Source: Acidobacteriota bacterium
Lineage (GTDB): Bacteria; Acidobacteriota; Vicinamibacteria; Vicinamibacterales; UBA2999
Assembly (NCBI GenBank): GCA_947482665.1
Contig: CANKJK010000012.1
Coordinates: 65,114 to 129,113 of the forward strand
Length of the DNA: 64,000 nt
Reading direction: 5' to 3'
Below the pieces are notes generated by a model. That model had not been told where the DNA came from, made no database searches, and saw only the letters and a list, made by a program, of their open reading frames with translations. Each line of letters starts with the position of its first letter. Positions within the stretch are counted from its first letter, which is position 1. A program made the translations under genes and the position numbers. Shown one piece after another: positions 1 through 64,000 of the stretch.

Positions 1-2
1 CC

Positions 3-1523
3 GCTCTGGTGGCCGCGTGCGTGCTCGCCGCCGGCGTGGGGGCGCTGGCCGCACCGTCGTCACTGCCGCGCACCGCTGAGGGCAAGCCCGACCTGCAAGG
101 CTTCTGGCAGGTGAGTGGCCGCCCCGGCCGGAACCTTGAAGCGGGCTTCGTGGTGGGCGGAAAGATCCCGTATCTCCCCACAGCGGCCGCTGAGCGCGCA
201 ACGCACGCCGCGGCAAAGGCGACGGCCGATCCCCTCTCACAGTGCTACATCCCGGGCGTGCCGAGGGTGATGGGGATGGAGCGGCCATTTCAGATCCTGC
301 AGACGAAGGGCCAGGTGGCGATGCTCTTCGAGTGGACGCTCAACTACCGGCTGATCTTTGCCGATGGCTCGCCGCACCTGACGCCCTTCACGCCCTTCAT
401 GGGCGACGCGCGCGGCCGGTGGGAGGGCGACACCTTCGTGGTTGATGTGGCGAGCCTCAGCGATCGCACGTGGCTCGATGAGACGGGCACCTTTCACAGC
501 GACGCGCTGCACGTGGTCGAGCGCTACACGATGGCCGACCGGAACACGATTCGCTATGAGGCCACGCTGGAGGACCCGAAGGTCTTCGCGCGGCCGTGGA
601 CGCTCCGCCTCACCTTCACCCGCCAGAAGGGCGTGGACCGGATCCGCGAGTACCACTGCCAGGCTGAGAAGGAAGAGGCGAACGGCGACTTCGAACGCGA
701 CGAGCGGACCTGGTATCCGGGGCCGAAGGCGGCGGCCCAGGTCTTCGCGTTCGCCCCGGCTCCCGAGCACCATCGGCCTTCCACGGCGCCCGCGTCCGTG
801 CGGCGCACACCCGACGGCAAGCCGGACCTGAACGGCAGCTGGGAGGGCGATGCGGGTGGCGCGAACTTCGGGATTGAAAAGCACCCGCGCGAGGGACTGA
901 TGGCTGCCGGCCGCGGGATCGTGACCGACCCGCCGGATGGCAAGCTGCCGCTGCAGCCCTGGGCACGGGAGGAGAAGAACGCCCGCAACACCTCGATGCG
1001 CGGCTACGACGATCCGACGGCGCACTGCTTCCCGGCGGGTGTCCCCCGGGCGTTGTATGTGCCGACGCCGTTTCAGATCGTGCAGACGCCCGCGACGGTC
1101 GCGACGCTGCATGAGCGGATGGCATGGCGAAGCATCTCGATGACGAGAACGACGCACCTTCCCTCGACGCTCCGCTTCTGGCAGGGCGACTCAATTGGCC
1201 ACTGGGATGGCGACACGCTGGTGGTCGAGACGACGAATCTCAACGGCAAGACCTGGGGCAGCGAAGCGGGAGACGTGTTCAGCTGGGCCCGCCACGTGCT
1301 GGAGCGCTTCACGCCGGTGGACGCCGATACGATCCAGTACGAAGCGACGGTCACGGATCCGGTCGCCTACACACGGCCCTTCACGATTGGCTTTCCGCTG
1401 AAGCGGCTCAAGGGCGAGATGATGGAGCAGGCCTGCCACGAGGAAGACAAGGACCTGCCCATCCTCAAGCGGATTCGGGATCAGGAACGCGAGCGGCTCG
1501 GCATCCGGCCCCGGACGAAGTAG
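3..1523 (+). CDS. Exported protein with two tandem PDLxGxW domains, 5'-partial
   Basis: The reading frame is open to the left edge, so the true start lies upstream. The first visible residues (ALVAACVLAAGVGALAAP) look like the hydrophobic core and cleavage region of a signal peptide, so a GTG at 9 is unlikely to be the start. The mature part contains two copies of one domain, about residues 20-255 and 265-505. Each opens with EGKPDLQGFW or DGKPDLNGSW, then has a GVPR..PFQI(L/V)QT segment, a GDTxVV(D/E) strand and a YEATxxDPxxxxRPxT segment. The same domain occurs once in each of the products at 36207, 37013 and 37924. It is common in Acidobacteriota without an assigned function. No catalytic residues are recognised. 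The internal duplication is the oddity. Confidence 0.8.
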   Translation, partial: ALVAACVLAAGVGALAAPSSLPRTAEGKPDLQGFWQVSGRPGRNLEAGFVVGGKIPYLPTAAAERATHAAAKATADPLSQCYIPGVPRVMGMERPFQILQTKGQVAMLFEWTLNYRLIFADGSPHLTPFTPFMGDARGRWEGDTFVVDVASLSDRTWLDETGTFHSDALHVVERYTMADRNTIRYEATLEDPKVFARPWTLRLTFTRQKGVDRIREYHCQAEKEEANGDFERDERTWYPGPKAAAQVFAFAPAPEHHRPSTAPASVRRTPDGKPDLNGSWEGDAGGANFGIEKHPREGLMAAGRGIVTDPPDGKLPLQPWAREEKNARNTSMRGYDDPTAHCFPAGVPRALYVPTPFQIVQTPATVATLHERMAWRSISMTRTTHLPSTLRFWQGDSIGHWDGDTLVVETTNLNGKTWGSEAGDVFSWARHVLERFTPVDADTIQYEATVTDPVAYTRPFTIGFPLKRLKGEMMEQACHEEDKDLPILKRIRDQERERLGIRPRTK

Positions 1524-1524
1524 T

Positions 1525-1550
1525 CCGGGTGCCCCTCGGGGGACACCCGG
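1525..1550. terminator. GC-rich hairpin between convergent genes
   Basis: CCGGGTG at 1525-1531 pairs with CACCCGG at 1544-1550. An inner CCCC/GGGG stem has one bulged base and a three-base loop. It sits between two convergent stop codons, so it could end transcription from both sides. There is no T-tract on either strand, so intrinsic termination is uncertain. Confidence 0.4.
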
Positions 1551-1556
1551 CGTTCG

Positions 1557-3089
1557 TTACTGTCTGGGCGCGACCCAGGTCAGATCAGGGTTCTTCGCCC
1601 CGTACTCCTGAATGAGCTGTTGCAGCGACACGCGCCCGGCGCCCGTGTCTGCGTTCCAGATGAGCGGTGCCCATGGCGGTTGTCCGGGCTTCTGCGCCCA
1701 CACGGTGTAGCCGCCAACGCAACTGCCGTTGTCATAGCGGAACGGGAAGGCCCACTCCACGCGGAGGAACTCGGAGCCCCAGTTGGACCTGAAGTGGCGC
1801 TCGATCGCCGTCATGGCGCTCTGGCAGGTCTGCGCGTAATTGGGCGCGGGCGCCGTACCGCGGGATTGCGGCATGCCGCCCTGCGACGACCACGGCAGAT
1901 CCGGGTTGTCCTTGGCGTAGGTCTGAATCAGGTTCTGCGTCGGGACGCGGCCCTGGCCCGTGTCGGCGTTCCAGATGAGCGGCGACCATTCCGGTTGTCC
2001 GGGCTTCTGCGCCCACACGGTGAAGCCGCCCACGCAGTCGCCGTTCTCGTAGTGGAAGGGCGGCGTCCAGGTGACACGCCGGAAATCCGGGCCATAGAGC
2101 TTCTGGTTGTAGCGCTCGATCGCGACCATCGCGCTCTGGCAGACCACGGACGAGTCCTGCGTGCCTCCGGCCTGTGGTGGCCAGGTGGCCGAGCCTCCGG
2201 CTGGAGGCTGGTTGCGGGCCACCGGTGGCTGCGTGCGCACGGTGGGCGTTCTGGTGGTCGGCCTTGCGGGTGGTGTCGCTGGTGTGCTGGTGGCGCGTGA
2301 GAGCGTTTCCTGGAGGAAGCGCGTCACGGCCGGGTTGACCCAGATGCCTTTGTGAGCCGTGATGCCAAACGGATCGAAACGGCTCCCCGAGCCGGTCACT
2401 TCGACGTTCTGTGCACCCTGCAGATTAGTGGATCCCTTCGACACCGGATCGGCCGGGTCGTAGAAGTTGGTCCAGTGGTTCACCTGGGGCGGCAGCCGGT
2501 CGGAGACGTCGACGTTCAGCAGCGGCAGCGTGCTGCCGTTGATGGGCGAGCCCAGCGTGATCCACTCCGTGATGCGGGCGCCTCCGAGGTCGAGGGGATG
2601 AATCTGGTTGCCCTGGAGCGTGAGCTCGCGCGTCTTGCCGCCGCCGCTACCGCCGCTGAGCGCCATGGACGTAGCCACGGTGCCCCAGGAGTGGGAGACG
2701 ATCACGATGGGGCGGCCGGGATTCTGAGCCACGGCCTGCTTGATCTGGCTCTGGACCGAGAGCGCCCAGTCGCCAGCGTAATAGGAGGCGTCCGTGTACG
2801 ACGTCTCGTCATGCGTGTCGTTGCGGAAGGTGATCTCGCGGACTTCGCCAATCCGCCAGGCCTGCTGGTAGGTCGTGGACCAGCCGTCATCGCGGTTGCC
2901 GCCGCCGACTCCGTGTACGACCAGCACGAGTGGCTCGGCCTTCCTCGCACCGTAGCTGAAGATGGATTGCCCGCCGGCGGGCGAGGCGCCAGCCGCGACG
3001 AGCCCCGCCACGCACGCCAGGAGCAGTGCGCATGGCACACCGCGCCTTCCGGGAGTGCGGTTGCGGTCGGTCCGGTTGTGTGCGCGCAT
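1557..3089 (-). CDS. Secreted alpha/beta-hydrolase with two C-terminal repeats
   Basis: The 510-residue product starts at an ATG with AAGGAA about nine bases upstream. An N-terminal basic stretch and hydrophobic segment ending near AGGQS is a probable signal peptide. The catalytic core begins with VLVVHGVGGG (oxyanion strand) and has the nucleophile elbow SHSWGT near residue 133, matching the GxSxG motif of lipase/esterase hydrolases. After a Thr/Pro-rich linker (about 275-315) come two copies of an approximately 85-residue repeat. Each has CQSAM.AIER at its start, GGxTVWAQKPGQP in the middle and PLIWNADTGxGRV near the end. The repeats are not recognised and may be a wall- or substrate-binding module. 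The substrate cannot be named. No operon partner is evident, since the next minus-strand gene ends 25 bases upstream of its start. Confidence 0.75.
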   Translation of the reverse strand: MRAHNRTDRNRTPGRRGVPCALLLACVAGLVAAGASPAGGQSIFSYGARKAEPLVLVVHGVGGGNRDDGWSTTYQQAWRIGEVREITFRNDTHDETSYTDASYYAGDWALSVQSQIKQAVAQNPGRPIVIVSHSWGTVATSMALSGGSGGGKTRELTLQGNQIHPLDLGGARITEWITLGSPINGSTLPLLNVDVSDRLPPQVNHWTNFYDPADPVSKGSTNLQGAQNVEVTGSGSRFDPFGITAHKGIWVNPAVTRFLQETLSRATSTPATPPARPTTRTPTVRTQPPVARNQPPAGGSATWPPQAGGTQDSSVVCQSAMVAIERYNQKLYGPDFRRVTWTPPFHYENGDCVGGFTVWAQKPGQPEWSPLIWNADTGQGRVPTQNLIQTYAKDNPDLPWSSQGGMPQSRGTAPAPNYAQTCQSAMTAIERHFRSNWGSEFLRVEWAFPFRYDNGSCVGGYTVWAQKPGQPPWAPLIWNADTGAGRVSLQQLIQEYGAKNPDLTWVAPRQ

Positions 3090-3113
3090 GGCAGTGTTCC
3101 TTTCCCTGGGGGC

Positions 3114-3725
3114 TCACGCCAGCTGCCGTTCGGTGGTCAGGTGGCGACGAAGAACAACGGGAACCCACGTCCAGCCCGAGGCCAACGTGGCATCGATGAG
3201 TGGTTGCTTGATGCGGCGGACGTCGAAATCGAAATGGAGCACGTCCTTCGGCACGGCGGGCAGCGGCCCGGCCAGTGCCCACTGGCGATACTGCGACCGC
3301 TCAAAGAGCACAATGCCCTGGAAGCTGTTGGCCGACGCTTCACCTGGTCCCGTGCGCGTGCTGCTGCGTTGCTCCAGCACGCGGACCTCCCGGTGCGCGG
3401 GAGCGAGGGCGAGGGTGGCGCGATAGTGCTCGGTCGCACGAAACCTGGCGAAGAACTGCTGCCACGTGGCGTCGGCGATGCGCCACTCGGCGACAACCGT
3501 TCCGTCGGGCTGCGCTGCGTAGCTGAAGGGTTGGGCCGGGTCATTGAGGGCCAGCAGACGTGCACGCAGGAGCGTCGCCTCGGCGGTCTCAGCACCGTTC
3601 CGCGGCCGAATGGCGGCCCATCGGCTGACGGTGCCCCGCCACATTGCCAACGGCACCGCGAGGGCCAGGGCAACGCCCGCTAATCCGACCACGAGTCCCA
3701 ACACCGTACCGGCAGTCATAGTCAC
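3114..3725 (-). CDS. Small single-pass membrane protein of unknown function
   Basis: This 203-residue protein has one N-terminal hydrophobic segment (about residues 6-30, rich in Val, Leu and Ala), followed by a soluble domain with no recognised family. Its GTG start overlaps the TGA of the M48 protease gene in a GTGA, so the two are translationally coupled; an ATG two codons later is an alternative start. The coupling suggests a periplasmic or membrane partner of the protease, but this is inference from position only. Confidence 0.65.
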   Translation of the reverse strand: MTMTAGTVLGLVVGLAGVALALAVPLAMWRGTVSRWAAIRPRNGAETAEATLLRARLLALNDPAQPFSYAAQPDGTVVAEWRIADATWQQFFARFRATEHYRATLALAPAHREVRVLEQRSSTRTGPGEASANSFQGIVLFERSQYRQWALAGPLPAVPKDVLHFDFDVRRIKQPLIDATLASGWTWVPVVLRRHLTTERQLA

Positions 3726-5497
3726 CGCCCCGTATAACGGAAGGCGTCGCCCATCTGCTGGAACACCGGCATGTAGCGATCGAAGAGCTGGGTCGGCCCG
3801 AAGTAGCTGAGGATGACGAAGTGCTCGGGATACTCGAGCACGATCGAGATGTGACGCACGGCAACGAGACCCCGGTCGGCTTGCAGCGCGTAGGTGGCCC
3901 TGATAGCCAGGGCGCGGCGCATGCCGTCTCCGCGCGGCTCCGGTGGCTCCACGCTGGCTTGCGGCTTGCCCGAGAGGCCACGCACCATGATCTGGCCGAC
4001 GTCCGTCAGGCTCTGCCCGCGCAGGTTCACCTTCGGGGCGATTTCCATCTCCACGGTCGCCTGGTAGGCCTCGGTGCCCTGCTGCCCTTCAAAGATCGTG
4101 GTGCCACTCTCCGACTTCCGTGCGTTCCACGAGGCCGGCATCTCGCCGGCAAATGGCGCGTTGTCCACGGTGAAGGGAATCACAGCGCCTGCTCCGCTCA
4201 TCCCGCCCCCTGATGGGGCTGGTGCCGGCGCCGGTGCCGGCATGGGCACGGGCTCAGGCGGTGGAGGCAGCGCGCGAAGCTGCGCCTTCATCCGATCGAA
4301 GTCCGGCGACGATGTCGTCAGGTTCCGCTCGGGAAGGAGCGGCACGTAGTCGTTGACCGCATTCAGCCGATCGAGCGAGAAGGGGTGCGTGCGGGTCATC
4401 CGGTCCCACGCCTTGCGGGACGACGGCGCCATCGATTCGAACTTCTGGAAGAGAGAGGCCAGGGCCCGCGGGTCGTAGCCCGCGTCGTAGGCGATGTGGA
4501 TGCCGAGCCGATCCGCCTGGGCTTCCTGTTCGCGGCTGAAGGCGAGCTCACCGAGTGGATTGCCGATGGCCAGCAGCCCGGCGAGGAACTTCGATACGCC
4601 ACCCTGGGAAGTCTGGAGCCGCGTGAGCGTCTGCTGGTTCTGCACCGACTTGGTCACGGCCTTCCCGGAGTGGTGGGCGATGGTGTGGCCCATCTCGTGC
4701 GCGAGCACGCCGACCAGCTCCGCCTCGGTCGTGACCGTCTCGAGCAATCCCCGGTAGACGAAGATGAAGCCGGGTGTCGTCTGCGCGTTGACGACGGGGC
4801 TGTCGAGCACGGTCATCTCGTACTGCGGGGGAAATCCCTTGGCGACCGGCACGAGCCGATCGCACAGGCTCTGCACATAGTCCGAAACGCGACGGTCCGG
4901 CATGCGCGGGATGCCGCTGGCCGTGATCTGCTGCGAAAACTCCATCCCCCACTGCCGCTCCTGCTGGGCCGTGGCCGCATTGGCGGCGCCACCCGCGGGG
5001 TTTTCCGCGATCTCGTACCGCTCCGCGAACAATTGTTGCGAGGTCCGGAGCGCCCGCTGCGCCTCATCCCGCTGTGTGGGGGAGAGGTCCAGCGTCAGAT
5101 ACCGCATCCACATCTGGGTGGCGTCGCGGTAGTGCTGCATCTCGCTGTAGCTGGCGGCCATGCCGGCCAGCGCGCGCACATGCGTGGGGTCCTTCTTATA
5201 GATCTTGCTGTAGCGCTTGATGGCGTCATCCGGCTTGTGCAGCCGGATGTAGGTGTCTGCCGTCGCGAGCTGATACTCGAGATTCTTCTCGTCCTTCTTC
5301 TCGGCCTGCCGGAAGGCCTGCTCGGCCTCCTTGTAGGCGCCTTGCTGGAAGAAGATGAGGCCGCGCTCGTACTGCGCGGCGGCTTCCACCTGTTCTTTCG
5401 CGTCCTTGGTCTGACCGGCGGCCGTGCCCGCCACGGGCTGGAACAGCGCGACGGCGAGCGCCAGGGACAGGCACTGCGACGTGGCCCTGAATCTCAC
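3722..5497 (-). CDS. TPR-containing M48-family metalloprotease
   Basis: The 591-residue product begins at a GTG preceded by AGGAGGG at seven bases. It has a signal peptide (hydrophobic core ALAVALFQPVAG), then TPR-like repeats at about 35-150. An M48 zinc-peptidase domain carries HEMGH (HExxH; the Glu is catalytic and the two His bind zinc) and a downstream glutamate ligand in SREQEAQADRLG. A Pro/Ala-rich linker leads to a roughly 150-residue C-terminal domain that is not identified. Related BepA/YfgC proteases degrade or help assemble outer-membrane proteins in the periplasm, but those carry TPRs after the peptidase whereas here they come first. The Omp85 gene at 6379 and the TPR gene at 5774 are consistent with an envelope quality-control role. 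A strong palindrome abuts its ribosome-binding site. Confidence 0.88.
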   Translation of the reverse strand: MRFRATSQCLSLALAVALFQPVAGTAAGQTKDAKEQVEAAAQYERGLIFFQQGAYKEAEQAFRQAEKKDEKNLEYQLATADTYIRLHKPDDAIKRYSKIYKKDPTHVRALAGMAASYSEMQHYRDATQMWMRYLTLDLSPTQRDEAQRALRTSQQLFAERYEIAENPAGGAANAATAQQERQWGMEFSQQITASGIPRMPDRRVSDYVQSLCDRLVPVAKGFPPQYEMTVLDSPVVNAQTTPGFIFVYRGLLETVTTEAELVGVLAHEMGHTIAHHSGKAVTKSVQNQQTLTRLQTSQGGVSKFLAGLLAIGNPLGELAFSREQEAQADRLGIHIAYDAGYDPRALASLFQKFESMAPSSRKAWDRMTRTHPFSLDRLNAVNDYVPLLPERNLTTSSPDFDRMKAQLRALPPPPEPVPMPAPAPAPAPSGGGMSGAGAVIPFTVDNAPFAGEMPASWNARKSESGTTIFEGQQGTEAYQATVEMEIAPKVNLRGQSLTDVGQIMVRGLSGKPQASVEPPEPRGDGMRRALAIRATYALQADRGLVAVRHISIVLEYPEHFVILSYFGPTQLFDRYMPVFQQMGDAFRYTGR

Positions 5498-5511
5498 GAT
5501 CGAACCCTCCT

Positions 5512-5543
5512 GCGATGGCTGTGTCCGTGGATACAGCCATCGC
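5512..5543 (-). promoter_or_regulatory. Near-perfect 32-bp palindrome touching the M48 ribosome-binding site
   Basis: On the transcribed strand, 15 bases (starting GCGATGGCTGT) are mirrored with a single G:U position across a two-base centre. The AGGAGGG Shine-Dalgarno of the protease gene follows immediately. It could be a leader hairpin controlling ribosome access or mRNA stability, or a dimeric repressor operator. Which of these applies is not visible from sequence. Confidence 0.6.
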
Positions 5544-5605
5544 TTCCCAAAAGTGCAAGAGTCGAACCACGGCCCAGGTGGGACCAGTCAGTTCTTGGTT
5601 TGACA

Positions 5606-5649
5606 TCAGCGCGAACGCCCTCGGTGGACGCCGGAGAAACTCGCGCTGA
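5606..5649. repeat. 9-bp inverted repeat in divergent intergenic region
   Basis: TCAGCGCGA at 5606-5614 is exactly mirrored by TCGCGCTGA at 5641-5649, 26 bases apart. It lies between the divergent M48 and TPR genes. It may be a regulator site; the rest of 5498-5773 holds no recognisable gene. Confidence 0.35.
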
Positions 5650-5773
5650 CAGGGACTACTTCACAGCCGTGTCAACACGACACGCCCTCGAAACGGGGTG
5701 TGACGAGATCGGGCGGTGGGCCGACGCCGAGCGGTGCCACGGTTCTTGCAGCACATAGTTGGGAGAGGTTGTT

Positions 5774-6382
5774 ATGCGCACACGAGTGATTGTCGGCATG
5801 GTGTGTCTGGTCATGGCCAACGAGGCCATGGCTCAGGTGTCGTCTCCGCAGCAGCTCTTCGAGAGCGGCCAGAACGAACAGGCCGCTCAGGGCCTTGCGG
5901 CTCGGCGCGAGGGCGGCACAGCTGAGCCATCCGAGGCCTTCCTCGAAGGCCTGGTGCTCACCAAGCTGGACCAGGCAGACGGCGCCAGACAGGCCTTCTC
6001 GCGCCTGGCGGCCTCGGACGATCCCGCCTGGGTGGCGGTCGGCGAGTCGGCGCTGGCCCTGGTCGCGTCGGACCTGTCGGCGGCGCGCGATGCCGCGACA
6101 CGAGCCGTCGCCGCGGCGCCAGGGCTCTTCGAGGCGCAATACCAGCTCGGTGTGGTCCGTGCCCGATTCGAGGACTGGGCCGGCTGCGCCGAGGCGTTCA
6201 GCCACGCGGCTGAGCTCAATCCCAGCTTTGCCTACGCGCACTACTACGCCGGCCTGTCGTACTCGCGCAGCGGCCGCGCCGACCGAACCTCCGAACACTT
6301 CGAGCGCTTCCTGAAGCTCGCGCCCCGGGCGCCCGAGCGCGCCGCGGTCGAGTCGCTCATGCGCACGCTGCGCGGTCGCTAG
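5774..6382 (+). CDS. Exported TPR protein
   Basis: The ATG at 5774 is chosen because GGGAGAGG lies just upstream and the encoded start (MRTRVIVGMVCLVMANEAMAQ) is a good signal peptide; a TTG 15 bases earlier is less likely. The mature protein of about 180 residues has TPR-type helical pairs, the clearest being around PSFAYAHYYAGLSYSRSGR. It probably acts as a periplasmic scaffold. It is divergent from the TPR-M48 protease. It converges on the TamB-Omp85 gene, with which it shares a CTAG that supplies both stop codons. Confidence 0.75.
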   Translation: MRTRVIVGMVCLVMANEAMAQVSSPQQLFESGQNEQAAQGLAARREGGTAEPSEAFLEGLVLTKLDQADGARQAFSRLAASDDPAWVAVGESALALVASDLSAARDAATRAVAAAPGLFEAQYQLGVVRARFEDWAGCAEAFSHAAELNPSFAYAHYYAGLSYSRSGRADRTSEHFERFLKLAPRAPERAAVESLMRTLRGR

Positions 6383-9300
6383 AACACGTGTCCGAAGGCG
6401 ACTGAGTACCGGACGGCGCGGTTCTGGCGCGGGACTGGCGCGGCGACATCGAGGCGGAAGAGGCCGACCGGCGTCCGTAACCGAAGCCCCGCGCCGGCCC
6501 CGACCTGCAGCGAGGCCAGCGAGAGATCGGCGACGCGCGGATAGACATTGCCCGCGTCGATGAAGGTGACGCCGCCGACCCTGCCCAGCACGGGGAATCT
6601 GAATTCCTGATTCAGCACGATGCTGGCCTGGCCGGGGATCGGGTCGCCGAAGATGTCGAAGCCGGCGAGGGCATTCTCGGCATAGCCACGCACCGTGTTG
6701 GCGCCTCCAGCCAGAAAGCGCTCGCTGAGGATCAGCGACTGGCCGAAGCCCTTTCCCACATTGAGGCGGACGGCTGAGGCTGAGACGACACGCGGAACGG
6801 GGCGCACGAACAGGAACTGCTGCAGGGAGTACTTCACGAAGCGGCCGGCACGGCCGAGGGCTTCGAGTCCGTACTCCACGGTGGAGGAGTGCAGGGTGCC
6901 GCGCACAGGCTCCAATGCGTCGTTTCGCGTATCGAAGACCACGGACGAAGCCAGCCGGGCCTGACGCCACCGTTCGTTGAGGGCGAAGGGGTCGGCCGGA
7001 TTGGCGTTCGGATCGAAGACATGGTTGCGTTCGAATTGATAGGAATACGACACCTGCACCCGGCCGCCGATGTGGAAGCGCTGCTCGGCTGTCAGCGTGG
7101 TCCGGTCGGTGATGAACGACAGGATCTGCGCTCCGTTCACGGAGTCCCGCGAACGGGAGACATAGAGGCGTGACGAGAGTGCCCGGCCAAACAGCCTCGG
7201 CCAGCTCACCGAGCCGCGGATGACCCGCTGGTCGTTGTTGTAGCGGACCGAGAGCAGACTGCTGCCAGGCCTTCCGAAGAGCCCCGTGCGGTCGAGGGTC
7301 CCGCTCAGTCCGCCGCCAAAGGTCCGGCCCTGGTCGGCCACCGGGGCGCTCTCGTCCGTGACGTTCACGCCGTAGCGGATGCGCCACGGCTGTACGGGGA
7401 GCAGCGTCACCTCTGCACGGACGGCCTCGATGCCCGGCGCCGTCTGCGGGGCGCCTGTCGGCACGGCCGTCACGTCCGCCCGGCTGAAGAGACCCGTCTG
7501 AAAGAGTCGCCGGCGTCCGGCATAGAAGGCGTCAAGGTTGGCGGGTGCTCCGGGCGTGAGCTGGAGCGCATCTGTGACCACGCCGTCGTGAACGCCCGTG
7601 TCGCCCATCACGGTGACGGCCTCGAGAATCTGCTGCACGCCCTCCTGCATCTGCACGGTGACATCCACCGTGGCCGTGGCGACGTGGACGGTGGTGCGCA
7701 CCTCGGCCTGTACGGCGTTGAAGCCCTCGGCCGCGTAGGCGCGCAGCAGGCGCTGGCGTGCGGGCGGGATCGTCTCGGCGGTGTAGCGCGCACCCTCGGT
7801 GAGTCCGAGGTCCTGACGGGCCCTGGCGTCGGTCCGGGCCTGGGTACCCACGATGGCGATCTGCCCGATGCTGAACGGCTCGCCCTCCCGGACAGTCACG
7901 GGGAGCGTGGCGGCACTGGTCGAGTACGTGACCGGGCCAGCGCTCACCGTGGCCGCCAGGAAGCCGCGCTGGCGGTACATCTGGGTGAGCGCGTCCGCGA
8001 GGCTCGCCGGCTTCATCCATGCACCCACGCCCAGCGTGTCGGCGGCGTCGTGCACTTCGGCAGTGGTGATGTGCGTGTTGCCTGTCACGGCGAGTGTGCG
8101 CGTGGCGCTCCTGGGGCCGCGCGCGACAGCCACCCGCAGACGCGCCAGGGCCGACGTAGCATCCGGGGCGACGCGCGTCACGCGAACCCGGGCCCGGAGA
8201 TACCCCTCGTCGGCCAGCGCGGTCCGCACCGCGGACGTGACGTCCGTCAGCAGCCCGATTTCGAGCAGGGCGTTGCTCCAGATGCGATCGATCTGCTGGA
8301 CGAGCTGTGCCGACAGGCGCTCGCCTGTGATCTCGATGGCGGTGCGTGCGCCAGCGGCGATGTTGTAGTCGAGTGCCACGTCCGGGCCCTGCTCGCGCGT
8401 CTGCCGCGCCGAGACCTTGACCTCGCGGTAGCCGAGGTCGAGATAGAGCTGCCGGAGTCGGCTGCGATCCTGTTGCCAGCGATAGAAGTCGAAGCGGTCA
8501 CCCGCGTGAAGGTGCAGCCGCCGCGTCAGCGCCGCGACGGCCAGCACCGGCTCTCCGGTGAAGCGGATGGCACTGATGCGCCCGGGCTGCTCCTGGCGTG
8601 TCGTGGGTGGAGCCGCAGGTCCGCCGAAGGAGACGTCATGGCGCACCTCGTACGACCGGCTGGTGTCGTCACGCGAGATGGCGCGGACTTCGACGGCGCG
8701 GGTGGGCGTCACCGCCACAATCCAGGTCAGCCGTCCGGTGTCACGCAGATTCTGGGACACAGTCACCTGGGCCGCGCCCGAGATGCGCCGTGCGATGGTG
8801 AGTCGCTGGGCGGGGTTGACCTCGCCAGCCAGCGAGGCATCTGACGCCAGCGCGTCCTGATTCGCCCCGCGTTCAAACCGGATGGAGTCCATGCCGATGG
8901 CCTTCGCGGCGAATCCGAGGGTCTCGCCTGACAGATATCCGAGGAACTGATCCCGCGCGACGGAGGCCCCGGCGCCGCCGATCTGATCGGCCAGCCTGCC
9001 CGTAGCCAGCAGCGAGACGATGTCCGCCTGCGGGCGGTCCGGTGTCGAGGTCAGCGTGGTCGTGAGCGTGTCTGGCGTGCCGGTCACCGTGAGCGTGATG
9101 TCGTACTGCGTCGGCGATCCGGCGTCGTTGGTGCCATCCACCCGCGTGCGGCCCGAGATGTCCAGCTGCGGCACGATCGCGTGCGGGTCGGAGAAGTCGA
9201 TCACGCCGCGGTCGATCACATAGGTGCGCCCGCCGAGAAACAGCACGCCGCCTTCGCGCACAGCCGCGCGACCGACGACGGCCGGTGACGCCGCGGTTCC

Positions 9301-12300
9301 GACCAGTCGGAGATCCAGTCCCAGGTCCAGGCGTCCGTAGTTGTTGTCCACGGCCAGGTCCTCGGCGCTGGTGACCGCCACGTCCAGATCGATGGCATCG
9401 AGCGTGGGACTCGCCGTGGCATCCACGGCCACCGCGTCCTGCTGCCGGCCGAAGGACGCGATGGCGGCGGCCAGGCTTAAGGGCTCTCGATACGCACCCT
9501 GCAGCACATCCAGGCGGCCCGAGAGCTTGGCCCGGCCCCCGAGCGCCAGCGTCAGGGCCGCGTTCACTTCCGAGCGCATCCCCGTCGGCACATCAAGGGC
9601 GACGTGGGTGGCATCGAGGGTGAAGGCACCATCGGTCACCCGCAGGTCCTTGTAGCCGAGGGCGCCGTGCATCGAGACGCGACCGCCATTGACCGTGCCT
9701 GCCAACTGCTCGATCTCGATGCGATCCGGCCGGAGCATGATGGCGCCGGCGACACCGGAGAGCCCGAGTCGTGGCTCGCTCAGAAGCAGTTCGCCGTCTC
9801 GCAGCCGAAGCACGCCGTCGGCCACGGGCGTTCCCACGGTGCCCTTGATGGTCAGGGACAAGTCGCCGGTTCCCTCGGTGGCGGCGTCCGGCAGGAAGAG
9901 GCTCAGCAGCCGGAGGCTGATGGCGCCATCCACCTGCAGGTCGACCGGATCCGCGGGGCGGAGGCCCGCTGTGCCCGTGAGTTGCAGGGGGCTGCCCGCC
10001 AGCGCCCAGTGCCAGTCGGCCGCGCGAAGGATGCCGGACTCCAGTTCGAGCCGCGTGGGCCGCGTCTGCTCGACCGGCACGCCGTCCGAGTTGAGACTGA
10101 ACTCGGACATCACCAGCGATCCGTTCAGGTGATCGAGCGCGGGACGGTCGGCCTGGAGATCGATGCGCAGTGCGGCACCCCCGGTCAGTTTCGACAGGCG
10201 GACCGGGTCCAGGAAAGGTTCGAGGACCGCGGGTGTGACCGTGTCGAGTGTGACGCGGGCCGAGGCCGCGCCATCCGTCACCCCAGCCGCTGGGATCACC
10301 CGCGCGGGCAGCCACGCGTCCAGGAAGCGGAGTGGCATGCGCGCCTGACCTGCGAGCACGGCTCCCTGCCAGTGCGCTTCCAGCACGGGCACGTCCACGA
10401 CACCGTGCTCCAGCGTGGCGGTGGCCGTCAGCGCGGTGGCCTCGGGATAGCCGGGCCAGGATCCGCGACCGGCCGTCACCTGCACCGTGCCGCCGAGGAC
10501 GGGAGCGTCGAGCGTCCCCGACGCGTGCGCGTCGAGCGTGAACGCGCCGTCGAGGCCAAACGCCGCGGGTGCCCCTGCGGCCACCATCCACGTGTGCAGG
10601 TCGGCCAGATTCCCCTTGACCTGCAGCGAGAGGGCGTCGCCAGCGGTCGCGCCGAGGTTGCCCGAGATCTCGGCCGTTGTGGTTCCCGTCCGCACGCGCA
10701 GCGACTCCACCGCGAGTCTGCCGGCGGCGTAGCGCGCGACGGCGGGCTGCTCAAGCGCCAGCGCGGTCTCGTCCGTGCGCAGGTCGAACGCCTCGAGCGT
10801 GAGGTCCCCGGCCATCTCCGAGGGCGCGCCGGCCTCGCCCGTCGCCGTGACCCGGCCGCGCACCACGCCAGACAGCCCGTGCAGCTGCGGTGGGAGTGAC
10901 CAACCCAGGCTCGCGATGACGGCGGCGACATCGGGTGTTCCCTCGGCGGTGACGGTCATCGCGTAGGGCGCGCGGGGAGCGATGGCGGCGCGCGCGGTGA
11001 GGGCGAGTGCCGGTGCCTCGGCGGTCACCGTGACGGCGTCATCCGCCACGCGGATGTCGGCGCGGATCGCGTCGACGTGCGCATCGCCCCAACGCAGGTC
11101 GGCGACGCGGATTTGCCCGCCGCCCTCCGGGTGTTCGGGTGTGCCGTGCAGGTCCAATGCGCCGTCGAGTACGGTCGACAGGGGCCAGTCGCCAGCAGCC
11201 GTCGAGATTGGGGAGAGGCGGAAGGATTCGGCCTGGAGCGCCAGTCCGTGCCGGTCTCCGGTCAGGCTGTACTCGCCCGTCGCCGTCACTCGTCCGCCGG
11301 TGGGCTGCCGGATCTCGGCGCGCGTCAGTGCCAGTGACGACTGTGATGCGAGGGCTGTCGCAGACAGGTTCCCCAGCGTCTGCCCAGCGATGCCCAGGTC
11401 GTCCCCCGCCAGCGTGATGGTGGCCGTCGGCGCCGTGAGCGTGCCTGCAAGATCCGCATGGCCCGTCAGTCGGCCCGTCGGTCGCCAGTCGGCTGCCGTG
11501 GGGCCGAGCGCGGCGACGTTGCCGACCACGATATCCACGCTGCCCTCGAGCGTGCGCCTGGGAAGGCCCATCGCGGCGCGGCCGCTGAGGGTGTTGCCGC
11601 CCATCGTTGCCGTGAGGTCGTCGATGGCGATGAGTCCCGTATTCGCCCGGAGGTTCAGCCGGGCCGAGAGGGCGTCCGCGCCGGGCACGTGTGCGTCAGT
11701 GAGGCCCAGGCTGCCGGTGACGACGGGCGACGCCAGCGTGCCCGCCAATTGCAGATCCGCTCGGAGACGGCCCGCGTCCGGCGTCGGCCAGGCGCGTGGC
11801 CAGAATCCCATGCGGCCCGCCGTGGACGCGAGCCGCGCGAGATCGTCCGCGGACGCGGCAATCGCGCCGCGGAGCGTGGAGTTCGTGAGGCTCGCCTCCG
11901 CGACTTCACCGTGGGCTGCGGCGTCGATGGTGGCGCCGTCGAGCGTGATCGCGGTGTGTGCGCGCCAAGTATTGTGTGACGCGGCGAGGGCGACGATGCC
12001 GGTCACCGCCGTGTGGGGCTGGAGGTCCGCGCGGACAGTGGCGTCAACGGCCAGCGTCGGGGCGCCCGCGAGGGTGGCGGTGAGGGTGGCGCGCCCGCTG
12101 AGCCTGGTATCGCGTAGCGCCTGCTGACCGGCGTCCGCGAGGGCTGACAACGGAATGTCGCGCCACGAGACCTGGGACGTCGCCTTCAGCGTGTCGAAGT
12201 CCAGTTGCCCTCGCCCCTCCACGAGGCCCGAACCCAGACGCACCGTGGCCGACTTGACCGTCAGCGTGCGCGTCGTCGCGTTGAGGTGCGCTGTGAGTGC

Positions 12301-13191
12301 GCGTGCGGCCACGGTGGTCCAGCGGAGCTCGCTCGACTCAAGCTCGAGGGAGATCTCCGGGGAGTCCATCGAACCGCTGATCTGGCCGGTCAGTCCGAGC
12401 GTGCCGGTGACGGGCGCTCCCGCCGTGAGGGCGGCGGACAGGGGGCCAAGGGCGAGAGTGCTCTCCATCCGCAGCGCGAGTGAGGCCGGAGCCCCGAAGA
12501 GGCCGGCGCGACCATCGAGGCGCAGACGGCCCAGGTCACTCGCGTACACGAGTCGGTCGAGGGAGAGCGTCACGCCGTCATAGGCAAGCGAGCCATCGAG
12601 CGTACCGTGGGTAGACAGTCCCGGCGTCTGCAGCGACAGCCCGCGCGCGACCAGGATGTGCCCCGTGGAGGTGCGGCCGTCGGGCATCAGGTCGAACGAG
12701 AGATCCTCGGCCGCGACATGCCGCTTGCCCGCCGCATCGTCATAGCGAACGGTCGCGTGAGTGACCTGTATGTGCCCCAGGTCCAGGCGCGCCAGCGGTG
12801 CGGCACCAGGTGTGCCCGTGGGCAGGTTCAGGGAGCCGTCCGCCTCCGTCGCCACGGTCAGCGTCGGGCGCGTGAGCGTGACTTCCTCGGTGCGGATGCC
12901 ACTGAACAGCGCGGCCCAGGGCAGGTCGACCTGAATGTCGTCGGCGATGAGAAAGGGCGTGCTGGCGTGGCTGGCTGAGACGCGGACACCCCGAAGGTGG
13001 AACCGCAACGTGAAGAGGTTGTAGGAGAGTGCGTCGAAGGACACGCGAAGGCCCCGCGTCTCAAGCCACGAGACGGCCTGCCTGCCAATCAGCGCCCGAG
13101 CTGGTGGGGAATGGGCTCCGGCCAGCCCCAGCGCGCAGACGGTCACCAGGATCAACCAGGCGAATGTTGCCGGCACGCGGGTCTTCGTCAT
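6379..13191 (-). CDS. TamB-type domain fused to POTRA repeats and an Omp85 beta-barrel
   Basis: One uninterrupted frame encodes about 2270 residues from the ATG at 13191. Further upstream in-frame codons would run into the divergent gene's leader and are rejected. An N-terminal hydrophobic segment (about 8-27) is followed by some 1230 residues of beta-rich, low-complexity AsmA/TamB-like sequence. A TamB C-terminal (DUF490) region occupies about 1260-1440, with the characteristic ADIVSLLATGR near 1387. Around 1536 this passes directly into several POTRA-like repeats. From about 1937 a 16-strand-type Omp85 barrel follows, with the conserved VRGY loop motif near 2167 and a terminal Phe. In E. 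coli, TamB (inner-membrane anchored) and TamA (outer-membrane Omp85) are separate proteins that bind through the TamB C-terminus and a TamA POTRA domain. Here the order in the polypeptide places those interacting parts side by side, so one chain could bridge the periplasm. Whether the N-terminal segment is an anchor or a cleaved signal is unresolved. Confidence 0.88.
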   Translation of the reverse strand: MTKTRVPATFAWLILVTVCALGLAGAHSPPARALIGRQAVSWLETRGLRVSFDALSYNLFTLRFHLRGVRVSASHASTPFLIADDIQVDLPWAALFSGIRTEEVTLTRPTLTVATEADGSLNLPTGTPGAAPLARLDLGHIQVTHATVRYDDAAGKRHVAAEDLSFDLMPDGRTSTGHILVARGLSLQTPGLSTHGTLDGSLAYDGVTLSLDRLVYASDLGRLRLDGRAGLFGAPASLALRMESTLALGPLSAALTAGAPVTGTLGLTGQISGSMDSPEISLELESSELRWTTVAARALTAHLNATTRTLTVKSATVRLGSGLVEGRGQLDFDTLKATSQVSWRDIPLSALADAGQQALRDTRLSGRATLTATLAGAPTLAVDATVRADLQPHTAVTGIVALAASHNTWRAHTAITLDGATIDAAAHGEVAEASLTNSTLRGAIAASADDLARLASTAGRMGFWPRAWPTPDAGRLRADLQLAGTLASPVVTGSLGLTDAHVPGADALSARLNLRANTGLIAIDDLTATMGGNTLSGRAAMGLPRRTLEGSVDIVVGNVAALGPTAADWRPTGRLTGHADLAGTLTAPTATITLAGDDLGIAGQTLGNLSATALASQSSLALTRAEIRQPTGGRVTATGEYSLTGDRHGLALQAESFRLSPISTAAGDWPLSTVLDGALDLHGTPEHPEGGGQIRVADLRWGDAHVDAIRADIRVADDAVTVTAEAPALALTARAAIAPRAPYAMTVTAEGTPDVAAVIASLGWSLPPQLHGLSGVVRGRVTATGEAGAPSEMAGDLTLEAFDLRTDETALALEQPAVARYAAGRLAVESLRVRTGTTTAEISGNLGATAGDALSLQVKGNLADLHTWMVAAGAPAAFGLDGAFTLDAHASGTLDAPVLGGTVQVTAGRGSWPGYPEATALTATATLEHGVVDVPVLEAHWQGAVLAGQARMPLRFLDAWLPARVIPAAGVTDGAASARVTLDTVTPAVLEPFLDPVRLSKLTGGAALRIDLQADRPALDHLNGSLVMSEFSLNSDGVPVEQTRPTRLELESGILRAADWHWALAGSPLQLTGTAGLRPADPVDLQVDGAISLRLLSLFLPDAATEGTGDLSLTIKGTVGTPVADGVLRLRDGELLLSEPRLGLSGVAGAIMLRPDRIEIEQLAGTVNGGRVSMHGALGYKDLRVTDGAFTLDATHVALDVPTGMRSEVNAALTLALGGRAKLSGRLDVLQGAYREPLSLAAAIASFGRQQDAVAVDATASPTLDAIDLDVAVTSAEDLAVDNNYGRLDLGLDLRLVGTAASPAVVGRAAVREGGVLFLGGRTYVIDRGVIDFSDPHAIVPQLDISGRTRVDGTNDAGSPTQYDITLTVTGTPDTLTTTLTSTPDRPQADIVSLLATGRLADQIGGAGASVARDQFLGYLSGETLGFAAKAIGMDSIRFERGANQDALASDASLAGEVNPAQRLTIARRISGAAQVTVSQNLRDTGRLTWIVAVTPTRAVEVRAISRDDTSRSYEVRHDVSFGGPAAPPTTRQEQPGRISAIRFTGEPVLAVAALTRRLHLHAGDRFDFYRWQQDRSRLRQLYLDLGYREVKVSARQTREQGPDVALDYNIAAGARTAIEITGERLSAQLVQQIDRIWSNALLEIGLLTDVTSAVRTALADEGYLRARVRVTRVAPDATSALARLRVAVARGPRSATRTLAVTGNTHITTAEVHDAADTLGVGAWMKPASLADALTQMYRQRGFLAATVSAGPVTYSTSAATLPVTVREGEPFSIGQIAIVGTQARTDARARQDLGLTEGARYTAETIPPARQRLLRAYAAEGFNAVQAEVRTTVHVATATVDVTVQMQEGVQQILEAVTVMGDTGVHDGVVTDALQLTPGAPANLDAFYAGRRRLFQTGLFSRADVTAVPTGAPQTAPGIEAVRAEVTLLPVQPWRIRYGVNVTDESAPVADQGRTFGGGLSGTLDRTGLFGRPGSSLLSVRYNNDQRVIRGSVSWPRLFGRALSSRLYVSRSRDSVNGAQILSFITDRTTLTAEQRFHIGGRVQVSYSYQFERNHVFDPNANPADPFALNERWRQARLASSVVFDTRNDALEPVRGTLHSSTVEYGLEALGRAGRFVKYSLQQFLFVRPVPRVVSASAVRLNVGKGFGQSLILSERFLAGGANTVRGYAENALAGFDIFGDPIPGQASIVLNQEFRFPVLGRVGGVTFIDAGNVYPRVADLSLASLQVGAGAGLRLRTPVGLFRLDVAAPVPRQNRAVRYSVAFGHVF

Positions 13192-13414
13192 CGGCACTCG
13201 CACTCTGTAACCACCTTGGTCGAGCAACACGTGTACCACGTTCGGGAGGCAAGATCTGTGGCGTGTTGCGCAGGCAGAGCCCGGACGCCGCGTAATTCCG
13301 CCCGGCGCCACGAAAAGACGTGCCGCGCGGCGCGCCGGTCTTGCGCTACTCTCCTGCACCGGGTGCCGCTGTGCATGACTCAGGCGGCCGCACATGCAGG
13401 CAGAGGAGCAGCCG

Positions 13415-13951
13415 ATGACGATCAGAACCACCGCAGTACTTGTCGCAGCAGCCCTGTTGACGGGCTTCACGCTCGGCACGCAGGTCGGAGCCGTGCAGGC
13501 ACCGGCCGACAAGCCGGTCACGGTGCAGCGCGTAGACCACATCAGCGTCTTCGTCCGCAGCGTCGAGAAGACGGCGGAGTTGCACAAACTCCTGCTGGGC
13601 ACCGATGTGCCGACGTTCAGCGAGCCGCCTCGCCAGCCGATCTTTCCGCCCGACTTCAAGGGCGACCGCAACTCGCATCCCCGCTACGGCCACGTCCAGC
13701 TGGCCAACGCGCGCATCGAGCTGATGGAGCCGGTGGGTGGCGAGAGCCGCTGGCGCGAGTTCCTGGCCACGCACGGGCAGGGTGTCGAGCATCTGGGCTT
13801 CGTCGTGGCCGATGTCAAGGAAGCGGCCGCCCGGTTCCAGAAGGCCGGCGGCAAGCTCATCATGGGCGGCTGCGATGGATGCACCGCGCACATCGATATG
13901 CGCGAGCAGCTCGGCTATATCGTTGAGCTGATGCCCGCTCCGAAACAGTAA
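13415..13951 (+). CDS. Exported single-domain VOC/glyoxalase-fold protein
   Basis: The ATG at 13415 is preferred over one at 13394 because GAGGAG lies seven bases upstream. The 178-residue product has a signal peptide (hydrophobic stretch TTAVLVAAALLTGFTLG). One vicinal-oxygen-chelate domain follows, opening with QRVDHISVFVRSVEKTAE and containing GHVQLANARIELMEP and GVEHLGFVVADVKEAA; the His and Glu residues in these segments are the expected metal ligands. VOC enzymes include glyoxalases, extradiol dioxygenases and epimerases. The reaction cannot be assigned, and export is unusual for the family. A related tandem form is at 20649. Confidence 0.8.
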   Translation: MTIRTTAVLVAAALLTGFTLGTQVGAVQAPADKPVTVQRVDHISVFVRSVEKTAELHKLLLGTDVPTFSEPPRQPIFPPDFKGDRNSHPRYGHVQLANARIELMEPVGGESRWREFLATHGQGVEHLGFVVADVKEAAARFQKAGGKLIMGGCDGCTAHIDMREQLGYIVELMPAPKQ

Positions 13952-13982
13952 GCGGGAGTTTGCGCGTTACGATAACGTCCCG

Positions 13983-14867
13983 ATGGACGTCCGTATCTTT
14001 CCGAACTCACGTCGGCCCGGCATCGGCCTGCGCCCCCACCGCGAGGGGCAGCGCCCGTTGCTGCCGCAACATGCCCGCCATTGCCCGGTGCTTGAGGCCG
14101 GCAATACCCTCGGCTTTCTCGTGCATCCCCCACTCGCGGAGCGCGAGTCCTACGTCGTGGAGTATCACGGCGAGGGGCGCTATCACTTCGGCTACTCGAT
14201 TCAGACGGATGCGACGGAGTGGAAGACGCTCTTTGCCGTCGACTTTCAGTTGTCAGTCGGCGGCACCGGCGCGCGCCGGGAAGACGTCACCCTGATGATT
14301 GAGCCTTCGGAGCAGGCCCGTGACCTGGCGCTGACGATGATGCGGATGTTCATCGTCCCGGGCGACCTGGGCACGCCGGCCGGCGCCGTCACGCTGCGCG
14401 GAGCCTGGAACTTCCGGACGCCAGAGGGGTGGGACACGGTCTACACCCAGGTGTTCAACAACATCGAGCGCCCGGTGGCGCCGATGATGTCGATTCGCGT
14501 GGAAACCGACTGGTACGTCCACGAGACCGAGTTCCGCTACGTGCTGCAGCCCGGCGAGTCGATCACGGGTGCCCATAACCTGCCGGTCGGACAGGTCTTC
14601 TTCGTCCCCCGGGATGAGATCCGGCTGAAGGACTGCACGGAGGCGGAGTTGGCGGCGCTCCAGATCGCCCGCGATGCCTTTGCCAAAGGCAAGGCTGGCG
14701 AGAAGCTCAAGACCCCGTATGGGCTCGAGTACAGCCCCTTCTATCTGAAGGTCAGCCGGGCGCAGGCGGCGGCTCAGGCCGGGCGTGGCAAGGCCGAAGG
14801 CGAAGAAAGTGGGCCCCCAACCCGGCGGACAGACGACCCCGCCGATTCGGCTGACGGGCAGGAGTGA
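13983..14867 (+). CDS. Conserved hypothetical protein, DUF6065-like
   Basis: This 294-residue protein has no signal peptide or membrane segment. The middle contains TLRGAWNFRTPEGW, then RVETDWY, then a segment with GESITG and VFFVPRDE. This ordering resembles DUF6065 proteins, which are of unknown function; the resemblance is by eye. The C-terminal 40 residues are polar and probably disordered. It begins 31 bases after the VOC gene on the same strand, so co-transcription is possible. Confidence 0.6.
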   Translation: MDVRIFPNSRRPGIGLRPHREGQRPLLPQHARHCPVLEAGNTLGFLVHPPLAERESYVVEYHGEGRYHFGYSIQTDATEWKTLFAVDFQLSVGGTGARREDVTLMIEPSEQARDLALTMMRMFIVPGDLGTPAGAVTLRGAWNFRTPEGWDTVYTQVFNNIERPVAPMMSIRVETDWYVHETEFRYVLQPGESITGAHNLPVGQVFFVPRDEIRLKDCTEAELAALQIARDAFAKGKAGEKLKTPYGLEYSPFYLKVSRAQAAAQAGRGKAEGEESGPPTRRTDDPADSADGQE

Positions 14868-15020
14868 GCCGAAATATCTGAAATATGGCCTGAAATCGTG
14901 TGCTCTTCCCACATTCTGGCGTCTGAATCGGCTCGGAGGGCGCCTGCGAGAGGTTGCGACAACCTGAGCCGTCGAAGCGTGATAGTTTCTGTGAACCTTT
15001 TTAGACCAGTGACTACTTCT

Positions 15021-17510
15021 ATGCCTAAGAATCTCCGCGTCTCCTGTGCTCTCGCAATCCTCCTGGGCGTGATCCCGGCCCTCTCTTCTGCCGCTGCTAC
15101 CGGTCAGGCGGCTGCGAAGCCCGCTGCGGCCGCCATCAAGCCCGCCGCGGTCGCCGCGAAAGCCGCGGCCCCTGCTGCCGAACCGGCGCCCGATGTGCAG
15201 GCGTTCGTGAAGCAGTACTGCGTGAGCTGCCACAACGAACGTAACAAGAAGGCCGTCCGCAACTTCGCGCTCGATGCGGTCGATATGAGCACGGTTGCCC
15301 AGCGTGGCGACATCTGGGAGAAGGTTGTGACGAAGCTGCGCGCCGGCCAGATGCCGCCGCAGTCCGCCCGCCGCCCGGAGCGCGAACTCTCGCAGAAGGT
15401 GGCCGGATGGCTGGAGTCTGAGCTGGATCGCCAGGCGATCGCCAAGCCCAACCCCGGACGCACGGACGCGCTGCATCGCCTGAGCCGCACGGAGTACAAG
15501 AACACCGTCCGCGATCTGCTCGGGCTTGAAATCGATGTCGAGAACCTCCTGCCGCCCGACCCGCTCGGCGGCGGCGACGCCAACTTCGACAACATCGCCA
15601 GCTCGCTGCGCATGAGCCAGTCGCTGCTGGAGCGCTACATCACAGTGGCGCGCCGTGTCAGCCGCACCGCGCTGAGCGGTGCGACGCCCGCGTCGACCCA
15701 GATGTTCAAGGCGCCGCAGGGGCTGCGCCAGGACATCCGCCTCGACGGCATGCCCTTCGGCACGCGCGGCGGGTGGACGGCCACCTATGTGTTCCCGCTG
15801 GATGGTGTCTATAAGATCGACATCGCCCTGGGTTCCTCGCTCGGCGGCGATGGCTTTGGTTCGGCGGACCTCCCCGGAGAGTCGCTCGAACTGAGCATGG
15901 ACGGCGAACAGGTCAAGGAATGGGCGGTCCAGAAGCCCGCGGGGCGTGGACCTGGTGGTCCGATGGGCAACCGTGCCAGCCCGTATGTGCTCGACCTGCC
16001 CGTGAAGGCTGGTCAGCACACGCTGATCGCCACCTTCCGTAAGGTGCGCCCCCAAGTGGAGCAGGAAGGCGACCGCCTGCCCTTCGTTGGCCAGCAGCTG
16101 CCCGGTAACGCAGCGCCGCCCGGCGTGAACTCGATCGCCATCATTGGTCCCCAGCAGGTGCTCGGCAAGGGCGACACGCCCAGCCGCCGCCGGATTCTGG
16201 CGTGCACCCCCAAGACCACGGCCGAAGAAGAACCGTGCGCTCGCCGGATTCTGGCGTCGCTGGCGCGCCGCGGCTATCGTCGGCCGTCAAACGCCGACGA
16301 CCTGTCCTTCCTGATGCGCTATTACACCGAGGGCCGTCAGGGTGCCGACTTTGACTCCGGCATCGAGCGCGCGGTGCGCGCCCTCCTGGTCAGCCCGGAC
16401 TTCCTCTTCCGCACGGAACTCGACCCGGCCGGCGTGGCGGCGGGTGCTGCCTATAAGGTCAATGACCTTGAACTGGCCTCGCGGCTCTCCTTCTTCCTCT
16501 GGAGCAGCATCCCGGACGATGAACTGCTGGACGTGGCGATCAAGGGCCAGCTCAAGACACCGGCCGTGCTCGAGAAGCAGACGCGCCGCATGCTGAAGGA
16601 CCCGCGCGCCGCCGCGATGACGCAGAACTTCGCGTCCTTCTACCTCTGGATCCGCAACGTGAAGGATGCCGTGTTCGACGCGGACCTCTATCCCAACTTC
16701 GACGAGACGCTCAAGCAGGCGATGGCGCGGGAGACGGAGCTGTTCTTTGACAGCATCCGCAGCGAAGACCGCAGCATCCTGACGTTGCTCGATGCTGACT
16801 ACACCTTCCTCAACGACCGCCTGGCTCTGCACTACGGGATCCAGGGCGTGGCCGGTTCGGACTTCCGCCGCGTGTCGCTTGCGGCAGACAGCCCGCGGCG
16901 CGGCCTGTTCGGCAAGGGCAGCATCCTGACGGTGACCTCGGTGCCGACGCGCACCTCGCCGGTAAAGCGGGGCAAGTGGCTGCTGGACAACGTCCTTGGC
17001 GTGCCGCCGCCACCGCCGCCCGCGAACGTGCCGCCGCTGCCGGAACAGAAGCAGAACGACGGCCGGGTGCTCTCGGTGCGTGAACTCATGGCGAAGCACC
17101 GGGCCAACCCGGTGTGCGCGGGCTGCCACAGCGTGATTGACCCGGTTGGGTTTGCGCTGGAGCAGTTTGATGCGACGGGCCGGTGGCGCGAAGTCGACCG
17201 CTCGTTCACGCGCATTGACCCGGCCGGCACGATGCCGGATGGCGCGAAGTTCTCCACACTGGGAGACTTCCGCAAGACCGTGACCGCCAACCCCGGTCCG
17301 TTCCTGCGCACCGTGACGGAGAAGCTGGTGATTTACGCGACCGGTCGGCCGTTCGAGGCGTATGATGCCCCGGCTGTGCGCCAGGTGGTCCGTGGCGCGG
17401 CCGCCAACGGCTATCGGTTCAACGACCTCGTGGTGGGTGTGGTGAAGAGCGCGCCGTTCCAGATGCGGCGCACCCCGGACGCGTCGACGCAAGTCGCGTC
17501 CGCGCAGTAA
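15021..17510 (+). CDS. Exported DUF1592-type multi-domain cytochrome c (module A)
   Basis: The ATG at 15021 is chosen because it begins a signal peptide (MPKNLRVSCALAILLGVIPA); the open frame extends further upstream without a sensible N-terminus. After an Ala/Lys-rich linker comes a first haem site, CVSCH, near residue 66. Then come DUF1587 (HRLSRTEYKNTVRDLLGL), DUF1595 (ARRILASLARRGYRRP), DUF1592 (LASRLSFFLWSSIPDDELLD), DUF1588 with a second haem site CAGCH near 698, and DUF1585 at the C-terminus, ending in PFQMRR. These are the planctomycete-type cytochrome families of unknown substrate. It is the first gene of module A, 34 bases before the ankyrin gene. Related copies are at 26248 and 40258. 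Confidence 0.88.
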   Translation: MPKNLRVSCALAILLGVIPALSSAAATGQAAAKPAAAAIKPAAVAAKAAAPAAEPAPDVQAFVKQYCVSCHNERNKKAVRNFALDAVDMSTVAQRGDIWEKVVTKLRAGQMPPQSARRPERELSQKVAGWLESELDRQAIAKPNPGRTDALHRLSRTEYKNTVRDLLGLEIDVENLLPPDPLGGGDANFDNIASSLRMSQSLLERYITVARRVSRTALSGATPASTQMFKAPQGLRQDIRLDGMPFGTRGGWTATYVFPLDGVYKIDIALGSSLGGDGFGSADLPGESLELSMDGEQVKEWAVQKPAGRGPGGPMGNRASPYVLDLPVKAGQHTLIATFRKVRPQVEQEGDRLPFVGQQLPGNAAPPGVNSIAIIGPQQVLGKGDTPSRRRILACTPKTTAEEEPCARRILASLARRGYRRPSNADDLSFLMRYYTEGRQGADFDSGIERAVRALLVSPDFLFRTELDPAGVAAGAAYKVNDLELASRLSFFLWSSIPDDELLDVAIKGQLKTPAVLEKQTRRMLKDPRAAAMTQNFASFYLWIRNVKDAVFDADLYPNFDETLKQAMARETELFFDSIRSEDRSILTLLDADYTFLNDRLALHYGIQGVAGSDFRRVSLAADSPRRGLFGKGSILTVTSVPTRTSPVKRGKWLLDNVLGVPPPPPPANVPPLPEQKQNDGRVLSVRELMAKHRANPVCAGCHSVIDPVGFALEQFDATGRWREVDRSFTRIDPAGTMPDGAKFSTLGDFRKTVTANPGPFLRTVTEKLVIYATGRPFEAYDAPAVRQVVRGAAANGYRFNDLVVGVVKSAPFQMRRTPDASTQVASAQ

Positions 17511-17544
17511 GACAGACCTGGAATCGGTGCTGAGGAGACAACTG

Positions 17545-19218
17545 ATGCGAATGCGAATGACCGGTGTTCTGGCCGCGCTTCTTTCGGTCGGCCTGGCGTC
17601 TGCGGCTTCGGCTGCGGCGCGTGCGGTGCCCCTGATCGAAGCGGTCAAGAGCGGCAACGTCGCGGCCCTGCGCACCCTGGTGGCGCAAAAGGTCGACGTC
17701 AACGTCACGGAGCCAGACGGCACGACGGCACTTCATTGGGCCGCTGATCTCGGCGACGTCCGGACCGTGGACATGCTGCTCAAGGCCGGCGCCAAACTGA
17801 AGGCGTCCAACCGGTACGGCGCGACGCCGCTCGGGTTGGCCGCTGCGAAGGGCAATTCGGCGGTCCTCGAGCGGTTGCTGCAGGCCGGCGAAGACGCCAA
17901 TGCGGTCGTCAACGGCGAACCGGTGCTGATGCAGGCCGCGCGCGCGGGCAGCGTTGATGCGGTCAAGGTGCTGCTCGCCAAGGGCGCCAAGGTCAACGTC
18001 GCGGAGCCCGTGCACGGGCAGACCGCGATGATGTGGGCCGCCGCTGCCGGGCAGACCGGCGTGGTGAAGACCCTGATCGAAGCCGGTGGCGACATCAAGG
18101 CGCGCAACCGCGCGCCTGGCAAGGGCATCGAGAAGGACGTCAACTTCCGCATCCCGGCCGAGGGTGACCCGCTGGGTATCCGGTCGCACCGCAACTCCGG
18201 GTCCTGGGGCATCACGCTCGACGGCATCCAGTTCACGCCGCTCATGTGGGCGGCCCGTGCGGGCCATGCCGAAACGGTGCGGGCGCTGCTTGATGCCGGT
18301 GCGGATGTCAACGAAGCGAAGCCCGAGGGCACGACGTCTCTGGTTCTCGCAATCATCAATAACCACTGGGAACTGGCCTCGAAGCTGCTCGACTGGGGCG
18401 CCGACCCGAACAAGGGACCCGGCTACACGGCCCTGCACCAGTTGGTGTGGTCGCGCCGCATCAATCTGAAGGCGGCCTTCCACCCCGGGCATCCCGATCC
18501 GACCGGAACGGTGGACAGCCTCTCGCTGGCCCAGAAGCTCATCGATAAGGGCGTGAAGGTGAATGCCCAGATGACCGAGAGCTTCAAGGACAACATGCGC
18601 AACCGGTTTAACCGGATTGGTGCGACGGCGTTCCTGATCTCCTCGAAGGTGGTCGACCTCCCGATGATGAAGCTCCTCATCCAGAATGGCGCCGACCGCA
18701 AGATCCTGAACACGACCCACCAGACCCCGCTGATGGGGGCCGCCGGTGTGGGCCTGAGCAACCCCGGTGAGGACGCGGGCAACGAAACCGAGACGCTCGC
18801 GGCCGTGACCTATCTGCTGGAACTGGGCGAAGACATCCACGCGAAGGACGACAACGGCGAGACGGCGCTGCATGGCGCGGCCTACCGCGGCTTTACGCCA
18901 GTCGCTCAGTTGCTGGTCGACCGCGGTGCGGTCCTCGACGTGCCGAACCGCCTCGGCTGGACGCCTCTCTCGGTGGCGGACGGGGCGTTCTATGCGGGCA
19001 TTTTCAAGCAGCAGCCCAAAGTGGCCGAACTGCTTCGCGAGACCTACGCCAAGCGCGGTCTGCCCGTGCCGGCCAAGAACGATGCGACGGCAGACGCCAG
19101 CGCCAAGGCTGAAGCCGCCAACGGCGGAGTCCTTGGAACGGTGGGTCTGGACGACGCCGGGAAGAAGGCAGCGGCCGAGAAAGCAGCAGCCGAGAAGGCA
19201 GCGGCCGAGAAGAAGTAG
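17545..19218 (+). CDS. Exported ankyrin-repeat protein (module A)
   Basis: The ATG at 17545 has GAGGAG seven bases upstream. The 557-residue product has a signal peptide ending near ASAAA and about ten ankyrin units typified by GTTALHWAADLGDVRTVDMLLKAG. A long non-ankyrin insert runs around residues 190-225, and another follows GYTALHQLVW near 300-340. The C-terminus is a short AAAEK repeat, likely disordered. Ankyrin proteins in the periplasm are known beside some catalases, where they are thought to protect or assist the haem enzyme. Its position between a haem protein and a DUF1552 protein suggests a scaffolding or assembly role here, which is inference. Paralogues lie at 28786 and 44086. 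Confidence 0.87.
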   Translation: MRMRMTGVLAALLSVGLASAASAAARAVPLIEAVKSGNVAALRTLVAQKVDVNVTEPDGTTALHWAADLGDVRTVDMLLKAGAKLKASNRYGATPLGLAAAKGNSAVLERLLQAGEDANAVVNGEPVLMQAARAGSVDAVKVLLAKGAKVNVAEPVHGQTAMMWAAAAGQTGVVKTLIEAGGDIKARNRAPGKGIEKDVNFRIPAEGDPLGIRSHRNSGSWGITLDGIQFTPLMWAARAGHAETVRALLDAGADVNEAKPEGTTSLVLAIINNHWELASKLLDWGADPNKGPGYTALHQLVWSRRINLKAAFHPGHPDPTGTVDSLSLAQKLIDKGVKVNAQMTESFKDNMRNRFNRIGATAFLISSKVVDLPMMKLLIQNGADRKILNTTHQTPLMGAAGVGLSNPGEDAGNETETLAAVTYLLELGEDIHAKDDNGETALHGAAYRGFTPVAQLLVDRGAVLDVPNRLGWTPLSVADGAFYAGIFKQQPKVAELLRETYAKRGLPVPAKNDATADASAKAEAANGGVLGTVGLDDAGKKAAAEKAAAEKAAAEKK

Positions 19219-19260
19219 TTTCGGGGTAACGTTTACATACGTATCTGGAGGGAATTGACG

Positions 19261-20577
19261 ATGGTAATTACGAAGATGGCGTTGCCTCGGCGCACGATCC
19301 TCAGGGGCATTGGTATTACGGTTGCGCTTCCGATGCTGGACGCGATGGTGCCGTCACTCTCGGCCGCGCCGAAGGGCACGCCCCGCATGGCGTTCTTCCA
19401 GACGCCCAACGGCATCTCGATGCCCTACTGGACGCCGAAGAAGATCGGGACGGATTTCGACTTCACCGCTCCGCTCGCGTCGCTCGAACCGCTCCGTAAG
19501 CAGGTGACGGTCGTCAGCGGCCTCAATAACTTCTGCGCCGGCCTCGGCGACGGCGGTGGCCCGCACACGCGCGGCTACGCAGCCTGGCTCTCCGGCATGC
19601 TGGCGCAGCGCACGGAAGTGCACCCGCTGCTGGGCACGACCGCTGACCAGCACGCGGCAAAGCTCCTGGGCAAGGACACGGCGATCAGCTCCCTGGAGCT
19701 CTCCGTCGACCGCAACACGGTCAAGGCTGGTGCCTGCGAGAACGGCTACAGCTGCCTGTACACGCTCCTCTCGTGGCGGTCGGCCACGCAGGCGAACCCG
19801 GCCGAGGGCGACCCGCGCGTGGTGTTCGAGCGCATGTTCGGTGACGAGACGTCCAACGAAGAGCGTCTGTCGCGCATCCGCGCCGACAAGAGCATCCTGG
19901 ACGGCGTGACCGGTCAGATCAACAAGCTGCAGGGCAAGCTGGGCGGCAGCGACCGTCTCACCGTGTCGGAGTACCTCGAGACGGTGCGCGACGTTGAGAA
20001 GCGCATCCAGAAGTCCGAGCAGCAGAATGCGAACTCGACGTTCCAGACCGGCGAGCGTCCCACGGGTATCCCCGAGGCGTTCCAGGATCACCGCGAGATG
20101 ATGTTCGACCTGCTCGCGCTGGCCTTCCAGGCGGACATCACCCGCGTCGCGACCTACGACATGGGCGGCAGCAACTACCAGTTCCTCGGCGTGCCGGAAG
20201 TGCACCACGACCTGTCGCACCACGGCGGCAATCCTGAAAAGCGCCAGAAGCTGGTGAAGATCGACACCTTCAACGTGATGCAGGTGGCCAATCTCGCGAA
20301 GAAGCTGGCCGCCACGCGCGACGGCGACGGCACGATCCTCGACCACTCGATGCTGATGTTCGGCTCTTCGCTGAGCGACGGCGACATGCACAGCCCGCTG
20401 GAACTGCCGACGGTCATCGTCGGTGGCGGCAACGGCACGCTCCGGGGCAACGAGCACATCCACTACGCGCCCGAAGTGAAGAAGCCGATGTCCAACCTGC
20501 TCGTCACCATGCTGGACAAGATCGGTGCCCGCGTGGACAAGCTGGGCGACAGCACGGGCGACCTCGCCGAGCTCTAA
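19261..20577 (+). CDS. Twin-arginine-exported DUF1552 protein (module A)
   Basis: The ATG at 19261 has GGAGG ten bases upstream; a TTG two codons earlier is less likely. The N-terminus LPRRTILRGIGITVALPMLDA is a twin-arginine-type signal, implying export of a folded protein. DUF1552 features follow, including the GGPHTRGYAAWLSG segment, ERMFGD, the RDVEKRIQKSE helix, and the VPEVHHDLSHH and LMFGSSLSDGDMHS segments near the C-terminus. The His/Asp-rich C-terminal pattern recalls DUF1501, which is sometimes compared with the alkaline-phosphatase/sulfatase fold; activity is unknown. It ends module A and is followed by a strong terminator hairpin. Confidence 0.87.
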   Translation: MVITKMALPRRTILRGIGITVALPMLDAMVPSLSAAPKGTPRMAFFQTPNGISMPYWTPKKIGTDFDFTAPLASLEPLRKQVTVVSGLNNFCAGLGDGGGPHTRGYAAWLSGMLAQRTEVHPLLGTTADQHAAKLLGKDTAISSLELSVDRNTVKAGACENGYSCLYTLLSWRSATQANPAEGDPRVVFERMFGDETSNEERLSRIRADKSILDGVTGQINKLQGKLGGSDRLTVSEYLETVRDVEKRIQKSEQQNANSTFQTGERPTGIPEAFQDHREMMFDLLALAFQADITRVATYDMGGSNYQFLGVPEVHHDLSHHGGNPEKRQKLVKIDTFNVMQVANLAKKLAATRDGDGTILDHSMLMFGSSLSDGDMHSPLELPTVIVGGGNGTLRGNEHIHYAPEVKKPMSNLLVTMLDKIGARVDKLGDSTGDLAEL

Positions 20578-20600
20578 AGGCGGGTCAGCCGAAGTCATTG

Positions 20601-20633
20601 GGGCCGGCTGCTTTCATGCGGCCGGCCCTTTTT
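20601..20633 (+). terminator. Rho-independent terminator after module A
   Basis: GGGCCGGC at 20601-20608 pairs perfectly with GCCGGCCC at 20621-20628 around a 12-base loop, followed by TTTTT. It lies 24 bases after the DUF1552 stop codon. It is the best intrinsic terminator in the window. Confidence 0.85.
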
Positions 20634-20648
20634 CTTTGTCAGGGTGTT

Positions 20649-21638
20649 ATGAATACGATTCGTCGCTTCTCGCGTCCGACGCTCGTCGCGTCAGCGCTCC
20701 TCCTCGCCGTCCTTGCCGTGCGGCCGCTCGCGGGCCAGGGGAAGCCGGCTTCGGCCGGTGTGGCGCCCGTGCGGATGATCAACCATCTGCAGATCCGCGT
20801 GACCGACCCGCGGAAGTCCTTTGAGTTCTACATGAAGCTCTTCGGCGGACACCTCATCGACACCAGCCCGAACGGCTGGACGATGATGGTCGCCGACACC
20901 AAGCAGTGGCTCAGTTTCGGGAAGGTGCAGCCAGGGTCCAATGCGAAGGCGGGCACGCTCGACCACGCGGCGATCGGCATCGACTTGCCGAAGAATGCGG
21001 AGAGCCTGCGGCAGGCCCTGAAGGCCGCATTCCCGGCCGGAAACGTGTACTCGCCCGGGAAGCCCGGCGACCTGACGTACGACCGTTCGATCTACGTCAC
21101 TGACCCGGACGGCTTCAGCCTTCAGCTCATTTCCCGCAAGGACGACGGCCATCTCCCTCGCGCCGACAAGACCCCGGCTGCGTCGCGCACGCCGGCGAAG
21201 GGCTTTGTCCGCTTCCGCGGACTCAATCACCTGTCCGTGGCCGTCACCAACCGTGAGGCGTCGCGTGACTTCTACGCGAAGCTATTGGGCGCCACCGTGC
21301 GCGACCAGAATCGGGGCCAGATCAACCTGACACTGCCGGGTGCGGGCTCCTGGATCAGTCTCCTCCAGGCGGGGCCGCGATCACCGGTGCCGATGGGCCA
21401 GCTCCACCATCTCGGCGTGGGCATCGATTATCCGAGCGACATCGCCGGGATCGACGCCCTGCGCGAGCGCCTGAAGGCCGCGTTCCCGGAGGGCAAGGTC
21501 TACTCGCCAGGGGAGCCCAGTCCGTCGATGGAGGCGAACCACAATCGATCCATCTACGTGATCGATCCCGACGGTGTGAGCCTGCAGCTGGTGACCAGCA
21601 AGGACGACGGCTGGCTCGCGGCGTCCACCAAGGAGTAG
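20649..21638 (+). CDS. Exported protein with two VOC domains
   Basis: The ATG at 20649 begins a signal peptide (MNTIRRFSRPTLVASALLLA); the open frame upstream would run through the terminator. The 329-residue product has two vicinal-oxygen-chelate modules, about 38-170 and 190-325. They open with MINHLQIRVTDPRKS and GLNHLSVAVTNREAS, and both end with a (T/I)DPDG(F/V)SLQL segment. A pair of such modules is the usual unit for one metal site in extradiol dioxygenases and related enzymes. Export is unusual. The substrate is unknown. Confidence 0.8.
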   Translation: MNTIRRFSRPTLVASALLLAVLAVRPLAGQGKPASAGVAPVRMINHLQIRVTDPRKSFEFYMKLFGGHLIDTSPNGWTMMVADTKQWLSFGKVQPGSNAKAGTLDHAAIGIDLPKNAESLRQALKAAFPAGNVYSPGKPGDLTYDRSIYVTDPDGFSLQLISRKDDGHLPRADKTPAASRTPAKGFVRFRGLNHLSVAVTNREASRDFYAKLLGATVRDQNRGQINLTLPGAGSWISLLQAGPRSPVPMGQLHHLGVGIDYPSDIAGIDALRERLKAAFPEGKVYSPGEPSPSMEANHNRSIYVIDPDGVSLQLVTSKDDGWLAASTKE

Positions 21639-21647
21639 GGCCGGTCG

Positions 21648-21992
21648 CTACCGGCCTGGCGTTCCGCCGTCGAGGATGACCAGTTCGCTGGCGATCTTCC
21701 CGCCGGTGAACGTGAAGAGCGTCAGGGCCTTGGTGGAGGCCCCGCTGGTGTGGACCACATCCACGTGACACGCCAGCTTGTCGCCCTCGGCCACCATGTC
21801 GCGGACCACATGGCGGGATGCTCCGGCCGGCATCCCGCCGATCATGCCCGTGAACTGCGCGAGCGAGATGGGCGGGGCGCCCCCGAACTGAAAGGTGGCG
21901 GCCTGCGCGCACAGCGGGCCGATGGCCGCCACGTTGCCCGTGTCGATCGCGGTGTAGAACTCCTGCACCAGTGCCTTGTTCGCCTGCGACAT
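21648..21992 (-). CDS. SnoaL-like / NTF2-fold protein
   Basis: This 114-residue cytosolic protein has the SnoaL-like pattern: an N-terminal helix (NKALVQEFYTAIDTGN), a central (V/I)GGMPAG stretch and C-terminal strands ending TFTGGKIASELVILDGG. A GGAG lies eight bases before the ATG. The fold covers polyketide cyclases, limonene-epoxide hydrolases and many uncharacterised proteins, so no reaction is assigned. The SDR gene lies upstream on the same strand with a gap of about 40 bases, making an operon likely. Confidence 0.75.
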   Translation of the reverse strand: MSQANKALVQEFYTAIDTGNVAAIGPLCAQAATFQFGGAPPISLAQFTGMIGGMPAGASRHVVRDMVAEGDKLACHVDVVHTSGASTKALTLFTFTGGKIASELVILDGGTPGR

Positions 21993-22033
21993 GTGTCTGC
22001 TCCGGGAGTCTGTGGGGTGTGGCCGTTGCGGGA

Positions 22034-22708
22034 TCAGGCCGGCGAGGGGCCTCTGTCCGTGAAGATGAGGTCGGCTCGATCGCGCTCGGTATGGAGTTGC
22101 CAGTAGAGCTCCGCGATGATGCCAGGGTCGCCAGGCGTGCCCGGGCGGATCCCTGTGCCGATGGAGACGGTCCCGGCATAGACGCCCTGCGGCGCCAGTT
22201 CCTGATGCAGAGACCGGGCGTAGCTCCGCACGGCGGACATCGCCATGCTGATCGGCGTCAGCAGCGGAAACGGCATCACGGCGGAAATGCCCGTCGTGAA
22301 GATGAGGGTGCCGCGCTTCCGCTCGATCATGCCCGGCAGCACGTGGCGCGCTGACGCCATCGCTCCGACGGTCTGCACGCGCACGTGGTGCATCAGGTCG
22401 TCGATCGTCGTGCCGGCGGCCGTGAAGGTCGGCATGCTGGTGAAGGGCATCGGGCTAAACTCCAGCACGTCGATCGGGCCGAAGCGCGCTTCGACCCCGG
22501 CGAGGGCCGCCGTCAGTTGGTCTGGCTGACCCGCATCCGCGGTCAGGGCCACGGCCTCGATCCCGTCAGAGGCCAACTGCTCGACGCAGGTGTCGAGCAC
22601 GTCCTGGCGCCGGGCGATGAGCCCGACGCGGAATCCCTCTCGTCCGAAGCGCCGGGCCACTGAAAGGCCCAGCCCAGGTCCTGCTCCGACAATGGCGAGT
22701 GTCTGCAT
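22034..22708 (-). CDS. Short-chain dehydrogenase-like protein lacking the Tyr/Lys pair
   Basis: The ATG at 22708 begins MQTLAIVGAGPGLGLSVARRFG, a Rossmann strand with the cofactor-binding GxGxGLG motif; the frame continues upstream but without a suitable start. The 224-residue length fits the SDR superfamily. Where classical SDRs carry YxxxK, the product reads TPISMAMSAVRSYARSL, so the catalytic Tyr appears to be Ile and the Lys to be Met. The preceding Ser-containing strand is LIFTTGISA, also atypical. It may be a non-catalytic NAD(P)-binding protein or use a different mechanism. Confidence 0.75.
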   Translation of the reverse strand: MQTLAIVGAGPGLGLSVARRFGREGFRVGLIARRQDVLDTCVEQLASDGIEAVALTADAGQPDQLTAALAGVEARFGPIDVLEFSPMPFTSMPTFTAAGTTIDDLMHHVRVQTVGAMASARHVLPGMIERKRGTLIFTTGISAVMPFPLLTPISMAMSAVRSYARSLHQELAPQGVYAGTVSIGTGIRPGTPGDPGIIAELYWQLHTERDRADLIFTDRGPSPA

Positions 22709-22804
22709 GGCGGCAAGTGTATGACAGCCCGCAGGGGCAGAGTCGCCTGGCCCCGGGCCATGAGCCACCAGCGTCCGATGCCGGTGAACGGCGGCTTCCG
22801 CAAG

Positions 22805-23071
22805 ATGTCCGATTCGTCGCCGCTCCACGGCGCTGTGCACCGGGACAACCCCGAACTCGTGCGTTTCCTCGTGGAGGCTGGCGCCACGCTCGACGCAAAA
22901 AACGGCAAGGGCTTCACGCCGCTGGAACTCGCCGTCAACGGCGTCGGCATCAACAACGGTACCCGCCCCACGGCCGCCGCCACCCTCCGCGACCTCATGC
23001 GGGCACGTGGCATGAAGGCCGACCTCGAGGAAGACCCGGACCGCTACCGCTTCGGCGTCACCGCGAACTAG
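22805..23071 (+). CDS. Short ankyrin-repeat protein, probable C-terminal remnant
   Basis: From the ATG at 22805 the frame encodes 88 residues with about one and a half ankyrin units (SSPLHGAVHRDNPELVRFLVEAGATLDAKNGKG in two halves, then FTPLELAVNGVG). A basic tail (LRDLMRARGMKAD) resembles the end of longer exported ankyrin proteins. There is no signal peptide. The open frame extends left to 22721 with poor sequence. It looks like the last part of a longer ankyrin gene left after deletion, though a small functional protein cannot be excluded. Confidence 0.5.
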   Translation: MSDSSPLHGAVHRDNPELVRFLVEAGATLDAKNGKGFTPLELAVNGVGINNGTRPTAAATLRDLMRARGMKADLEEDPDRYRFGVTAN

Positions 23072-23096
23072 GCACCGCGGTGCCCCCGGGGGCACC
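23071..23096. terminator. Two overlapping perfect palindromes between convergent genes
   Basis: GGCACCGCGGTGCC at 23071-23084 and GGTGCCCCCGGGGGCACC at 23079-23096 are each exactly self-complementary. They overlap, so only one hairpin can form at a time. They sit between convergent stop codons. No T-tract follows. Confidence 0.4.
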
Positions 23097-23125
23097 CTCA
23101 CCTTGGCGGCCGGATCGTCCGGCGG

Positions 23126-24841
23126 CTAGTCGAGCTGTTCGACCTTGACGACCCGCGCGCTCCGCTTGTTCGCGAACCACACGGTCTTCCCATCCTTCGG
23201 GTCGATCGCGATCTTCTTTGTGTCGAAGTCGCGCGTCGGCATCAGATACAGGATCGTCTGCCCGGTCTTGACGTCAATGCGAGCCAGCCGGTCGGTGGTA
23301 TTGCTCGAGACGAACACCCGCTCGCGGGCGTCCGGATACGAGACGGTGTACGGCGTGAAGTACTTGATCGGCATCGCGTACTCCCGGATCGTGTCGGTCT
23401 TCATGTCGAGCATGCCGATCTTGTCGCCGCGATAGATGCTGAACCAGAAGCGATCCTGCTTGTCCATGCGGCCGCGGCGCGGCATGCCGTCCTTGGTCGG
23501 CACCTTGAGAAACGAGATCGCTTTCGTCGCGCCGTTCATCTTCGAGATGTACCCACCGATGAAGTCCGTCAGCACCGGGTTGCCCTTGGAGTCCACCTCC
23601 ATCTGGTAACCGCCGCCGGTGGCGTCGGCCGGCCGATTGGGCGCGCTGCGGATCTGGTAGGCCTCCTCGAACGTGTTCGTCTTCCGGTCGATCTTGAACC
23701 AGGGGCCGAAGCCCGACCACAGCTTCCCGTTGCCGTCGAGGCCGAGAAACTGCGTGCTCGCGTCTGCCGGCATGTTCTTCACGGGCTCGAACGTCTCTGT
23801 CCGCGGATCGAACCGCGTGATCATGCCGAAGGTGGCGGTGGCCTTGTCGCTGGTGGCCGGGAACCAGACGTAGCCGTCGGGATCGATGACGATGTCACTG
23901 ACGCCAGCCGGTGTCTTCGTCGTCCCCGGGACCGCCCATTCCTTGAAGGTGGCCGTCTTCGGATCGAACCGGCCGATGAACATGGCGCTCTGGTCCGTGT
24001 ACCAGAAGTTGCCGTCCTTATCGACGTCGCCATCGTGGGCGACGGTGCTCTTCCTGGGCATGTCGTATTGCGTGACGATGACCCGGGTCTCCACGCCTTT
24101 TGGCCTGGGGAGCGTCTTGAACGTGGCCGGCAGATTCTTGCCGAAGCCATTTTGATTGAGCGTGGCGAGATAGGCGCCGAGGTCGGTCTTCTTCAGCGAC
24201 GGCCAGTAGCCCCAGGTCGGACTCTTCTCGGCGCGCTCCTGGGCCTCCTTGGTTTCCATGGCGGACCGGCCGCGGCCTTCGTAGCCGTAGGTGGTGCCGT
24301 CCAGGTAGTACTTCTGCATCCGCGTGATCACGGTGGGGAACTGCTCGGCCGTATGCCGGCTGCGGATGATGCGCTCGATGTTGTGGCAATAGGCGCAACT
24401 CGCGGCCTGAATCATGACCTTGTCCTTGTCCGCATCGGACCCCGGCATGTTCATGGCCCACTCGACGGAGGTGAGCTGCTTCGAGACGTCGGCGGCCTTC
24501 TGCAGGGAGAGGTTGGCCGTGGCTGTCTTGCTGGCCGTCACCGTCGCCTTGACGGGCTGGCCCAGGTCGAATCCGACCGCCCGAATCGTGACCGCGTAGT
24601 CGCCGGGTACCAGGTGGGTGCGCGGAAAGCGGTACTGACCTTTCGCGTCAGTGACCACCGAGACGTCAAACGTCGCGCCCTCGCGGCGGGCCGTCACGAC
24701 CACGCCTTCCATCTTGCCCTCTGCCTGGGATGAGGCCACGCCGGTCAGGGCTGTGCCCCCCTGAGCGTGGACCCTCGCCTGCACGGTGACAGCCACAAGG
24801 AATGCCGCGCCGAGCGCGACGAGCGTGTTCCTGCTGATCAT
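23126..24841 (-). CDS. Exported cytochrome c / beta-propeller (virginiamycin-lyase-like) protein
   Basis: The ATG at 24841 has GGAGG five bases upstream. The 571-residue product has a signal peptide and then a carboxypeptidase-regulatory-like beta-sandwich (about 40-115, with GQYRFPRTHLVPGDYAVTIRAVG). One c-type haem site, CAYCH, lies near residue 150. A six-bladed propeller of the Vgb/streptogramin-lyase type covers about 255-570, with repeated segments such as DGDVDKDGNFWYTD and VVIDPDGYVWFP-like blades. It may be a periplasmic haem oxidoreductase; the substrate is unknown. It follows the DUF1552 gene of module B on the same strand with a gap of about 70 bases, so it is probably part of that operon. 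Confidence 0.8.
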   Translation of the reverse strand: MISRNTLVALGAAFLVAVTVQARVHAQGGTALTGVASSQAEGKMEGVVVTARREGATFDVSVVTDAKGQYRFPRTHLVPGDYAVTIRAVGFDLGQPVKATVTASKTATANLSLQKAADVSKQLTSVEWAMNMPGSDADKDKVMIQAASCAYCHNIERIIRSRHTAEQFPTVITRMQKYYLDGTTYGYEGRGRSAMETKEAQERAEKSPTWGYWPSLKKTDLGAYLATLNQNGFGKNLPATFKTLPRPKGVETRVIVTQYDMPRKSTVAHDGDVDKDGNFWYTDQSAMFIGRFDPKTATFKEWAVPGTTKTPAGVSDIVIDPDGYVWFPATSDKATATFGMITRFDPRTETFEPVKNMPADASTQFLGLDGNGKLWSGFGPWFKIDRKTNTFEEAYQIRSAPNRPADATGGGYQMEVDSKGNPVLTDFIGGYISKMNGATKAISFLKVPTKDGMPRRGRMDKQDRFWFSIYRGDKIGMLDMKTDTIREYAMPIKYFTPYTVSYPDARERVFVSSNTTDRLARIDVKTGQTILYLMPTRDFDTKKIAIDPKDGKTVWFANKRSARVVKVEQLD

Positions 24842-24913
24842 TGGATCCTCCAAGAAACAAACAGGGACCGGGGCCGGTCGAGCCGGCGCCGGTCCCGGGG
24901 GGCGAGCGGACGA

Positions 24914-26251
24914 CTACAGCAGGCTGAGCGTGCCCGTGCTGTCGCCGAAGCGATCCACGCGGACATTCATCTTCTCCAGCATGGTGAGCTGGAGATTGGT
25001 GAGCGGCGTGCCCTTGGCCTGCCGGATGTGGCGGCCGGTCTTCATGCCGAAGAGCGGTCCGCCGAACACGATCGTCGGGACGTCGTAGGGCAGGTGCAGG
25101 TTCGAATTGCTCATCCCGGAGCCATACAGAATCATCGTGTGGTCCAGCAGCGACCCCTCGCCATCCCGCGCGCTGGCCAGCGTCTTCAGGAAGTGGGTGA
25201 ACAGCTCCATGTGGAACACATTCAGCTTGGCCTGCCGTTCGAGCTTCTCGATCTGGTCCTGATGGTGCGAGAGCGCGTGGTGCTGGTCCGGCACGCCGAT
25301 CTCAGGGTAGGTTCGGACGCTCAGCTCGCGGGCCATCATGAAGGTCGTGATGCGCGTCATGTCGGCCTGGAGCGCCAGCGCATTCAGGTCGAACATCAGC
25401 TTGGCGTAGTCCGCGAACTCCGTGGGGATGCCGGCCGGCTGGCTGACAGACGGCAGCTCGCGGTCGGTCTGCTGCTCGGCCTTCTGGATGCGGCGCTCGA
25501 CGTCTCGTACCGCGTCGACGTACTCATCGAGCTTGGCCTGGTCGCGCGGGCCGACGGTCTTCTTCAGATCAGCCATGTCTCCGAGCACGGAGTCGAGAAT
25601 GCTGCGATCGCGCTGGAGGTCGGCCGTCCGCGTCTTGACGTCCGTGCTGTCGCTGGTCCCGAAGAGACGCTCGAAGACCGCCCGCGGGTTGTGCTCCATC
25701 GGCAGCGGCGTGGCCGGTCCACGCCAGCTGAGGGTGGAGGTGTAGGCGCAGGTGTAGCCGAGGTCACACGCGCCCAGCACGTCGTTGGTCTCCAGCGCGA
25801 GCTCGAGCGAGGCGAGTTGCGTCTCGCCGCCGATTTCGCGGGCGGCGACCTGATCCATCGAGATGCCGACCTGCATGTCCGGCCCCTCGGTCCGCTTGGC
25901 GTGCATGCCCGTCAGCCAGCAGGGCTGGATGCGCGAGTGCACACCGCCGCCGTCGCGGGCGTCGGCGTTCTGCATGTCGAGACCGCTGATGACCAGCGCG
26001 CGGTCCTTGTAGGGCGCGAGCGGACTCAGAATCGGCGAGAGCTCCAGCGCGCCTTCTGACTGTGGCGTCCACTTCTTCATGTACGCGCCCATCGGGCTGT
26101 ACACGACCGCGACGCGCTTGACCGGCGCGGCGGCCGTCAGGGCGATGGGGGTGAAGGCCGGCACCATGCTGTCAAGGAGCGGCAGGGCCAGCGCCGTGCC
26201 CGCCCCGCGCAGGATGGTGCGGCGGGAGAGATGCCTACGGGTGATCGTCAT
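24914..26251 (-). CDS. Twin-arginine-exported DUF1552 protein (module B)
   Basis: The ATG at 26251 overlaps the upstream TGA as ATGA. It begins MTITRRHLSRRTILRGAGTA, a twin-arginine signal. The 445-residue protein has the full DUF1552 pattern: SRIQPCWLTG, ERLFGTSD, the RDVERRIQKAEQQ helix, VPDQHHALSHHQDQ and MILYGSGMSNSNLH. It is translationally coupled to the DUF1592 cytochrome gene, suggesting a 1:1 pair exported by different routes (Sec and Tat). It is closest by eye to the module C copy at 42729. Confidence 0.87.
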   Translation of the reverse strand: MTITRRHLSRRTILRGAGTALALPLLDSMVPAFTPIALTAAAPVKRVAVVYSPMGAYMKKWTPQSEGALELSPILSPLAPYKDRALVISGLDMQNADARDGGGVHSRIQPCWLTGMHAKRTEGPDMQVGISMDQVAAREIGGETQLASLELALETNDVLGACDLGYTCAYTSTLSWRGPATPLPMEHNPRAVFERLFGTSDSTDVKTRTADLQRDRSILDSVLGDMADLKKTVGPRDQAKLDEYVDAVRDVERRIQKAEQQTDRELPSVSQPAGIPTEFADYAKLMFDLNALALQADMTRITTFMMARELSVRTYPEIGVPDQHHALSHHQDQIEKLERQAKLNVFHMELFTHFLKTLASARDGEGSLLDHTMILYGSGMSNSNLHLPYDVPTIVFGGPLFGMKTGRHIRQAKGTPLTNLQLTMLEKMNVRVDRFGDSTGTLSLL

Positions 26252-28698
26252 GATGTGGCTGGACTCCTCATTTGGAACGGCATGCTGCGGACGATGCCCA
26301 GGATGAGCGCGGACCACCGGTAGTTGTCGGTGGCCGATTCGCGCACGATCCGGCGCACGGCCGGCATGTCGTAGTGTTCGACGCCGCGTCCGAGCGCGTA
26401 GGTCAGCAGCTTTCGCGTCACGGTGGTCACGAAGGCGTCGGGCCGGCGGAGCAGCGCCTGGCGGAATTCAGCCGGTCCGCTGAACTTGGTGCCATCGGGC
26501 AGAATGCCCGAGGAATCCACTTTGCTCTCGCCATCGTCCTCGCGCCACTGGCCGACGCCGTCGAAGTTCTCGAGCGCGAAGCCGAGCGGGTCCATCTTCG
26601 AGTGGCAGGCCGCGCACGCGGGATTCTTCCGGTGCTGCTCCATCCGCTCGCGGATCGAGGTGGGCAGCTTCTGCCCTTCATTGCTCTCGGCCAGGGGCGG
26701 CACGCCCGGCGGTGGGGGCGGAGGCGGCGTACCGAGCAGATGCTCAAGCAGCCACGCGCCACGCTTGACGGGCGACGTACGGTTCGACATCGAGGTGACC
26801 GACAGAAGGCTGCCCTGGCCAAGGATGCCGCCGCGGTGATCGTCGGTGAAGGTGACGCGCCGGAAGCGAGGCCCGTACACGTTGGGAATGCCGTAGTGCC
26901 GCGCGAGGCGCTCGTCGACGAACGTGTAGTTGGCGCTCAGCAGCTCCGTGACGCTGTGGTTCTCGCGCACCTGGCTGGCGGTGAAGAGCTTGGTCTCATT
27001 GATGAAGGCGTTGCGGAGGTTCTCATCGAAGTCCATGAACGCCTTCGGGTCTGGACGGTGCAGCTTCATGTTCCGGAGGAAGAGCCACTGACCGAAGAAG
27101 TTCTCGATCATCGCGCTGGAACGCGGGTCGGCCACCATGCGCGTGACCTGCTGCTCCAGCACGGCCGGGTTGCGGAGACGGCCGGCGATGGCCAGGTCCA
27201 GCAGTGTGTCGTCCGGGAGGCTGCTCCAGAGGAAGAAGGACAGGCGCGACGCCAGCTCCACATCGGAGATCCGGTACGGGACGCCGGGCTTGGCCTGCGG
27301 CGGGTCGGCTTCGACGCGATAGATGAAATACGGGGACACGAGCACCCGCTCCAGCGCGAGCTGGATGCCGCCATCAAAGCCGCCCTTGGTGTACCCGGTG
27401 GAGAAGAAGCCCATCAGGGCGTTGAGGTCCGTGGGCCGCACCGGGCGTCGATACGCACGGCGCGCGAGCCTTGAGAGGATCCGCTTCGCGCAGGCCGCCT
27501 CCGCTACGGACGCGCTCGTCTTGGCGGCACCAGGGGGCGCCGAGCATACGAGCAGCGCGCGGCGGCTCGGGCTGTCGGCCGGCGTCGCTCCGTTGAACGG
27601 GCCTTCGATGTGGATGGTGTCCACGGCCATCTCCACACGGCCGAAGCCGGTCGTGGTGCCCTTGGCCGACTGACGGCCGAAGCTCGCCGCCGGGAAGCGG
27701 GAGGGGCCGAGACCTTCCTGATACCAGTTGCGCTCCTGGAAGGAGACGCCGATGGCGTGCGAGCCAGCCGTGACCTTCACGCGCACGCGGAGTTTCTGGT
27801 CGGCGGCAGGCTTCATTTCATTGCTGGCGTACGGATTCGGGCCGACGGCTTCAGCGCCGCCGATCGGCAGCAGAGAGAGGCGCTCGCCGTCCAGGCGGAT
27901 GTCCACCATCTCCTTCGTGGGTAGCCCACGGGGTTCCGTGTCGAGATAGGCGCGCTGCATGGTGACCTTGAACTCGTACTCGCCGTCCACGGGGAAGACG
28001 TGCTTGATCACGGCACCGCCGCGCGAACCGAACGGCAGGTCCTCGCTCATCCGACCGTCCTGCAGCAGCACCATGTAGGGCAGGCTGTAGGTCTGGAGGC
28101 CGGGTTTCTGGGTCGGGTCGCCGAGGGCCAGCCGGCTGATCTTGCGGGCCGCGCCGAGATACCGCTCGAGGAGTCCGGGCGAGACGGAGAGCACGTCGGC
28201 GTTGTTGTCGAAGCCGAAGCCGGTGGTGTCTGCGGGCAGGAGCGCCGCGCCGTCGATGTCAAGCGCGAGCAGGTCACGGATGGCGTTCGTGTACTCCGTC
28301 CGGTTCAGGCGGTGCACCGCTGGCCGGCCTGGATCAGGCGTGACCGCGGCGGCTTTGTCGAGCGAGCCTTCCATCCAGGAGACGAAGCCGCCCATCGTCG
28401 TGTCGTCCGGCCGGGCCACACCCTGCGGCGGCATCGCGCCGGCCCTGAGCTTGCGCACGACCCGCTCCCACAGCTCCGGGTTTGTGGAGAGATGGTCCAC
28501 ATCCGCGGAGTCGAGTTCGAGGCCGGCCTGATGCGTGCGCTTGTTGTGGCACGTCACGCAGTACTTGTCGACAAGTGCGCGTTGGGAGGACGGCCCTGCG
28601 GCCGCGGGAGCCGCCGCCTGCCGTGCCGCCGCATGGGCCGCCGGTGCGCACAGGCCGAGGATCGTCAGGGCGAAAACCAGTCGTCTCATACCCCCCAT
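26248..28698 (-). CDS. Exported DUF1592-type multi-domain cytochrome c (module B)
   Basis: The ATG at 28698 is favoured because AAGGA lies eight bases upstream; an ATG three codons later is possible. The 816-residue product has a signal peptide (MRRLVFALTILGLCAPAAHA). It then has a first haem site CVTCH near 48, DUF1587 (HRLNRTEYTNAIRDLLAL), DUF1595 (RILSRLARRAYRRPV), DUF1592 (LASRLSFFLWSSLPDDTLLD), DUF1588 with haem site CAACH near 695, and DUF1585. Poly-Pro (PPPPPPP) precedes the second haem region, as in the other two copies. It overlaps the DUF1552 gene by four bases and is divergent from the ankyrin gene at 28786. Confidence 0.88.
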   Translation of the reverse strand: MGGMRRLVFALTILGLCAPAAHAAARQAAAPAAAGPSSQRALVDKYCVTCHNKRTHQAGLELDSADVDHLSTNPELWERVVRKLRAGAMPPQGVARPDDTTMGGFVSWMEGSLDKAAAVTPDPGRPAVHRLNRTEYTNAIRDLLALDIDGAALLPADTTGFGFDNNADVLSVSPGLLERYLGAARKISRLALGDPTQKPGLQTYSLPYMVLLQDGRMSEDLPFGSRGGAVIKHVFPVDGEYEFKVTMQRAYLDTEPRGLPTKEMVDIRLDGERLSLLPIGGAEAVGPNPYASNEMKPAADQKLRVRVKVTAGSHAIGVSFQERNWYQEGLGPSRFPAASFGRQSAKGTTTGFGRVEMAVDTIHIEGPFNGATPADSPSRRALLVCSAPPGAAKTSASVAEAACAKRILSRLARRAYRRPVRPTDLNALMGFFSTGYTKGGFDGGIQLALERVLVSPYFIYRVEADPPQAKPGVPYRISDVELASRLSFFLWSSLPDDTLLDLAIAGRLRNPAVLEQQVTRMVADPRSSAMIENFFGQWLFLRNMKLHRPDPKAFMDFDENLRNAFINETKLFTASQVRENHSVTELLSANYTFVDERLARHYGIPNVYGPRFRRVTFTDDHRGGILGQGSLLSVTSMSNRTSPVKRGAWLLEHLLGTPPPPPPPGVPPLAESNEGQKLPTSIRERMEQHRKNPACAACHSKMDPLGFALENFDGVGQWREDDGESKVDSSGILPDGTKFSGPAEFRQALLRRPDAFVTTVTRKLLTYALGRGVEHYDMPAVRRIVRESATDNYRWSALILGIVRSMPFQMRSPATS

Positions 28699-28785
28699 AA
28701 TATGGATCCTTCGCTATCCTCCACGCAGTATAGGGGGATTCCGGTAGCCCCTCCAGTGTGTCGCTGGGCGCTACGATGAGCGGTA

Positions 28786-30243
28786 ATGAGGCGTCATCCC
28801 ATGCACAGGATTCAAAGGTCGACTCCGTTTCTCGCCGCCCTGCTGGCCCTGGCCAGTGTGGCCACGGCGGGGGATGTGCGCCTGATTCAGGCTGTACGCA
28901 ACGGCGACCTGAACCAGGCCCGGCAGCTCATCCAGCAGAAAGTGGACGTCAACGGACGCCAGCCTGACGGCGCCATGGCCCTGCACTGGGCCGTCAACGC
29001 CGAGGACGCCAAGATGACAGCCCTGTTGTTGGCGGCTGGAGCCACGGTCGATGCGGCCAATGACTACGGCGTGACCCCCCTGGCTATCGCGGCAGGTGGC
29101 CGCAATGCCGACCTGGTGGAAGCGCTCCTGGCCGCTGGCGCGAAGCCGAACACCGCGCTCCCGACCGGCGAAACGGCCCTGATGACGGCTGCCCGGACCG
29201 GCTTGACTGGCGCGGTCAAGGCGCTGCTCGCCCGCGGCGCCGATGCGAACGCGAAGGAACACACCATGGGCCAGACGGCCCTGATGTGGGCCATCACCGA
29301 GGGCCACGATGCGACAGCACGCGCACTGCTCGACGGTGGTGCCGACATTCACGCGCAGACCAACGGCGGCTTCACGCCGTTTCTGTTCGCGGTCCGCGAA
29401 GGCCGGGCCGACATGGCGCGGCTGCTGCTCGAAAAGGGCGCCGATGTGAATGAGACGTCGAAGGACGGGACGAGCGCCTTGCATGTGGCGGTCGTTCGCG
29501 GTCACCTCGCGCTCGCCAAGGAACTGCTGGGCCGGGGCGCCGACCCGAATGCCGCGAAGTGCGGATACACGCCCCTCCACTGGGTGGCTGGCACGTGGGA
29601 GACGATTCACTCCCACGACTACATCTTCAATCAGGCCGCGGTGAACCGTGTGCAGGAGTGGGCGGTACTGGCCGGTGTCACCAACCAGGCCGCGAAGCAC
29701 GACCTGATTCGGGCACTGCTCTCGCGAGGCGCCAATATCAACGCGCGTATCACCAAGGAGCCGCCCAAGTACGGCTTCTCGCTCTTCAAATTCAATCTGA
29801 CCGTCGGCGGCACCCCGTTCTATATCGCGAGCATCGTGTCGGATATCCCCACGATGAAGCTCCTGCTCGAGAACGGTGCCGACCCCACGATCGCGGCCAA
29901 CGACGGCACGACGCCGCTCATCGTGGCGGCCGGCCTGGCTCGGGTGCCGAATGAGACGCGGATTCCGGAGGAGCGCGTGCTGGACGGCGTGAAGCTGCTG
30001 CTGACGCTCAAGAACGACATCAACGCCTCGAACAAAGGGGGCACGACGCCCTTGCACGCAGCGACGATGGCCGGCCTCGACACCGTGGTGCGCTATCTGG
30101 TCGATCGCGGCTCGAACGTCAACGCGAAGAACAAGAACGGCCAGACACCGCTGAAGATGGCGAACGGCTTCGAGGATTCGGCGCTGTTCTTCATGCACCC
30201 GACCACCGCGGCCATCCTCAAGGAGCTCGGCGGCACCGAATAG
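28786..30243 (+). CDS. Exported ankyrin-repeat protein (module B)
   Basis: The product is 485 residues from the ATG at 28786; an ATG at 28801 is equally acceptable, and neither has a strong Shine-Dalgarno. A signal peptide (TPFLAALLALASVATAG) precedes about ten ankyrin units of the form GETALMTAARTGLTGAVKAL. As in the paralogues, a non-ankyrin insert follows a GYTPLHWVAG unit (about 265-330), after which TPFYIASIVSDIPTMKLLLENGAD resumes the repeats. It is divergent from the DUF1592/DUF1552 pair, leaving only 87 bases for both promoters. Confidence 0.86.
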   Translation: MRRHPMHRIQRSTPFLAALLALASVATAGDVRLIQAVRNGDLNQARQLIQQKVDVNGRQPDGAMALHWAVNAEDAKMTALLLAAGATVDAANDYGVTPLAIAAGGRNADLVEALLAAGAKPNTALPTGETALMTAARTGLTGAVKALLARGADANAKEHTMGQTALMWAITEGHDATARALLDGGADIHAQTNGGFTPFLFAVREGRADMARLLLEKGADVNETSKDGTSALHVAVVRGHLALAKELLGRGADPNAAKCGYTPLHWVAGTWETIHSHDYIFNQAAVNRVQEWAVLAGVTNQAAKHDLIRALLSRGANINARITKEPPKYGFSLFKFNLTVGGTPFYIASIVSDIPTMKLLLENGADPTIAANDGTTPLIVAAGLARVPNETRIPEERVLDGVKLLLTLKNDINASNKGGTTPLHAATMAGLDTVVRYLVDRGSNVNAKNKNGQTPLKMANGFEDSALFFMHPTTAAILKELGGTE

Positions 30244-30276
30244 GTCCAGCGGGCCCCGCAACGGACCCCGGCCGCC

Positions 30277-30918
30277 TCACTTGAGGTGGATGATGCCGCG
30301 CCGCAGCGCCACGGTCACGGCCGCGGTGCGATCGCGCACGCCGAGCTTCGTGAAAATCTTCTTGGCGTGCACCTCGACGGTGTCCTCCGCGATCTCGAGT
30401 GCGGCGGCGATCTCCTTGTTGCGCATGCCTTCCGCCATCAACTGCACGACCTGTTGTTCCCGCGGGGTCACGGTCGGCGCCTCCGACCGGGCGGTCAGCT
30501 GCGCCGCCACATCCGAGGACATCGGCCGCGCGCCGTCGTGGACCTGGCGGATGACGCCGATGAGTTCGTCAGAGACGGTCGTCTTCAGCACGTAGGCGGT
30601 GGCGCCGGCGAGGAGTGCCCGGTGGATGTCTTCGTCGCCGTCGTACATCGTCAGCACGATGATGCGCGCGTGCGGGTGCCGGCGCCGCAGCGCGACGATG
30701 GTTTCAAGCCCGCCCATGCCTGGCAGGTTCAGGTCCATCAGCGTCACGTCCGGCTGATGGGCCTCGAACACCGAGAGGGCTTCTTCGCCGGTTGAGGCCG
30801 TGGCCACGACGGCCATGTCACGCTCCAGGGCGATGCGCCGCGTGAGGCCTTCCCGGACGACCGGATGGTCGTCGACGCAGAGAATCTGGATCCGCGGTTG
30901 CGCTTTTGTGGTGGTCAT
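30277..30918 (-). CDS. NarL/FixJ-type response regulator
   Basis: The 213-residue product has a receiver domain at about 9-125 with acidic pocket DD (16-17), phospho-acceptor Asp near 62 (LMDLNLPG) and Lys in YVLKTT. A LuxR/GerE helix-turn-helix follows at about 145-210 (TPREQQVVQLMAEGMRNKEIAAAL). Its ATG overlaps the TGA of the kinase gene as ATGA, so it is the kinase's cognate partner. Target promoters are not identified; the neighbouring module B genes are candidates by position. Confidence 0.92.
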   Translation of the reverse strand: MTTTKAQPRIQILCVDDHPVVREGLTRRIALERDMAVVATASTGEEALSVFEAHQPDVTLMDLNLPGMGGLETIVALRRRHPHARIIVLTMYDGDEDIHRALLAGATAYVLKTTVSDELIGVIRQVHDGARPMSSDVAAQLTARSEAPTVTPREQQVVQLMAEGMRNKEIAAALEIAEDTVEVHAKKIFTKLGVRDRTAAVTVALRRGIIHLK

Positions 30919-33899
30919 GCTGGTGCGCCGCCCGGCGCGATGACTTCGATGCTCGTGCCCCGGTCGGGGGCACTGACGATGCTGAACCGGCCGCCCAGCT
31001 GTTCCGCGCGTTCGCGCATGATGGAGAGTCCCCAGTGGCCGCCAGCGTCGGCGCGGGCGGCGTCGGGGTCGAATCCGTGACCGTCGTCGGTGACGCGCAG
31101 CCGCACGGTGCTGCGCTCGTAGCTCAACTCCATCCCCACGTGGCCGGCCTGCGCATGTCGCATGGCGTTCACCACCGCCTCCATCCCGATCCGCAACAGC
31201 TGCTGTTCCACAGTGGGCTCGAGTGGTCGCGGCGTGCCCGTGACGGTCAGGTCGAAGCGGATCCCCGCGTGCTCCAGCATGGGACCGGCGCTCTCGCGCA
31301 ACCGGGTCACCAGGTCGCGTGACTCCGCCCTCGGCGTCCGTAGATCGCTGATCGAGCGCTGTGCCTCGCCGATGGCGTCTTGCACCTGCCGCCGGATGCG
31401 CCCGACTTCCTCGCGGATGCCGGCAGGCTCCTCGGTGTGAGCCACGGTGTCCAGTTGCAGCGCCATGCCGACCAGACTCTGCAGTAGCGTGTCGTGGATT
31501 TCACGGGCCACGCGTGCCCGCTCCCGGATCACGTCACGGAACCGCCGGTTGATCTGCCGGACACGGAGCTGCCAGGCGCCCCACACCAGGAGCGCCAATC
31601 CGGCGGCCACCGCCGCGTAGAAGAGACGCGATTCGTACCACCGCGGTGGGACGACGAACGTCCAGACCGCCGGCTCGCCCGCCCAACGGCCGTCCCCGGC
31701 ACTGGCCCCCACGCGGAAGCGGTAGGTGCCGCTCGACAGGTGCGCGTAGACCGTGCGAGTCGTGTCGCCGTCGTCGACCCACCCGGGGTCGACACCATCC
31801 AGTTGGTGGCGGAAGCGGACCTTCGTTGGCGCGGTGAGGTTCAGCGCCGCATATTCGATCTGGAGACTGGTCAGATCGCCGGGCAGCCGGGGGCTGCCCA
31901 TCGTGAAGGGCCGTCCGTCCACGAGCACCTGTTCGATCCGGGGCACGGGCGACGGAAAAGCCTCGCGCAGCTGGCTCTGGCGGCTGATGACCGCCACGCC
32001 GGTACTGGTGACGAACCAGAGGCCCTCGCTGTTGCGCGCCGCCGTCGGGTAGCCGCGGACCACGGGTGTGCCGCGCAGGCCGTCCGAGACGTCGAAGAGT
32101 TGAAGACGCATCTGGTACCGCGGGTCCGCGAGCGCCCGCTCCAGTTCCGGCGTGTCGACGCGCACGAGTCCCGAACTGGTGCCGAGCCAGAGCCGGCCCT
32201 GCTCGTCTTCGGTGACGAAGAACATCCGGTTTCTCGGGAGGCCGTTCGCCGAGGTCAGCGTCCGGACGCGGTCCCCGTCGACGGCGCTCAGGCCGCTGTC
32301 ACTCGACACCCAGATCCGCCCGGACCTGTCTTCGAGCAGCGCGGACGCGTTGCCGGCCGGCACCCCGTGCTCACTCGTGAGGACCGAGAAGGTCGTGCCG
32401 TCGAGCCGGCCGAGGTGCCCGTGATCCGCGGCGATCCACAGGCGGCCCCGACGGTCCGCGACGATGAAGCGCACGGTGTTGTCCCTGATGGCCGGCGGCG
32501 GCACCAGCGTCGTGGCGGCGCCATCCGGAGTGAGCAGCAGCAGGATGCGCCCGTTGTAGAGCCACACGCGGCCATCGGTGCTCGAGGCGATCGCGGTGAC
32601 CGGAAAGGCCGCGAACGCCTCCGGCAGCCGCACGGCCTCGAAGCCGCTTCGGGTTCGCCGGACAACGCGGTGGTCCTCCGTTGCGACCCACAGCACGCCG
32701 TCTCCGTCCGTGTGCATCGCCGAGATGCGGTCGAAGCGAGCCCCCGCGCCATTGGTAAACGCCGTCCGCGTGCCACCCGACACGTGGACCAGCGCCCCGG
32801 GTGCTTCGACCCAGAGGCCGTCGGCGGCGTCGCGCTCGATGGTCGAGATGTCTTCCGCGGTCGACCCGGGCCGCACCGCCACCGAGCGGATACTGGAGGG
32901 CGTGACTCTCGTCAGGCCGCTGTGCGTGGCCACCCAGATGTTGCCGTCGCGGTCCTCGAGTACCGCGCGCACGAGGTCGCCGGAGAGTCCGTCGCGCTCC
33001 CTATAGCGATGGAGCACGCGGCCTGTCCGGAGATCGATCAGGAGGAGTCCGGCGCCATTGGTGCCGAGCCAGAAGCGGCCATGACGGTCGACCAGCGCCG
33101 GCAGGGCCTGCTCGCGCCAGGACGCCCGTCCCCACTCGATGGGCGCGTTCTGATCCGTGAGCCGCAGTGAGAGGACCGGTGTTGCGTGGCCGGCACCGTC
33201 CAGCGCCACGACCTTGAGGCCCGTCGCCAGCGACGACACGAGCATCCCATCCTGTCGCTCCGCGAAACGCACGCCGCCTTCCGTGGTCACCGGCAGCGGT
33301 TGGAACGTGCCGTGCTCCTGCCGGTAGATCCGGCCTCCGGTGGCCGCCCACAACTGGTGGCGACGATCCTCATGGAGCGCGCTGACCGCGAGGCTCTCGG
33401 CCCGCGGCAATGGGACGCGCTGCCAGGCGTTCCCGGTCAGGCGCGCCAGGCCGCCGGTGCCGGCCGCCCAGATTGTGCCCTCGCTGTCCTCGACGAACGA
33501 GCGGGTCACGCCGTCGACGGGCGGGAGTACGGTGAGCTGGCCCCCCTGGTCGTGAATGATCGAGGTGCCGGCCGCCACCCAGAGCGAGCCGTCGCGGGCG
33601 GCGAGCAGCGCGTTGATGAGCGTGCTCGGCGAGGGCACGACTCCTGTCCTGGGCCAGGCGGAGAAGTGCTGTCCGTCGAAGCGCACGAGGCCCGCGTTGG
33701 TGCCGACCCAGAGGTAGCCGTCCCGGTCCTGGGCCAGCGACAGGAGGTAGCTCGAGGGCAGGCCGTCGCGAGTCGTCCACGACGTCAGGGTGTAATCGGC
33801 GGGTTCATCGGCGAGGGCCGGCTCGGCCAGCAGTCCGCATGCGAGGAGGCTCATCGCGCAGGCGAGCCCGACACGTTTCGGAGTTGTGTGCAGCCGCAT
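30915..33899 (-). CDS. Propeller-sensor histidine kinase (Reg_prop, Y_Y_Y, HisKA_3)
   Basis: The ATG at 33899 begins a signal peptide (MRLHTTPKRVGLACAMSLLACG). Two seven-bladed-type periplasmic propellers built of Reg_prop repeats fill about 30-680 (for example DRDGYLWVGTNAGLVRFDG and DRDGNIWVATHSGLTRV). A Y_Y_Y domain follows at about 690-750, then one membrane helix near 755-775. The HisKA_3 dimerisation helix has AREIHDTLLQSL with phospho-His near 801, and a HATPase_c with NAMRHAQA and a GHWGLSIMRERAE ATP-lid end. In Bacteroidetes such sensors detect sugars via regulator propellers; here the ligand is unknown. It is about 994 residues long and coupled to the NarL-type regulator by a four-base overlap. 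Confidence 0.9.
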   Translation of the reverse strand: MRLHTTPKRVGLACAMSLLACGLLAEPALADEPADYTLTSWTTRDGLPSSYLLSLAQDRDGYLWVGTNAGLVRFDGQHFSAWPRTGVVPSPSTLINALLAARDGSLWVAAGTSIIHDQGGQLTVLPPVDGVTRSFVEDSEGTIWAAGTGGLARLTGNAWQRVPLPRAESLAVSALHEDRRHQLWAATGGRIYRQEHGTFQPLPVTTEGGVRFAERQDGMLVSSLATGLKVVALDGAGHATPVLSLRLTDQNAPIEWGRASWREQALPALVDRHGRFWLGTNGAGLLLIDLRTGRVLHRYRERDGLSGDLVRAVLEDRDGNIWVATHSGLTRVTPSSIRSVAVRPGSTAEDISTIERDAADGLWVEAPGALVHVSGGTRTAFTNGAGARFDRISAMHTDGDGVLWVATEDHRVVRRTRSGFEAVRLPEAFAAFPVTAIASSTDGRVWLYNGRILLLLTPDGAATTLVPPPAIRDNTVRFIVADRRGRLWIAADHGHLGRLDGTTFSVLTSEHGVPAGNASALLEDRSGRIWVSSDSGLSAVDGDRVRTLTSANGLPRNRMFFVTEDEQGRLWLGTSSGLVRVDTPELERALADPRYQMRLQLFDVSDGLRGTPVVRGYPTAARNSEGLWFVTSTGVAVISRQSQLREAFPSPVPRIEQVLVDGRPFTMGSPRLPGDLTSLQIEYAALNLTAPTKVRFRHQLDGVDPGWVDDGDTTRTVYAHLSSGTYRFRVGASAGDGRWAGEPAVWTFVVPPRWYESRLFYAAVAAGLALLVWGAWQLRVRQINRRFRDVIRERARVAREIHDTLLQSLVGMALQLDTVAHTEEPAGIREEVGRIRRQVQDAIGEAQRSISDLRTPRAESRDLVTRLRESAGPMLEHAGIRFDLTVTGTPRPLEPTVEQQLLRIGMEAVVNAMRHAQAGHVGMELSYERSTVRLRVTDDGHGFDPDAARADAGGHWGLSIMRERAEQLGGRFSIVSAPDRGTSIEVIAPGGAPA

Positions 33900-34026
33900 G
33901 GTCCTGATATCAGTGACAGTGCTGACGAACGACGGGCACGCCGTTCGCCGGGGCGACATTACCTCAAGGCTTCAGCGCTGACTAGGATCAAACAGTTCGG
34001 CGCTCCCGTGTCACGATAGGTGCCTC

Positions 34027-34638
34027 ATGCGCACATACCTTGGTCTCACAGCGGCAGTCGCACTCGGCGGGTTGATGGCGGGGGCGCTGGCCTGCGCGCC
34101 GGGGCCGAAGCCGGACGCCAAACCCGTGGCCACCTACTGGGGCGGCGACCTGACGCCCGTGGTGTCCGTGAAGGAGCTGATGCGGGATGTGATCGACCCG
34201 CTCTCCGACAACATCTTCCTGTCTGTCGGCACCCGGATTTCCTCCAAGGGCACTGAGGACTGGGTCCCGAAAACCAAGGAGGACTGGGACAAGGTCCGGA
34301 CCGGCGCCGTGGCGATGGCTGAGGTGAGCTATCTCCTCAAGGTGCCGCGCCCGTTTGCGCCCGCCGGTGACGTGAACAACAGCACCGGACCTGATGCGCC
34401 CGAACTCTCCCCGACGCAGATCAAGGAGAAGATCGAGCGCGACCCCGTGCTCTGGCAGGCGAAGATTGAAGCGCTCCGCAACGTCGGGCGCGAGGTGCTG
34501 GAACTGGTCGAGCGCAAGGATGCGACGGGCCTGCAGGAGGCCGCCGAGCATCTCGACGAGGCGTGCGAACAGTGCCATCTGGAATTCTGGTATCCCAACC
34601 AGAAGGTCCTGATGAAGCGTCTCGGCTTCCAGCAGTAG
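34027..34638 (+). CDS. Lipoprotein c-type cytochrome
   Basis: The 203-residue product has a lipoprotein signal (LGGLMAGALAC, with Cys as the acylated residue). A mostly helical domain follows. A single C-terminal haem motif, CEQCH, lies near residue 180, which fits class II (c') type cytochromes where the haem site is near the end of a four-helix bundle. It probably works at the periplasmic face of a membrane. The DUF6152 gene starts six bases after its stop. Confidence 0.75.
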   Translation: MRTYLGLTAAVALGGLMAGALACAPGPKPDAKPVATYWGGDLTPVVSVKELMRDVIDPLSDNIFLSVGTRISSKGTEDWVPKTKEDWDKVRTGAVAMAEVSYLLKVPRPFAPAGDVNNSTGPDAPELSPTQIKEKIERDPVLWQAKIEALRNVGREVLELVERKDATGLQEAAEHLDEACEQCHLEFWYPNQKVLMKRLGFQQ

Positions 34639-34643
34639 CGGCG

Positions 34644-35036
34644 GTGCTTCGTCTCCTGACGGCTGTGGGCCTCTGGCTGCTGGTTGCAGCGGCTCCGGCC
34701 GGAGCCCATCATTCCTTCGCCGCTGAATTCGACGCCACGCGGCTGGTGACGATGCGAGGCACCATCGTGTTGATGGAGTGGGTGAATCCGCACTCCATGC
34801 TGTGGATCGATGTGCCCGGGCCGGCGGGCCGCGCCGAGCGCTGGGGACTCGAACTCTCGCCCCCGAACCGCCTGATGAGGCATGGCCTCCGCCGGGAAAT
34901 GCTGCGCCCAGGCGACCCGATTGTCGTGAAGGCCTATCCCGCCCGCGACGGCCGCCGCTTCGCCAGCGTGCAGGCCCTGGAACTGGCCAACGGCCTGATC
35001 GTCGGACTCGAAGCGGTCAGCACGGCCCCCCGCTGA
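34644..35036 (+). CDS. Exported DUF6152 protein
   Basis: A GTG at 34644, just after the previous stop, gives a clean signal peptide (VLRLLTAVGLWLLVAAAPAGA); the frame extends upstream into the cytochrome gene and that part is rejected. The mature part has the DUF6152 pattern HHSFAAEFDATR, then GTIVLMEWVNPHSMLWIDV and LELSPPNRLMRHG. The function is unknown; the conserved HH and NPH are possible metal ligands. A second copy is at 35765. Confidence 0.75.
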   Translation: MLRLLTAVGLWLLVAAAPAGAHHSFAAEFDATRLVTMRGTIVLMEWVNPHSMLWIDVPGPAGRAERWGLELSPPNRLMRHGLRREMLRPGDPIVVKAYPARDGRRFASVQALELANGLIVGLEAVSTAPR

Positions 35037-35069
35037 CCGTCCGGCCTGCGCCAGCCCTGCGCTCCGCTC

Positions 35070-35504
35070 TCAGCCGATGAAGTCCGGTTGAATCGGCAGC
35101 GTGAACATGAAGTGGGCAATCTGCCACCCGGTGCCCGCCCGGTGCATCACGACCAGATAACTGCCCGACCGGATGTCGGCGCCGCGGAGGCGATTCCTGG
35201 TCGAGAGGGTCAGCCGACCCGACACCACGGCCACGCCCTGCGAAACCGAGGTGTCCACCGACAGCAGGTCGAGGGCCCGCGGACTCCGGAACCGCTCCTC
35301 GAACGCTGCGGCGATGGCCTCGCGCCCTTTGGCGGGCGGCGCGTCCGGAGGAGCGAAATCCGCCGTGGGTGCAAACAGCGCGGCGGCGCCGGCCGCGTCC
35401 CCGGCGTTATACGCGGTGATGAGCGCCGTGATCACGGCCCCTGGTCCCGCTCCGGTTGGCGCGATACCGGCCATCAGCATGGCCACCAGCACGAATCCCG
35501 GCAT
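35070..35504 (-). CDS. Exported SnoaL/DUF4440-like protein
   Basis: The ATG at 35504 follows GAGGAG by five bases; a GTG one codon earlier is less well spaced. The 144-residue product has a short signal peptide (MPGFVLVAMLMAGIAPTG). A cystatin/NTF2-like domain follows: VITALITAYNAGDAAGAAALFAPTADF split across a helix and strand, then YLVVMHRAGTGWQIAHFMF. The family includes scaffold and small-molecule-binding proteins, and the role is unknown. It converges on the DUF6152 gene. Confidence 0.7.
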   Translation of the reverse strand: MPGFVLVAMLMAGIAPTGAGPGAVITALITAYNAGDAAGAAALFAPTADFAPPDAPPAKGREAIAAAFEERFRSPRALDLLSVDTSVSQGVAVVSGRLTLSTRNRLRGADIRSGSYLVVMHRAGTGWQIAHFMFTLPIQPDFIG

Positions 35505-35764
35505 CACGTCTCCTCTCTCTCTCCATGCCCGTTCAGCGGACGGTCTCCGCGCCGACCCATCCTAGTGCCCATCCATGCAATGGACTCTGGTGTCCGGCCT
35601 CTGGGTGTGGGCAAGCTCAAGCGTAGAAAGACCTCACGGAAAGTCGGGACTAGCCCGTTTGGCCAGCCTCGGTTACGATGGCGAACGCATTGGGACCCGG
35701 TGGTCCGGGGCGACGTTGCCTGCTGACCAGCCGTGTCTGACGACAGTTTTCCAAGAGGAACACT

Positions 35765-36184
35765 ATGAGACGGATCGTATTGTCGGCTTGCATCGCGATG
35801 GCTCTCGCCGCAACGGCTGTTCGGATGCAGGCGCATCACGCATTTGCTGCGGAGTTTGACGCCGAGAAGAAGGTGACGCTGGTCGGCACGGTTGTTCAGA
35901 TGGAATGGGTGAATCCCCACGCCTGGCTGACGATCGATGTGGCCGATGCGGCTGGCAAGGCTGACCGGTGGCAGCTCGAGTTTGGTCCGCCCAACGCACT
36001 CTTCCGTCGCGGCTGGCGCAAGAGTTCGCTGATGCCGGGTATGAAGGTGACCGCCTCTGCCTTCCTCGCGAAGGACGGCCGCAAGGTTGCCAACGCGGAC
36101 AAGGTCACCCTGCCGGATGGCAGCGTCTTCGGTGCGGGTTCGGCCGAAGGTACGCCGGCTCCGTCAGCCGAAACGGCCAAGTAG
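35765..36184 (+). CDS. Exported DUF6152 protein, first gene of a PDLxGxW operon
   Basis: The ATG has AGAGGAA about six bases upstream. The 139-residue product has a signal peptide and the DUF6152 core (HHAFAAEFDAEKKVTLVGT, MEWVNPHAWLTIDV, LEFGPPNALFRRGWRK). It is followed at short spacing by three genes of the PDLxGxW family and a two-haem cytochrome. The arrangement suggests a periplasmic pathway, with the DUF6152 protein as a small binding component; this is inference. Confidence 0.78.
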   Translation: MRRIVLSACIAMALAATAVRMQAHHAFAAEFDAEKKVTLVGTVVQMEWVNPHAWLTIDVADAAGKADRWQLEFGPPNALFRRGWRKSSLMPGMKVTASAFLAKDGRKVANADKVTLPDGSVFGAGSAEGTPAPSAETAK

Positions 36185-36206
36185 TCACCGCCAGTCCTTC
36201 CACCAT

Positions 36207-37016
36207 ATGACTCGACTCACTCCGCGTTTGGTCCGGACGGTTATCGGTATCGGGCTGTCGGTAGGCGTAGCGGCGGGCATCAGCGTGCTGGCGCAGTCCG
36301 CGCCATCCGCGCCCCGTCGTGCCGCCGCAGCGGCGCAGGTGCCGGATCTTCAGGGTATCTGGCAGGTGATGAACGCGGCCAACGTGAATCTGGCTGCGCA
36401 CTCCGCAGGGCCCGACGGGCCGGCGGGTCAGTCTGTGGTGGAAGGCGGCGTCATTCCGTATCAGGACTGGGCGGTCAAGAAGCAGCAAGAGAACCACGCG
36501 AACCGGGCCAAGCTGGATGGCGAGAACTCCTGCCACCACTCGGGCGTGCCGCGTGCGACGTATCTGCCGTTTCCGTTTCAGATCGTCCAGACCCCGGGCA
36601 TGGTTGCGCTCCTCTACGAGTACGCGCACATGACGCGGCGCATCTACACGGACGGTACCAAGCATCAGGAGGACGTCGAGTTCTACAACGGCGACTCCCG
36701 TGGGCACTACGAGGGCAACACGCTCGTGGTGGATGTGACCAACTTCAACGACCAGACCTGGTTTGATCGAGCGGGGAATTTCCATAGCGCTGACCTGAAG
36801 GTCGTGGAGCGGTTCACGCGGACCGACAAGGACCACATCAGCTACGAAGCCACGATCACTGACCCGAAGGTCTTTACGCGGCCGTGGAAAATCAAGATGC
36901 CGCTCTACCGCCGGGTCGAGCCGAACGCCCAGATCCTCGACTACCTCTGCTACACCTTCGAGGACCGCACCAAGGGAATGTCGGTGCCGCTCTTCCGGGA
37001 GAGCCCGCTCAAGTGA
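36207..37016 (+). CDS. Exported PDLxGxW-family protein, copy 1 of 3
   Basis: The ATG at 36207 gives a signal peptide (VIGIGLSVGVAAGISVLAQ). The 269-residue protein has one domain: VPDLQGIWQVMN, CHHSGVPRATYLPFPFQIVQTPG split over two motifs, GDSRGHYEGNTLVVDVTNFND, NFHSADLKVVERFTR and YEATITDPKVFTRPW. It is the single-domain equivalent of the tandem protein at the left edge. Family function is unassigned. Its stop overlaps the next GTG start. Confidence 0.78.
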   Translation: MTRLTPRLVRTVIGIGLSVGVAAGISVLAQSAPSAPRRAAAAAQVPDLQGIWQVMNAANVNLAAHSAGPDGPAGQSVVEGGVIPYQDWAVKKQQENHANRAKLDGENSCHHSGVPRATYLPFPFQIVQTPGMVALLYEYAHMTRRIYTDGTKHQEDVEFYNGDSRGHYEGNTLVVDVTNFNDQTWFDRAGNFHSADLKVVERFTRTDKDHISYEATITDPKVFTRPWKIKMPLYRRVEPNAQILDYLCYTFEDRTKGMSVPLFRESPLK

Positions 37017-37900
37017 CGGCCCGGAGCCGCACGCTCTGCGTTGCCGCTGCGCTCGCGGGCCTGGCGGCCCTGACCACACCGAGCCAGCGCGTGTCAGCGC
37101 AGACCGCGGCTCCTGGTCAGAAGGCTGGCGCGGCGAAGGCCGCGTCTACGGGCCCGTGGCAGCCTGCGAAACGCAAGGATGGCCAGCCCGATATCGAGGG
37201 GTATTACCAGGCGATCGGTGGTGGCGGCGGCGCCGGCACCAATATGGAGCCGATGGCGGGCATGATGGGCACCTCGGCCACCTCGCCGGGCATTGTCATC
37301 GACCCGCCGGACGGCAAGATCCCGTATCTGCCATGGGCCCGCGTCAGGCGCGACGAGGTCCAGCGTGGACACCTGACGCCGACCCAGGCCCAGGTGGATA
37401 CCCGCAATCGCGGATGGCCTGACGGCGTGCCCCGCATCAACTACTACTCGGTCAATCCGTTTCAGATCGTGCAGTCCGAGGGCGGTGTGCTGATCCTGTA
37501 CGAGGCGCAGCACGAGTTCCGCTTCATTCCACTCGACGGGCGTCCGCAACCAGACAGCGGCGTCACGATGTGGATGGGCAGCTCGCGCGGGCACTGGGAG
37601 GGCACGACGCTCGTCGTCGAGGTCACCAATATCAATGACCGTGTCCGCTTTTCCGTGTCGGGTGACTTTGCATCGGACGGGGTCAAGATCACCGAACGGT
37701 GGCAGTGGGTGGATCGCGACACGATCCAGCACTCCGCGACGTTTGAAGACCCCAAGGTGTACGCGCGCCCCTTCACCGTCGCCAAGACGATCAAGCGGCA
37801 ATTGCAGAAGGGCTTCGAAATCATGGAGTACGCCGGCGTCGAGGGTGAGAAGGACGCTCCCCTGATGGTGGATATTCCGGCGACCCTTCAGAAGAAGTAA
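37013..37900 (+). CDS. Exported PDLxGxW-family protein, copy 2 of 3
   Basis: The GTG at 37013 overlaps the preceding TGA (GTGA), implying coupled translation, and begins a signal peptide (AAALAGLAALTTPSQRVSAQ). The 295-residue product differs from copy 1 at the front, reading DGQPDIEGYYQAIGGGGGAG. It then shares NPFQIVQSEG, MWMGSSRGHWEGTTLVVEV, and TFEDPKVYARPF. It is clearly closest to the next gene, so the two arose by tandem duplication. Confidence 0.78.
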   Translation: MTARSRTLCVAAALAGLAALTTPSQRVSAQTAAPGQKAGAAKAASTGPWQPAKRKDGQPDIEGYYQAIGGGGGAGTNMEPMAGMMGTSATSPGIVIDPPDGKIPYLPWARVRRDEVQRGHLTPTQAQVDTRNRGWPDGVPRINYYSVNPFQIVQSEGGVLILYEAQHEFRFIPLDGRPQPDSGVTMWMGSSRGHWEGTTLVVEVTNINDRVRFSVSGDFASDGVKITERWQWVDRDTIQHSATFEDPKVYARPFTVAKTIKRQLQKGFEIMEYAGVEGEKDAPLMVDIPATLQKK

Positions 37901-37923
37901 GGCCAGAGGTCGGGAGAATCCCC

Positions 37924-38811
37924 GTGCGTATGATGAAGACCATCAGCACCTGTGCCGCCATTGCCGCAACGGCGGTGGCGGTGCTGTGGTTCAGCTCCGA
38001 ATCCCCATCGGCCCAGCAGCCGGCGACCCGCCCCGCGGCGGCAAAGCCGGCCCAGCCGGCCGGCCCGTGGCCACCCGCCACGCTGAAGGATGGGCAGCCC
38101 GACGTGTCCGGCTTCTATCAGTCGACCGCAGGTGGCGGCGGCGCCGGCACCAACATGGAGCCGATCGAAGGCGCCATGGGGCGTGCCGGCATTTCACCCG
38201 GTATCGTCGTGGATCCGCCCGACGGCATGATTCCCTATCTGCCGTGGGCTCGCGCCCGACGCAATGAAGTGCAGAAGGATCACCTGCGGCCAAACCAGGC
38301 GCAGGTGGATACCCGCAACCGCGGGTGGCCTGATGGCGTTCCACGCATCAATTACTACTTCGTGAACCCCTTCGAGATTCGGCAGACCAGTGGCGCGGTG
38401 CTGATCATGTACGAGACGCAGCACGAGTTCCGCTATATCCCCATTGATGGCCGGCCGCAGCCGGACAGCGGCGTCAAGATGTGGATGGGCAGCTCGCGAG
38501 GGCGCTGGGAGGGCACGACGCTGGTCGTCGAGGTCACCAACATCAATGACCGGGTCCGCTACACGGTCGCCGGAGACTTTGCGTCCGACGACGTGAAGAT
38601 CACCGAGCGCTGGCAGTGGACTGATGCCGACACGGTGAAATACTCGGCGACGTTCGAGGATCCCAAGGTCTACTCGCGACCGTTCACCATCGCCAAGGTG
38701 ATCAAGCGGCTGCACGAGAAGAACTTCGAAATCCTGGAATACGCCGGGGTCGAAGGTGAGAAAGACGCTCACTTGATGGTGGACATTCCCGCCACGCTCA
38801 ATAAGAAGTAG
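37924..38811 (+). CDS. Exported PDLxGxW-family protein, copy 3 of 3
   Basis: The GTG at 37924 has GGGAGA about seven bases upstream; an ATG two codons later is possible. The 295-residue product has a signal peptide and matches copy 2 along nearly its whole length (DGQPDVSGFYQ, IPYLPWARARRNEVQ, RNRGWPDGVPRINYY, MWMGSSRGRWEGTTLVVEV). It lies 23 bases after copy 2. The function is unknown. Confidence 0.78.
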   Translation: MRMMKTISTCAAIAATAVAVLWFSSESPSAQQPATRPAAAKPAQPAGPWPPATLKDGQPDVSGFYQSTAGGGGAGTNMEPIEGAMGRAGISPGIVVDPPDGMIPYLPWARARRNEVQKDHLRPNQAQVDTRNRGWPDGVPRINYYFVNPFEIRQTSGAVLIMYETQHEFRYIPIDGRPQPDSGVKMWMGSSRGRWEGTTLVVEVTNINDRVRYTVAGDFASDDVKITERWQWTDADTVKYSATFEDPKVYSRPFTIAKVIKRLHEKNFEILEYAGVEGEKDAHLMVDIPATLNKK

Positions 38812-38837
38812 CCGAGTACCACATGAGGAGTACGCCT

Positions 38838-40127
38838 GTGAATATCGTTGCCGCTGGTTCCGTTGTGAAGTCCGCCAAGGTCATCGTCCGTCGCGCGGGC
38901 GCCGGTCTTGCTGTTGTCGCGATGAGCGTCGCGTTGGCCACGGTCGTGGCGGCAGGCGGGCAGCAGCCCGCGAAGCCGGCCGCGCCGAAGGCGGCGGCTC
39001 CCGCCGCCAAGGCGGCTGCGGGTAAGCCGGCCGCGAAACCTGCCGGTGGAAAACTGGCCGATGGCACGAGCGGTCTCGTGACGGCCGGTGAGGGCTTCAA
39101 GAACGTCCAGGCGCTGAAGGACGTGCCGATGGACGACTTCCTCCCGCTCATGGGTCTGATGACGCACGCGGTGGGGGGCGACTGCGCGACGTGCCACCTG
39201 AATGCCGGCACGGAACTCGTGGCGTGGGAGGCCGACACTCCGAACAAGAAGAAGGCCCGCGAGATGGCGTTCATGGTCCTCGCGATCAACAAGCAGCACT
39301 TTGGCGGCCGGACGGTCGTGACGTGCTGGACCTGTCACCGCGGCCGGTCGACGCCGATCCAGACGCCGAACTTCGATCAAATCTACGGGGAGCTCGAATT
39401 CCTGCAGGAGGATCTCGTGATGGCGACGGCGCCGGGCCTCCCGCGTCCTGAGCCCATTGTCGATCGCTATCTGAAGGCGATCGGTGGCCTCGATAAGCTG
39501 AATGCCATCACCAGCCTCTCGGCGACGGGCACCAGCGTCGGCTTCCGCGGTTTCGGCGGCGGTGGCGAAGTGGAGCTCTTCGGCAAGTTCCCCGATCAGC
39601 GCAGCATGGTCATCCATTACAAGGAAGCCAAGGGACGTGACGCCACGGTGCGCAGCTTCGACGGCAAGATCGGCTGGACGAAGACGCCGCTGAACGTGCT
39701 CGGTGAACACCAGCTCCACGGCACGGAGCTCGACGGCGCCCGGTTCGACGCGCAGATGATGTTCCCGCAGCAGGTCAAGCAGATCCTGACGCGGCTGCGC
39801 ACCCTCGACCCGACCGAGATCAATGGCCGTGCGGTGGACGTGGTCCAGGGCAATGGCCCGCGCAACACGTTTGCGACGCTCTACTTCGACAAGGAAACAG
39901 GGCTGCTGACCCGTCTGGTTCGTTTCGGGCCGTCACTCATCGGCCGCCTGCCGACGCAGTTCGACTACTCGGACTACCGCGAGGTCAACGGCGTGAAGAT
40001 GGCGCACAAGATCGACTTCGTGTGGCTCGATGGCCGTGAGGCGCTCCTCCTCAAGGAGATCAAGGCCAACGTGCCCGTGAACCCGGCCTATTTCGGCCGG
40101 CCGACCGACGTCGAGAAGCTGAAGTAA
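38838..40127 (+). CDS. Exported two-haem cytochrome of photosynthetic-reaction-centre cytochrome c type
   Basis: The GTG at 38838 is chosen because GAGGAG is seven bases upstream; an ATG at 38823 contains that ribosome site and is less likely. After a signal segment and an Ala/Pro/Lys linker, the protein has FKNVQALKDVPMDDFLPLMG split by helix, then CATCH near residue 116, a KKAREMAFMVLAINK helix and CWTCHRG near 162. This matches half of the four-haem PufC-type domain. Such proteins occur in many non-phototrophs, and no photosystem genes are present. The C-terminal 230 residues resemble an outer-membrane lipoprotein-sorting-like beta domain. It is likely the electron-transfer member of the DUF6152/PDLxGxW operon. 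Confidence 0.8.
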   Translation: MNIVAAGSVVKSAKVIVRRAGAGLAVVAMSVALATVVAAGGQQPAKPAAPKAAAPAAKAAAGKPAAKPAGGKLADGTSGLVTAGEGFKNVQALKDVPMDDFLPLMGLMTHAVGGDCATCHLNAGTELVAWEADTPNKKKAREMAFMVLAINKQHFGGRTVVTCWTCHRGRSTPIQTPNFDQIYGELEFLQEDLVMATAPGLPRPEPIVDRYLKAIGGLDKLNAITSLSATGTSVGFRGFGGGGEVELFGKFPDQRSMVIHYKEAKGRDATVRSFDGKIGWTKTPLNVLGEHQLHGTELDGARFDAQMMFPQQVKQILTRLRTLDPTEINGRAVDVVQGNGPRNTFATLYFDKETGLLTRLVRFGPSLIGRLPTQFDYSDYREVNGVKMAHKIDFVWLDGREALLLKEIKANVPVNPAYFGRPTDVEKLK

Positions 40128-40136
40128 GACGCTCGT

Positions 40137-40154
40137 GGCCGGCGCCAGCCGGCC
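40137..40154. terminator. Short perfect hairpin after the reaction-centre-type cytochrome
   Basis: GGCCGGC at 40137-40143 pairs with GCCGGCC at 40148-40154 around GCCA. It lies nine bases after the stop and is followed only by CGTTTG. Confidence 0.4.
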
Positions 40155-40176
40155 CGTTTGTCGCGTCATGTCGCGG

Positions 40177-40207
40177 TCCGGCATCTCCCTTTTCGGGGGA
40201 TGCCGGA
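40177..40207 (+). terminator. 13-bp hairpin between the cytochrome operon and module C
   Basis: The bases at 40177-40189 (TCCGGCATCTCCC) pair with 40195-40207 (GGGGGATGCCGGA), with one T:G position and a TTTTC loop. It lies 50 bases before the module C start codon. It could be a terminator for the upstream operon or a leader structure for module C; the downstream run TTCCCCT is a poor T-tract. Confidence 0.5.
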
Positions 40208-40257
40208 TTCCCCTGTCCCCGCATACAATCACTGCCCAGTCTCAGTCAGGAGGGCAG

Positions 40258-42732
40258 ATGCGGGCTCGTCTCATACAGAAACATCGGGTTGCCGGGTTAT
40301 GCGCGGTTGCCGGGGCCGTGGCCCTCTCGGGCAGTCTCTTCGCCGCACCCAGGGTCCCTGCGCGCGCCAACCAGGCGGCTCCGGCCAAGGCCGCGGCTCC
40401 TGCCGCACCGGCCGTCCCCATCAAGGGGTTCGTCGACGCGTACTGCGTCACCTGTCACAGCCAGCGCATGAAGGCGGCGGGTCTCGTGCTCGAGAATCGC
40501 GACGTCGCGGCGATGGCGCAGGACGCCGAGATCTGGGAAAAGATCGCGACCAAGATGCACGCCGGCGCGATGCCGCCTCCTGGCAGCAAGCGTCCGGACG
40601 CTGCCACCTATCAGGCCTTCATTGATACCGTCGAGCAGTCGCTCGACAAGACGGCGTCCAGCAGTCCGAATCCGGGCCGCCCGCCGATTCACCGGCTGAA
40701 CCGTCTCGAGTACACCAACGCGATTCGCGATCTGCTGGCGCTGGAGGTTGACGGCAAGGCCATGCTGCCGGCCGACGACTCCGGGTACGGCTTCGACAAC
40801 ATTGCCGACGTGCTCTCCGTCTCGCCGGGCCTGCTGGAGCGGTATCTCCTGGCGGCCAACAAGATCAGCCGGCTCGCCGTCGGAGACCCTTCCATCGTGC
40901 CGGGCTCCACCGTGTATGACGTCTCGGACCGCACGATGGGTCAGGACGACCGCATGAACGAGGAGCTGCCGTTTGGCTCACGCGGCGGCGCGGCCATCCG
41001 CCACTACTTCCCGCTCGACGGCGAGTACAGCGTCAAGTTCTCCCTCCAGCGGTCGGACCTGGCGGCCACGAACATGATTCGCGGTCTGGACGTCGAGAAC
41101 CTCATCGATGTCCGTCTCGATCGGCAGCGCCTCAAGGTCGTCAAGATCGGCGGCGGGGGCGACAAGCCCACGTTCGGCGCCGTGGCGAACTACTACGCCG
41201 AGGAGTTCGCGCCGGATGAAAAGGCGGAATTCCGCTTCAAGGCCACGGCCGGCACACACACGGTTGCTGTGACGCTCAATCGCGACCTCTGGTACATGGA
41301 GGGCGTGGGTGTGAACCGCCTCTCCCTGACGAGCGATGCCTTCAACCAGGGCGTGACCTCGGGCACGGGCTCGGGGCGTATCGACATGACGATTCGGAAG
41401 GTGACGGTGGGAGGCCCGTTCGACGGCAAGGTGCCGGCGGACAGCCCCTCGCGCCGGCGCATCTACGTCTGCAAGTCGACGGGCGCGGCTGACGAAGACG
41501 CCTGCGCCACGCGCATCCTCTCCAATCTCGCTCGCCGTGCGTATCGCCGGCCGGTGAGCCTGCAGGAAACGAAGGACCTCATGGTCTTTTATCAGAAGGG
41601 CCGCACGGGCGCATCCTTCGATGTCGGCATCCAGACCGCGCTCGCACGCCTGCTGGTGGACCCGAAGTTCCTGTTCCGTCTGGAAGCCGACCCGGTCAGC
41701 GCGCCCAAGGGCGGTTCGTACCGCGTCAGCGACATCGACCTCGCGTCGCGCCTCTCGTTCTTCCTGTGGAGCAGCATCCCCGACGACGAACTGCTGCGCG
41801 TGGCCACGAACGGGACGCTTCGGCAGCCGGCCGTGCTCGAGCAGCAGGTCAAGCGCCTGCTTGCGGATCCGCGCTCCGGCGCGATGATCAGCAACTTCTT
41901 TGAGCAGTGGCTCTACCTCCGGAACATGGGGAGCGTGCGTCCGGACCCGGCCCGGTTCCCGACGTTCGACGACAACCTGCGCGTCGCCTTCCAGCAGGAA
42001 ACGCGCCTCTTCCTCGAGAGCCAGGTGCGCGAGGACCGACCGGTTACGGAACTGCTTACGGCCAACTACACGTTCCTCAATGAGCGGCTGGCGCGCCACT
42101 ACGGCGTGCCCAATATCGCAGGCAGCCACTTCCGCCGCGTCACTCTGACGGACGACAAGCGCGCGGGCCTTCTCGGCCAGGGCGCGATTCTGACGGTGAC
42201 GTCCTACAACGACCGCACGTCGGTCGTGCAGCGTGGGAAGTGGATCATGGACCACCTGCTGGGTGTCCCTCCGCCGCCCCCGCCGCCCAATGTGCCGCCG
42301 CTTGACGACACGAAGATCGAGGGCTCGCTCCGGCAGCGCATGGAGCTGCACCGGAAGAATCCGGTGTGCGCGACCTGCCACTCGCAGATCGATCCCCTGG
42401 GCTTCGCGCTCGAGAACTTCGATGCCGTGGGCCAGTTCCGTGCCCTCGACGGCGTGACGCCGGTCGACCCGTCGGGCAAGCTCGTGGACGGGACGGTCTT
42501 CGACGGGCCGTCGTCCTTCCGTAAGGCCCTCCTCACCAGGAGTGATGCGTTCCGGGGCACGCTGACCAAGAACCTGCTGACCTACGCCATGGGCCGTGGC
42601 GTGGAGTACTTCGACATGCCGGCTGTGCGGCAGGTCATGCGCGAATCACGAATGTCCGGAGACCGGTGGTCGGCCGTGGTGCTGGCCATCGTCAAGAGTC
42701 AGCCGTTTCAGATGAGGAGAGCGGAGTCATGA
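40258..42732 (+). CDS. Exported DUF1592-type multi-domain cytochrome c (module C)
   Basis: The ATG at 40258 has AGGAGG four bases upstream. The 824-residue product has a signal peptide (AGLCAVAGAVALSGSLFAA) and first haem site CVTCH near 62. It continues with DUF1587 (HRLNRLEYTNAIRDLLAL), DUF1595 (RILSNLARRAYRRPV), DUF1592 (LASRLSFFLWSSIPDDELLR), DUF1588 with haem site CATCH near 703 and a preceding PPPPPPP run, then DUF1585 ending PFQMRR. It is more like the module B copy than module A by eye. Its TGA overlaps the DUF1552 start. Confidence 0.88.
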   Translation: MRARLIQKHRVAGLCAVAGAVALSGSLFAAPRVPARANQAAPAKAAAPAAPAVPIKGFVDAYCVTCHSQRMKAAGLVLENRDVAAMAQDAEIWEKIATKMHAGAMPPPGSKRPDAATYQAFIDTVEQSLDKTASSSPNPGRPPIHRLNRLEYTNAIRDLLALEVDGKAMLPADDSGYGFDNIADVLSVSPGLLERYLLAANKISRLAVGDPSIVPGSTVYDVSDRTMGQDDRMNEELPFGSRGGAAIRHYFPLDGEYSVKFSLQRSDLAATNMIRGLDVENLIDVRLDRQRLKVVKIGGGGDKPTFGAVANYYAEEFAPDEKAEFRFKATAGTHTVAVTLNRDLWYMEGVGVNRLSLTSDAFNQGVTSGTGSGRIDMTIRKVTVGGPFDGKVPADSPSRRRIYVCKSTGAADEDACATRILSNLARRAYRRPVSLQETKDLMVFYQKGRTGASFDVGIQTALARLLVDPKFLFRLEADPVSAPKGGSYRVSDIDLASRLSFFLWSSIPDDELLRVATNGTLRQPAVLEQQVKRLLADPRSGAMISNFFEQWLYLRNMGSVRPDPARFPTFDDNLRVAFQQETRLFLESQVREDRPVTELLTANYTFLNERLARHYGVPNIAGSHFRRVTLTDDKRAGLLGQGAILTVTSYNDRTSVVQRGKWIMDHLLGVPPPPPPPNVPPLDDTKIEGSLRQRMELHRKNPVCATCHSQIDPLGFALENFDAVGQFRALDGVTPVDPSGKLVDGTVFDGPSSFRKALLTRSDAFRGTLTKNLLTYAMGRGVEYFDMPAVRQVMRESRMSGDRWSAVVLAIVKSQPFQMRRAES

Positions 42733-44060
42733 TCATCACCAAGCGTCACCTGCCCCGCCGCACGGTCCTGCGCGGTGTCGGCGCCACACTCGCCCTGCCG
42801 CTGCTGGACGCGATGGTGCCGGCCATGAGCGCCGCGCCCGTCCCGGTGAAGCGCTTCGGCGCGATGTATGTCGCAATGGGCATGAGCATGCCGACGTGGC
42901 TGCAGCCCGAAGGTCCGCTCCAGATGAACGCGATCCTCGCCTCGATTGAAAAGCACCGCGAGCACCTGGTGGTGCCGGTCGGTCTCGACAGCGAAGGCGC
43001 GGTCTCGGTGGGCGACAACGGCAACCACCCGCGCGCGCAGGCGGCCTGGCTGACCGGCGCCCACGCCAAGAAGACCGATGGTCCGGACATCCGGCTCGGC
43101 GTGTCGATGGATCAGATCATCGCGCGCAAGTACGAGAAGGACACCCAGATCGGCTCCGTCGAGCTGACGCTTGAGGCGACCGACATGGTCGGCAACTGCG
43201 CCTACGGGTTCAGCTGCGCCTACAACAACACGATCGCGTGGCGGACGGCGACGACGCCGCTGCCGATGGAGAACAACCCCAGGAACGTGTTCGAGCGCCT
43301 CTTCGGCGCCGCCGGGACCACCGACCCGAAGGTGCGCGGCCGGCAGCTCAAGATGGACGCGAGCATCCTGGACGCCGTGACCCAGCAGGTGGGCAACGTG
43401 AAGAAGGGCCTCGGGTCCCGCGACATGCTGAAGCTCACCGAATATCTCGATGCGGTCCGCGACGTCGAACGGCGCATTCAGAAAGCCGAGGATCAGGTGG
43501 ACCGCGAGATGCCGGTGGTTGCACAGCCCGTCGGCATTCCGGCGACCTTCGAGGAGCACGCCCGTCTGATGTTCGACCTGCAGACGCTGGCGTTCCAGAC
43601 GGATCTGACCCGCGTCTTCACCTTCGTGCTGGCGCGCGAGTCGAGCACGCGCTCCTATCCCGAGATCGGCGTGCCGGATTCGCACCACCCGCTCTCGCAT
43701 CACCAGAACATTCCGGAGAAGCTGGCGCGGCTGGCCAAGCTCAACGCCTTCCACCTGAAGCAGCTCGGCTACTTCATGGACAAGCTCCAGGCGACCAAGG
43801 ATGGCGACGGGACGCTGTTCGACTCGACGATGCTGCTCTACGGCTCTGGCATGAGTGATTCGAACATGCACTCGCCGAGAAACATTCCAAACCTGCTGGC
43901 CTCGGGCAAGAACTTCGGCATCAAGGGCAACCGCGCGCTGGCCTTCCCGGACCGCACCCCGATGGCGAACCTGCAGCTCACGCTGCTCGACAAGTTCGGC
44001 GTCGACGTCGAGAAGTTCGGGGACAGCGACGGCCGGCTGAAGCCGCTGGCCGGCGTCTAG
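42729..44060 (+). CDS. Twin-arginine-exported DUF1552 protein (module C)
   Basis: The ATG at 42729 is part of an ATGA overlap, with GAGGAG upstream inside the cytochrome gene. The N-terminus MIITKRHLPRRTVLRGVGAT is a twin-arginine signal. The 443-residue product has DUF1552 features: QAAWLTGAHAKKTDGPDIRL split in two, ERLFGAAG, RDVERRIQKAEDQ, VPDSHHPLSHHQN and LLYGSGMSDSNMHS. It pairs with the preceding cytochrome exactly as in module B. Confidence 0.87.
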   Translation: MIITKRHLPRRTVLRGVGATLALPLLDAMVPAMSAAPVPVKRFGAMYVAMGMSMPTWLQPEGPLQMNAILASIEKHREHLVVPVGLDSEGAVSVGDNGNHPRAQAAWLTGAHAKKTDGPDIRLGVSMDQIIARKYEKDTQIGSVELTLEATDMVGNCAYGFSCAYNNTIAWRTATTPLPMENNPRNVFERLFGAAGTTDPKVRGRQLKMDASILDAVTQQVGNVKKGLGSRDMLKLTEYLDAVRDVERRIQKAEDQVDREMPVVAQPVGIPATFEEHARLMFDLQTLAFQTDLTRVFTFVLARESSTRSYPEIGVPDSHHPLSHHQNIPEKLARLAKLNAFHLKQLGYFMDKLQATKDGDGTLFDSTMLLYGSGMSDSNMHSPRNIPNLLASGKNFGIKGNRALAFPDRTPMANLQLTLLDKFGVDVEKFGDSDGRLKPLAGV

Positions 44061-44085
44061 GACGACGGGACACAGGAGAATCACG

Positions 44086-45639
44086 ATGTCAGTCAGGTAC
44101 ACGCTCATCGGCGCCGCGCTGCTGCTCTCAGTGGCCGGTCTGGGCGCCGCGGCCCGCGACACACGCGTGGCGGATGCCGCGGAGCGTCGCGACGGCAAGG
44201 CCGTCCGGGTGCTGGTCAAGCAGGGGGCCGACGCCAAGGCTGCGCAACCGGATGGCGCGACGGCGCTGCACTGGGCCGCACACTGGAACGACGTGGCCCT
44301 CGCGAAGGACCTGGTGGCGGCCAAGGCGGACGCCAATGCGGCCAATGAGTACGGCGTGACGCCGCTCTTCCTGGCGGCCACCAACGGCAGCCTCGAGATG
44401 ACCGAGGTCCTGTTGGGCGCAGGGGCGAGCGCCAAGGCCGCGCTACCACCCGGCGAGACGGTGTTGATGACCGCGGTGCGCGGCGGCAACGCGGCCGTCG
44501 TCAAGCGGCTCATTGGCGCGGGCGCCGATCCGAACGCGGCACAGAAGTCCAAGGGACAGAACGCGCTGATGTGGGCCGCGACGGCAAAGAACGTCGATGT
44601 CGCCAAAGCCCTCATCGAAGGCGGCGCAAAGATCGACGCCACCACGGGCACGGGCATGACGGCGCTGCTCTTTGCGGCCAAGGAAGGCAGCATCGACATG
44701 GCGCGGCTGCTGCTCGCCTCCGGTGCCAAGGTCGACGAGCAGGCCAAGGACGGGACGACCGCGATTCTGGCGGCGACCGTCCGTGGGCATGCGGACCTGG
44801 CAATCTTTCTGCTGGATCAGGGCGCAAAGCCTGACGGCGCGGTGGCGGTGGCCGGCTATAGCCCGCTGCACTGGGCCGCGGCCCGCTTTGACGACTCCCT
44901 GGCCCCGATTGAAGCGAACCCGAGCGGCGAGTGGAAGGCCCTCTGGGGCATGCCGGATCGCAAAGGCAAGCTTGCGCTCGTCAACGCGCTGCTCGCGAAG
45001 GGTGCGAATGTCAACGTGATGTCCACCAAGCCCCTCCCGCGCACCGGATTTGGCGAGATGTTCATCGGCTGCACACCCTTCATCGTGGCGACCGGAAGCG
45101 GCGACGTCGAGGTGATGAAGCTCCTGCTCGCGAAGGGTGCGGACGCGAAGGCGCCTGGTGATGGCGGGACGACGGCCGTCATGGCCGCGTCGAAGGGGAA
45201 CGCCGATACGTCGATCATGATTCCCGAGGCAGACCGCATCGAGGCGATCAAGCTGGCGTTGGCCTCAGGTGTGGATGTCGAGGCGGCCGACGCCAAGGGC
45301 TATCGCGCCATGCACTTCGCCGCGAGCGACGGGTACCACAAGATCATCAAGGTTCTCCTGGAGAAGGGCGCGGATCTGAATCCGGTCACCAACAACCGGA
45401 CCGAGAAGGACTACGGGACCGGCGTTCTGGTGGTGGCAGGTCAGAGTCCGCTTGGCATCGTCGAAGGCACCTTCACCGGCGGCATCATCCGTGAGCGCCC
45501 GGAGACCGCGGCGTTTCTCAGGACCCTCGGCGCCAAGTCGATCGGCAAGGCGTCACTCGACACGTATCTGAAGCAGTACGAGGACTCGAAGAAGGGCGCG
45601 GCCGGGAATACCTCTCAGCCGGCCGCGGCGGGAAAGTAG
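44086..45639 (+). CDS. Exported ankyrin-repeat protein (module C)
   Basis: The ATG has AGGAGA seven bases upstream. The 517-residue product has a signal peptide (YTLIGAALLLSVAGLGAAA) and about ten ankyrin units (for example GVTPLFLAATNGSLEMTEVLLGAG in two halves). A non-ankyrin insert after GYSPLHWAAARFD lies at about 268-320. Repeats then continue (TPFIVATGSGDVEVMKLLLAKGAD) to a polar tail. It is the last gene of module C, 25 bases after the DUF1552 gene. The insert after a GY(T/S)xLH unit is shared by all three module ankyrins. Confidence 0.87.
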   Translation: MSVRYTLIGAALLLSVAGLGAAARDTRVADAAERRDGKAVRVLVKQGADAKAAQPDGATALHWAAHWNDVALAKDLVAAKADANAANEYGVTPLFLAATNGSLEMTEVLLGAGASAKAALPPGETVLMTAVRGGNAAVVKRLIGAGADPNAAQKSKGQNALMWAATAKNVDVAKALIEGGAKIDATTGTGMTALLFAAKEGSIDMARLLLASGAKVDEQAKDGTTAILAATVRGHADLAIFLLDQGAKPDGAVAVAGYSPLHWAAARFDDSLAPIEANPSGEWKALWGMPDRKGKLALVNALLAKGANVNVMSTKPLPRTGFGEMFIGCTPFIVATGSGDVEVMKLLLAKGADAKAPGDGGTTAVMAASKGNADTSIMIPEADRIEAIKLALASGVDVEAADAKGYRAMHFAASDGYHKIIKVLLEKGADLNPVTNNRTEKDYGTGVLVVAGQSPLGIVEGTFTGGIIRERPETAAFLRTLGAKSIGKASLDTYLKQYEDSKKGAAGNTSQPAAAGK

Positions 45640-45645
45640 CGCGAG

Positions 45646-45666
45646 CCGGACCGGTTACCGGTCCGG
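45646..45666. terminator. Perfect 9-bp hairpin between convergent genes
   Basis: CCGGACCGG at 45646-45654 pairs with CCGGTCCGG at 45658-45666 around TTA. It includes the stop codon of the minus-strand DUF454 gene. It could serve both strands; no T-tract. Confidence 0.45.
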
Positions 45667-46092
45667 GTCCAGGTGTCGCCGGAACCGCACGATGGCCACG
45701 GTGCCGGCGATGCCAGAGGCAACGACCACGCCGACCAGCATGTGGCTGGCGCCTCTCCAGGCGAGCACGGTCGAACTCAGCAGGATTGAGGTCCACATGC
45801 CCGTCAGGGCCGCCTTCCGAGCGCCCGCCGGCAAGGGCGCTGTCTCGTCGAGGTACACGGCGTGGCGCCGGAAGACGGGGTGCTCCCTCAGCCGGCGTTC
45901 GAGTGCGGGGCAGCTGCGCACCAGACAGTAGGACCCGGCAATCAGGAACACCGTCGTCGGGAGGCCTGGCACGATAGCGCCCACGGCCCCGAGCGCGAAA
46001 CACAGCACGCCCACTCCCGCCAGTGCCCACCGCGTTCCGCTCACCAGTGTGTGAGCCGGCATGGTGCTCCGTTCGACCATTGTCGTTGCCAT
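45655..46092 (-). CDS. DUF454 / YbaN-family inner-membrane protein
   Basis: From the ATG at 46092 the product is 145 residues with the YbaN pattern: a first membrane region around GVGVLCFALGAVGAIVPGLP followed by TTVFLIAGSYCLVRSCPALE, then HPVFRRHAVYL and a C-terminal pair of membrane helices. The function of the family is unknown. The upstream 200 bases (46093-46295) show no supported gene. Confidence 0.8.
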   Translation of the reverse strand: MATTMVERSTMPAHTLVSGTRWALAGVGVLCFALGAVGAIVPGLPTTVFLIAGSYCLVRSCPALERRLREHPVFRRHAVYLDETAPLPAGARKAALTGMWTSILLSSTVLAWRGASHMLVGVVVASGIAGTVAIVRFRRHLDPDR

Positions 46093-46295
46093 GGTGCAGT
46101 AATCGGCCAGGTCGAGCCCTCGCTGCAGTGTCTGTCCGCCCGTCCATGGAGGCCGGCGGGAACCCACGGCAGTACCACTTCCACTTCGACGGGCATTGGA
46201 ACGCCGCCGGACATCGGATGGCCGGACCGGCGCTGACCGGAGGGTCGCTGATCGGAACGGCGCTGGCCGATGCACTGGCCCGCTGAGGGCTGACG

Positions 46296-48509
<2,214 letters not shown>

Positions 48510-48557
48510 GGCGAAACCCCTGGTCCCTGACTGAATGGCCTGTCTGTTCCCTCGACG

Positions 48558-49823
48558 TCAGGCGGCCGCGCGGACCTTGATCGGTCTGGCGCTCAGCAGC
48601 ACGTCGAAGGCGACGCTGGTGCCGGGCGAGGAAGCCCGCAGGGCAAACTGGGTTCGTTCGGGTGTCGCCACGGTGTCGATCACGATCTTCGGAATCGTGA
48701 ACGAGGCGGGGCCGTGCGCGACGGCCGCCGCACCCTGAATGCGGCCGGCGATCACGTTGGTGAGCTCGCCGACGGCCGAGAGCGCATCCTCCTCGATGGC
48801 TTCACCCGGCGCCAGGCCTAATAGGCCTGACGCGGTATCCATGGCCGCGGCGACCGTGCACCGCAGCTCGATGTCGACGGCAATCGTGCCGCGGGCCATC
48901 GTGAGCGTGGACCGCGCCGAGACATCGCCGGCCTGGCGGGGAGGCGCCGGCACCTGCTGCACAGTCACATCGGTGTTGGCGAGCATGCCGAGGGCCTGTC
49001 GTGCCGAGGTGGTGGCGGTGTTTCTGACCAGCGTGAAGGCCGGAATGTCCGACAGAAGCGAGAACCGCTCCTCGTAGCAGACCCGGAAGGCTCGCGAAAA
49101 GGTATCCGCGACAAAGGTGCGCTGGAGGTGGCTGTCGAAGCCGATGGGTGCGCGGCCGCCGGCTTCGTCGACGACCGCCACGAGGGCCGAATCGGTGCAG
49201 CCGATTTCGCGAATCTTCCTGGCCAGCAGGCCAGGCTTCAGCAGGCCGATGTCATCCCCGATGATGACGGCCGAGGGTCGCTTGGACCGGCACAGGTCAA
49301 GGGCTGCGACACCCGTCGCCGCCTGCACCACTTCGTGAGAGGCGGTGAGCGCATTGGACACGAAGTGCCGGAAGTCCGCGCTGCCGTCCACGACCAGCAC
49401 TGGACCACTCTGGGGCAGGTCGCTGGTCTTGGGCCGTGAGGGCACGCCACGCGGGCGGGCAAGGGCACGCTCCAGACGAGGTTTCACCACGGCGAGTCGA
49501 AAGGGCTTCAGCAGGAAGTCGTCCGCGCCGAGGGCGATGGCCTCGCGAGCGGCGTCTTCGTCGTCGGTGCCGCTGAACACCACAAAGGGCAAGGTTTCGT
49601 GCGTCGGGGACTGGCGCACGATTTCCAGGACTTCGAGGCCGTTCAGTACCGGCATGTTGATGTCCACGACGGCCAGCGAGAGTTCGGGATGCGTGGTCAA
49701 GACCTCCACGGCCGACACGCCGTCCTGGGCCTCAATCACTTCACAACCAAACGACGAGGTCAGCAGCCGCCTCAAAGACAGGCGAACGGACTCCTCATCG
49801 TCGGCTACCAGCACTTTCCTCAT
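48558..49823 (-). CDS. Receiver, degenerate receiver and CheX-type phosphatase fusion (copy 1)
   Basis: The ATG at 49823 has GGAGG seven bases upstream. Residues 1-125 are a complete receiver (DD at 9-10, acceptor Asp54 in VVDINMP, Lys in FLLKPF). Residues about 145-245 repeat the fold (PVLVVDGSADFRHFV), but the acceptor region reads VIIGDDIGLL, so phosphorylation there is doubtful. Residues about 270-415 resemble CheX/CheC, with the ExxN phosphatase signature in GELTNVIAGR. CheX dephosphorylates CheY-P. The fusion could be a self-limiting receiver or a phosphatase switched by phosphorylation. A paralogue with the same order is at 56069, and both have a sigma-28-like promoter. Confidence 0.8.
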   Translation of the reverse strand: MRKVLVADDEESVRLSLRRLLTSSFGCEVIEAQDGVSAVEVLTTHPELSLAVVDINMPVLNGLEVLEIVRQSPTHETLPFVVFSGTDDEDAAREAIALGADDFLLKPFRLAVVKPRLERALARPRGVPSRPKTSDLPQSGPVLVVDGSADFRHFVSNALTASHEVVQAATGVAALDLCRSKRPSAVIIGDDIGLLKPGLLARKIREIGCTDSALVAVVDEAGGRAPIGFDSHLQRTFVADTFSRAFRVCYEERFSLLSDIPAFTLVRNTATTSARQALGMLANTDVTVQQVPAPPRQAGDVSARSTLTMARGTIAVDIELRCTVAAAMDTASGLLGLAPGEAIEEDALSAVGELTNVIAGRIQGAAAVAHGPASFTIPKIVIDTVATPERTQFALRASSPGTSVAFDVLLSARPIKVRAAA

Positions 49824-49844
49824 ACAGCCGCCTCCGTATGGCAC

Positions 49845-49871
49845 TAATCGGCAGCGCCCTTCGGGGCTTGA
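49845..49871 (-). promoter_or_regulatory. Sigma-28 (FliA/SigD)-like promoter
   Basis: On the minus strand, TCAA (49871-49868) and GCCGATTA (49852-49845) are separated by exactly 15 bases. The motility sigma factor consensus is TAAA, 15 bases, GCCGATAA. The -10 element ends 21 bases before the start codon of the receiver-CheX gene, with GGAGG in between. Confidence 0.65.
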
Positions 49872-49880
49872 GGTGGCCGG

Positions 49881-52493
49881 TCAGGCGGACAGGGCGGCGT
49901 TCACCTTGCGAAGCAGTTCTTCCGCGGTGAACGGCTTTTGGATGAGGTGCGGGATGCGGGATGCGTCCAGGACCTCGGTGGGCGCGTAGCCAGAGACGAA
50001 CACCACGCGCAGGTCCGCGCGCACGGCCGTCAACTGGTCGGCGAGCGCCGGGCCCGTCATGTGAGGCATCACGACGTCGGTGACGAGCAGGTCGAGATGG
50101 ACCTCGGCCTCGGCCATCCGTATCGCCTCGTGTCCGTCCGCGGCTTCAAGCACCTTGAAGCCCCTGCGCCTCAGCGTCCCCGCGATGAAGAGTCGCACCT
50201 CGGCCTGGTCTTCCACGATCAGCGCCGTGCCGAACACGGGTGCCGTGGAACTGGCCTTCCTCAGGGGCGGCACCGCCACCTGCCCCTTCGACTCCGGCCA
50301 GTACAGGGTGAAGGTCGTGCCATGCCCGAGGTCACTGGTGACCGTGATATCGCCGCCCCGCTGGCGAATGATGCCGTACACGATCGAGAGTCCAAGGCCT
50401 GTGCCCTGGCGCTCCGCCTTGGTCGTGAAGAACGGCTCGAAGATGCGTGGCAGATGGGAGAGCGGAATGCCGTGGCCAGAATCGCGGACGGTGATCGCGA
50501 CGAAGGGGCCCGGCTGAAGTCCTGGGAAGTCGGTCCGGTTGGTGTCGTCGACGCGCAGGCGCGTAGTGGCGATGTGGATCAGCCCGCCGCCCGGCATGGC
50601 GTCTCGGGCGTTGACGATCAAGTTCATCAGCACCTGGAGTACCTGATTCTGATTGGACAGGATGACGCCATTGGAGCGGAGGGCCAACTCGATCCTCACG
50701 TCCTCACGTACCAACCTCCGCAGAAAGGAGTGGCAGGCGAAGATCGCCGAGTCGATCGCGAGCGGAGCGACCTCCTGGACCTCGCTCCGGCCGAATGTCA
50801 GCAGCTGGCGGGTCAGGCCCGCCGCCCGCTCGCCGGCCGTCAGGATCGCCGAGATCGGTTCATCGAGTTCCGGCTGGTTCGGAATGTCCTCCCGCATCGA
50901 GGCCGCGTAGCCGTTGATCACGGTGAGCAGATTGTTGAAATCATGCGCCACGCCGGCGGCCAGCTGGCCCAGGCTCTCCAGCTTCTGGGTCTGCCGGAGC
51001 TGGGCCTCGAGCCGGTCCTGTTCTTCTACGTCCGAGACGGCAACCATCACCAACGCGCCATGACCCGCCGTGATGGGGGTGAGCATGATGCTGACAGCCG
51101 TGGATGTGCCGTCCTTTTTGCGGGCCATCAGATGGCGTCCGTGGGCCATCGGCTGTGAGGCCGGACTCGCCAGGTAGCTGCTCATGAGGCCCTCGTGTCT
51201 CGTCCGCAGAGACTCGGGCACCAGCATCTGAACAGGCTGACCGATGAGTTCGTCTCTGGTGTAGCCAAACAGGGCTTCCGCGCGACGGTTGACGCGCGTG
51301 ATCTGCCCGGTATTGGTCACGAGCAGCACGGCGTCCGGCAGCTCCTGAATCATGACGTCGCTGGTCCTGCGGGCAGTCACATCCATGGCGATGATCGCCA
51401 CCTGCGTGACCGCACCGGACGGCCCCATGATGGGCGACGCCGTCGAGTCAAAGATGCGCGGCTCGTCTCCTCGCTGGATGACGGATTCCCAGTGCACCGC
51501 TTGCCGCTTGCGCGCGGCCTCCCGGACCTTGGCGATGACGAGCGCCGCTCGATCCTTTGACACGAGCGCCTCGAGGGCCTGCCCCATCACTTTCTCGACC
51601 GGCAGGCCGAACGCTCGGATGGCAAAGTCGTTGACGGAGATCACCGTCACTGCCCCAGAGGCATCGAGTGCCACCAGCAGGAGCGCGCACTCCACATAGT
51701 TGGACAGGGCGGCCAGATGCGCCCGTGTCTGCAGGTCATCCTCGACGCGGTCTGCCATGCGGTTGACCGAGTCCGCGAGGACCCCCAGCTCGTCACTGGA
51801 GGTGACCGTGGTCCTGGCGCTGAAGTCGCCACTGGCGAGCAGGCTGACCGTGCGCGAGAGGCCCACCACCTTTCGGGCGACCGTCGTGTCGAGAAACAGC
51901 CAGACACCCAGAGGCAGGAGAAGGGAGGTCAGGCCGAGAGTCACGGCTCGCTGGATGCCACCGCGCTGCTCGCGGGCCAGCGGCACCCGCAGGTCGTACT
52001 CCAGCACGAGCGCACCCGCCTCATGCGACCGCTGACTCCCCAGATTCAGGCCGGTCGTGAAGGGTGTGACCGAGAGCAGCGACTCAGGCGTCTTGCCCGG
52101 CTGTATGAGCGGCGAGCCCATGCGCCCCGCTTCCCCAATCACGTCCGAGTACGCGGCCAGACGCGTCTCCGATATGTGGATGCCGGCCAGTGCACGCTCG
52201 GACGAGGCGAGGATCGTGCCGGAGACGTTCACGACATGGGCGCTCTCGATGCCAGGGTCGGTCAGGAGCAGGGCCACGTGCGTTTGCAGCTGCTCAAGGT
52301 CCGGGTCCGGCGGCCCGTCTTGGAGACTGGCGAGAGCCTCGGTGGCGGTCAGGGTCAGCTGCTGCCGCGCGTTCGACTCGGCCAGCGCGCGGTGTTGGCG
52401 CAGGTCGAGCATCGTCAGGATCGCGAAGCTCAGCAGGCCGGCAATGGCCAGGCTGACAGGGAGCATCAGCCGGATGGACAGGCGAGGATGCAT
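49881..52493 (-). CDS. Membrane-bound hybrid histidine kinase, double PAS
   Basis: The 870-residue product begins one base after the stop of the solute-binding lipoprotein gene. It has a membrane helix (about 10-30), a periplasmic domain, a second helix (about 180-205), HAMP (about 205-255, with SSDELGVLADSVNRMADRV) and two PAS domains (about 265-375 and 380-495). HisKA carries GVAHDFNNLLTVING (phospho-His near 516), followed by HATPase_c (NLIVNARDAMPGGG, GTGLGLSIVYG) and a C-terminal receiver with acceptor Asp near 806 (LLVTDVVMPHMTG). The tight coupling implies that the lipoprotein presents a ligand to the periplasmic domain. Confidence 0.9.
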   Translation of the reverse strand: MHPRLSIRLMLPVSLAIAGLLSFAILTMLDLRQHRALAESNARQQLTLTATEALASLQDGPPDPDLEQLQTHVALLLTDPGIESAHVVNVSGTILASSERALAGIHISETRLAAYSDVIGEAGRMGSPLIQPGKTPESLLSVTPFTTGLNLGSQRSHEAGALVLEYDLRVPLAREQRGGIQRAVTLGLTSLLLPLGVWLFLDTTVARKVVGLSRTVSLLASGDFSARTTVTSSDELGVLADSVNRMADRVEDDLQTRAHLAALSNYVECALLLVALDASGAVTVISVNDFAIRAFGLPVEKVMGQALEALVSKDRAALVIAKVREAARKRQAVHWESVIQRGDEPRIFDSTASPIMGPSGAVTQVAIIAMDVTARRTSDVMIQELPDAVLLVTNTGQITRVNRRAEALFGYTRDELIGQPVQMLVPESLRTRHEGLMSSYLASPASQPMAHGRHLMARKKDGTSTAVSIMLTPITAGHGALVMVAVSDVEEQDRLEAQLRQTQKLESLGQLAAGVAHDFNNLLTVINGYAASMREDIPNQPELDEPISAILTAGERAAGLTRQLLTFGRSEVQEVAPLAIDSAIFACHSFLRRLVREDVRIELALRSNGVILSNQNQVLQVLMNLIVNARDAMPGGGLIHIATTRLRVDDTNRTDFPGLQPGPFVAITVRDSGHGIPLSHLPRIFEPFFTTKAERQGTGLGLSIVYGIIRQRGGDITVTSDLGHGTTFTLYWPESKGQVAVPPLRKASSTAPVFGTALIVEDQAEVRLFIAGTLRRRGFKVLEAADGHEAIRMAEAEVHLDLLVTDVVMPHMTGPALADQLTAVRADLRVVFVSGYAPTEVLDASRIPHLIQKPFTAEELLRKVNAALSA

Positions 52494-52494
52494 C

Positions 52495-53457
52495 TCAGGG
52501 TACGAAGCGGTCGGTGAGCTGCACGCTGTGGCGCGCAGGCGTGGGGCTCATCATGGGCGCGGGCGCATTCGCCGCCACCGCCGAGAGCACCTCTGTGAGT
52601 CCCGGCGAGGTGCCACCGAGCAACTGATGGTTGCGCGTGCGGTCCATCAGCTCGATGCCCTGGAGGTGGGTCTGAAACGACGGACGGTACCGTGACTCTA
52701 TCTGCGCCATCCGGGCCGCCGCATCGGCCGGGTGGGTCCGCATGTGCTCGCGGCCGGTCATCCACGCGCTGACGATGCGCCCCAACGTGGCCGGCCTCTC
52801 GCGAACGGTCGATTCCCGTGCGACCAGCGCATCGAAGATCTCGCCCTTCACCATTGAGCTGTCAAAGAGCACCGTGGCGCCCGCGTCCAGCAAGGCCTGG
52901 CGGTGAGGGTTGAACGTCACGATGGCATCCACCGCGCCGGAGGAAAACGCCTCCACGTGACGGGACCAGGGTGTGTCCACGATCGACACGTCGGACGGCG
53001 TCAGCCCGGCCTGCCGCAGTGCACGCCTGAACAAATAGCCGCCCACGGCACCCGATTCCACGCCAATGCGTGCGCCCTTGAGGTCTTTCAGCGACTTGAG
53101 CGTGGCCTGACCGACCAGCGCGTCGCCGCCATTCGAGAAATCCGTGACCAGCACGATCTGGAGCTGCGGCATGGTCTGCGCGACCGAGAGGATTTCGTCG
53201 CCCGTGAGGGCGGCCACATCAATGCCGCCGTTGCGGAAGGCCAGGGAGACGCTGACGGCCGAGGGAAATGTGACAAGGCGTACATCACGGTCCGAGACAG
53301 CGCCGAGATCGCGTGCGAGGTAGAGAGGCTCGTAGCCGGGCCAGACGTTTGTTCCGACGCGCAGCGGCGCGTCGGGCACGGCCTGACAGGAACAGGCCAA
53401 GACACCGGCTACCACGACTGGCATGGCGCACGCGGCCCTTCCCGGGCGCTGAAGCAT
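52495..53457 (-). CDS. ABC-type solute-binding lipoprotein (NMT1/SsuA-like) without transporter
   Basis: The ATG at 53457 begins a lipoprotein signal (PVVVAGVLACSCQ). The 320-residue product matches NMT1/SsuA/ThiY-type periplasmic binding proteins: LRVGTNVWPGYEPLYLARDLG split over the first strand and helix, then VDVAALTGDE-like and LKGARIGVESGAVGGYLF segments. No ABC permease or ATPase is nearby. The adjacent, nearly overlapping gene is a histidine kinase, so the protein likely serves as a sensor subunit. Nitrate, sulfonate and thiamine-precursor binders share this fold and the ligand cannot be chosen. Confidence 0.83.
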   Translation of the reverse strand: MLQRPGRAACAMPVVVAGVLACSCQAVPDAPLRVGTNVWPGYEPLYLARDLGAVSDRDVRLVTFPSAVSVSLAFRNGGIDVAALTGDEILSVAQTMPQLQIVLVTDFSNGGDALVGQATLKSLKDLKGARIGVESGAVGGYLFRRALRQAGLTPSDVSIVDTPWSRHVEAFSSGAVDAIVTFNPHRQALLDAGATVLFDSSMVKGEIFDALVARESTVRERPATLGRIVSAWMTGREHMRTHPADAAARMAQIESRYRPSFQTHLQGIELMDRTRNHQLLGGTSPGLTEVLSAVAANAPAPMMSPTPARHSVQLTDRFVP

Positions 53458-53551
53458 CCGGGTATTCAACCATGGTTCTGCGGAAGGGGGTTTGCGGGGC
53501 CGATTGCAGAACGGAAGTATCCTCGCAAGGCGAGCTGGGTGGAGGCGTGTA

Positions 53552-55930
53552 ATGGACGAGTCTAAGGCTGGGCCAGGCGTGGCTCGGCAAGAGGGAGACG
53601 CCGCAGCGGGGACGCTCCGCCGCGCCGCGCTTCGCCAGTTTGTCCGCGGTCTTGGCAAGGCACGCGACCTGACGTCGGTCTGCGCCACAGCGGTCGACAC
53701 GCTGGTCTCCGGTATCGACAACCGGGGCGTGGCCATCGTGCGCCGGGAAGAAGCCGGTTTCCGAGTGCTGGCGTCCCGAGGAGTCTCGGCTGCGTATGTG
53801 GAGGCACTCGAACGCGGCGTCGTTGCCTTCCCGGCGTCCCCGAATCAGGAGCCTCAGCTCATTCAGGGCCTGCCCGAGCATCCCACCTTGGCCCCCGTTC
53901 GGTCGATCCTCCTGGATCAGGGATTCGTCAGTTGCCTGTCCGTGACGCTGACAGAAGACGGGAAGGACCAGGGGCGGTGTCTGCTGTTCCGCGATGTGGC
54001 CTGGCAAGCCGATACGTCAGAGATCCAGTTCGCTGAACTGCTCGCGGAGCACGTGGCGGCAGCCATGCAACGACAGCGTCTGGAAGACCGCCATGCCGGC
54101 CTGCGCTCCCTCGCCAGACGGGTCATCGAGGCCTCACCGCATCTGGTGTCGGTGAAGGACCTGCAGGGGCGGTATCTCATCTTCAATGCGAAGGCGGTTG
54201 AGATGACCGGCTTGGCCGAGAAAGATGTAATGGGGCGCACCGATGCCGAGCTGTTTCCGGTGGCGATGGCGGCCCATGCCAGGGAACTCGATGACATCGT
54301 GTGTCGCACGGGCACGGGCCCGACGTACGAGCAACCGTTCATCCGGCCTGACGGGACCAGCCGCCTGCTCCACACCACCAAGAGTCCGTTCTTCGACCAC
54401 GCCGGGCGCATTGCCGGGGTTCTCTCGATCACCGTCGACCGGACGGCCCAGATAGAGGCGGACGAACAGCGCCTGCGTGCTGAGGCGATGTTCAGCGCGC
54501 TGGTCCAGCAGTCACGGGACTTCTTCCTCATCGTGGGAAGCGACGGGGTGACCTGGGCCAGTGCCGCCTTCTTCCGACTGCTGGGATGGGCGGAGGCCGA
54601 CGTCGTCGGCAGGCCCCTGGCGGCCTTCGCGCATCCGGATGATGCCGAGCGGGTCAGGGGCCTCGTGAGTGCCGCGGAGCGCAATGCCGACGTCACTCGA
54701 CTGATTGAGCTGCGTCTCCTGAGAGCGGATGGGGGAAGTCTGCCGGTGGAACTCCTGGCGAGCGACCAGCGCTTCGACCCCGTCATCGCCGGGGTGCTGA
54801 TCTCCGGGCGGGATGTCTCCGAGCGCCTGCAGGAAGCGGAACGCCGGAGGCGCGCCGATCGGATGGAGTCCGTCGGCCGGCTGGCGGGCGGTATCGCGCA
54901 CGACTTCAACAACCTGCTGATGGTGGTGACGGCCAACGTCGACGTGCTGCTGAACGAGCCGCATCTGGACGCGCAGCGCGACATGCTGATGGAAATCGGG
55001 ACGGCCGCCACCAGCGCCGCGAGCCTGACCCGCCAGCTGCTCCGGTTTTCATCCGGCCGCGCCGATCCCGCCGGAGACTGCGATCTGGCCGACGTCGTGG
55101 AGTCCATGCGCTCGCTCTTGACTCGCTCCTGTGGTGCCAGAGTCGCCCTGCAGGTGGAGGCACAGCCGGTGACCGTGCGCGTCAACCGTGCCGCCTGCGA
55201 ACAGCTGGTCATGAACCTGGTCCTGAACGCCCGCGATGCCGTGGGAGGCGACGGTGTCGTTGGTCTGCGCATCGGACCGGTGGACACGGGCTGGGCGGAA
55301 CTCGTCGTGTCCGATGACGGCCAGGGAATGGATGTTGAGACGCGGGCCCACGCCTTCGACCCGTTCTACACCACCAAAGCGGTGGGCAAGGGGACCGGCC
55401 TGGGATTGGCCACGGTGCACCGGGTCGTGACCGATGCCGGGGGCACCATTGACCTCTCCAGTGAGCCGGGTCGTGGCACGACCGTCTCCATCAGGCTGCC
55501 AGCCTCCGCTGGCATCGTGCGGGAGGCTCCCAGCCCACTCCCGGCCCAAGCGGCACCCGCCCAGGGGGAGACGATTCTGCTGGTCGATGACGAGGCCCTG
55601 GTGCGGGGGATGATCCGCCGCCTCCTGGTCAAGCGAGGCTACACGGTCATCGAGGCGGCCTCTGGCGATGAGGCGGTCGCATGCTTTGGTGAGCATGCCG
55701 ATGCTGTCGCCCTGTTGCTGACGGATGTCACCATGCCCGGCATGGACGGCTGGGAACTGTCGCAGCAACTGCTGGCGCTGAAGCCGGGATTGCCCGTGTT
55801 GTACATGTCCGGGTACAACGCGGTGCCCACGCTGCAATCGGCTGACGAGCGGGGAGATCTGCTGCCGAAGCCGATCAAGCCGGCTGACCTGGCCAGGGCC
55901 GTTCGTGCGGCGCTGGACCAGCGCACGTAG
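53552..55930 (+). CDS. Cytosolic hybrid histidine kinase (GAF-PAS-PAS-HK-REC)
   Basis: The ATG at 53552 has GGAGG six bases upstream. The 792-residue product has no membrane segment. A GAF-like domain occupies about 20-190, PAS domains about 195-305 and 310-430, and HisKA carries GGIAHDFNNLLMVV (phospho-His near 449). HATPase_c follows, with NLVLNARDAVGGDG and GTGLGLATVHR. A receiver at about 672-785 has acceptor Asp near 723 (LLLTDVTMPGMDG). It is divergent from the solute-binding protein gene and precedes the chemosensory operon; no dedicated output regulator is adjacent. Confidence 0.9.
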   Translation: MDESKAGPGVARQEGDAAAGTLRRAALRQFVRGLGKARDLTSVCATAVDTLVSGIDNRGVAIVRREEAGFRVLASRGVSAAYVEALERGVVAFPASPNQEPQLIQGLPEHPTLAPVRSILLDQGFVSCLSVTLTEDGKDQGRCLLFRDVAWQADTSEIQFAELLAEHVAAAMQRQRLEDRHAGLRSLARRVIEASPHLVSVKDLQGRYLIFNAKAVEMTGLAEKDVMGRTDAELFPVAMAAHARELDDIVCRTGTGPTYEQPFIRPDGTSRLLHTTKSPFFDHAGRIAGVLSITVDRTAQIEADEQRLRAEAMFSALVQQSRDFFLIVGSDGVTWASAAFFRLLGWAEADVVGRPLAAFAHPDDAERVRGLVSAAERNADVTRLIELRLLRADGGSLPVELLASDQRFDPVIAGVLISGRDVSERLQEAERRRRADRMESVGRLAGGIAHDFNNLLMVVTANVDVLLNEPHLDAQRDMLMEIGTAATSAASLTRQLLRFSSGRADPAGDCDLADVVESMRSLLTRSCGARVALQVEAQPVTVRVNRAACEQLVMNLVLNARDAVGGDGVVGLRIGPVDTGWAELVVSDDGQGMDVETRAHAFDPFYTTKAVGKGTGLGLATVHRVVTDAGGTIDLSSEPGRGTTVSIRLPASAGIVREAPSPLPAQAAPAQGETILLVDDEALVRGMIRRLLVKRGYTVIEAASGDEAVACFGEHADAVALLLTDVTMPGMDGWELSQQLLALKPGLPVLYMSGYNAVPTLQSADERGDLLPKPIKPADLARAVRAALDQRT

Positions 55931-55950
55931 CTCCCTTCATAGCAGGCCCC

Positions 55951-55978
55951 TCAAGGCCTCCCGGCCGCGCGCCGATTA
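55951..55978 (+). promoter_or_regulatory. Sigma-28-like promoter upstream of the chemosensory operon
   Basis: TCAA at 55951-55954 and GCCGATTA at 55971-55978 are 16 bases apart, one more than the motility sigma consensus. The same GCCGATTAG octamer-plus-one occurs before the paralogous receiver-CheX gene at 49823. The leader to the start codon at 56069 would be about 85 bases. Confidence 0.55.
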
Positions 55979-56068
55979 GGGTCCCAGAGACGGTATCGCA
56001 CCGCTGACTGCCCGATGGGGGCAGGACCGCACACGCGGTTACGCAGGTACGTGCCCTCAGGCGACTTC

Positions 56069-57448
56069 ATGAACGCACTGGTCTGTGACGACGATGCCTC
56101 CACCCGCTTTGCCGCTCGCCGGCTGCTCGAGGAACAGTTCGGGTGCGTGGTGTACGAGGCCGCCGACGGCGCCGAAGCCCTGACGCTCCTGTCCCGCCGC
56201 CGCATGGCGTTCATGTTGCTGGATGTCGACATGCCGGGACTGAGCGGACACGACACGCTCGAAGAGGTGCGGGCCTCCGACATGACCAAGGCCCTGCCCG
56301 TCGTCGTGCTGTCGAACGAACGGCGCGAGCACGCCATCATCCGGCTGATGCAGTTGGGCATCTCGGACTACCTGTTGAAGCCCATCCGGCCCGCGAGTTT
56401 CACGGCCAAGTTCGAAGCTCTGCTCAAGTCGTTGCCGGCCTCCGTCCGCAATGCGGTCGATGTGGGCGGGATTGTCGTCAGTCCGGAGTCGCCCGCGCTG
56501 GTGGCGGATGGCAGTCTCGACTTCCGATTCTTCTTCGCCACCCAGGTGGGCCGGTATGGTCCGGTGATTCAGGCCGAATCCGGTGCGGCGGCGCTGGCCG
56601 CGTTCAAGCGGTCGCCCCGCGGTGTCGTGTTCGTGGGTGGCGACCTCGGGGTGGTGACGGCCGAACGCCTCGCCACCAAGATCCGGGAAGCACAGCCCAC
56701 CGGCATGCGCATCGTGCGGCTCGCGGATCTCCCGCAGGACGTGCCCCTGCCATCCGAGTTATGGGACGGCGTCATCAAGCGCTCGTATCTGCCGGAGGCG
56801 TTCCGCGAGGCGATCCGGCCCTACGTCTTTATCCCGGGTCCCCTGTCGACACTCGGCAAGGTGATTCCCAACATGACCGAAGTCATCGACGCCGCGGCGG
56901 CCAATGTCTTCGGGACGATGTTCAACACCGAAGTCGCGCAGTCCAAGGCCGAGACGCCTGTTGCCGTGGCCTTTACGGCCACGCTCGATGTCACGCTGCT
57001 GGACCGCTTCGTGGTCCGCGTGGGTCTGCACCTGCCCATGGAAGCGGCCGCCAGCGTCGGCGGGCAACTGCTCGGCATTCCCAGCCAGGAACTGGGAGAG
57101 GAAGACCTGCAGTCCATTACCGGGGAACTGGCCAATCTGCTCTCGGGCCGGCTCCATGCCCGCTTCCGCGAGCGGGAACTGGCGAGCACTGTCGGCCTTC
57201 CGTCAGTGAGTGTCGGACCCGCGTTCGCCAGGCCAGCCGAAACAGACGGCGTCCTGCACCGGTATGCCCTCCCCATGGTTGGAGACTTCTTCCTGTCCAT
57301 CACGGTGACCGAGGAGCCGACCGCTCCGGCCAAGTCCGAGAATCAGGCCCATTCAGCCCGGGAAGAGGCCGTGCCGGCTGGTCACGACACCACGGTCTCG
57401 ACACCGGACGAGCACCGCTCGCCGGCCAGCGCACAGCCGGCGGCATAG
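56069..57448 (+). CDS. Receiver, degenerate receiver and CheX-type phosphatase fusion (copy 2)
   Basis: The ATG at 56069 gives a 459-residue product that aligns with the product at 48558 along its length. The first receiver (1-120) has acidic residues DDD at 7-9, acceptor Asp52 in LLDVDMPG and Lys in YLLKPI. The second, about 140-245, has VFVGGDLGVV where the acceptor should be, so it is degenerate. The CheX-like part (about 270-415) keeps ExxN in GELANLLSGR. The C-terminal 45 residues are polar and probably disordered. It lies 28 bases before cheA and is most likely the first gene of the chemosensory operon, supplying its phosphatase. Confidence 0.8.
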   Translation: MNALVCDDDASTRFAARRLLEEQFGCVVYEAADGAEALTLLSRRRMAFMLLDVDMPGLSGHDTLEEVRASDMTKALPVVVLSNERREHAIIRLMQLGISDYLLKPIRPASFTAKFEALLKSLPASVRNAVDVGGIVVSPESPALVADGSLDFRFFFATQVGRYGPVIQAESGAAALAAFKRSPRGVVFVGGDLGVVTAERLATKIREAQPTGMRIVRLADLPQDVPLPSELWDGVIKRSYLPEAFREAIRPYVFIPGPLSTLGKVIPNMTEVIDAAAANVFGTMFNTEVAQSKAETPVAVAFTATLDVTLLDRFVVRVGLHLPMEAAASVGGQLLGIPSQELGEEDLQSITGELANLLSGRLHARFRERELASTVGLPSVSVGPAFARPAETDGVLHRYALPMVGDFFLSITVTEEPTAPAKSENQAHSAREEAVPAGHDTTVSTPDEHRSPASAQPAA

Positions 57449-57476
57449 CACTTGCCAGTTCAGTGAGGCACAGCAC

Positions 57477-59720
57477 ATGGACACGAATCCTGAAATCATC
57501 AAAGAGTTCCTGATCGACTGCTACGAGAACCTCGACCGGCTCGACTCCGAGCTGGTGGCGCTCGAGCAGGACCCCGGCAATGCGTCGCGGCTGGCCAGTG
57601 CCTTCCGTACGGCGCACACGATCAAAGGCGCGGCCGGCTTCCTTGCGTTCGGCAAGCTGGAGAAGATCACGCACGTCGGGGAGAACCTGCTCTCCAAGAT
57701 GCGTGACGGGAAACTGGTGTTGAACCAGGACGTGACCAACGGACTGTTGCGGATGATCGACGCCGTCCGGGAGATTGCCGAGTACGTCGAAGCCCACGGC
57801 TGTGAGCCCTCGACCGACTACGGTGCCGTGGTGACCCTGCTTCGCACCCTGGACGAAGAGACCTCCGCCCCCCCGCCGGCTCAGGCCGAGGCGACGCCCG
57901 CGGTCGACGCGCCGGTAGCCGTTGCTGCTCCGCCCACTCCGGTCCCCGCTCCCGTCGCCGTCGCTCAGGTGGCGGAGGTGCCTCCGCTGGACCACCTGTT
58001 CGTGGCGGACCCCGCCGACGCCGGACGGTCGGACGCCGATAGCCCGAACAACAAGAAACAGGCCGTGTCCGACACGGCCCTGCGCGTCGATGTGGATCTG
58101 CTCGACAAGCTGATGACGCTGGTCGGCGAGCTCGTCCTGGCGCGGAATCAGATTCTGCAGCTGACCTCCGAGCAGGCCGACAGCGGACTCGCCAGCGCGA
58201 CGCAGCGGCTGAACCTGGTGACCTCGGATCTGCAGGAGGGCGTCATGAAGACGCGCATGCAGCCGATCGGCAACATCTGGAGCAAGTTCCCGCGCGTGGT
58301 GCGTGACGTGGCCACGCAGTGCGGCAAGCAGGTTCGAATCGAGATGGAGGGCAAGGAGACAGACCTCGACAAGACCATCATCGAGGCCATCAAGGATCCG
58401 CTCACCCACATTGTCCGGAACGCGGTGGACCACGGTGTCGAGGACCCCGCCATCCGGACCCAGCGCGGCAAGGCCGCCGAAGGCGTCCTGCGCCTGCGCG
58501 CGTTCCACGAGGGCGGCCAGATCAACATCGAGATTGCCGACGACGGCGCCGGCATCGACCCGGAAAAGATTCGTGCGACGGCCGTCCGCCGCGGCGTCAT
58601 CACCCAGGAGCAGGCCGCCCGGATGAGCGACCACGAGGCGATTCGCCTGGTGTTCGCACCCGGTTTCTCCACCGCGGAGACGGTGACCAATATCTCGGGT
58701 CGAGGCGTCGGCATGGACGTCGTCAAGACGAACATCGAGAAGATCGGGGGCCAGGTCGACATCCAGAGCCGTGTCGGCGAAGGAACGACCCTCAAGATCA
58801 AGATTCCCCTGACCCTCGCCATCATTCCGGCCCTCATCATCACGAGCGCCGACGGGGCGCGCTACGCCATCCCGCAGGTGAATCTGCTCGAGTTGGTCCG
58901 CCTGGAAGCCGAAGCGGCCGCCAGTGCCATCGAGCGCATCAAGGGGGCCCAGTTCTATCGGTTGCGCGGGAATCTCCTGCCGCTGGTCCATCTGCATCGT
59001 GCCCTGGAGCTGCAGTCGTATCAGGGCGAAGGCGACCACGCCATCAACATCGTGGTGCTCAAGGCGGATAACCGGCAGTTTGGCCTCGTCGTCGACCGCA
59101 TCAACGACACCGAGGAAATCGTCGTCAAGCCGCTCGGCAAGCAACTGAAGGGCGTGAGTGTCTTCGCGGGCGCCACCATCATGGGCGACGGCACGGTTGC
59201 GCTCATCCTTGATGTGCTCGGGCTGGCGCAGCGCTCGTCGGTGCTCGGAGAGAGCCGCACCAGGAATCAGGCCGACCAGGCACTAGAGACTGCCGGCGCC
59301 GATACCGCCAAGCAGACACTGCTGCTCTTCAGGGCCGGCTCGCACGAACGGCTCGCCATCCCGCTGTCGCAGGTGGCCCGGCTCGAGGAGTTCCCGGCCG
59401 AGATGGTCGAGCGCAGCGGCGGACTCGACGTGGTGCAGTACCGCAACGACATCCTGCCTCTGGTGGCGATGTGGGGAGACCGGTCGGACCGGACGGGTAC
59501 CTCCCGACAGGCCATCGTGTTCGACCACAAGGACGCCCATGTGGCACTGGTGGTCGACCAGATCATCGACATCGTCAACGAGACGGTGGTCGTCCAGAAG
59601 AAGCTGGCTCGCCGGGGTGTCCTCGGATCGGCGGTCATCCAGCAGAAGGTCACCGAGCTTGTCGATGTCAGTGAAGTGCTGGCGGCCGCAGACCGCCAGA
59701 TGACCGGCCAGGCGGCCTAG
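57477..59720 (+). CDS. cheA: Chemotaxis histidine kinase CheA with two CheW-like domains
   Basis: The 747-residue product has an Hpt (P1) domain with phospho-His47 in AHTIKGAAGF, then a Pro/Ala/Val-rich linker (about 122-195) with no recognisable P2. A P3 dimerisation domain follows (DLLDKLMTLVGELVLARNQ split), then the P4 ATPase with HIVRNAVDHGVE near 310 and FAPGFSTAETVTNISGRGVGMDVV across two motifs. The usual CheW-like P5 lies at about 455-590. A second CheW-like region, from about 612 to 740 (LLLFRAGSHERLAIPLSQV), follows. The extra P5-like domain may alter array packing or recruit another receptor type. Confidence 0.95.
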   Translation: MDTNPEIIKEFLIDCYENLDRLDSELVALEQDPGNASRLASAFRTAHTIKGAAGFLAFGKLEKITHVGENLLSKMRDGKLVLNQDVTNGLLRMIDAVREIAEYVEAHGCEPSTDYGAVVTLLRTLDEETSAPPPAQAEATPAVDAPVAVAAPPTPVPAPVAVAQVAEVPPLDHLFVADPADAGRSDADSPNNKKQAVSDTALRVDVDLLDKLMTLVGELVLARNQILQLTSEQADSGLASATQRLNLVTSDLQEGVMKTRMQPIGNIWSKFPRVVRDVATQCGKQVRIEMEGKETDLDKTIIEAIKDPLTHIVRNAVDHGVEDPAIRTQRGKAAEGVLRLRAFHEGGQINIEIADDGAGIDPEKIRATAVRRGVITQEQAARMSDHEAIRLVFAPGFSTAETVTNISGRGVGMDVVKTNIEKIGGQVDIQSRVGEGTTLKIKIPLTLAIIPALIITSADGARYAIPQVNLLELVRLEAEAAASAIERIKGAQFYRLRGNLLPLVHLHRALELQSYQGEGDHAINIVVLKADNRQFGLVVDRINDTEEIVVKPLGKQLKGVSVFAGATIMGDGTVALILDVLGLAQRSSVLGESRTRNQADQALETAGADTAKQTLLLFRAGSHERLAIPLSQVARLEEFPAEMVERSGGLDVVQYRNDILPLVAMWGDRSDRTGTSRQAIVFDHKDAHVALVVDQIIDIVNETVVVQKKLARRGVLGSAVIQQKVTELVDVSEVLAAADRQMTGQAA

Positions 59721-59729
59721 AGGCACACC

Positions 59730-60221
59730 ATGTCCAATCAATGCGCCACGTTCTACGTTGACGGCCTGCACTTCGGGGTCGAGGTCCTGCAGGTGCAGGA
59801 AGTCATCCGGTATCAGCAGATGACCAGGGTTCCGCTGGCACCCACGGTCGTCGAGGGCCTCATCAACCTGCGCGGCCAGATCGTGACCGCGCTGGATCTG
59901 CGGCGCCGTCTGGGTCTGCCGGATCGGCCGGACGGACATCGTCCGATGAACATCGTTGTCCGCACCGAAGACGGCGTCATCAGCCTCCTCGTCGACGAGA
60001 TTGGGGATGTCGTCGACGTGCAGCCAGACGAATTCGAGGCCGTGCCCGAGACCGTGCGCAGTGAAGTCGCCGGTCTGGTCACGGGTGTCTACAAGCGGAA
60101 GGAGCGGCTGCTCCTGTTGCTCGACGTCAATCGCGCCGTTGCGGTGGATGGCGATCGCATGTTGCCCGGGGGCTCGAGCAGCGCCGGGGCTACCAGTTCC
60201 ACGAAGTCACAGGTCAACTAA
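59730..60221 (+). CDS. cheW: Chemotaxis coupling protein CheW
   Basis: This 163-residue protein is a single CheW domain: CATFYVDGLHFGVEVLQVQEV in the first strands, PTVVEGLINLRGQIVTALDL, then ISLLVDEIGDVVDV. It begins nine bases after cheA stops. It couples receptors to CheA in the cytosolic signalling array. The C-terminal 15 residues are Ser/Gly-rich and probably flexible. Confidence 0.95.
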   Translation: MSNQCATFYVDGLHFGVEVLQVQEVIRYQQMTRVPLAPTVVEGLINLRGQIVTALDLRRRLGLPDRPDGHRPMNIVVRTEDGVISLLVDEIGDVVDVQPDEFEAVPETVRSEVAGLVTGVYKRKERLLLLLDVNRAVAVDGDRMLPGGSSSAGATSSTKSQVN

Positions 60222-60257
60222 CACAAGCGACGGCCGCGAGCCGTGGGGAGAATGGCA

Positions 60258-61865
60258 GTGTCAAACGGACGATTCAAGCAGGTCGGCAATCTCGCGATGA
60301 AGGCGGAGCCGGAGTCGGCAACGACGTCGCATGTGGAAGGTACCAACGACGCGCAGCGCTTCCAGGGCGCGCTGGACGGTGTCTCGAATGCTGTGATGAT
60401 GGTGGACCGCGACTTCGTCGTCCAGTACATCAACAAGGCGTCGTACGAAATCTTCAGCAAGTACGGGCCCGAGTTCAAGAAGGCCTTTCCCACGTTCGAC
60501 CCGTCGAATCTGATCGGGGCCTGCATCGATGTGTTCCACAAGAACCCGGCACATCAGCGGGCACTGCTGTCCGATCCGTCGCGACTGCCCCACAAGGCGA
60601 ACATCAAAGTCGGCGACCTGTGGTTCTCGCTGAATGTCAGCGCGATCATCGAGGACGGCGTCTACACCGGCAACACGCTGGAGTGGGCCAATGTGACCGA
60701 GTCCAGCTTCATCCAGGGCCAGATCGACGCCATCAACCGGTCCCAGGCCGTGATTGCGTTCGAGACGGACGGCACGGTCGTGACGGCCAATGACAACTTC
60801 CTGCAGACGCTCGGCTACCGCCTCGACGAGGTGCAGGGCCGCCACCACAGCATGTTCGTGGACCCGGCCTATGCGGCGAGCCCCGAATACAAGCAGTTCT
60901 GGAACGACCTGCGCGCCGGCAAATACCAGGCGGGTGACTACAGGCGGATCGCGAAGAACGGGAAGGACGTCTGGATCCAGGCCTCCTACAACCCGATTCT
61001 GGATGTGAAGGGCAACGTGATGAAGGTCGTGAAGTTCGCGACGGACATCAGCGAGACCGCCCGCCTGATCCAGGGTGTCCGCGAGAACGCCAACTCTCTG
61101 GCGGCCTCCGCTGAAGAGCTGACCGCAGTCAGCAAGCAGATGGGCGCCAACGCCGACGAGACGGCGGCCCAGGCCACGGTGGCGTCCGCCGCGTCCGAGC
61201 AGGTCAGCAAGAACGTGCAGACCGTCGCGACGGCGGCCGAGGAGATGAGCGCCTCCATCAAGGAGATCGCCAAGAACGCCAACGACGCAGCCAAGGTCGC
61301 CACGACTGCGGTGAAGGTCGCCGAGACGACCAACACGACGATCACGAAGCTGGGCGAGAGCTCCGCCGAGATCGGCAAGGTCATCAAGGTCATCACCTCC
61401 ATCGCGCAGCAGACCAACCTGCTTGCGCTCAACGCCACCATCGAGGCCGCCCGAGCGGGTGAAGCGGGCAAGGGCTTCGCGGTGGTCGCCAATGAGGTCA
61501 AGGAGCTGGCGAAGGAAACCGCCAAGGCCACCGAGGACATCAGCCAGAAGATCGAGGCCATCCAGGGCGACACGTCCGGCGCGGTGCAGGCCATCGGCCA
61601 GATCAGCGAAATCATCAACCAGATCAACGACATCTCGAACACCATCGCCAGCGCCGTGGAGGAACAGACCGCCACGACGAACGAAATCGGCCGCAATGTG
61701 ACCGAGGCGGCGAAGGGCAGTTCCGAGATTGCCCAGAACATCACCGGCGTCGCCCAGGCGGCGCGCAGCACCAGCGACGGTGCCGGCGATTCCAAGGAAG
61801 CCGCGGTGCAGTTGGCGCAGATGGCTGCCACGCTGCAGTCGCTGGTCAGCCGCTTCAGCTACTAA
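60258..61865 (+). CDS. Soluble methyl-accepting chemotaxis protein with two PAS domains
   Basis: A GTG at 60258 is favoured because GGGGAG lies seven bases upstream; the ATG at 60252 is too close to that site. The 535-residue product has no membrane helix and no HAMP domain, so it is a cytosolic receptor. PAS domains lie at about 30-135 ([17 protein letters not shown]) and 150-265 ([19 protein letters not shown]). The signalling domain (about 270-530) has the conserved hairpin tip at about 381-420 ([18 protein letters not shown], then [13 protein letters not shown]). It probably senses an internal signal such as redox state or a small metabolite. Confidence 0.92.
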
Positions 61866-61897
61866 GACACACGAGCCGAGTTGCACGGAGGAATGTC

Positions 61898-62269
61898 ATG
61901 AAAGCACTGGTGGTTGACGACTCACGCGTCATGCGGATGCTGCTGTCGCAGATGTTGAAGGAAGTGGGCTTCTCCGACGTGGCGCAGGCCCAGCACGGCC
62001 GGGAGGGGTTGACTCACCTGACAGGCAATCCGGACGTGCAGCTCGCGCTGGTTGACTGGAACATGCCGGAAATGAGCGGGATCGAGATGGTGGAGGCTGT
62101 CCGGAAGGAGAGCAGCCTCAACGCGACCAAGCTCATGATGGTGACCACCGAGAGTGAGCTGTCCCAGGTCGAACGGGCGCTCACGCTCGGAGCGAACGAA
62201 TACGTGATGAAGCCGTTCACGAAAGATGTGATCACCGACAAGCTGCGGCTGCTCGGCTTCAATCTCTAA
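61898..62269 (+). CDS. cheY: Chemotaxis response regulator CheY
   Basis: The ATG follows GGAGG by six bases. The 123-residue product is a stand-alone receiver with acidic residues D8 and D9, acceptor Asp53 (LALVDWNMP), the conserved Thr (MMVTTESE) and Lys in YVMKPF. It is phosphorylated by CheA and would bind the motor or another output. Dephosphorylation could come from the CheX-fusion protein at the start of the operon. Confidence 0.93.
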   Translation: MKALVVDDSRVMRMLLSQMLKEVGFSDVAQAQHGREGLTHLTGNPDVQLALVDWNMPEMSGIEMVEAVRKESSLNATKLMMVTTESELSQVERALTLGANEYVMKPFTKDVITDKLRLLGFNL

Positions 62270-62335
62270 CTGACGTGGTGCGCCGGCTGCCCCGCCTGAC
62301 GGCGGAGCGGCCGGCGTCCTGCACTGGAGACCGTG

Positions 62336-63463
62336 GTGTCGCAGCCCGCAGCAACTCTTCTCGCGAGCAAACCCATCGATGTGCTCGTCGTGGATGACGC
62401 CGTCGTCGTCCGGAGGATCGTCAGTGATGCCCTGTCCGCGGATACCGCCATCCGCGTGATCGGTACCGCCGCCAATGGCCGGATCGCGCTGCAGAAGCTC
62501 GAGCAGTTGCGGCCGGACGTGGTGACGCTGGATTTCGAGATGCCGGAAATGGACGGCGTCGAAACGCTCAAGGCGATCCGCAAGACCCATCCGACGCTGC
62601 CCGTGATCATGTTCTCCACGGTGACGGTGCGCGGCGGGGCACAGACATTGGAAGCCCTGGCCGCCGGTGCGACCGACTACATCACGAAGCCGGCCAATGT
62701 CGGCAGTGTGACGGAAGCGCAGCGACGGATTCAGGAACAGCTGATTCCCAAGATCAAGGCCTTGTGCCGGCGGAGTGGGGCCGCGGTTACGCCCAGGGAG
62801 GTCGTCCCCGTGCGGCCGGTCCAGGCCGTCCGCTCCGTGCAGACCGTACCGGCCAGCCTGATTCAGCGGCGGCCGGACGCGGTGGCCATCGGTGTCTCGA
62901 CGGGTGGTCCAAACGCGCTCGCGGAGCTCCTGCCCGCGCTGCCGCGGGACCTGGCCGTGCCGATCCTCATCGTGCAGCACATGCCGCCGATGTTCACCAG
63001 GATGCTGGCCGAGCGATTGGACCAGCAGTCGGCGATTCACGTGGTGGAGGCCCAGGCCGGCATGCGGCTGCAGCCCGGGACGGCCTATGTAGCCCCAGGC
63101 GATTACCACCTGATCGTGAAGCGTGAGGGCGACCACGTCGTGACGGCGTTGACCCAGGACCCGCCGGAGAATTCATGCCGGCCAGCGGTCGATGTGCTTT
63201 TCCGTTCTGCGGCCGATGTATATGGCAGCGCCCTTCTCGCCGTCGTGCTCACCGGAATGGGGCAGGACGGGCTTCGTGGGTCTGAGGAAGTGCGGCGGTG
63301 CCAGGGACGTGTGCTGGCTCAGGACCAGGCGTCGAGTGTGGTGTGGGGCATGCCCGGGTTCGTGGCCGAGGCGGGTTTGGCCGAGCAGGTGCTGCCCTTG
63401 AATGAGATGGCTGTAGAGATTACCAGGCGGTGCGCGCTGTCGCTCCACCGCAGAGGAGCGTGA
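62336..63463 (+). CDS. cheB: Chemotaxis methylesterase CheB
   Basis: Two adjacent GTG codons (62333 and 62336) could start it; the second has better spacing from GGAG. The 375-residue product has a receiver (about 14-130) with acceptor Asp near 65 (VVTLDFEMPEMDG) and a methylesterase domain (about 180-370). The catalytic triad is Ser near 186 (GVSTGGP), His near 213 (IVQHMPP) and Asp near 310 (GMGQDG). It demethylates and deamidates receptor glutamates or glutamines, opposing CheR. A GC-rich hairpin at 62281-62316 lies in the 66-base gap after cheY. Confidence 0.95.
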   Translation: MSQPAATLLASKPIDVLVVDDAVVVRRIVSDALSADTAIRVIGTAANGRIALQKLEQLRPDVVTLDFEMPEMDGVETLKAIRKTHPTLPVIMFSTVTVRGGAQTLEALAAGATDYITKPANVGSVTEAQRRIQEQLIPKIKALCRRSGAAVTPREVVPVRPVQAVRSVQTVPASLIQRRPDAVAIGVSTGGPNALAELLPALPRDLAVPILIVQHMPPMFTRMLAERLDQQSAIHVVEAQAGMRLQPGTAYVAPGDYHLIVKREGDHVVTALTQDPPENSCRPAVDVLFRSAADVYGSALLAVVLTGMGQDGLRGSEEVRRCQGRVLAQDQASSVVWGMPGFVAEAGLAEQVLPLNEMAVEITRRCALSLHRRGA

Positions 63464-63466
63464 GCG

Positions 63467-64000
63467 GTGCCCGTCGAAACAAATCCAGTCGACAAGCAGG
63501 TGATGTCCTATCTGAGGGACATGGTGCTGAAAGAACTTGGCATCGTCCTCGATGAAGGCAAGGACTACCTGATCGAGTCCCGGTTAGGTCCGATTGCCCG
63601 CCGCGAGAGCCTCGGTGGGCTGGACGGACTGGCCACTGCCATCAGGACCGGCCGGTCGCCGGAGCTGAAGCGGTCGGTGCTCGATGCGATGACCACGAAC
63701 GAGACGACCTTCCTTCGGGACGTGACGCCGTTCGAGGTACTCGAAACCTCGGTGCTGCCCAAGCTGATTGAAGCCCGGCGCGCCAGCCGGAAGCTGCGCA
63801 TCTGGTATGCGGCGAGTTCCTACGGTCAGGAGCCGTATTCGGTGTCGATGATTCTCAATGATCAGTTTCCGGAACTCGCGGGCTGGCAGGTGGATCAGCT
63901 CGGGACCGACATCTGCCGCAATGCGCTGGAACGGGCGAAGGCGGGTCGATACTCCCAGCTGGAGATCAACCGTGGTCTCCCTGCGCGTCTGCTCGTCAAG
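63467..64000 (+). CDS. cheR: Chemotaxis methyltransferase CheR, 3'-partial
   Basis: The GTG at 63467 has GAGGAG eight bases upstream and starts three bases after the cheB stop. The visible 178 residues include the N-terminal helical domain, TTNETTFLRD (about 77-86) and the S-adenosylmethionine-binding start WYAASSYGQEPYS (about 113-125). The last part of the methyltransferase domain lies beyond the window end. It methylates glutamates on the soluble receptor encoded two genes earlier. Confidence 0.93.
   Translation, partial: MPVETNPVDKQVMSYLRDMVLKELGIVLDEGKDYLIESRLGPIARRESLGGLDGLATAIRTGRSPELKRSVLDAMTTNETTFLRDVTPFEVLETSVLPKLIEARRASRKLRIWYAASSYGQEPYSVSMILNDQFPELAGWQVDQLGTDICRNALERAKAGRYSQLEINRGLPARLLVK

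Follow-up and report, generated by a model that had tools for sequence, protein, structure and literature searches.

The locus examined here raises the question of whether a single bacterial gene encodes both a TamB-type bridge and an Omp85 barrel, and of how the product of such a gene may work. In the window (the whole stretch of 64,000 nucleotides of Acidobacteriota DNA that was analyzed), the preliminary description had reported one frame of about 2270 codons joining the two and carrying the landmarks ADIVSLLATGR and VRGY. The frame is indeed there: the gene, P0001, encodes 2270 amino acids (an estimated mass of roughly 240 kDa) without any internal stop, from an ATG at 13191 to a stop codon at 6379-6381, and contains both landmarks, the first at residues 1389-1399 and the second within the barrel (Table 1). 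The reading frame is open further upstream, as far as a TTG at 13671; because in the homologue L012/L047 the position aligned with the P0001 ATG is preceded by no more than about two residues of open frame, the ATG at 13191 is a plausible start, a choice that is reasonable but unproven. No gene on the same strand adjoins P0001, and upstream of it lies a glyoxalase-like gene running in the opposite direction.

Table 1. Features of the TamB-Omp85 fusion locus, in positions of the window
Feature	Residues of P0001	Position	Strand	Basis
Gene for a small TPR protein whose start resembles a signal peptide; runs toward the fusion gene		5759..6382	+	Pfam, locus comparison
TamB-Omp85 fusion gene P0001		6379..13191	-	Open frame, Pfam
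Inner-membrane anchor helix, N-terminal (predicted)	5-25	13117..13179	-	AlphaFold2 model 1-1150, hydropathy
Continuous beta bridge of the AsmA/TamB beta-taco type (predicted)	46-1383	9043..13056	-	Pfam, AlphaFold2
Pfam TamB (formerly DUF490) domain	1167-1485	8737..9693	-	Pfam
TamB terminal strands, last residue F1522	1436-1522	8626..8886	-	Model and alignment; compare PMC12800296
Linker (15 residues)	1523-1537	8581..8625	-	Homologue alignment
Five POTRA domains	1538-1612, 1616-1690, 1697-1768, 1774-1849, 1853-1932 (limits read from model secondary structure)	7396..8580	-	Secondary structure of model 1075-2270; PDB matches
Omp85 16-strand barrel, including VRGY at 2167-2170	1936-2266	6394..7386	-	Pfam and model

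A search against Pfam, as the preliminary description had proposed, found TamB, POTRA and Omp85 domains within this one frame, all far above the family cut-offs: PF04357 (TamB; E 2.3e-34, 119.7 bits against a cut-off of 22.4), PF07244 (POTRA, from residue 1538; E 4.3e-27, 95.1 bits against 21.3) and PF01103 (Omp85, residues 1971-2258; E 2.2e-36, 126.4 bits against 24), and it is these matches within a single open frame that bear out the fusion. A DUF748 match (residues 10-168, E 1.7e-15) corresponds to the N-terminal part of the beta bridge. P0001 belongs to the PF04357 family by a score above the cut-off together with a predicted anchor and continuous predicted beta structure, and to the Omp85 superfamily (PF01103) by a barrel above the cut-off plus POTRA repeats. 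The NCBIfam equivalog models gave lower values than their cut-offs, with 46.7 bits against 825 for TamB (NF047952), 78.7 against 625 for TamA (NF047950) and 206.5 against 297.15 for BamA (TIGR03303), the last being still the best NCBIfam match of the protein. The TAM complex comprises two separate proteins and P0001 is one open frame. According to the available passages of PMC4104836, TamA has three POTRAs; the model of P0001 has five, in a region that aligns with five-POTRA BamA in the PDB matches, which rules out a TamA identity for the barrel half, and with its 16 barrel strands the model has the layout of BamA. Since it combines five POTRAs with a better match to the BamA than to the TamA model, P0001 is not simply TamB plus TamA; judged from sequence and model, its barrel half is BamA-like and not TamA-like. 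Of the earlier interpretation, the joining of TamB and Omp85 stands, and the likeness to TamA is corrected in this way.

The AlphaFold2 model of residues 1-1150 (19 sequences; pLDDT 85.5, pTM 0.51) places one helix at residues 5-25, a second at 29-45 and mostly beta structure beyond them. The hydrophobic N-terminal segment noticed previously is recovered as the first of these predicted helices, where the best 19-residue hydropathy reaches 2.13 (homologues whose N-terminus is complete range over 1.87-3.19), and inspection by eye of P0001 and its homologues revealed no consistent signal-peptidase site at the N-terminus. Hydrophobic residues account for 64% on one face of the predicted strands of this model and 27% on the other, and the alternation of hydrophobicity along these strands (2.58, compared with 1.56 +/- 0.15 after shuffling) was reached by none of 1000 shuffles. 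Such amphipathicity in a predicted structure is what would be expected of a lipid groove, and also of other amphipathic sheets. Six Foldseek matches of this model reach E<=0.001: ApoB100 accounts for four of them, and the other two are LPD-3, a bridge-like lipid transfer protein, and LptDE. Their TM-scores are no higher than 0.20.

In the model of residues 1075-2270 (21 sequences; pLDDT 76.2 and pTM 0.61, which are moderate) the strands run on to about residue 1383 and are followed by three short helices and six strands that end at 1522, then by the linker, five POTRAs and 16 barrel strands. The continuous beta structure leading into the POTRA repeats, for which the preliminary description had suggested looking, is therefore predicted by the models, with blocks of low confidence over residues 1405-1464 (mean pLDDT 32-46) and in the linker (47). 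Foldseek ranked BamA first for this C-terminal model, and the alignments, some 800 columns long, cover the POTRAs and the barrel; normalized by target length, the TM-scores among the matches listed were at most 0.48 for BamA and 0.66 for TamA, and because these are low the relative positions of the domains in the model are unreliable. A second structural alignment matched the POTRA-barrel part to TamA, BamA and the mitochondrial SAM at Z 17.8-20.0; no TamB chain was among its listed matches, and it is uninformative for the TamB part itself.

Taking the domain order and the predicted folds together, we consider it likely that P0001 is a TAM-like intermembrane bridge made of one chain. The rival that survives best, although we would not expect it to be correct, is that the protein is a dedicated BAM-like insertase of outer-membrane proteins in which the TamB part is a tether or chaperone and forms no lipid conduit. 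The five POTRAs and the BamA model as best NCBIfam match, albeit below its cut-off, are in keeping with this possibility, as is the proposal in the available passages of PMC8407342 that TamB of Spirochaetes takes part in a BAM/TAM hybrid. Against it, the beta bridge is still amphipathic, with the kind of alternation that a lipid groove would lead one to expect and that other sheets may show as well, and other Omp85 proteins accompany the fusion. Besides the fusion, the genome of P0001 contains an unfused TamB-Omp85 gene pair (L037) and another BamA-like Omp85. A second TamB was present in all 10 fusion genomes checked from Vicinamibacterales; phylum-wide, among the 52 of 72 fusion genomes that were examined for TamB, two or three TamB matches were found in 27, including those 10, and the fused protein was the only TamB found in 25, including the single-contig genome G113. 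A check of 16 of these 25 for Omp85 gave a strong match outside the fusion in every case, presumably BamA. A role of the fusion as the BamA of the cell is thus ruled out for the genomes checked, as a separate BamA-like Omp85 occurs in its own genome and in 16/16 others. Where a strong fusion was lacking (22 genomes), a TamB match was obtained in 20, and the other two gave none at E<=1e-8. As to other bridge proteins, AsmA (PF05170) had no match in the genome of P0001 and YhdP (PF13116) none in G000, and 14 of 18 genomes gave weak YhdP matches below the cut-off.

The way in which the two halves meet bears on whether the chain stays whole. We aligned the fused sequences at the junction with 11 chosen separate TamB proteins. 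In six of the latter the terminal Phe aligns on F1522, directly ahead of the linker; these are TamB of E. coli (L078), L141 and four members of TamB-then-Omp85 pairs of Vicinamibacterales, including L037 from the same genome as P0001. L134 has its Phe next to last, and the remaining four have no Phe at or next to the end, three of them ending otherwise and one being misaligned. Among the fused sequences, the Phe is kept in this column in 24 of 29 rows of group I and 6 of 12 of group II (the groups of the trees described below). The terminal strand and Phe of TamB are thus retained in P0001 but lie inside the chain. Because F1522 aligns with the ends of separate TamB proteins and the Phe is kept, a complete TamB, including the end that mimics a barrel strand, appears from the alignment to have been placed ahead of an entire POTRA-barrel protein.

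The linker that follows is rich in Gly, Ala, Pro and Arg across homologues, poorly conserved in sequence, and 14-32 residues long (median 18 in 41 fused rows). Because it is variable and possibly sensitive to proteases, the chain might be cut, and P0001 could be a polyprotein, made as one chain for co-export and then cleaved in the linker to give an ordinary TamB and Omp85 pair. The existence in the same genomes of separate TamB-then-Omp85 pairs with overlapping frames lends this some credit. We nevertheless hold it to be quite improbable: no conserved cleavage motif was seen by eye in the 41 linkers, families that are only distantly related have retained the fusion, and the Omp85 half, once cut off, would have no export signal of its own and would therefore first have to travel with TamB.

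How real and how widespread the fused state is was examined by searching for P0001 in 59 genomes of its order, its own and 58 relatives. At least 41 of the 59, including its own, have one stop-free frame that crosses the junction in this whole-protein search (at least 31/36 in the family of P0001 and at least 10/23 elsewhere in Vicinamibacterales), so that the prospect of finding always two genes in close relatives, which would have spoken against the fusion, did not come true. The remaining 18 show no fusion among the matches listed; as many related genomes are without a strong fusion, its work is not universal. Full-length homologues are collinear with P0001 at 26-44% identity, for example 40% over residues 4-2270. 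A profile of the junction region, built from 33 fused sequences and run on 297 Acidobacteriota genomes (its own included), found a strong fusion at E<=1e-75 in 72, a figure to be read as a census of strong fusions and not as an unbiased test, because this threshold favors fused genes. All 76 listed matches of the profile span the junction without a stop, 64 of them in frames of at least 2000 amino acids, and G113 carries a fusion frame of 2086. The joined order that the preliminary description had proposed to survey in Vicinamibacteria is therefore conserved in Vicinamibacterales, but it is spread through the phylum and not peculiar to Vicinamibacteria.

With respect to selection, the dN/dS values (Nei-Gojobori) of a close fused pair were 0.29 overall, 0.30 in the TamB part and 0.26 in the Omp85 part; the value of 3.5 for the linker comes from 14 codons, too few to judge. 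P0001 compared with L058 gave 0.26 over 939 codons. In the close pair compared, purifying selection therefore acts on both halves of the fusion. An assembly error, a frameshift or a decaying gene has next to no chance of explaining P0001, for although a few broken copies exist (the second G021 copy on C387, in two frames, and L091 of G118), the junction is conserved, dN/dS is about 0.26-0.30, and the stretch at 8.5-9.1 kb where a break had been feared is one open frame in independent assemblies, among them the single-contig G113. Some of the junction-crossing matches of the 59-genome survey are themselves fragments at contig ends.

Outside the phylum, a scan of contigs for two peptide patterns yielded 20 loci, all judged to be Acidobacteriota, two of them under the titles Acidimicrobiia and Cyanobacteria. 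On plasmids, tblastn gave 24 records, none covering 80% of P0001, and the 15 matches listed of these 24 cover the POTRA-barrel part alone.

Three arrangements were found among the loci fetched: fused; TamB then Omp85, on the same strand and often overlapping, as in L037; and the order of E. coli, with Omp85 first (for example L113, L122, L128 and L154). In L110 and L111, TamB and Omp85 share a frame and are separated by a single stop. We built trees of TamB (94 rows), Omp85 (91 rows) and both joined (85 rows), leaving out fragments and duplicate loci and, in the joined tree, L131, L132 and L137; long branches (TamB and joined) and uneven letter make-up (all three) affect them. The Omp85 and joined trees contain a fused group I (37 rows, including P0001), a fused group II (12 rows) and the TamB-Omp85 pairs; in the TamB tree, group II and the pairs reappear, but group I holds together only as a core of 30 rows, with nine of its rows outside that core. 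The labels fused and split need two changes in each tree; well-supported branches force both in the TamB tree, but in the other two trees they force no more than one. Group II and the split pairs form one side of a branch of the joined tree with a support of only 75. When all fused rows were held together, the joined tree was 7.69 log units better than that of the free search (p-AU 0.66), and one fusion event is compatible with this tree, two events being likewise not rejected.

The small TPR gene convergent with P0001 is accompanied by homologues next to the fusion at 16 of the 20 related loci, 15 at the 3' end and convergent and one on the 5' side; of the four loci without it, two (L063 and L072) end too soon to tell. 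Among 34 more distant fused loci, some with short flanks, it adjoins the fusion or lies within 2.7 kb in three (L099, L100 and L105). It is absent beside the second fusion copies L041 and L042, and near the 45 split loci it was found once (at L156, where a frame of 631 aa matches weakly). This distribution makes the TPR protein a candidate that may be a partner of the fusion protein, which we offer as a lead.

In comparing P0001 with known systems, the TAM of Proteobacteria shares with it the TamB C-terminal domain and, as predicted, the inner-membrane anchor, the beta-taco and the Omp85 barrel. It differs in consisting of two genes, tamA before tamB, whereas the fusion is one chain with TamB first and five POTRAs. 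TamB is paired with a BamA-type Omp85 in Spirochaetes and Acidobacteria, as the available passages of PMC4494059 and of PMC8407342 (TP0325-TP0326 of T. pallidum) describe, and in Spirochaetes TamB lies upstream, as in the fusion, but these are separate proteins. In the sources at hand, the closest parallel in function comes from Veillonella parvula, whose elongated MlaD (PMC10665443) likewise combines an inner-membrane helix and a predicted outer-membrane barrel in a single chain and is proposed to be a transenvelope lipid bridge; it differs in belonging to the MCE/Mla family, with a predicted 10-strand barrel and neither TamB nor Omp85. Extra domains N-terminal to an Omp85 barrel also occur in the patatin-like PlpD and the WD40-like fusions of the survey of Heinz and Lithgow (2014; PMC4104836), which names ten architectures; in its available passages the term DUF490 is absent, TamB appears once and TamB-Omp85 is not among the architectures. 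For Acidobacteria, Heinz et al. (2015; PMC4494059) report duplicates of BamA as well as TamB and an operon with the order BamA-TamB, and the words fusion and fused are absent from the available text. A 2024 review of TAM contains no word beginning with "fus". The design had been put forward as one not known to be described, and in the literature searched, with most subscription papers and preprints lying outside it, we found no description of a TamB-Omp85 fusion.

Judged by analogy, P0001 probably works like a TAM, though it falls below the TamA and BamA equivalog cut-offs. As a one-chain TAM-like bridge, it would be anchored in the inner membrane by its N-terminal helix, and its long beta-taco with a hydrophobic groove would span the periplasm, the short linker keeping the complete TamB C-terminal domain beside POTRA1 and the five POTRAs leading on to an Omp85 barrel that presumably sits in the outer membrane. 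Phospholipids would move from the inner membrane through the groove to the outer membrane, and by analogy with TamAB the Omp85 gate may open toward the bilayer, delivering lipids, inserting certain outer-membrane proteins, or both. In the available passages of PMC12800296, the C-terminal domain of E. coli TamB is made up of six strands and two helices, which the short helices and six strands in the model of P0001 resemble, and its final strand mates with beta1 of TamA; a similar mating of the last TamB strand with the barrel gate may take place in the fusion. The fusion would set the partners at 1:1 and pair a specific TamB with a specific Omp85 paralogue, which would matter in genomes that hold other copies of both. 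More tentatively, and with somewhat less than even confidence in the whole, we suggest that the uncut chain is integral to both membranes and constitutes the entire lipid conduit and its gate, with the last TamB strand paired in cis, and is the sole TamB of some Acidobacteriota. Alternatively, as the strand ending at F1522 would have to reach its own barrel past five POTRAs with a linker of 15 residues, it may pair with the barrel of a neighboring molecule.

Whether TamB and its Omp85 partner form a fixed complex, and whether they move lipids, insert proteins or do both, is debated. Because TamB and Omp85 are found naturally fused, as an extra copy or as the sole TamB found, the fusion argues strongly, on genetic grounds, that the two are obligate partners, and it extends the TAM-like pairing to Omp85 proteins with five POTRAs. 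It offers a single-gene system for testing the conduit question, and it poses a puzzle of biogenesis, as the barrel would be inserted into the outer membrane while the other end of the chain sits anchored in the inner membrane. In many Acidobacteriota, TamB and Omp85, elsewhere separate proteins, are thus combined in a single very large chain, long enough in principle to reach across the entire cell envelope.

The small TPR protein gene was kept adjoining the fusion gene in 16 of the 20 related loci compared for neighbouring genes, and its product is a candidate periplasmic partner of the fusion protein. The conserved neighbours listed for these 20 loci do not include the gene for the TPR and M48 metallopeptidase protein, whose product we take to be BepA-like.

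Genes near the TamB-Omp85 fusion gene in the window
Gene	Position	Strand	Remark
TPR + M48 metallopeptidase protein	3722-5497	-	
Small TPR protein	5759-6382	+	convergent with the fusion gene

Two of the genomes compared (G063 and G078) carry an additional, divergent TamB-Omp85 fusion (L135 and L136) besides the one that they already have. Fusions of the Acidobacteriota type are also present in records titled Acidimicrobiia and Cyanobacteria (L070 and L077), titles that look wrong.

Among the loci with separate genes, a single stop codon divides TamB from Omp85 in a shared frame in L110 (5629-5631) and L111 (5621-5623), a layout little removed from fusion (or fission). In six other Acidobacteriota loci (L113, L122, L128, L145, L148 and L154) an Omp85 frame of 633-835 aa is followed by TamB, which is the proteobacterial tamA-tamB order, and these loci apparently represent a third, TamA-like system.
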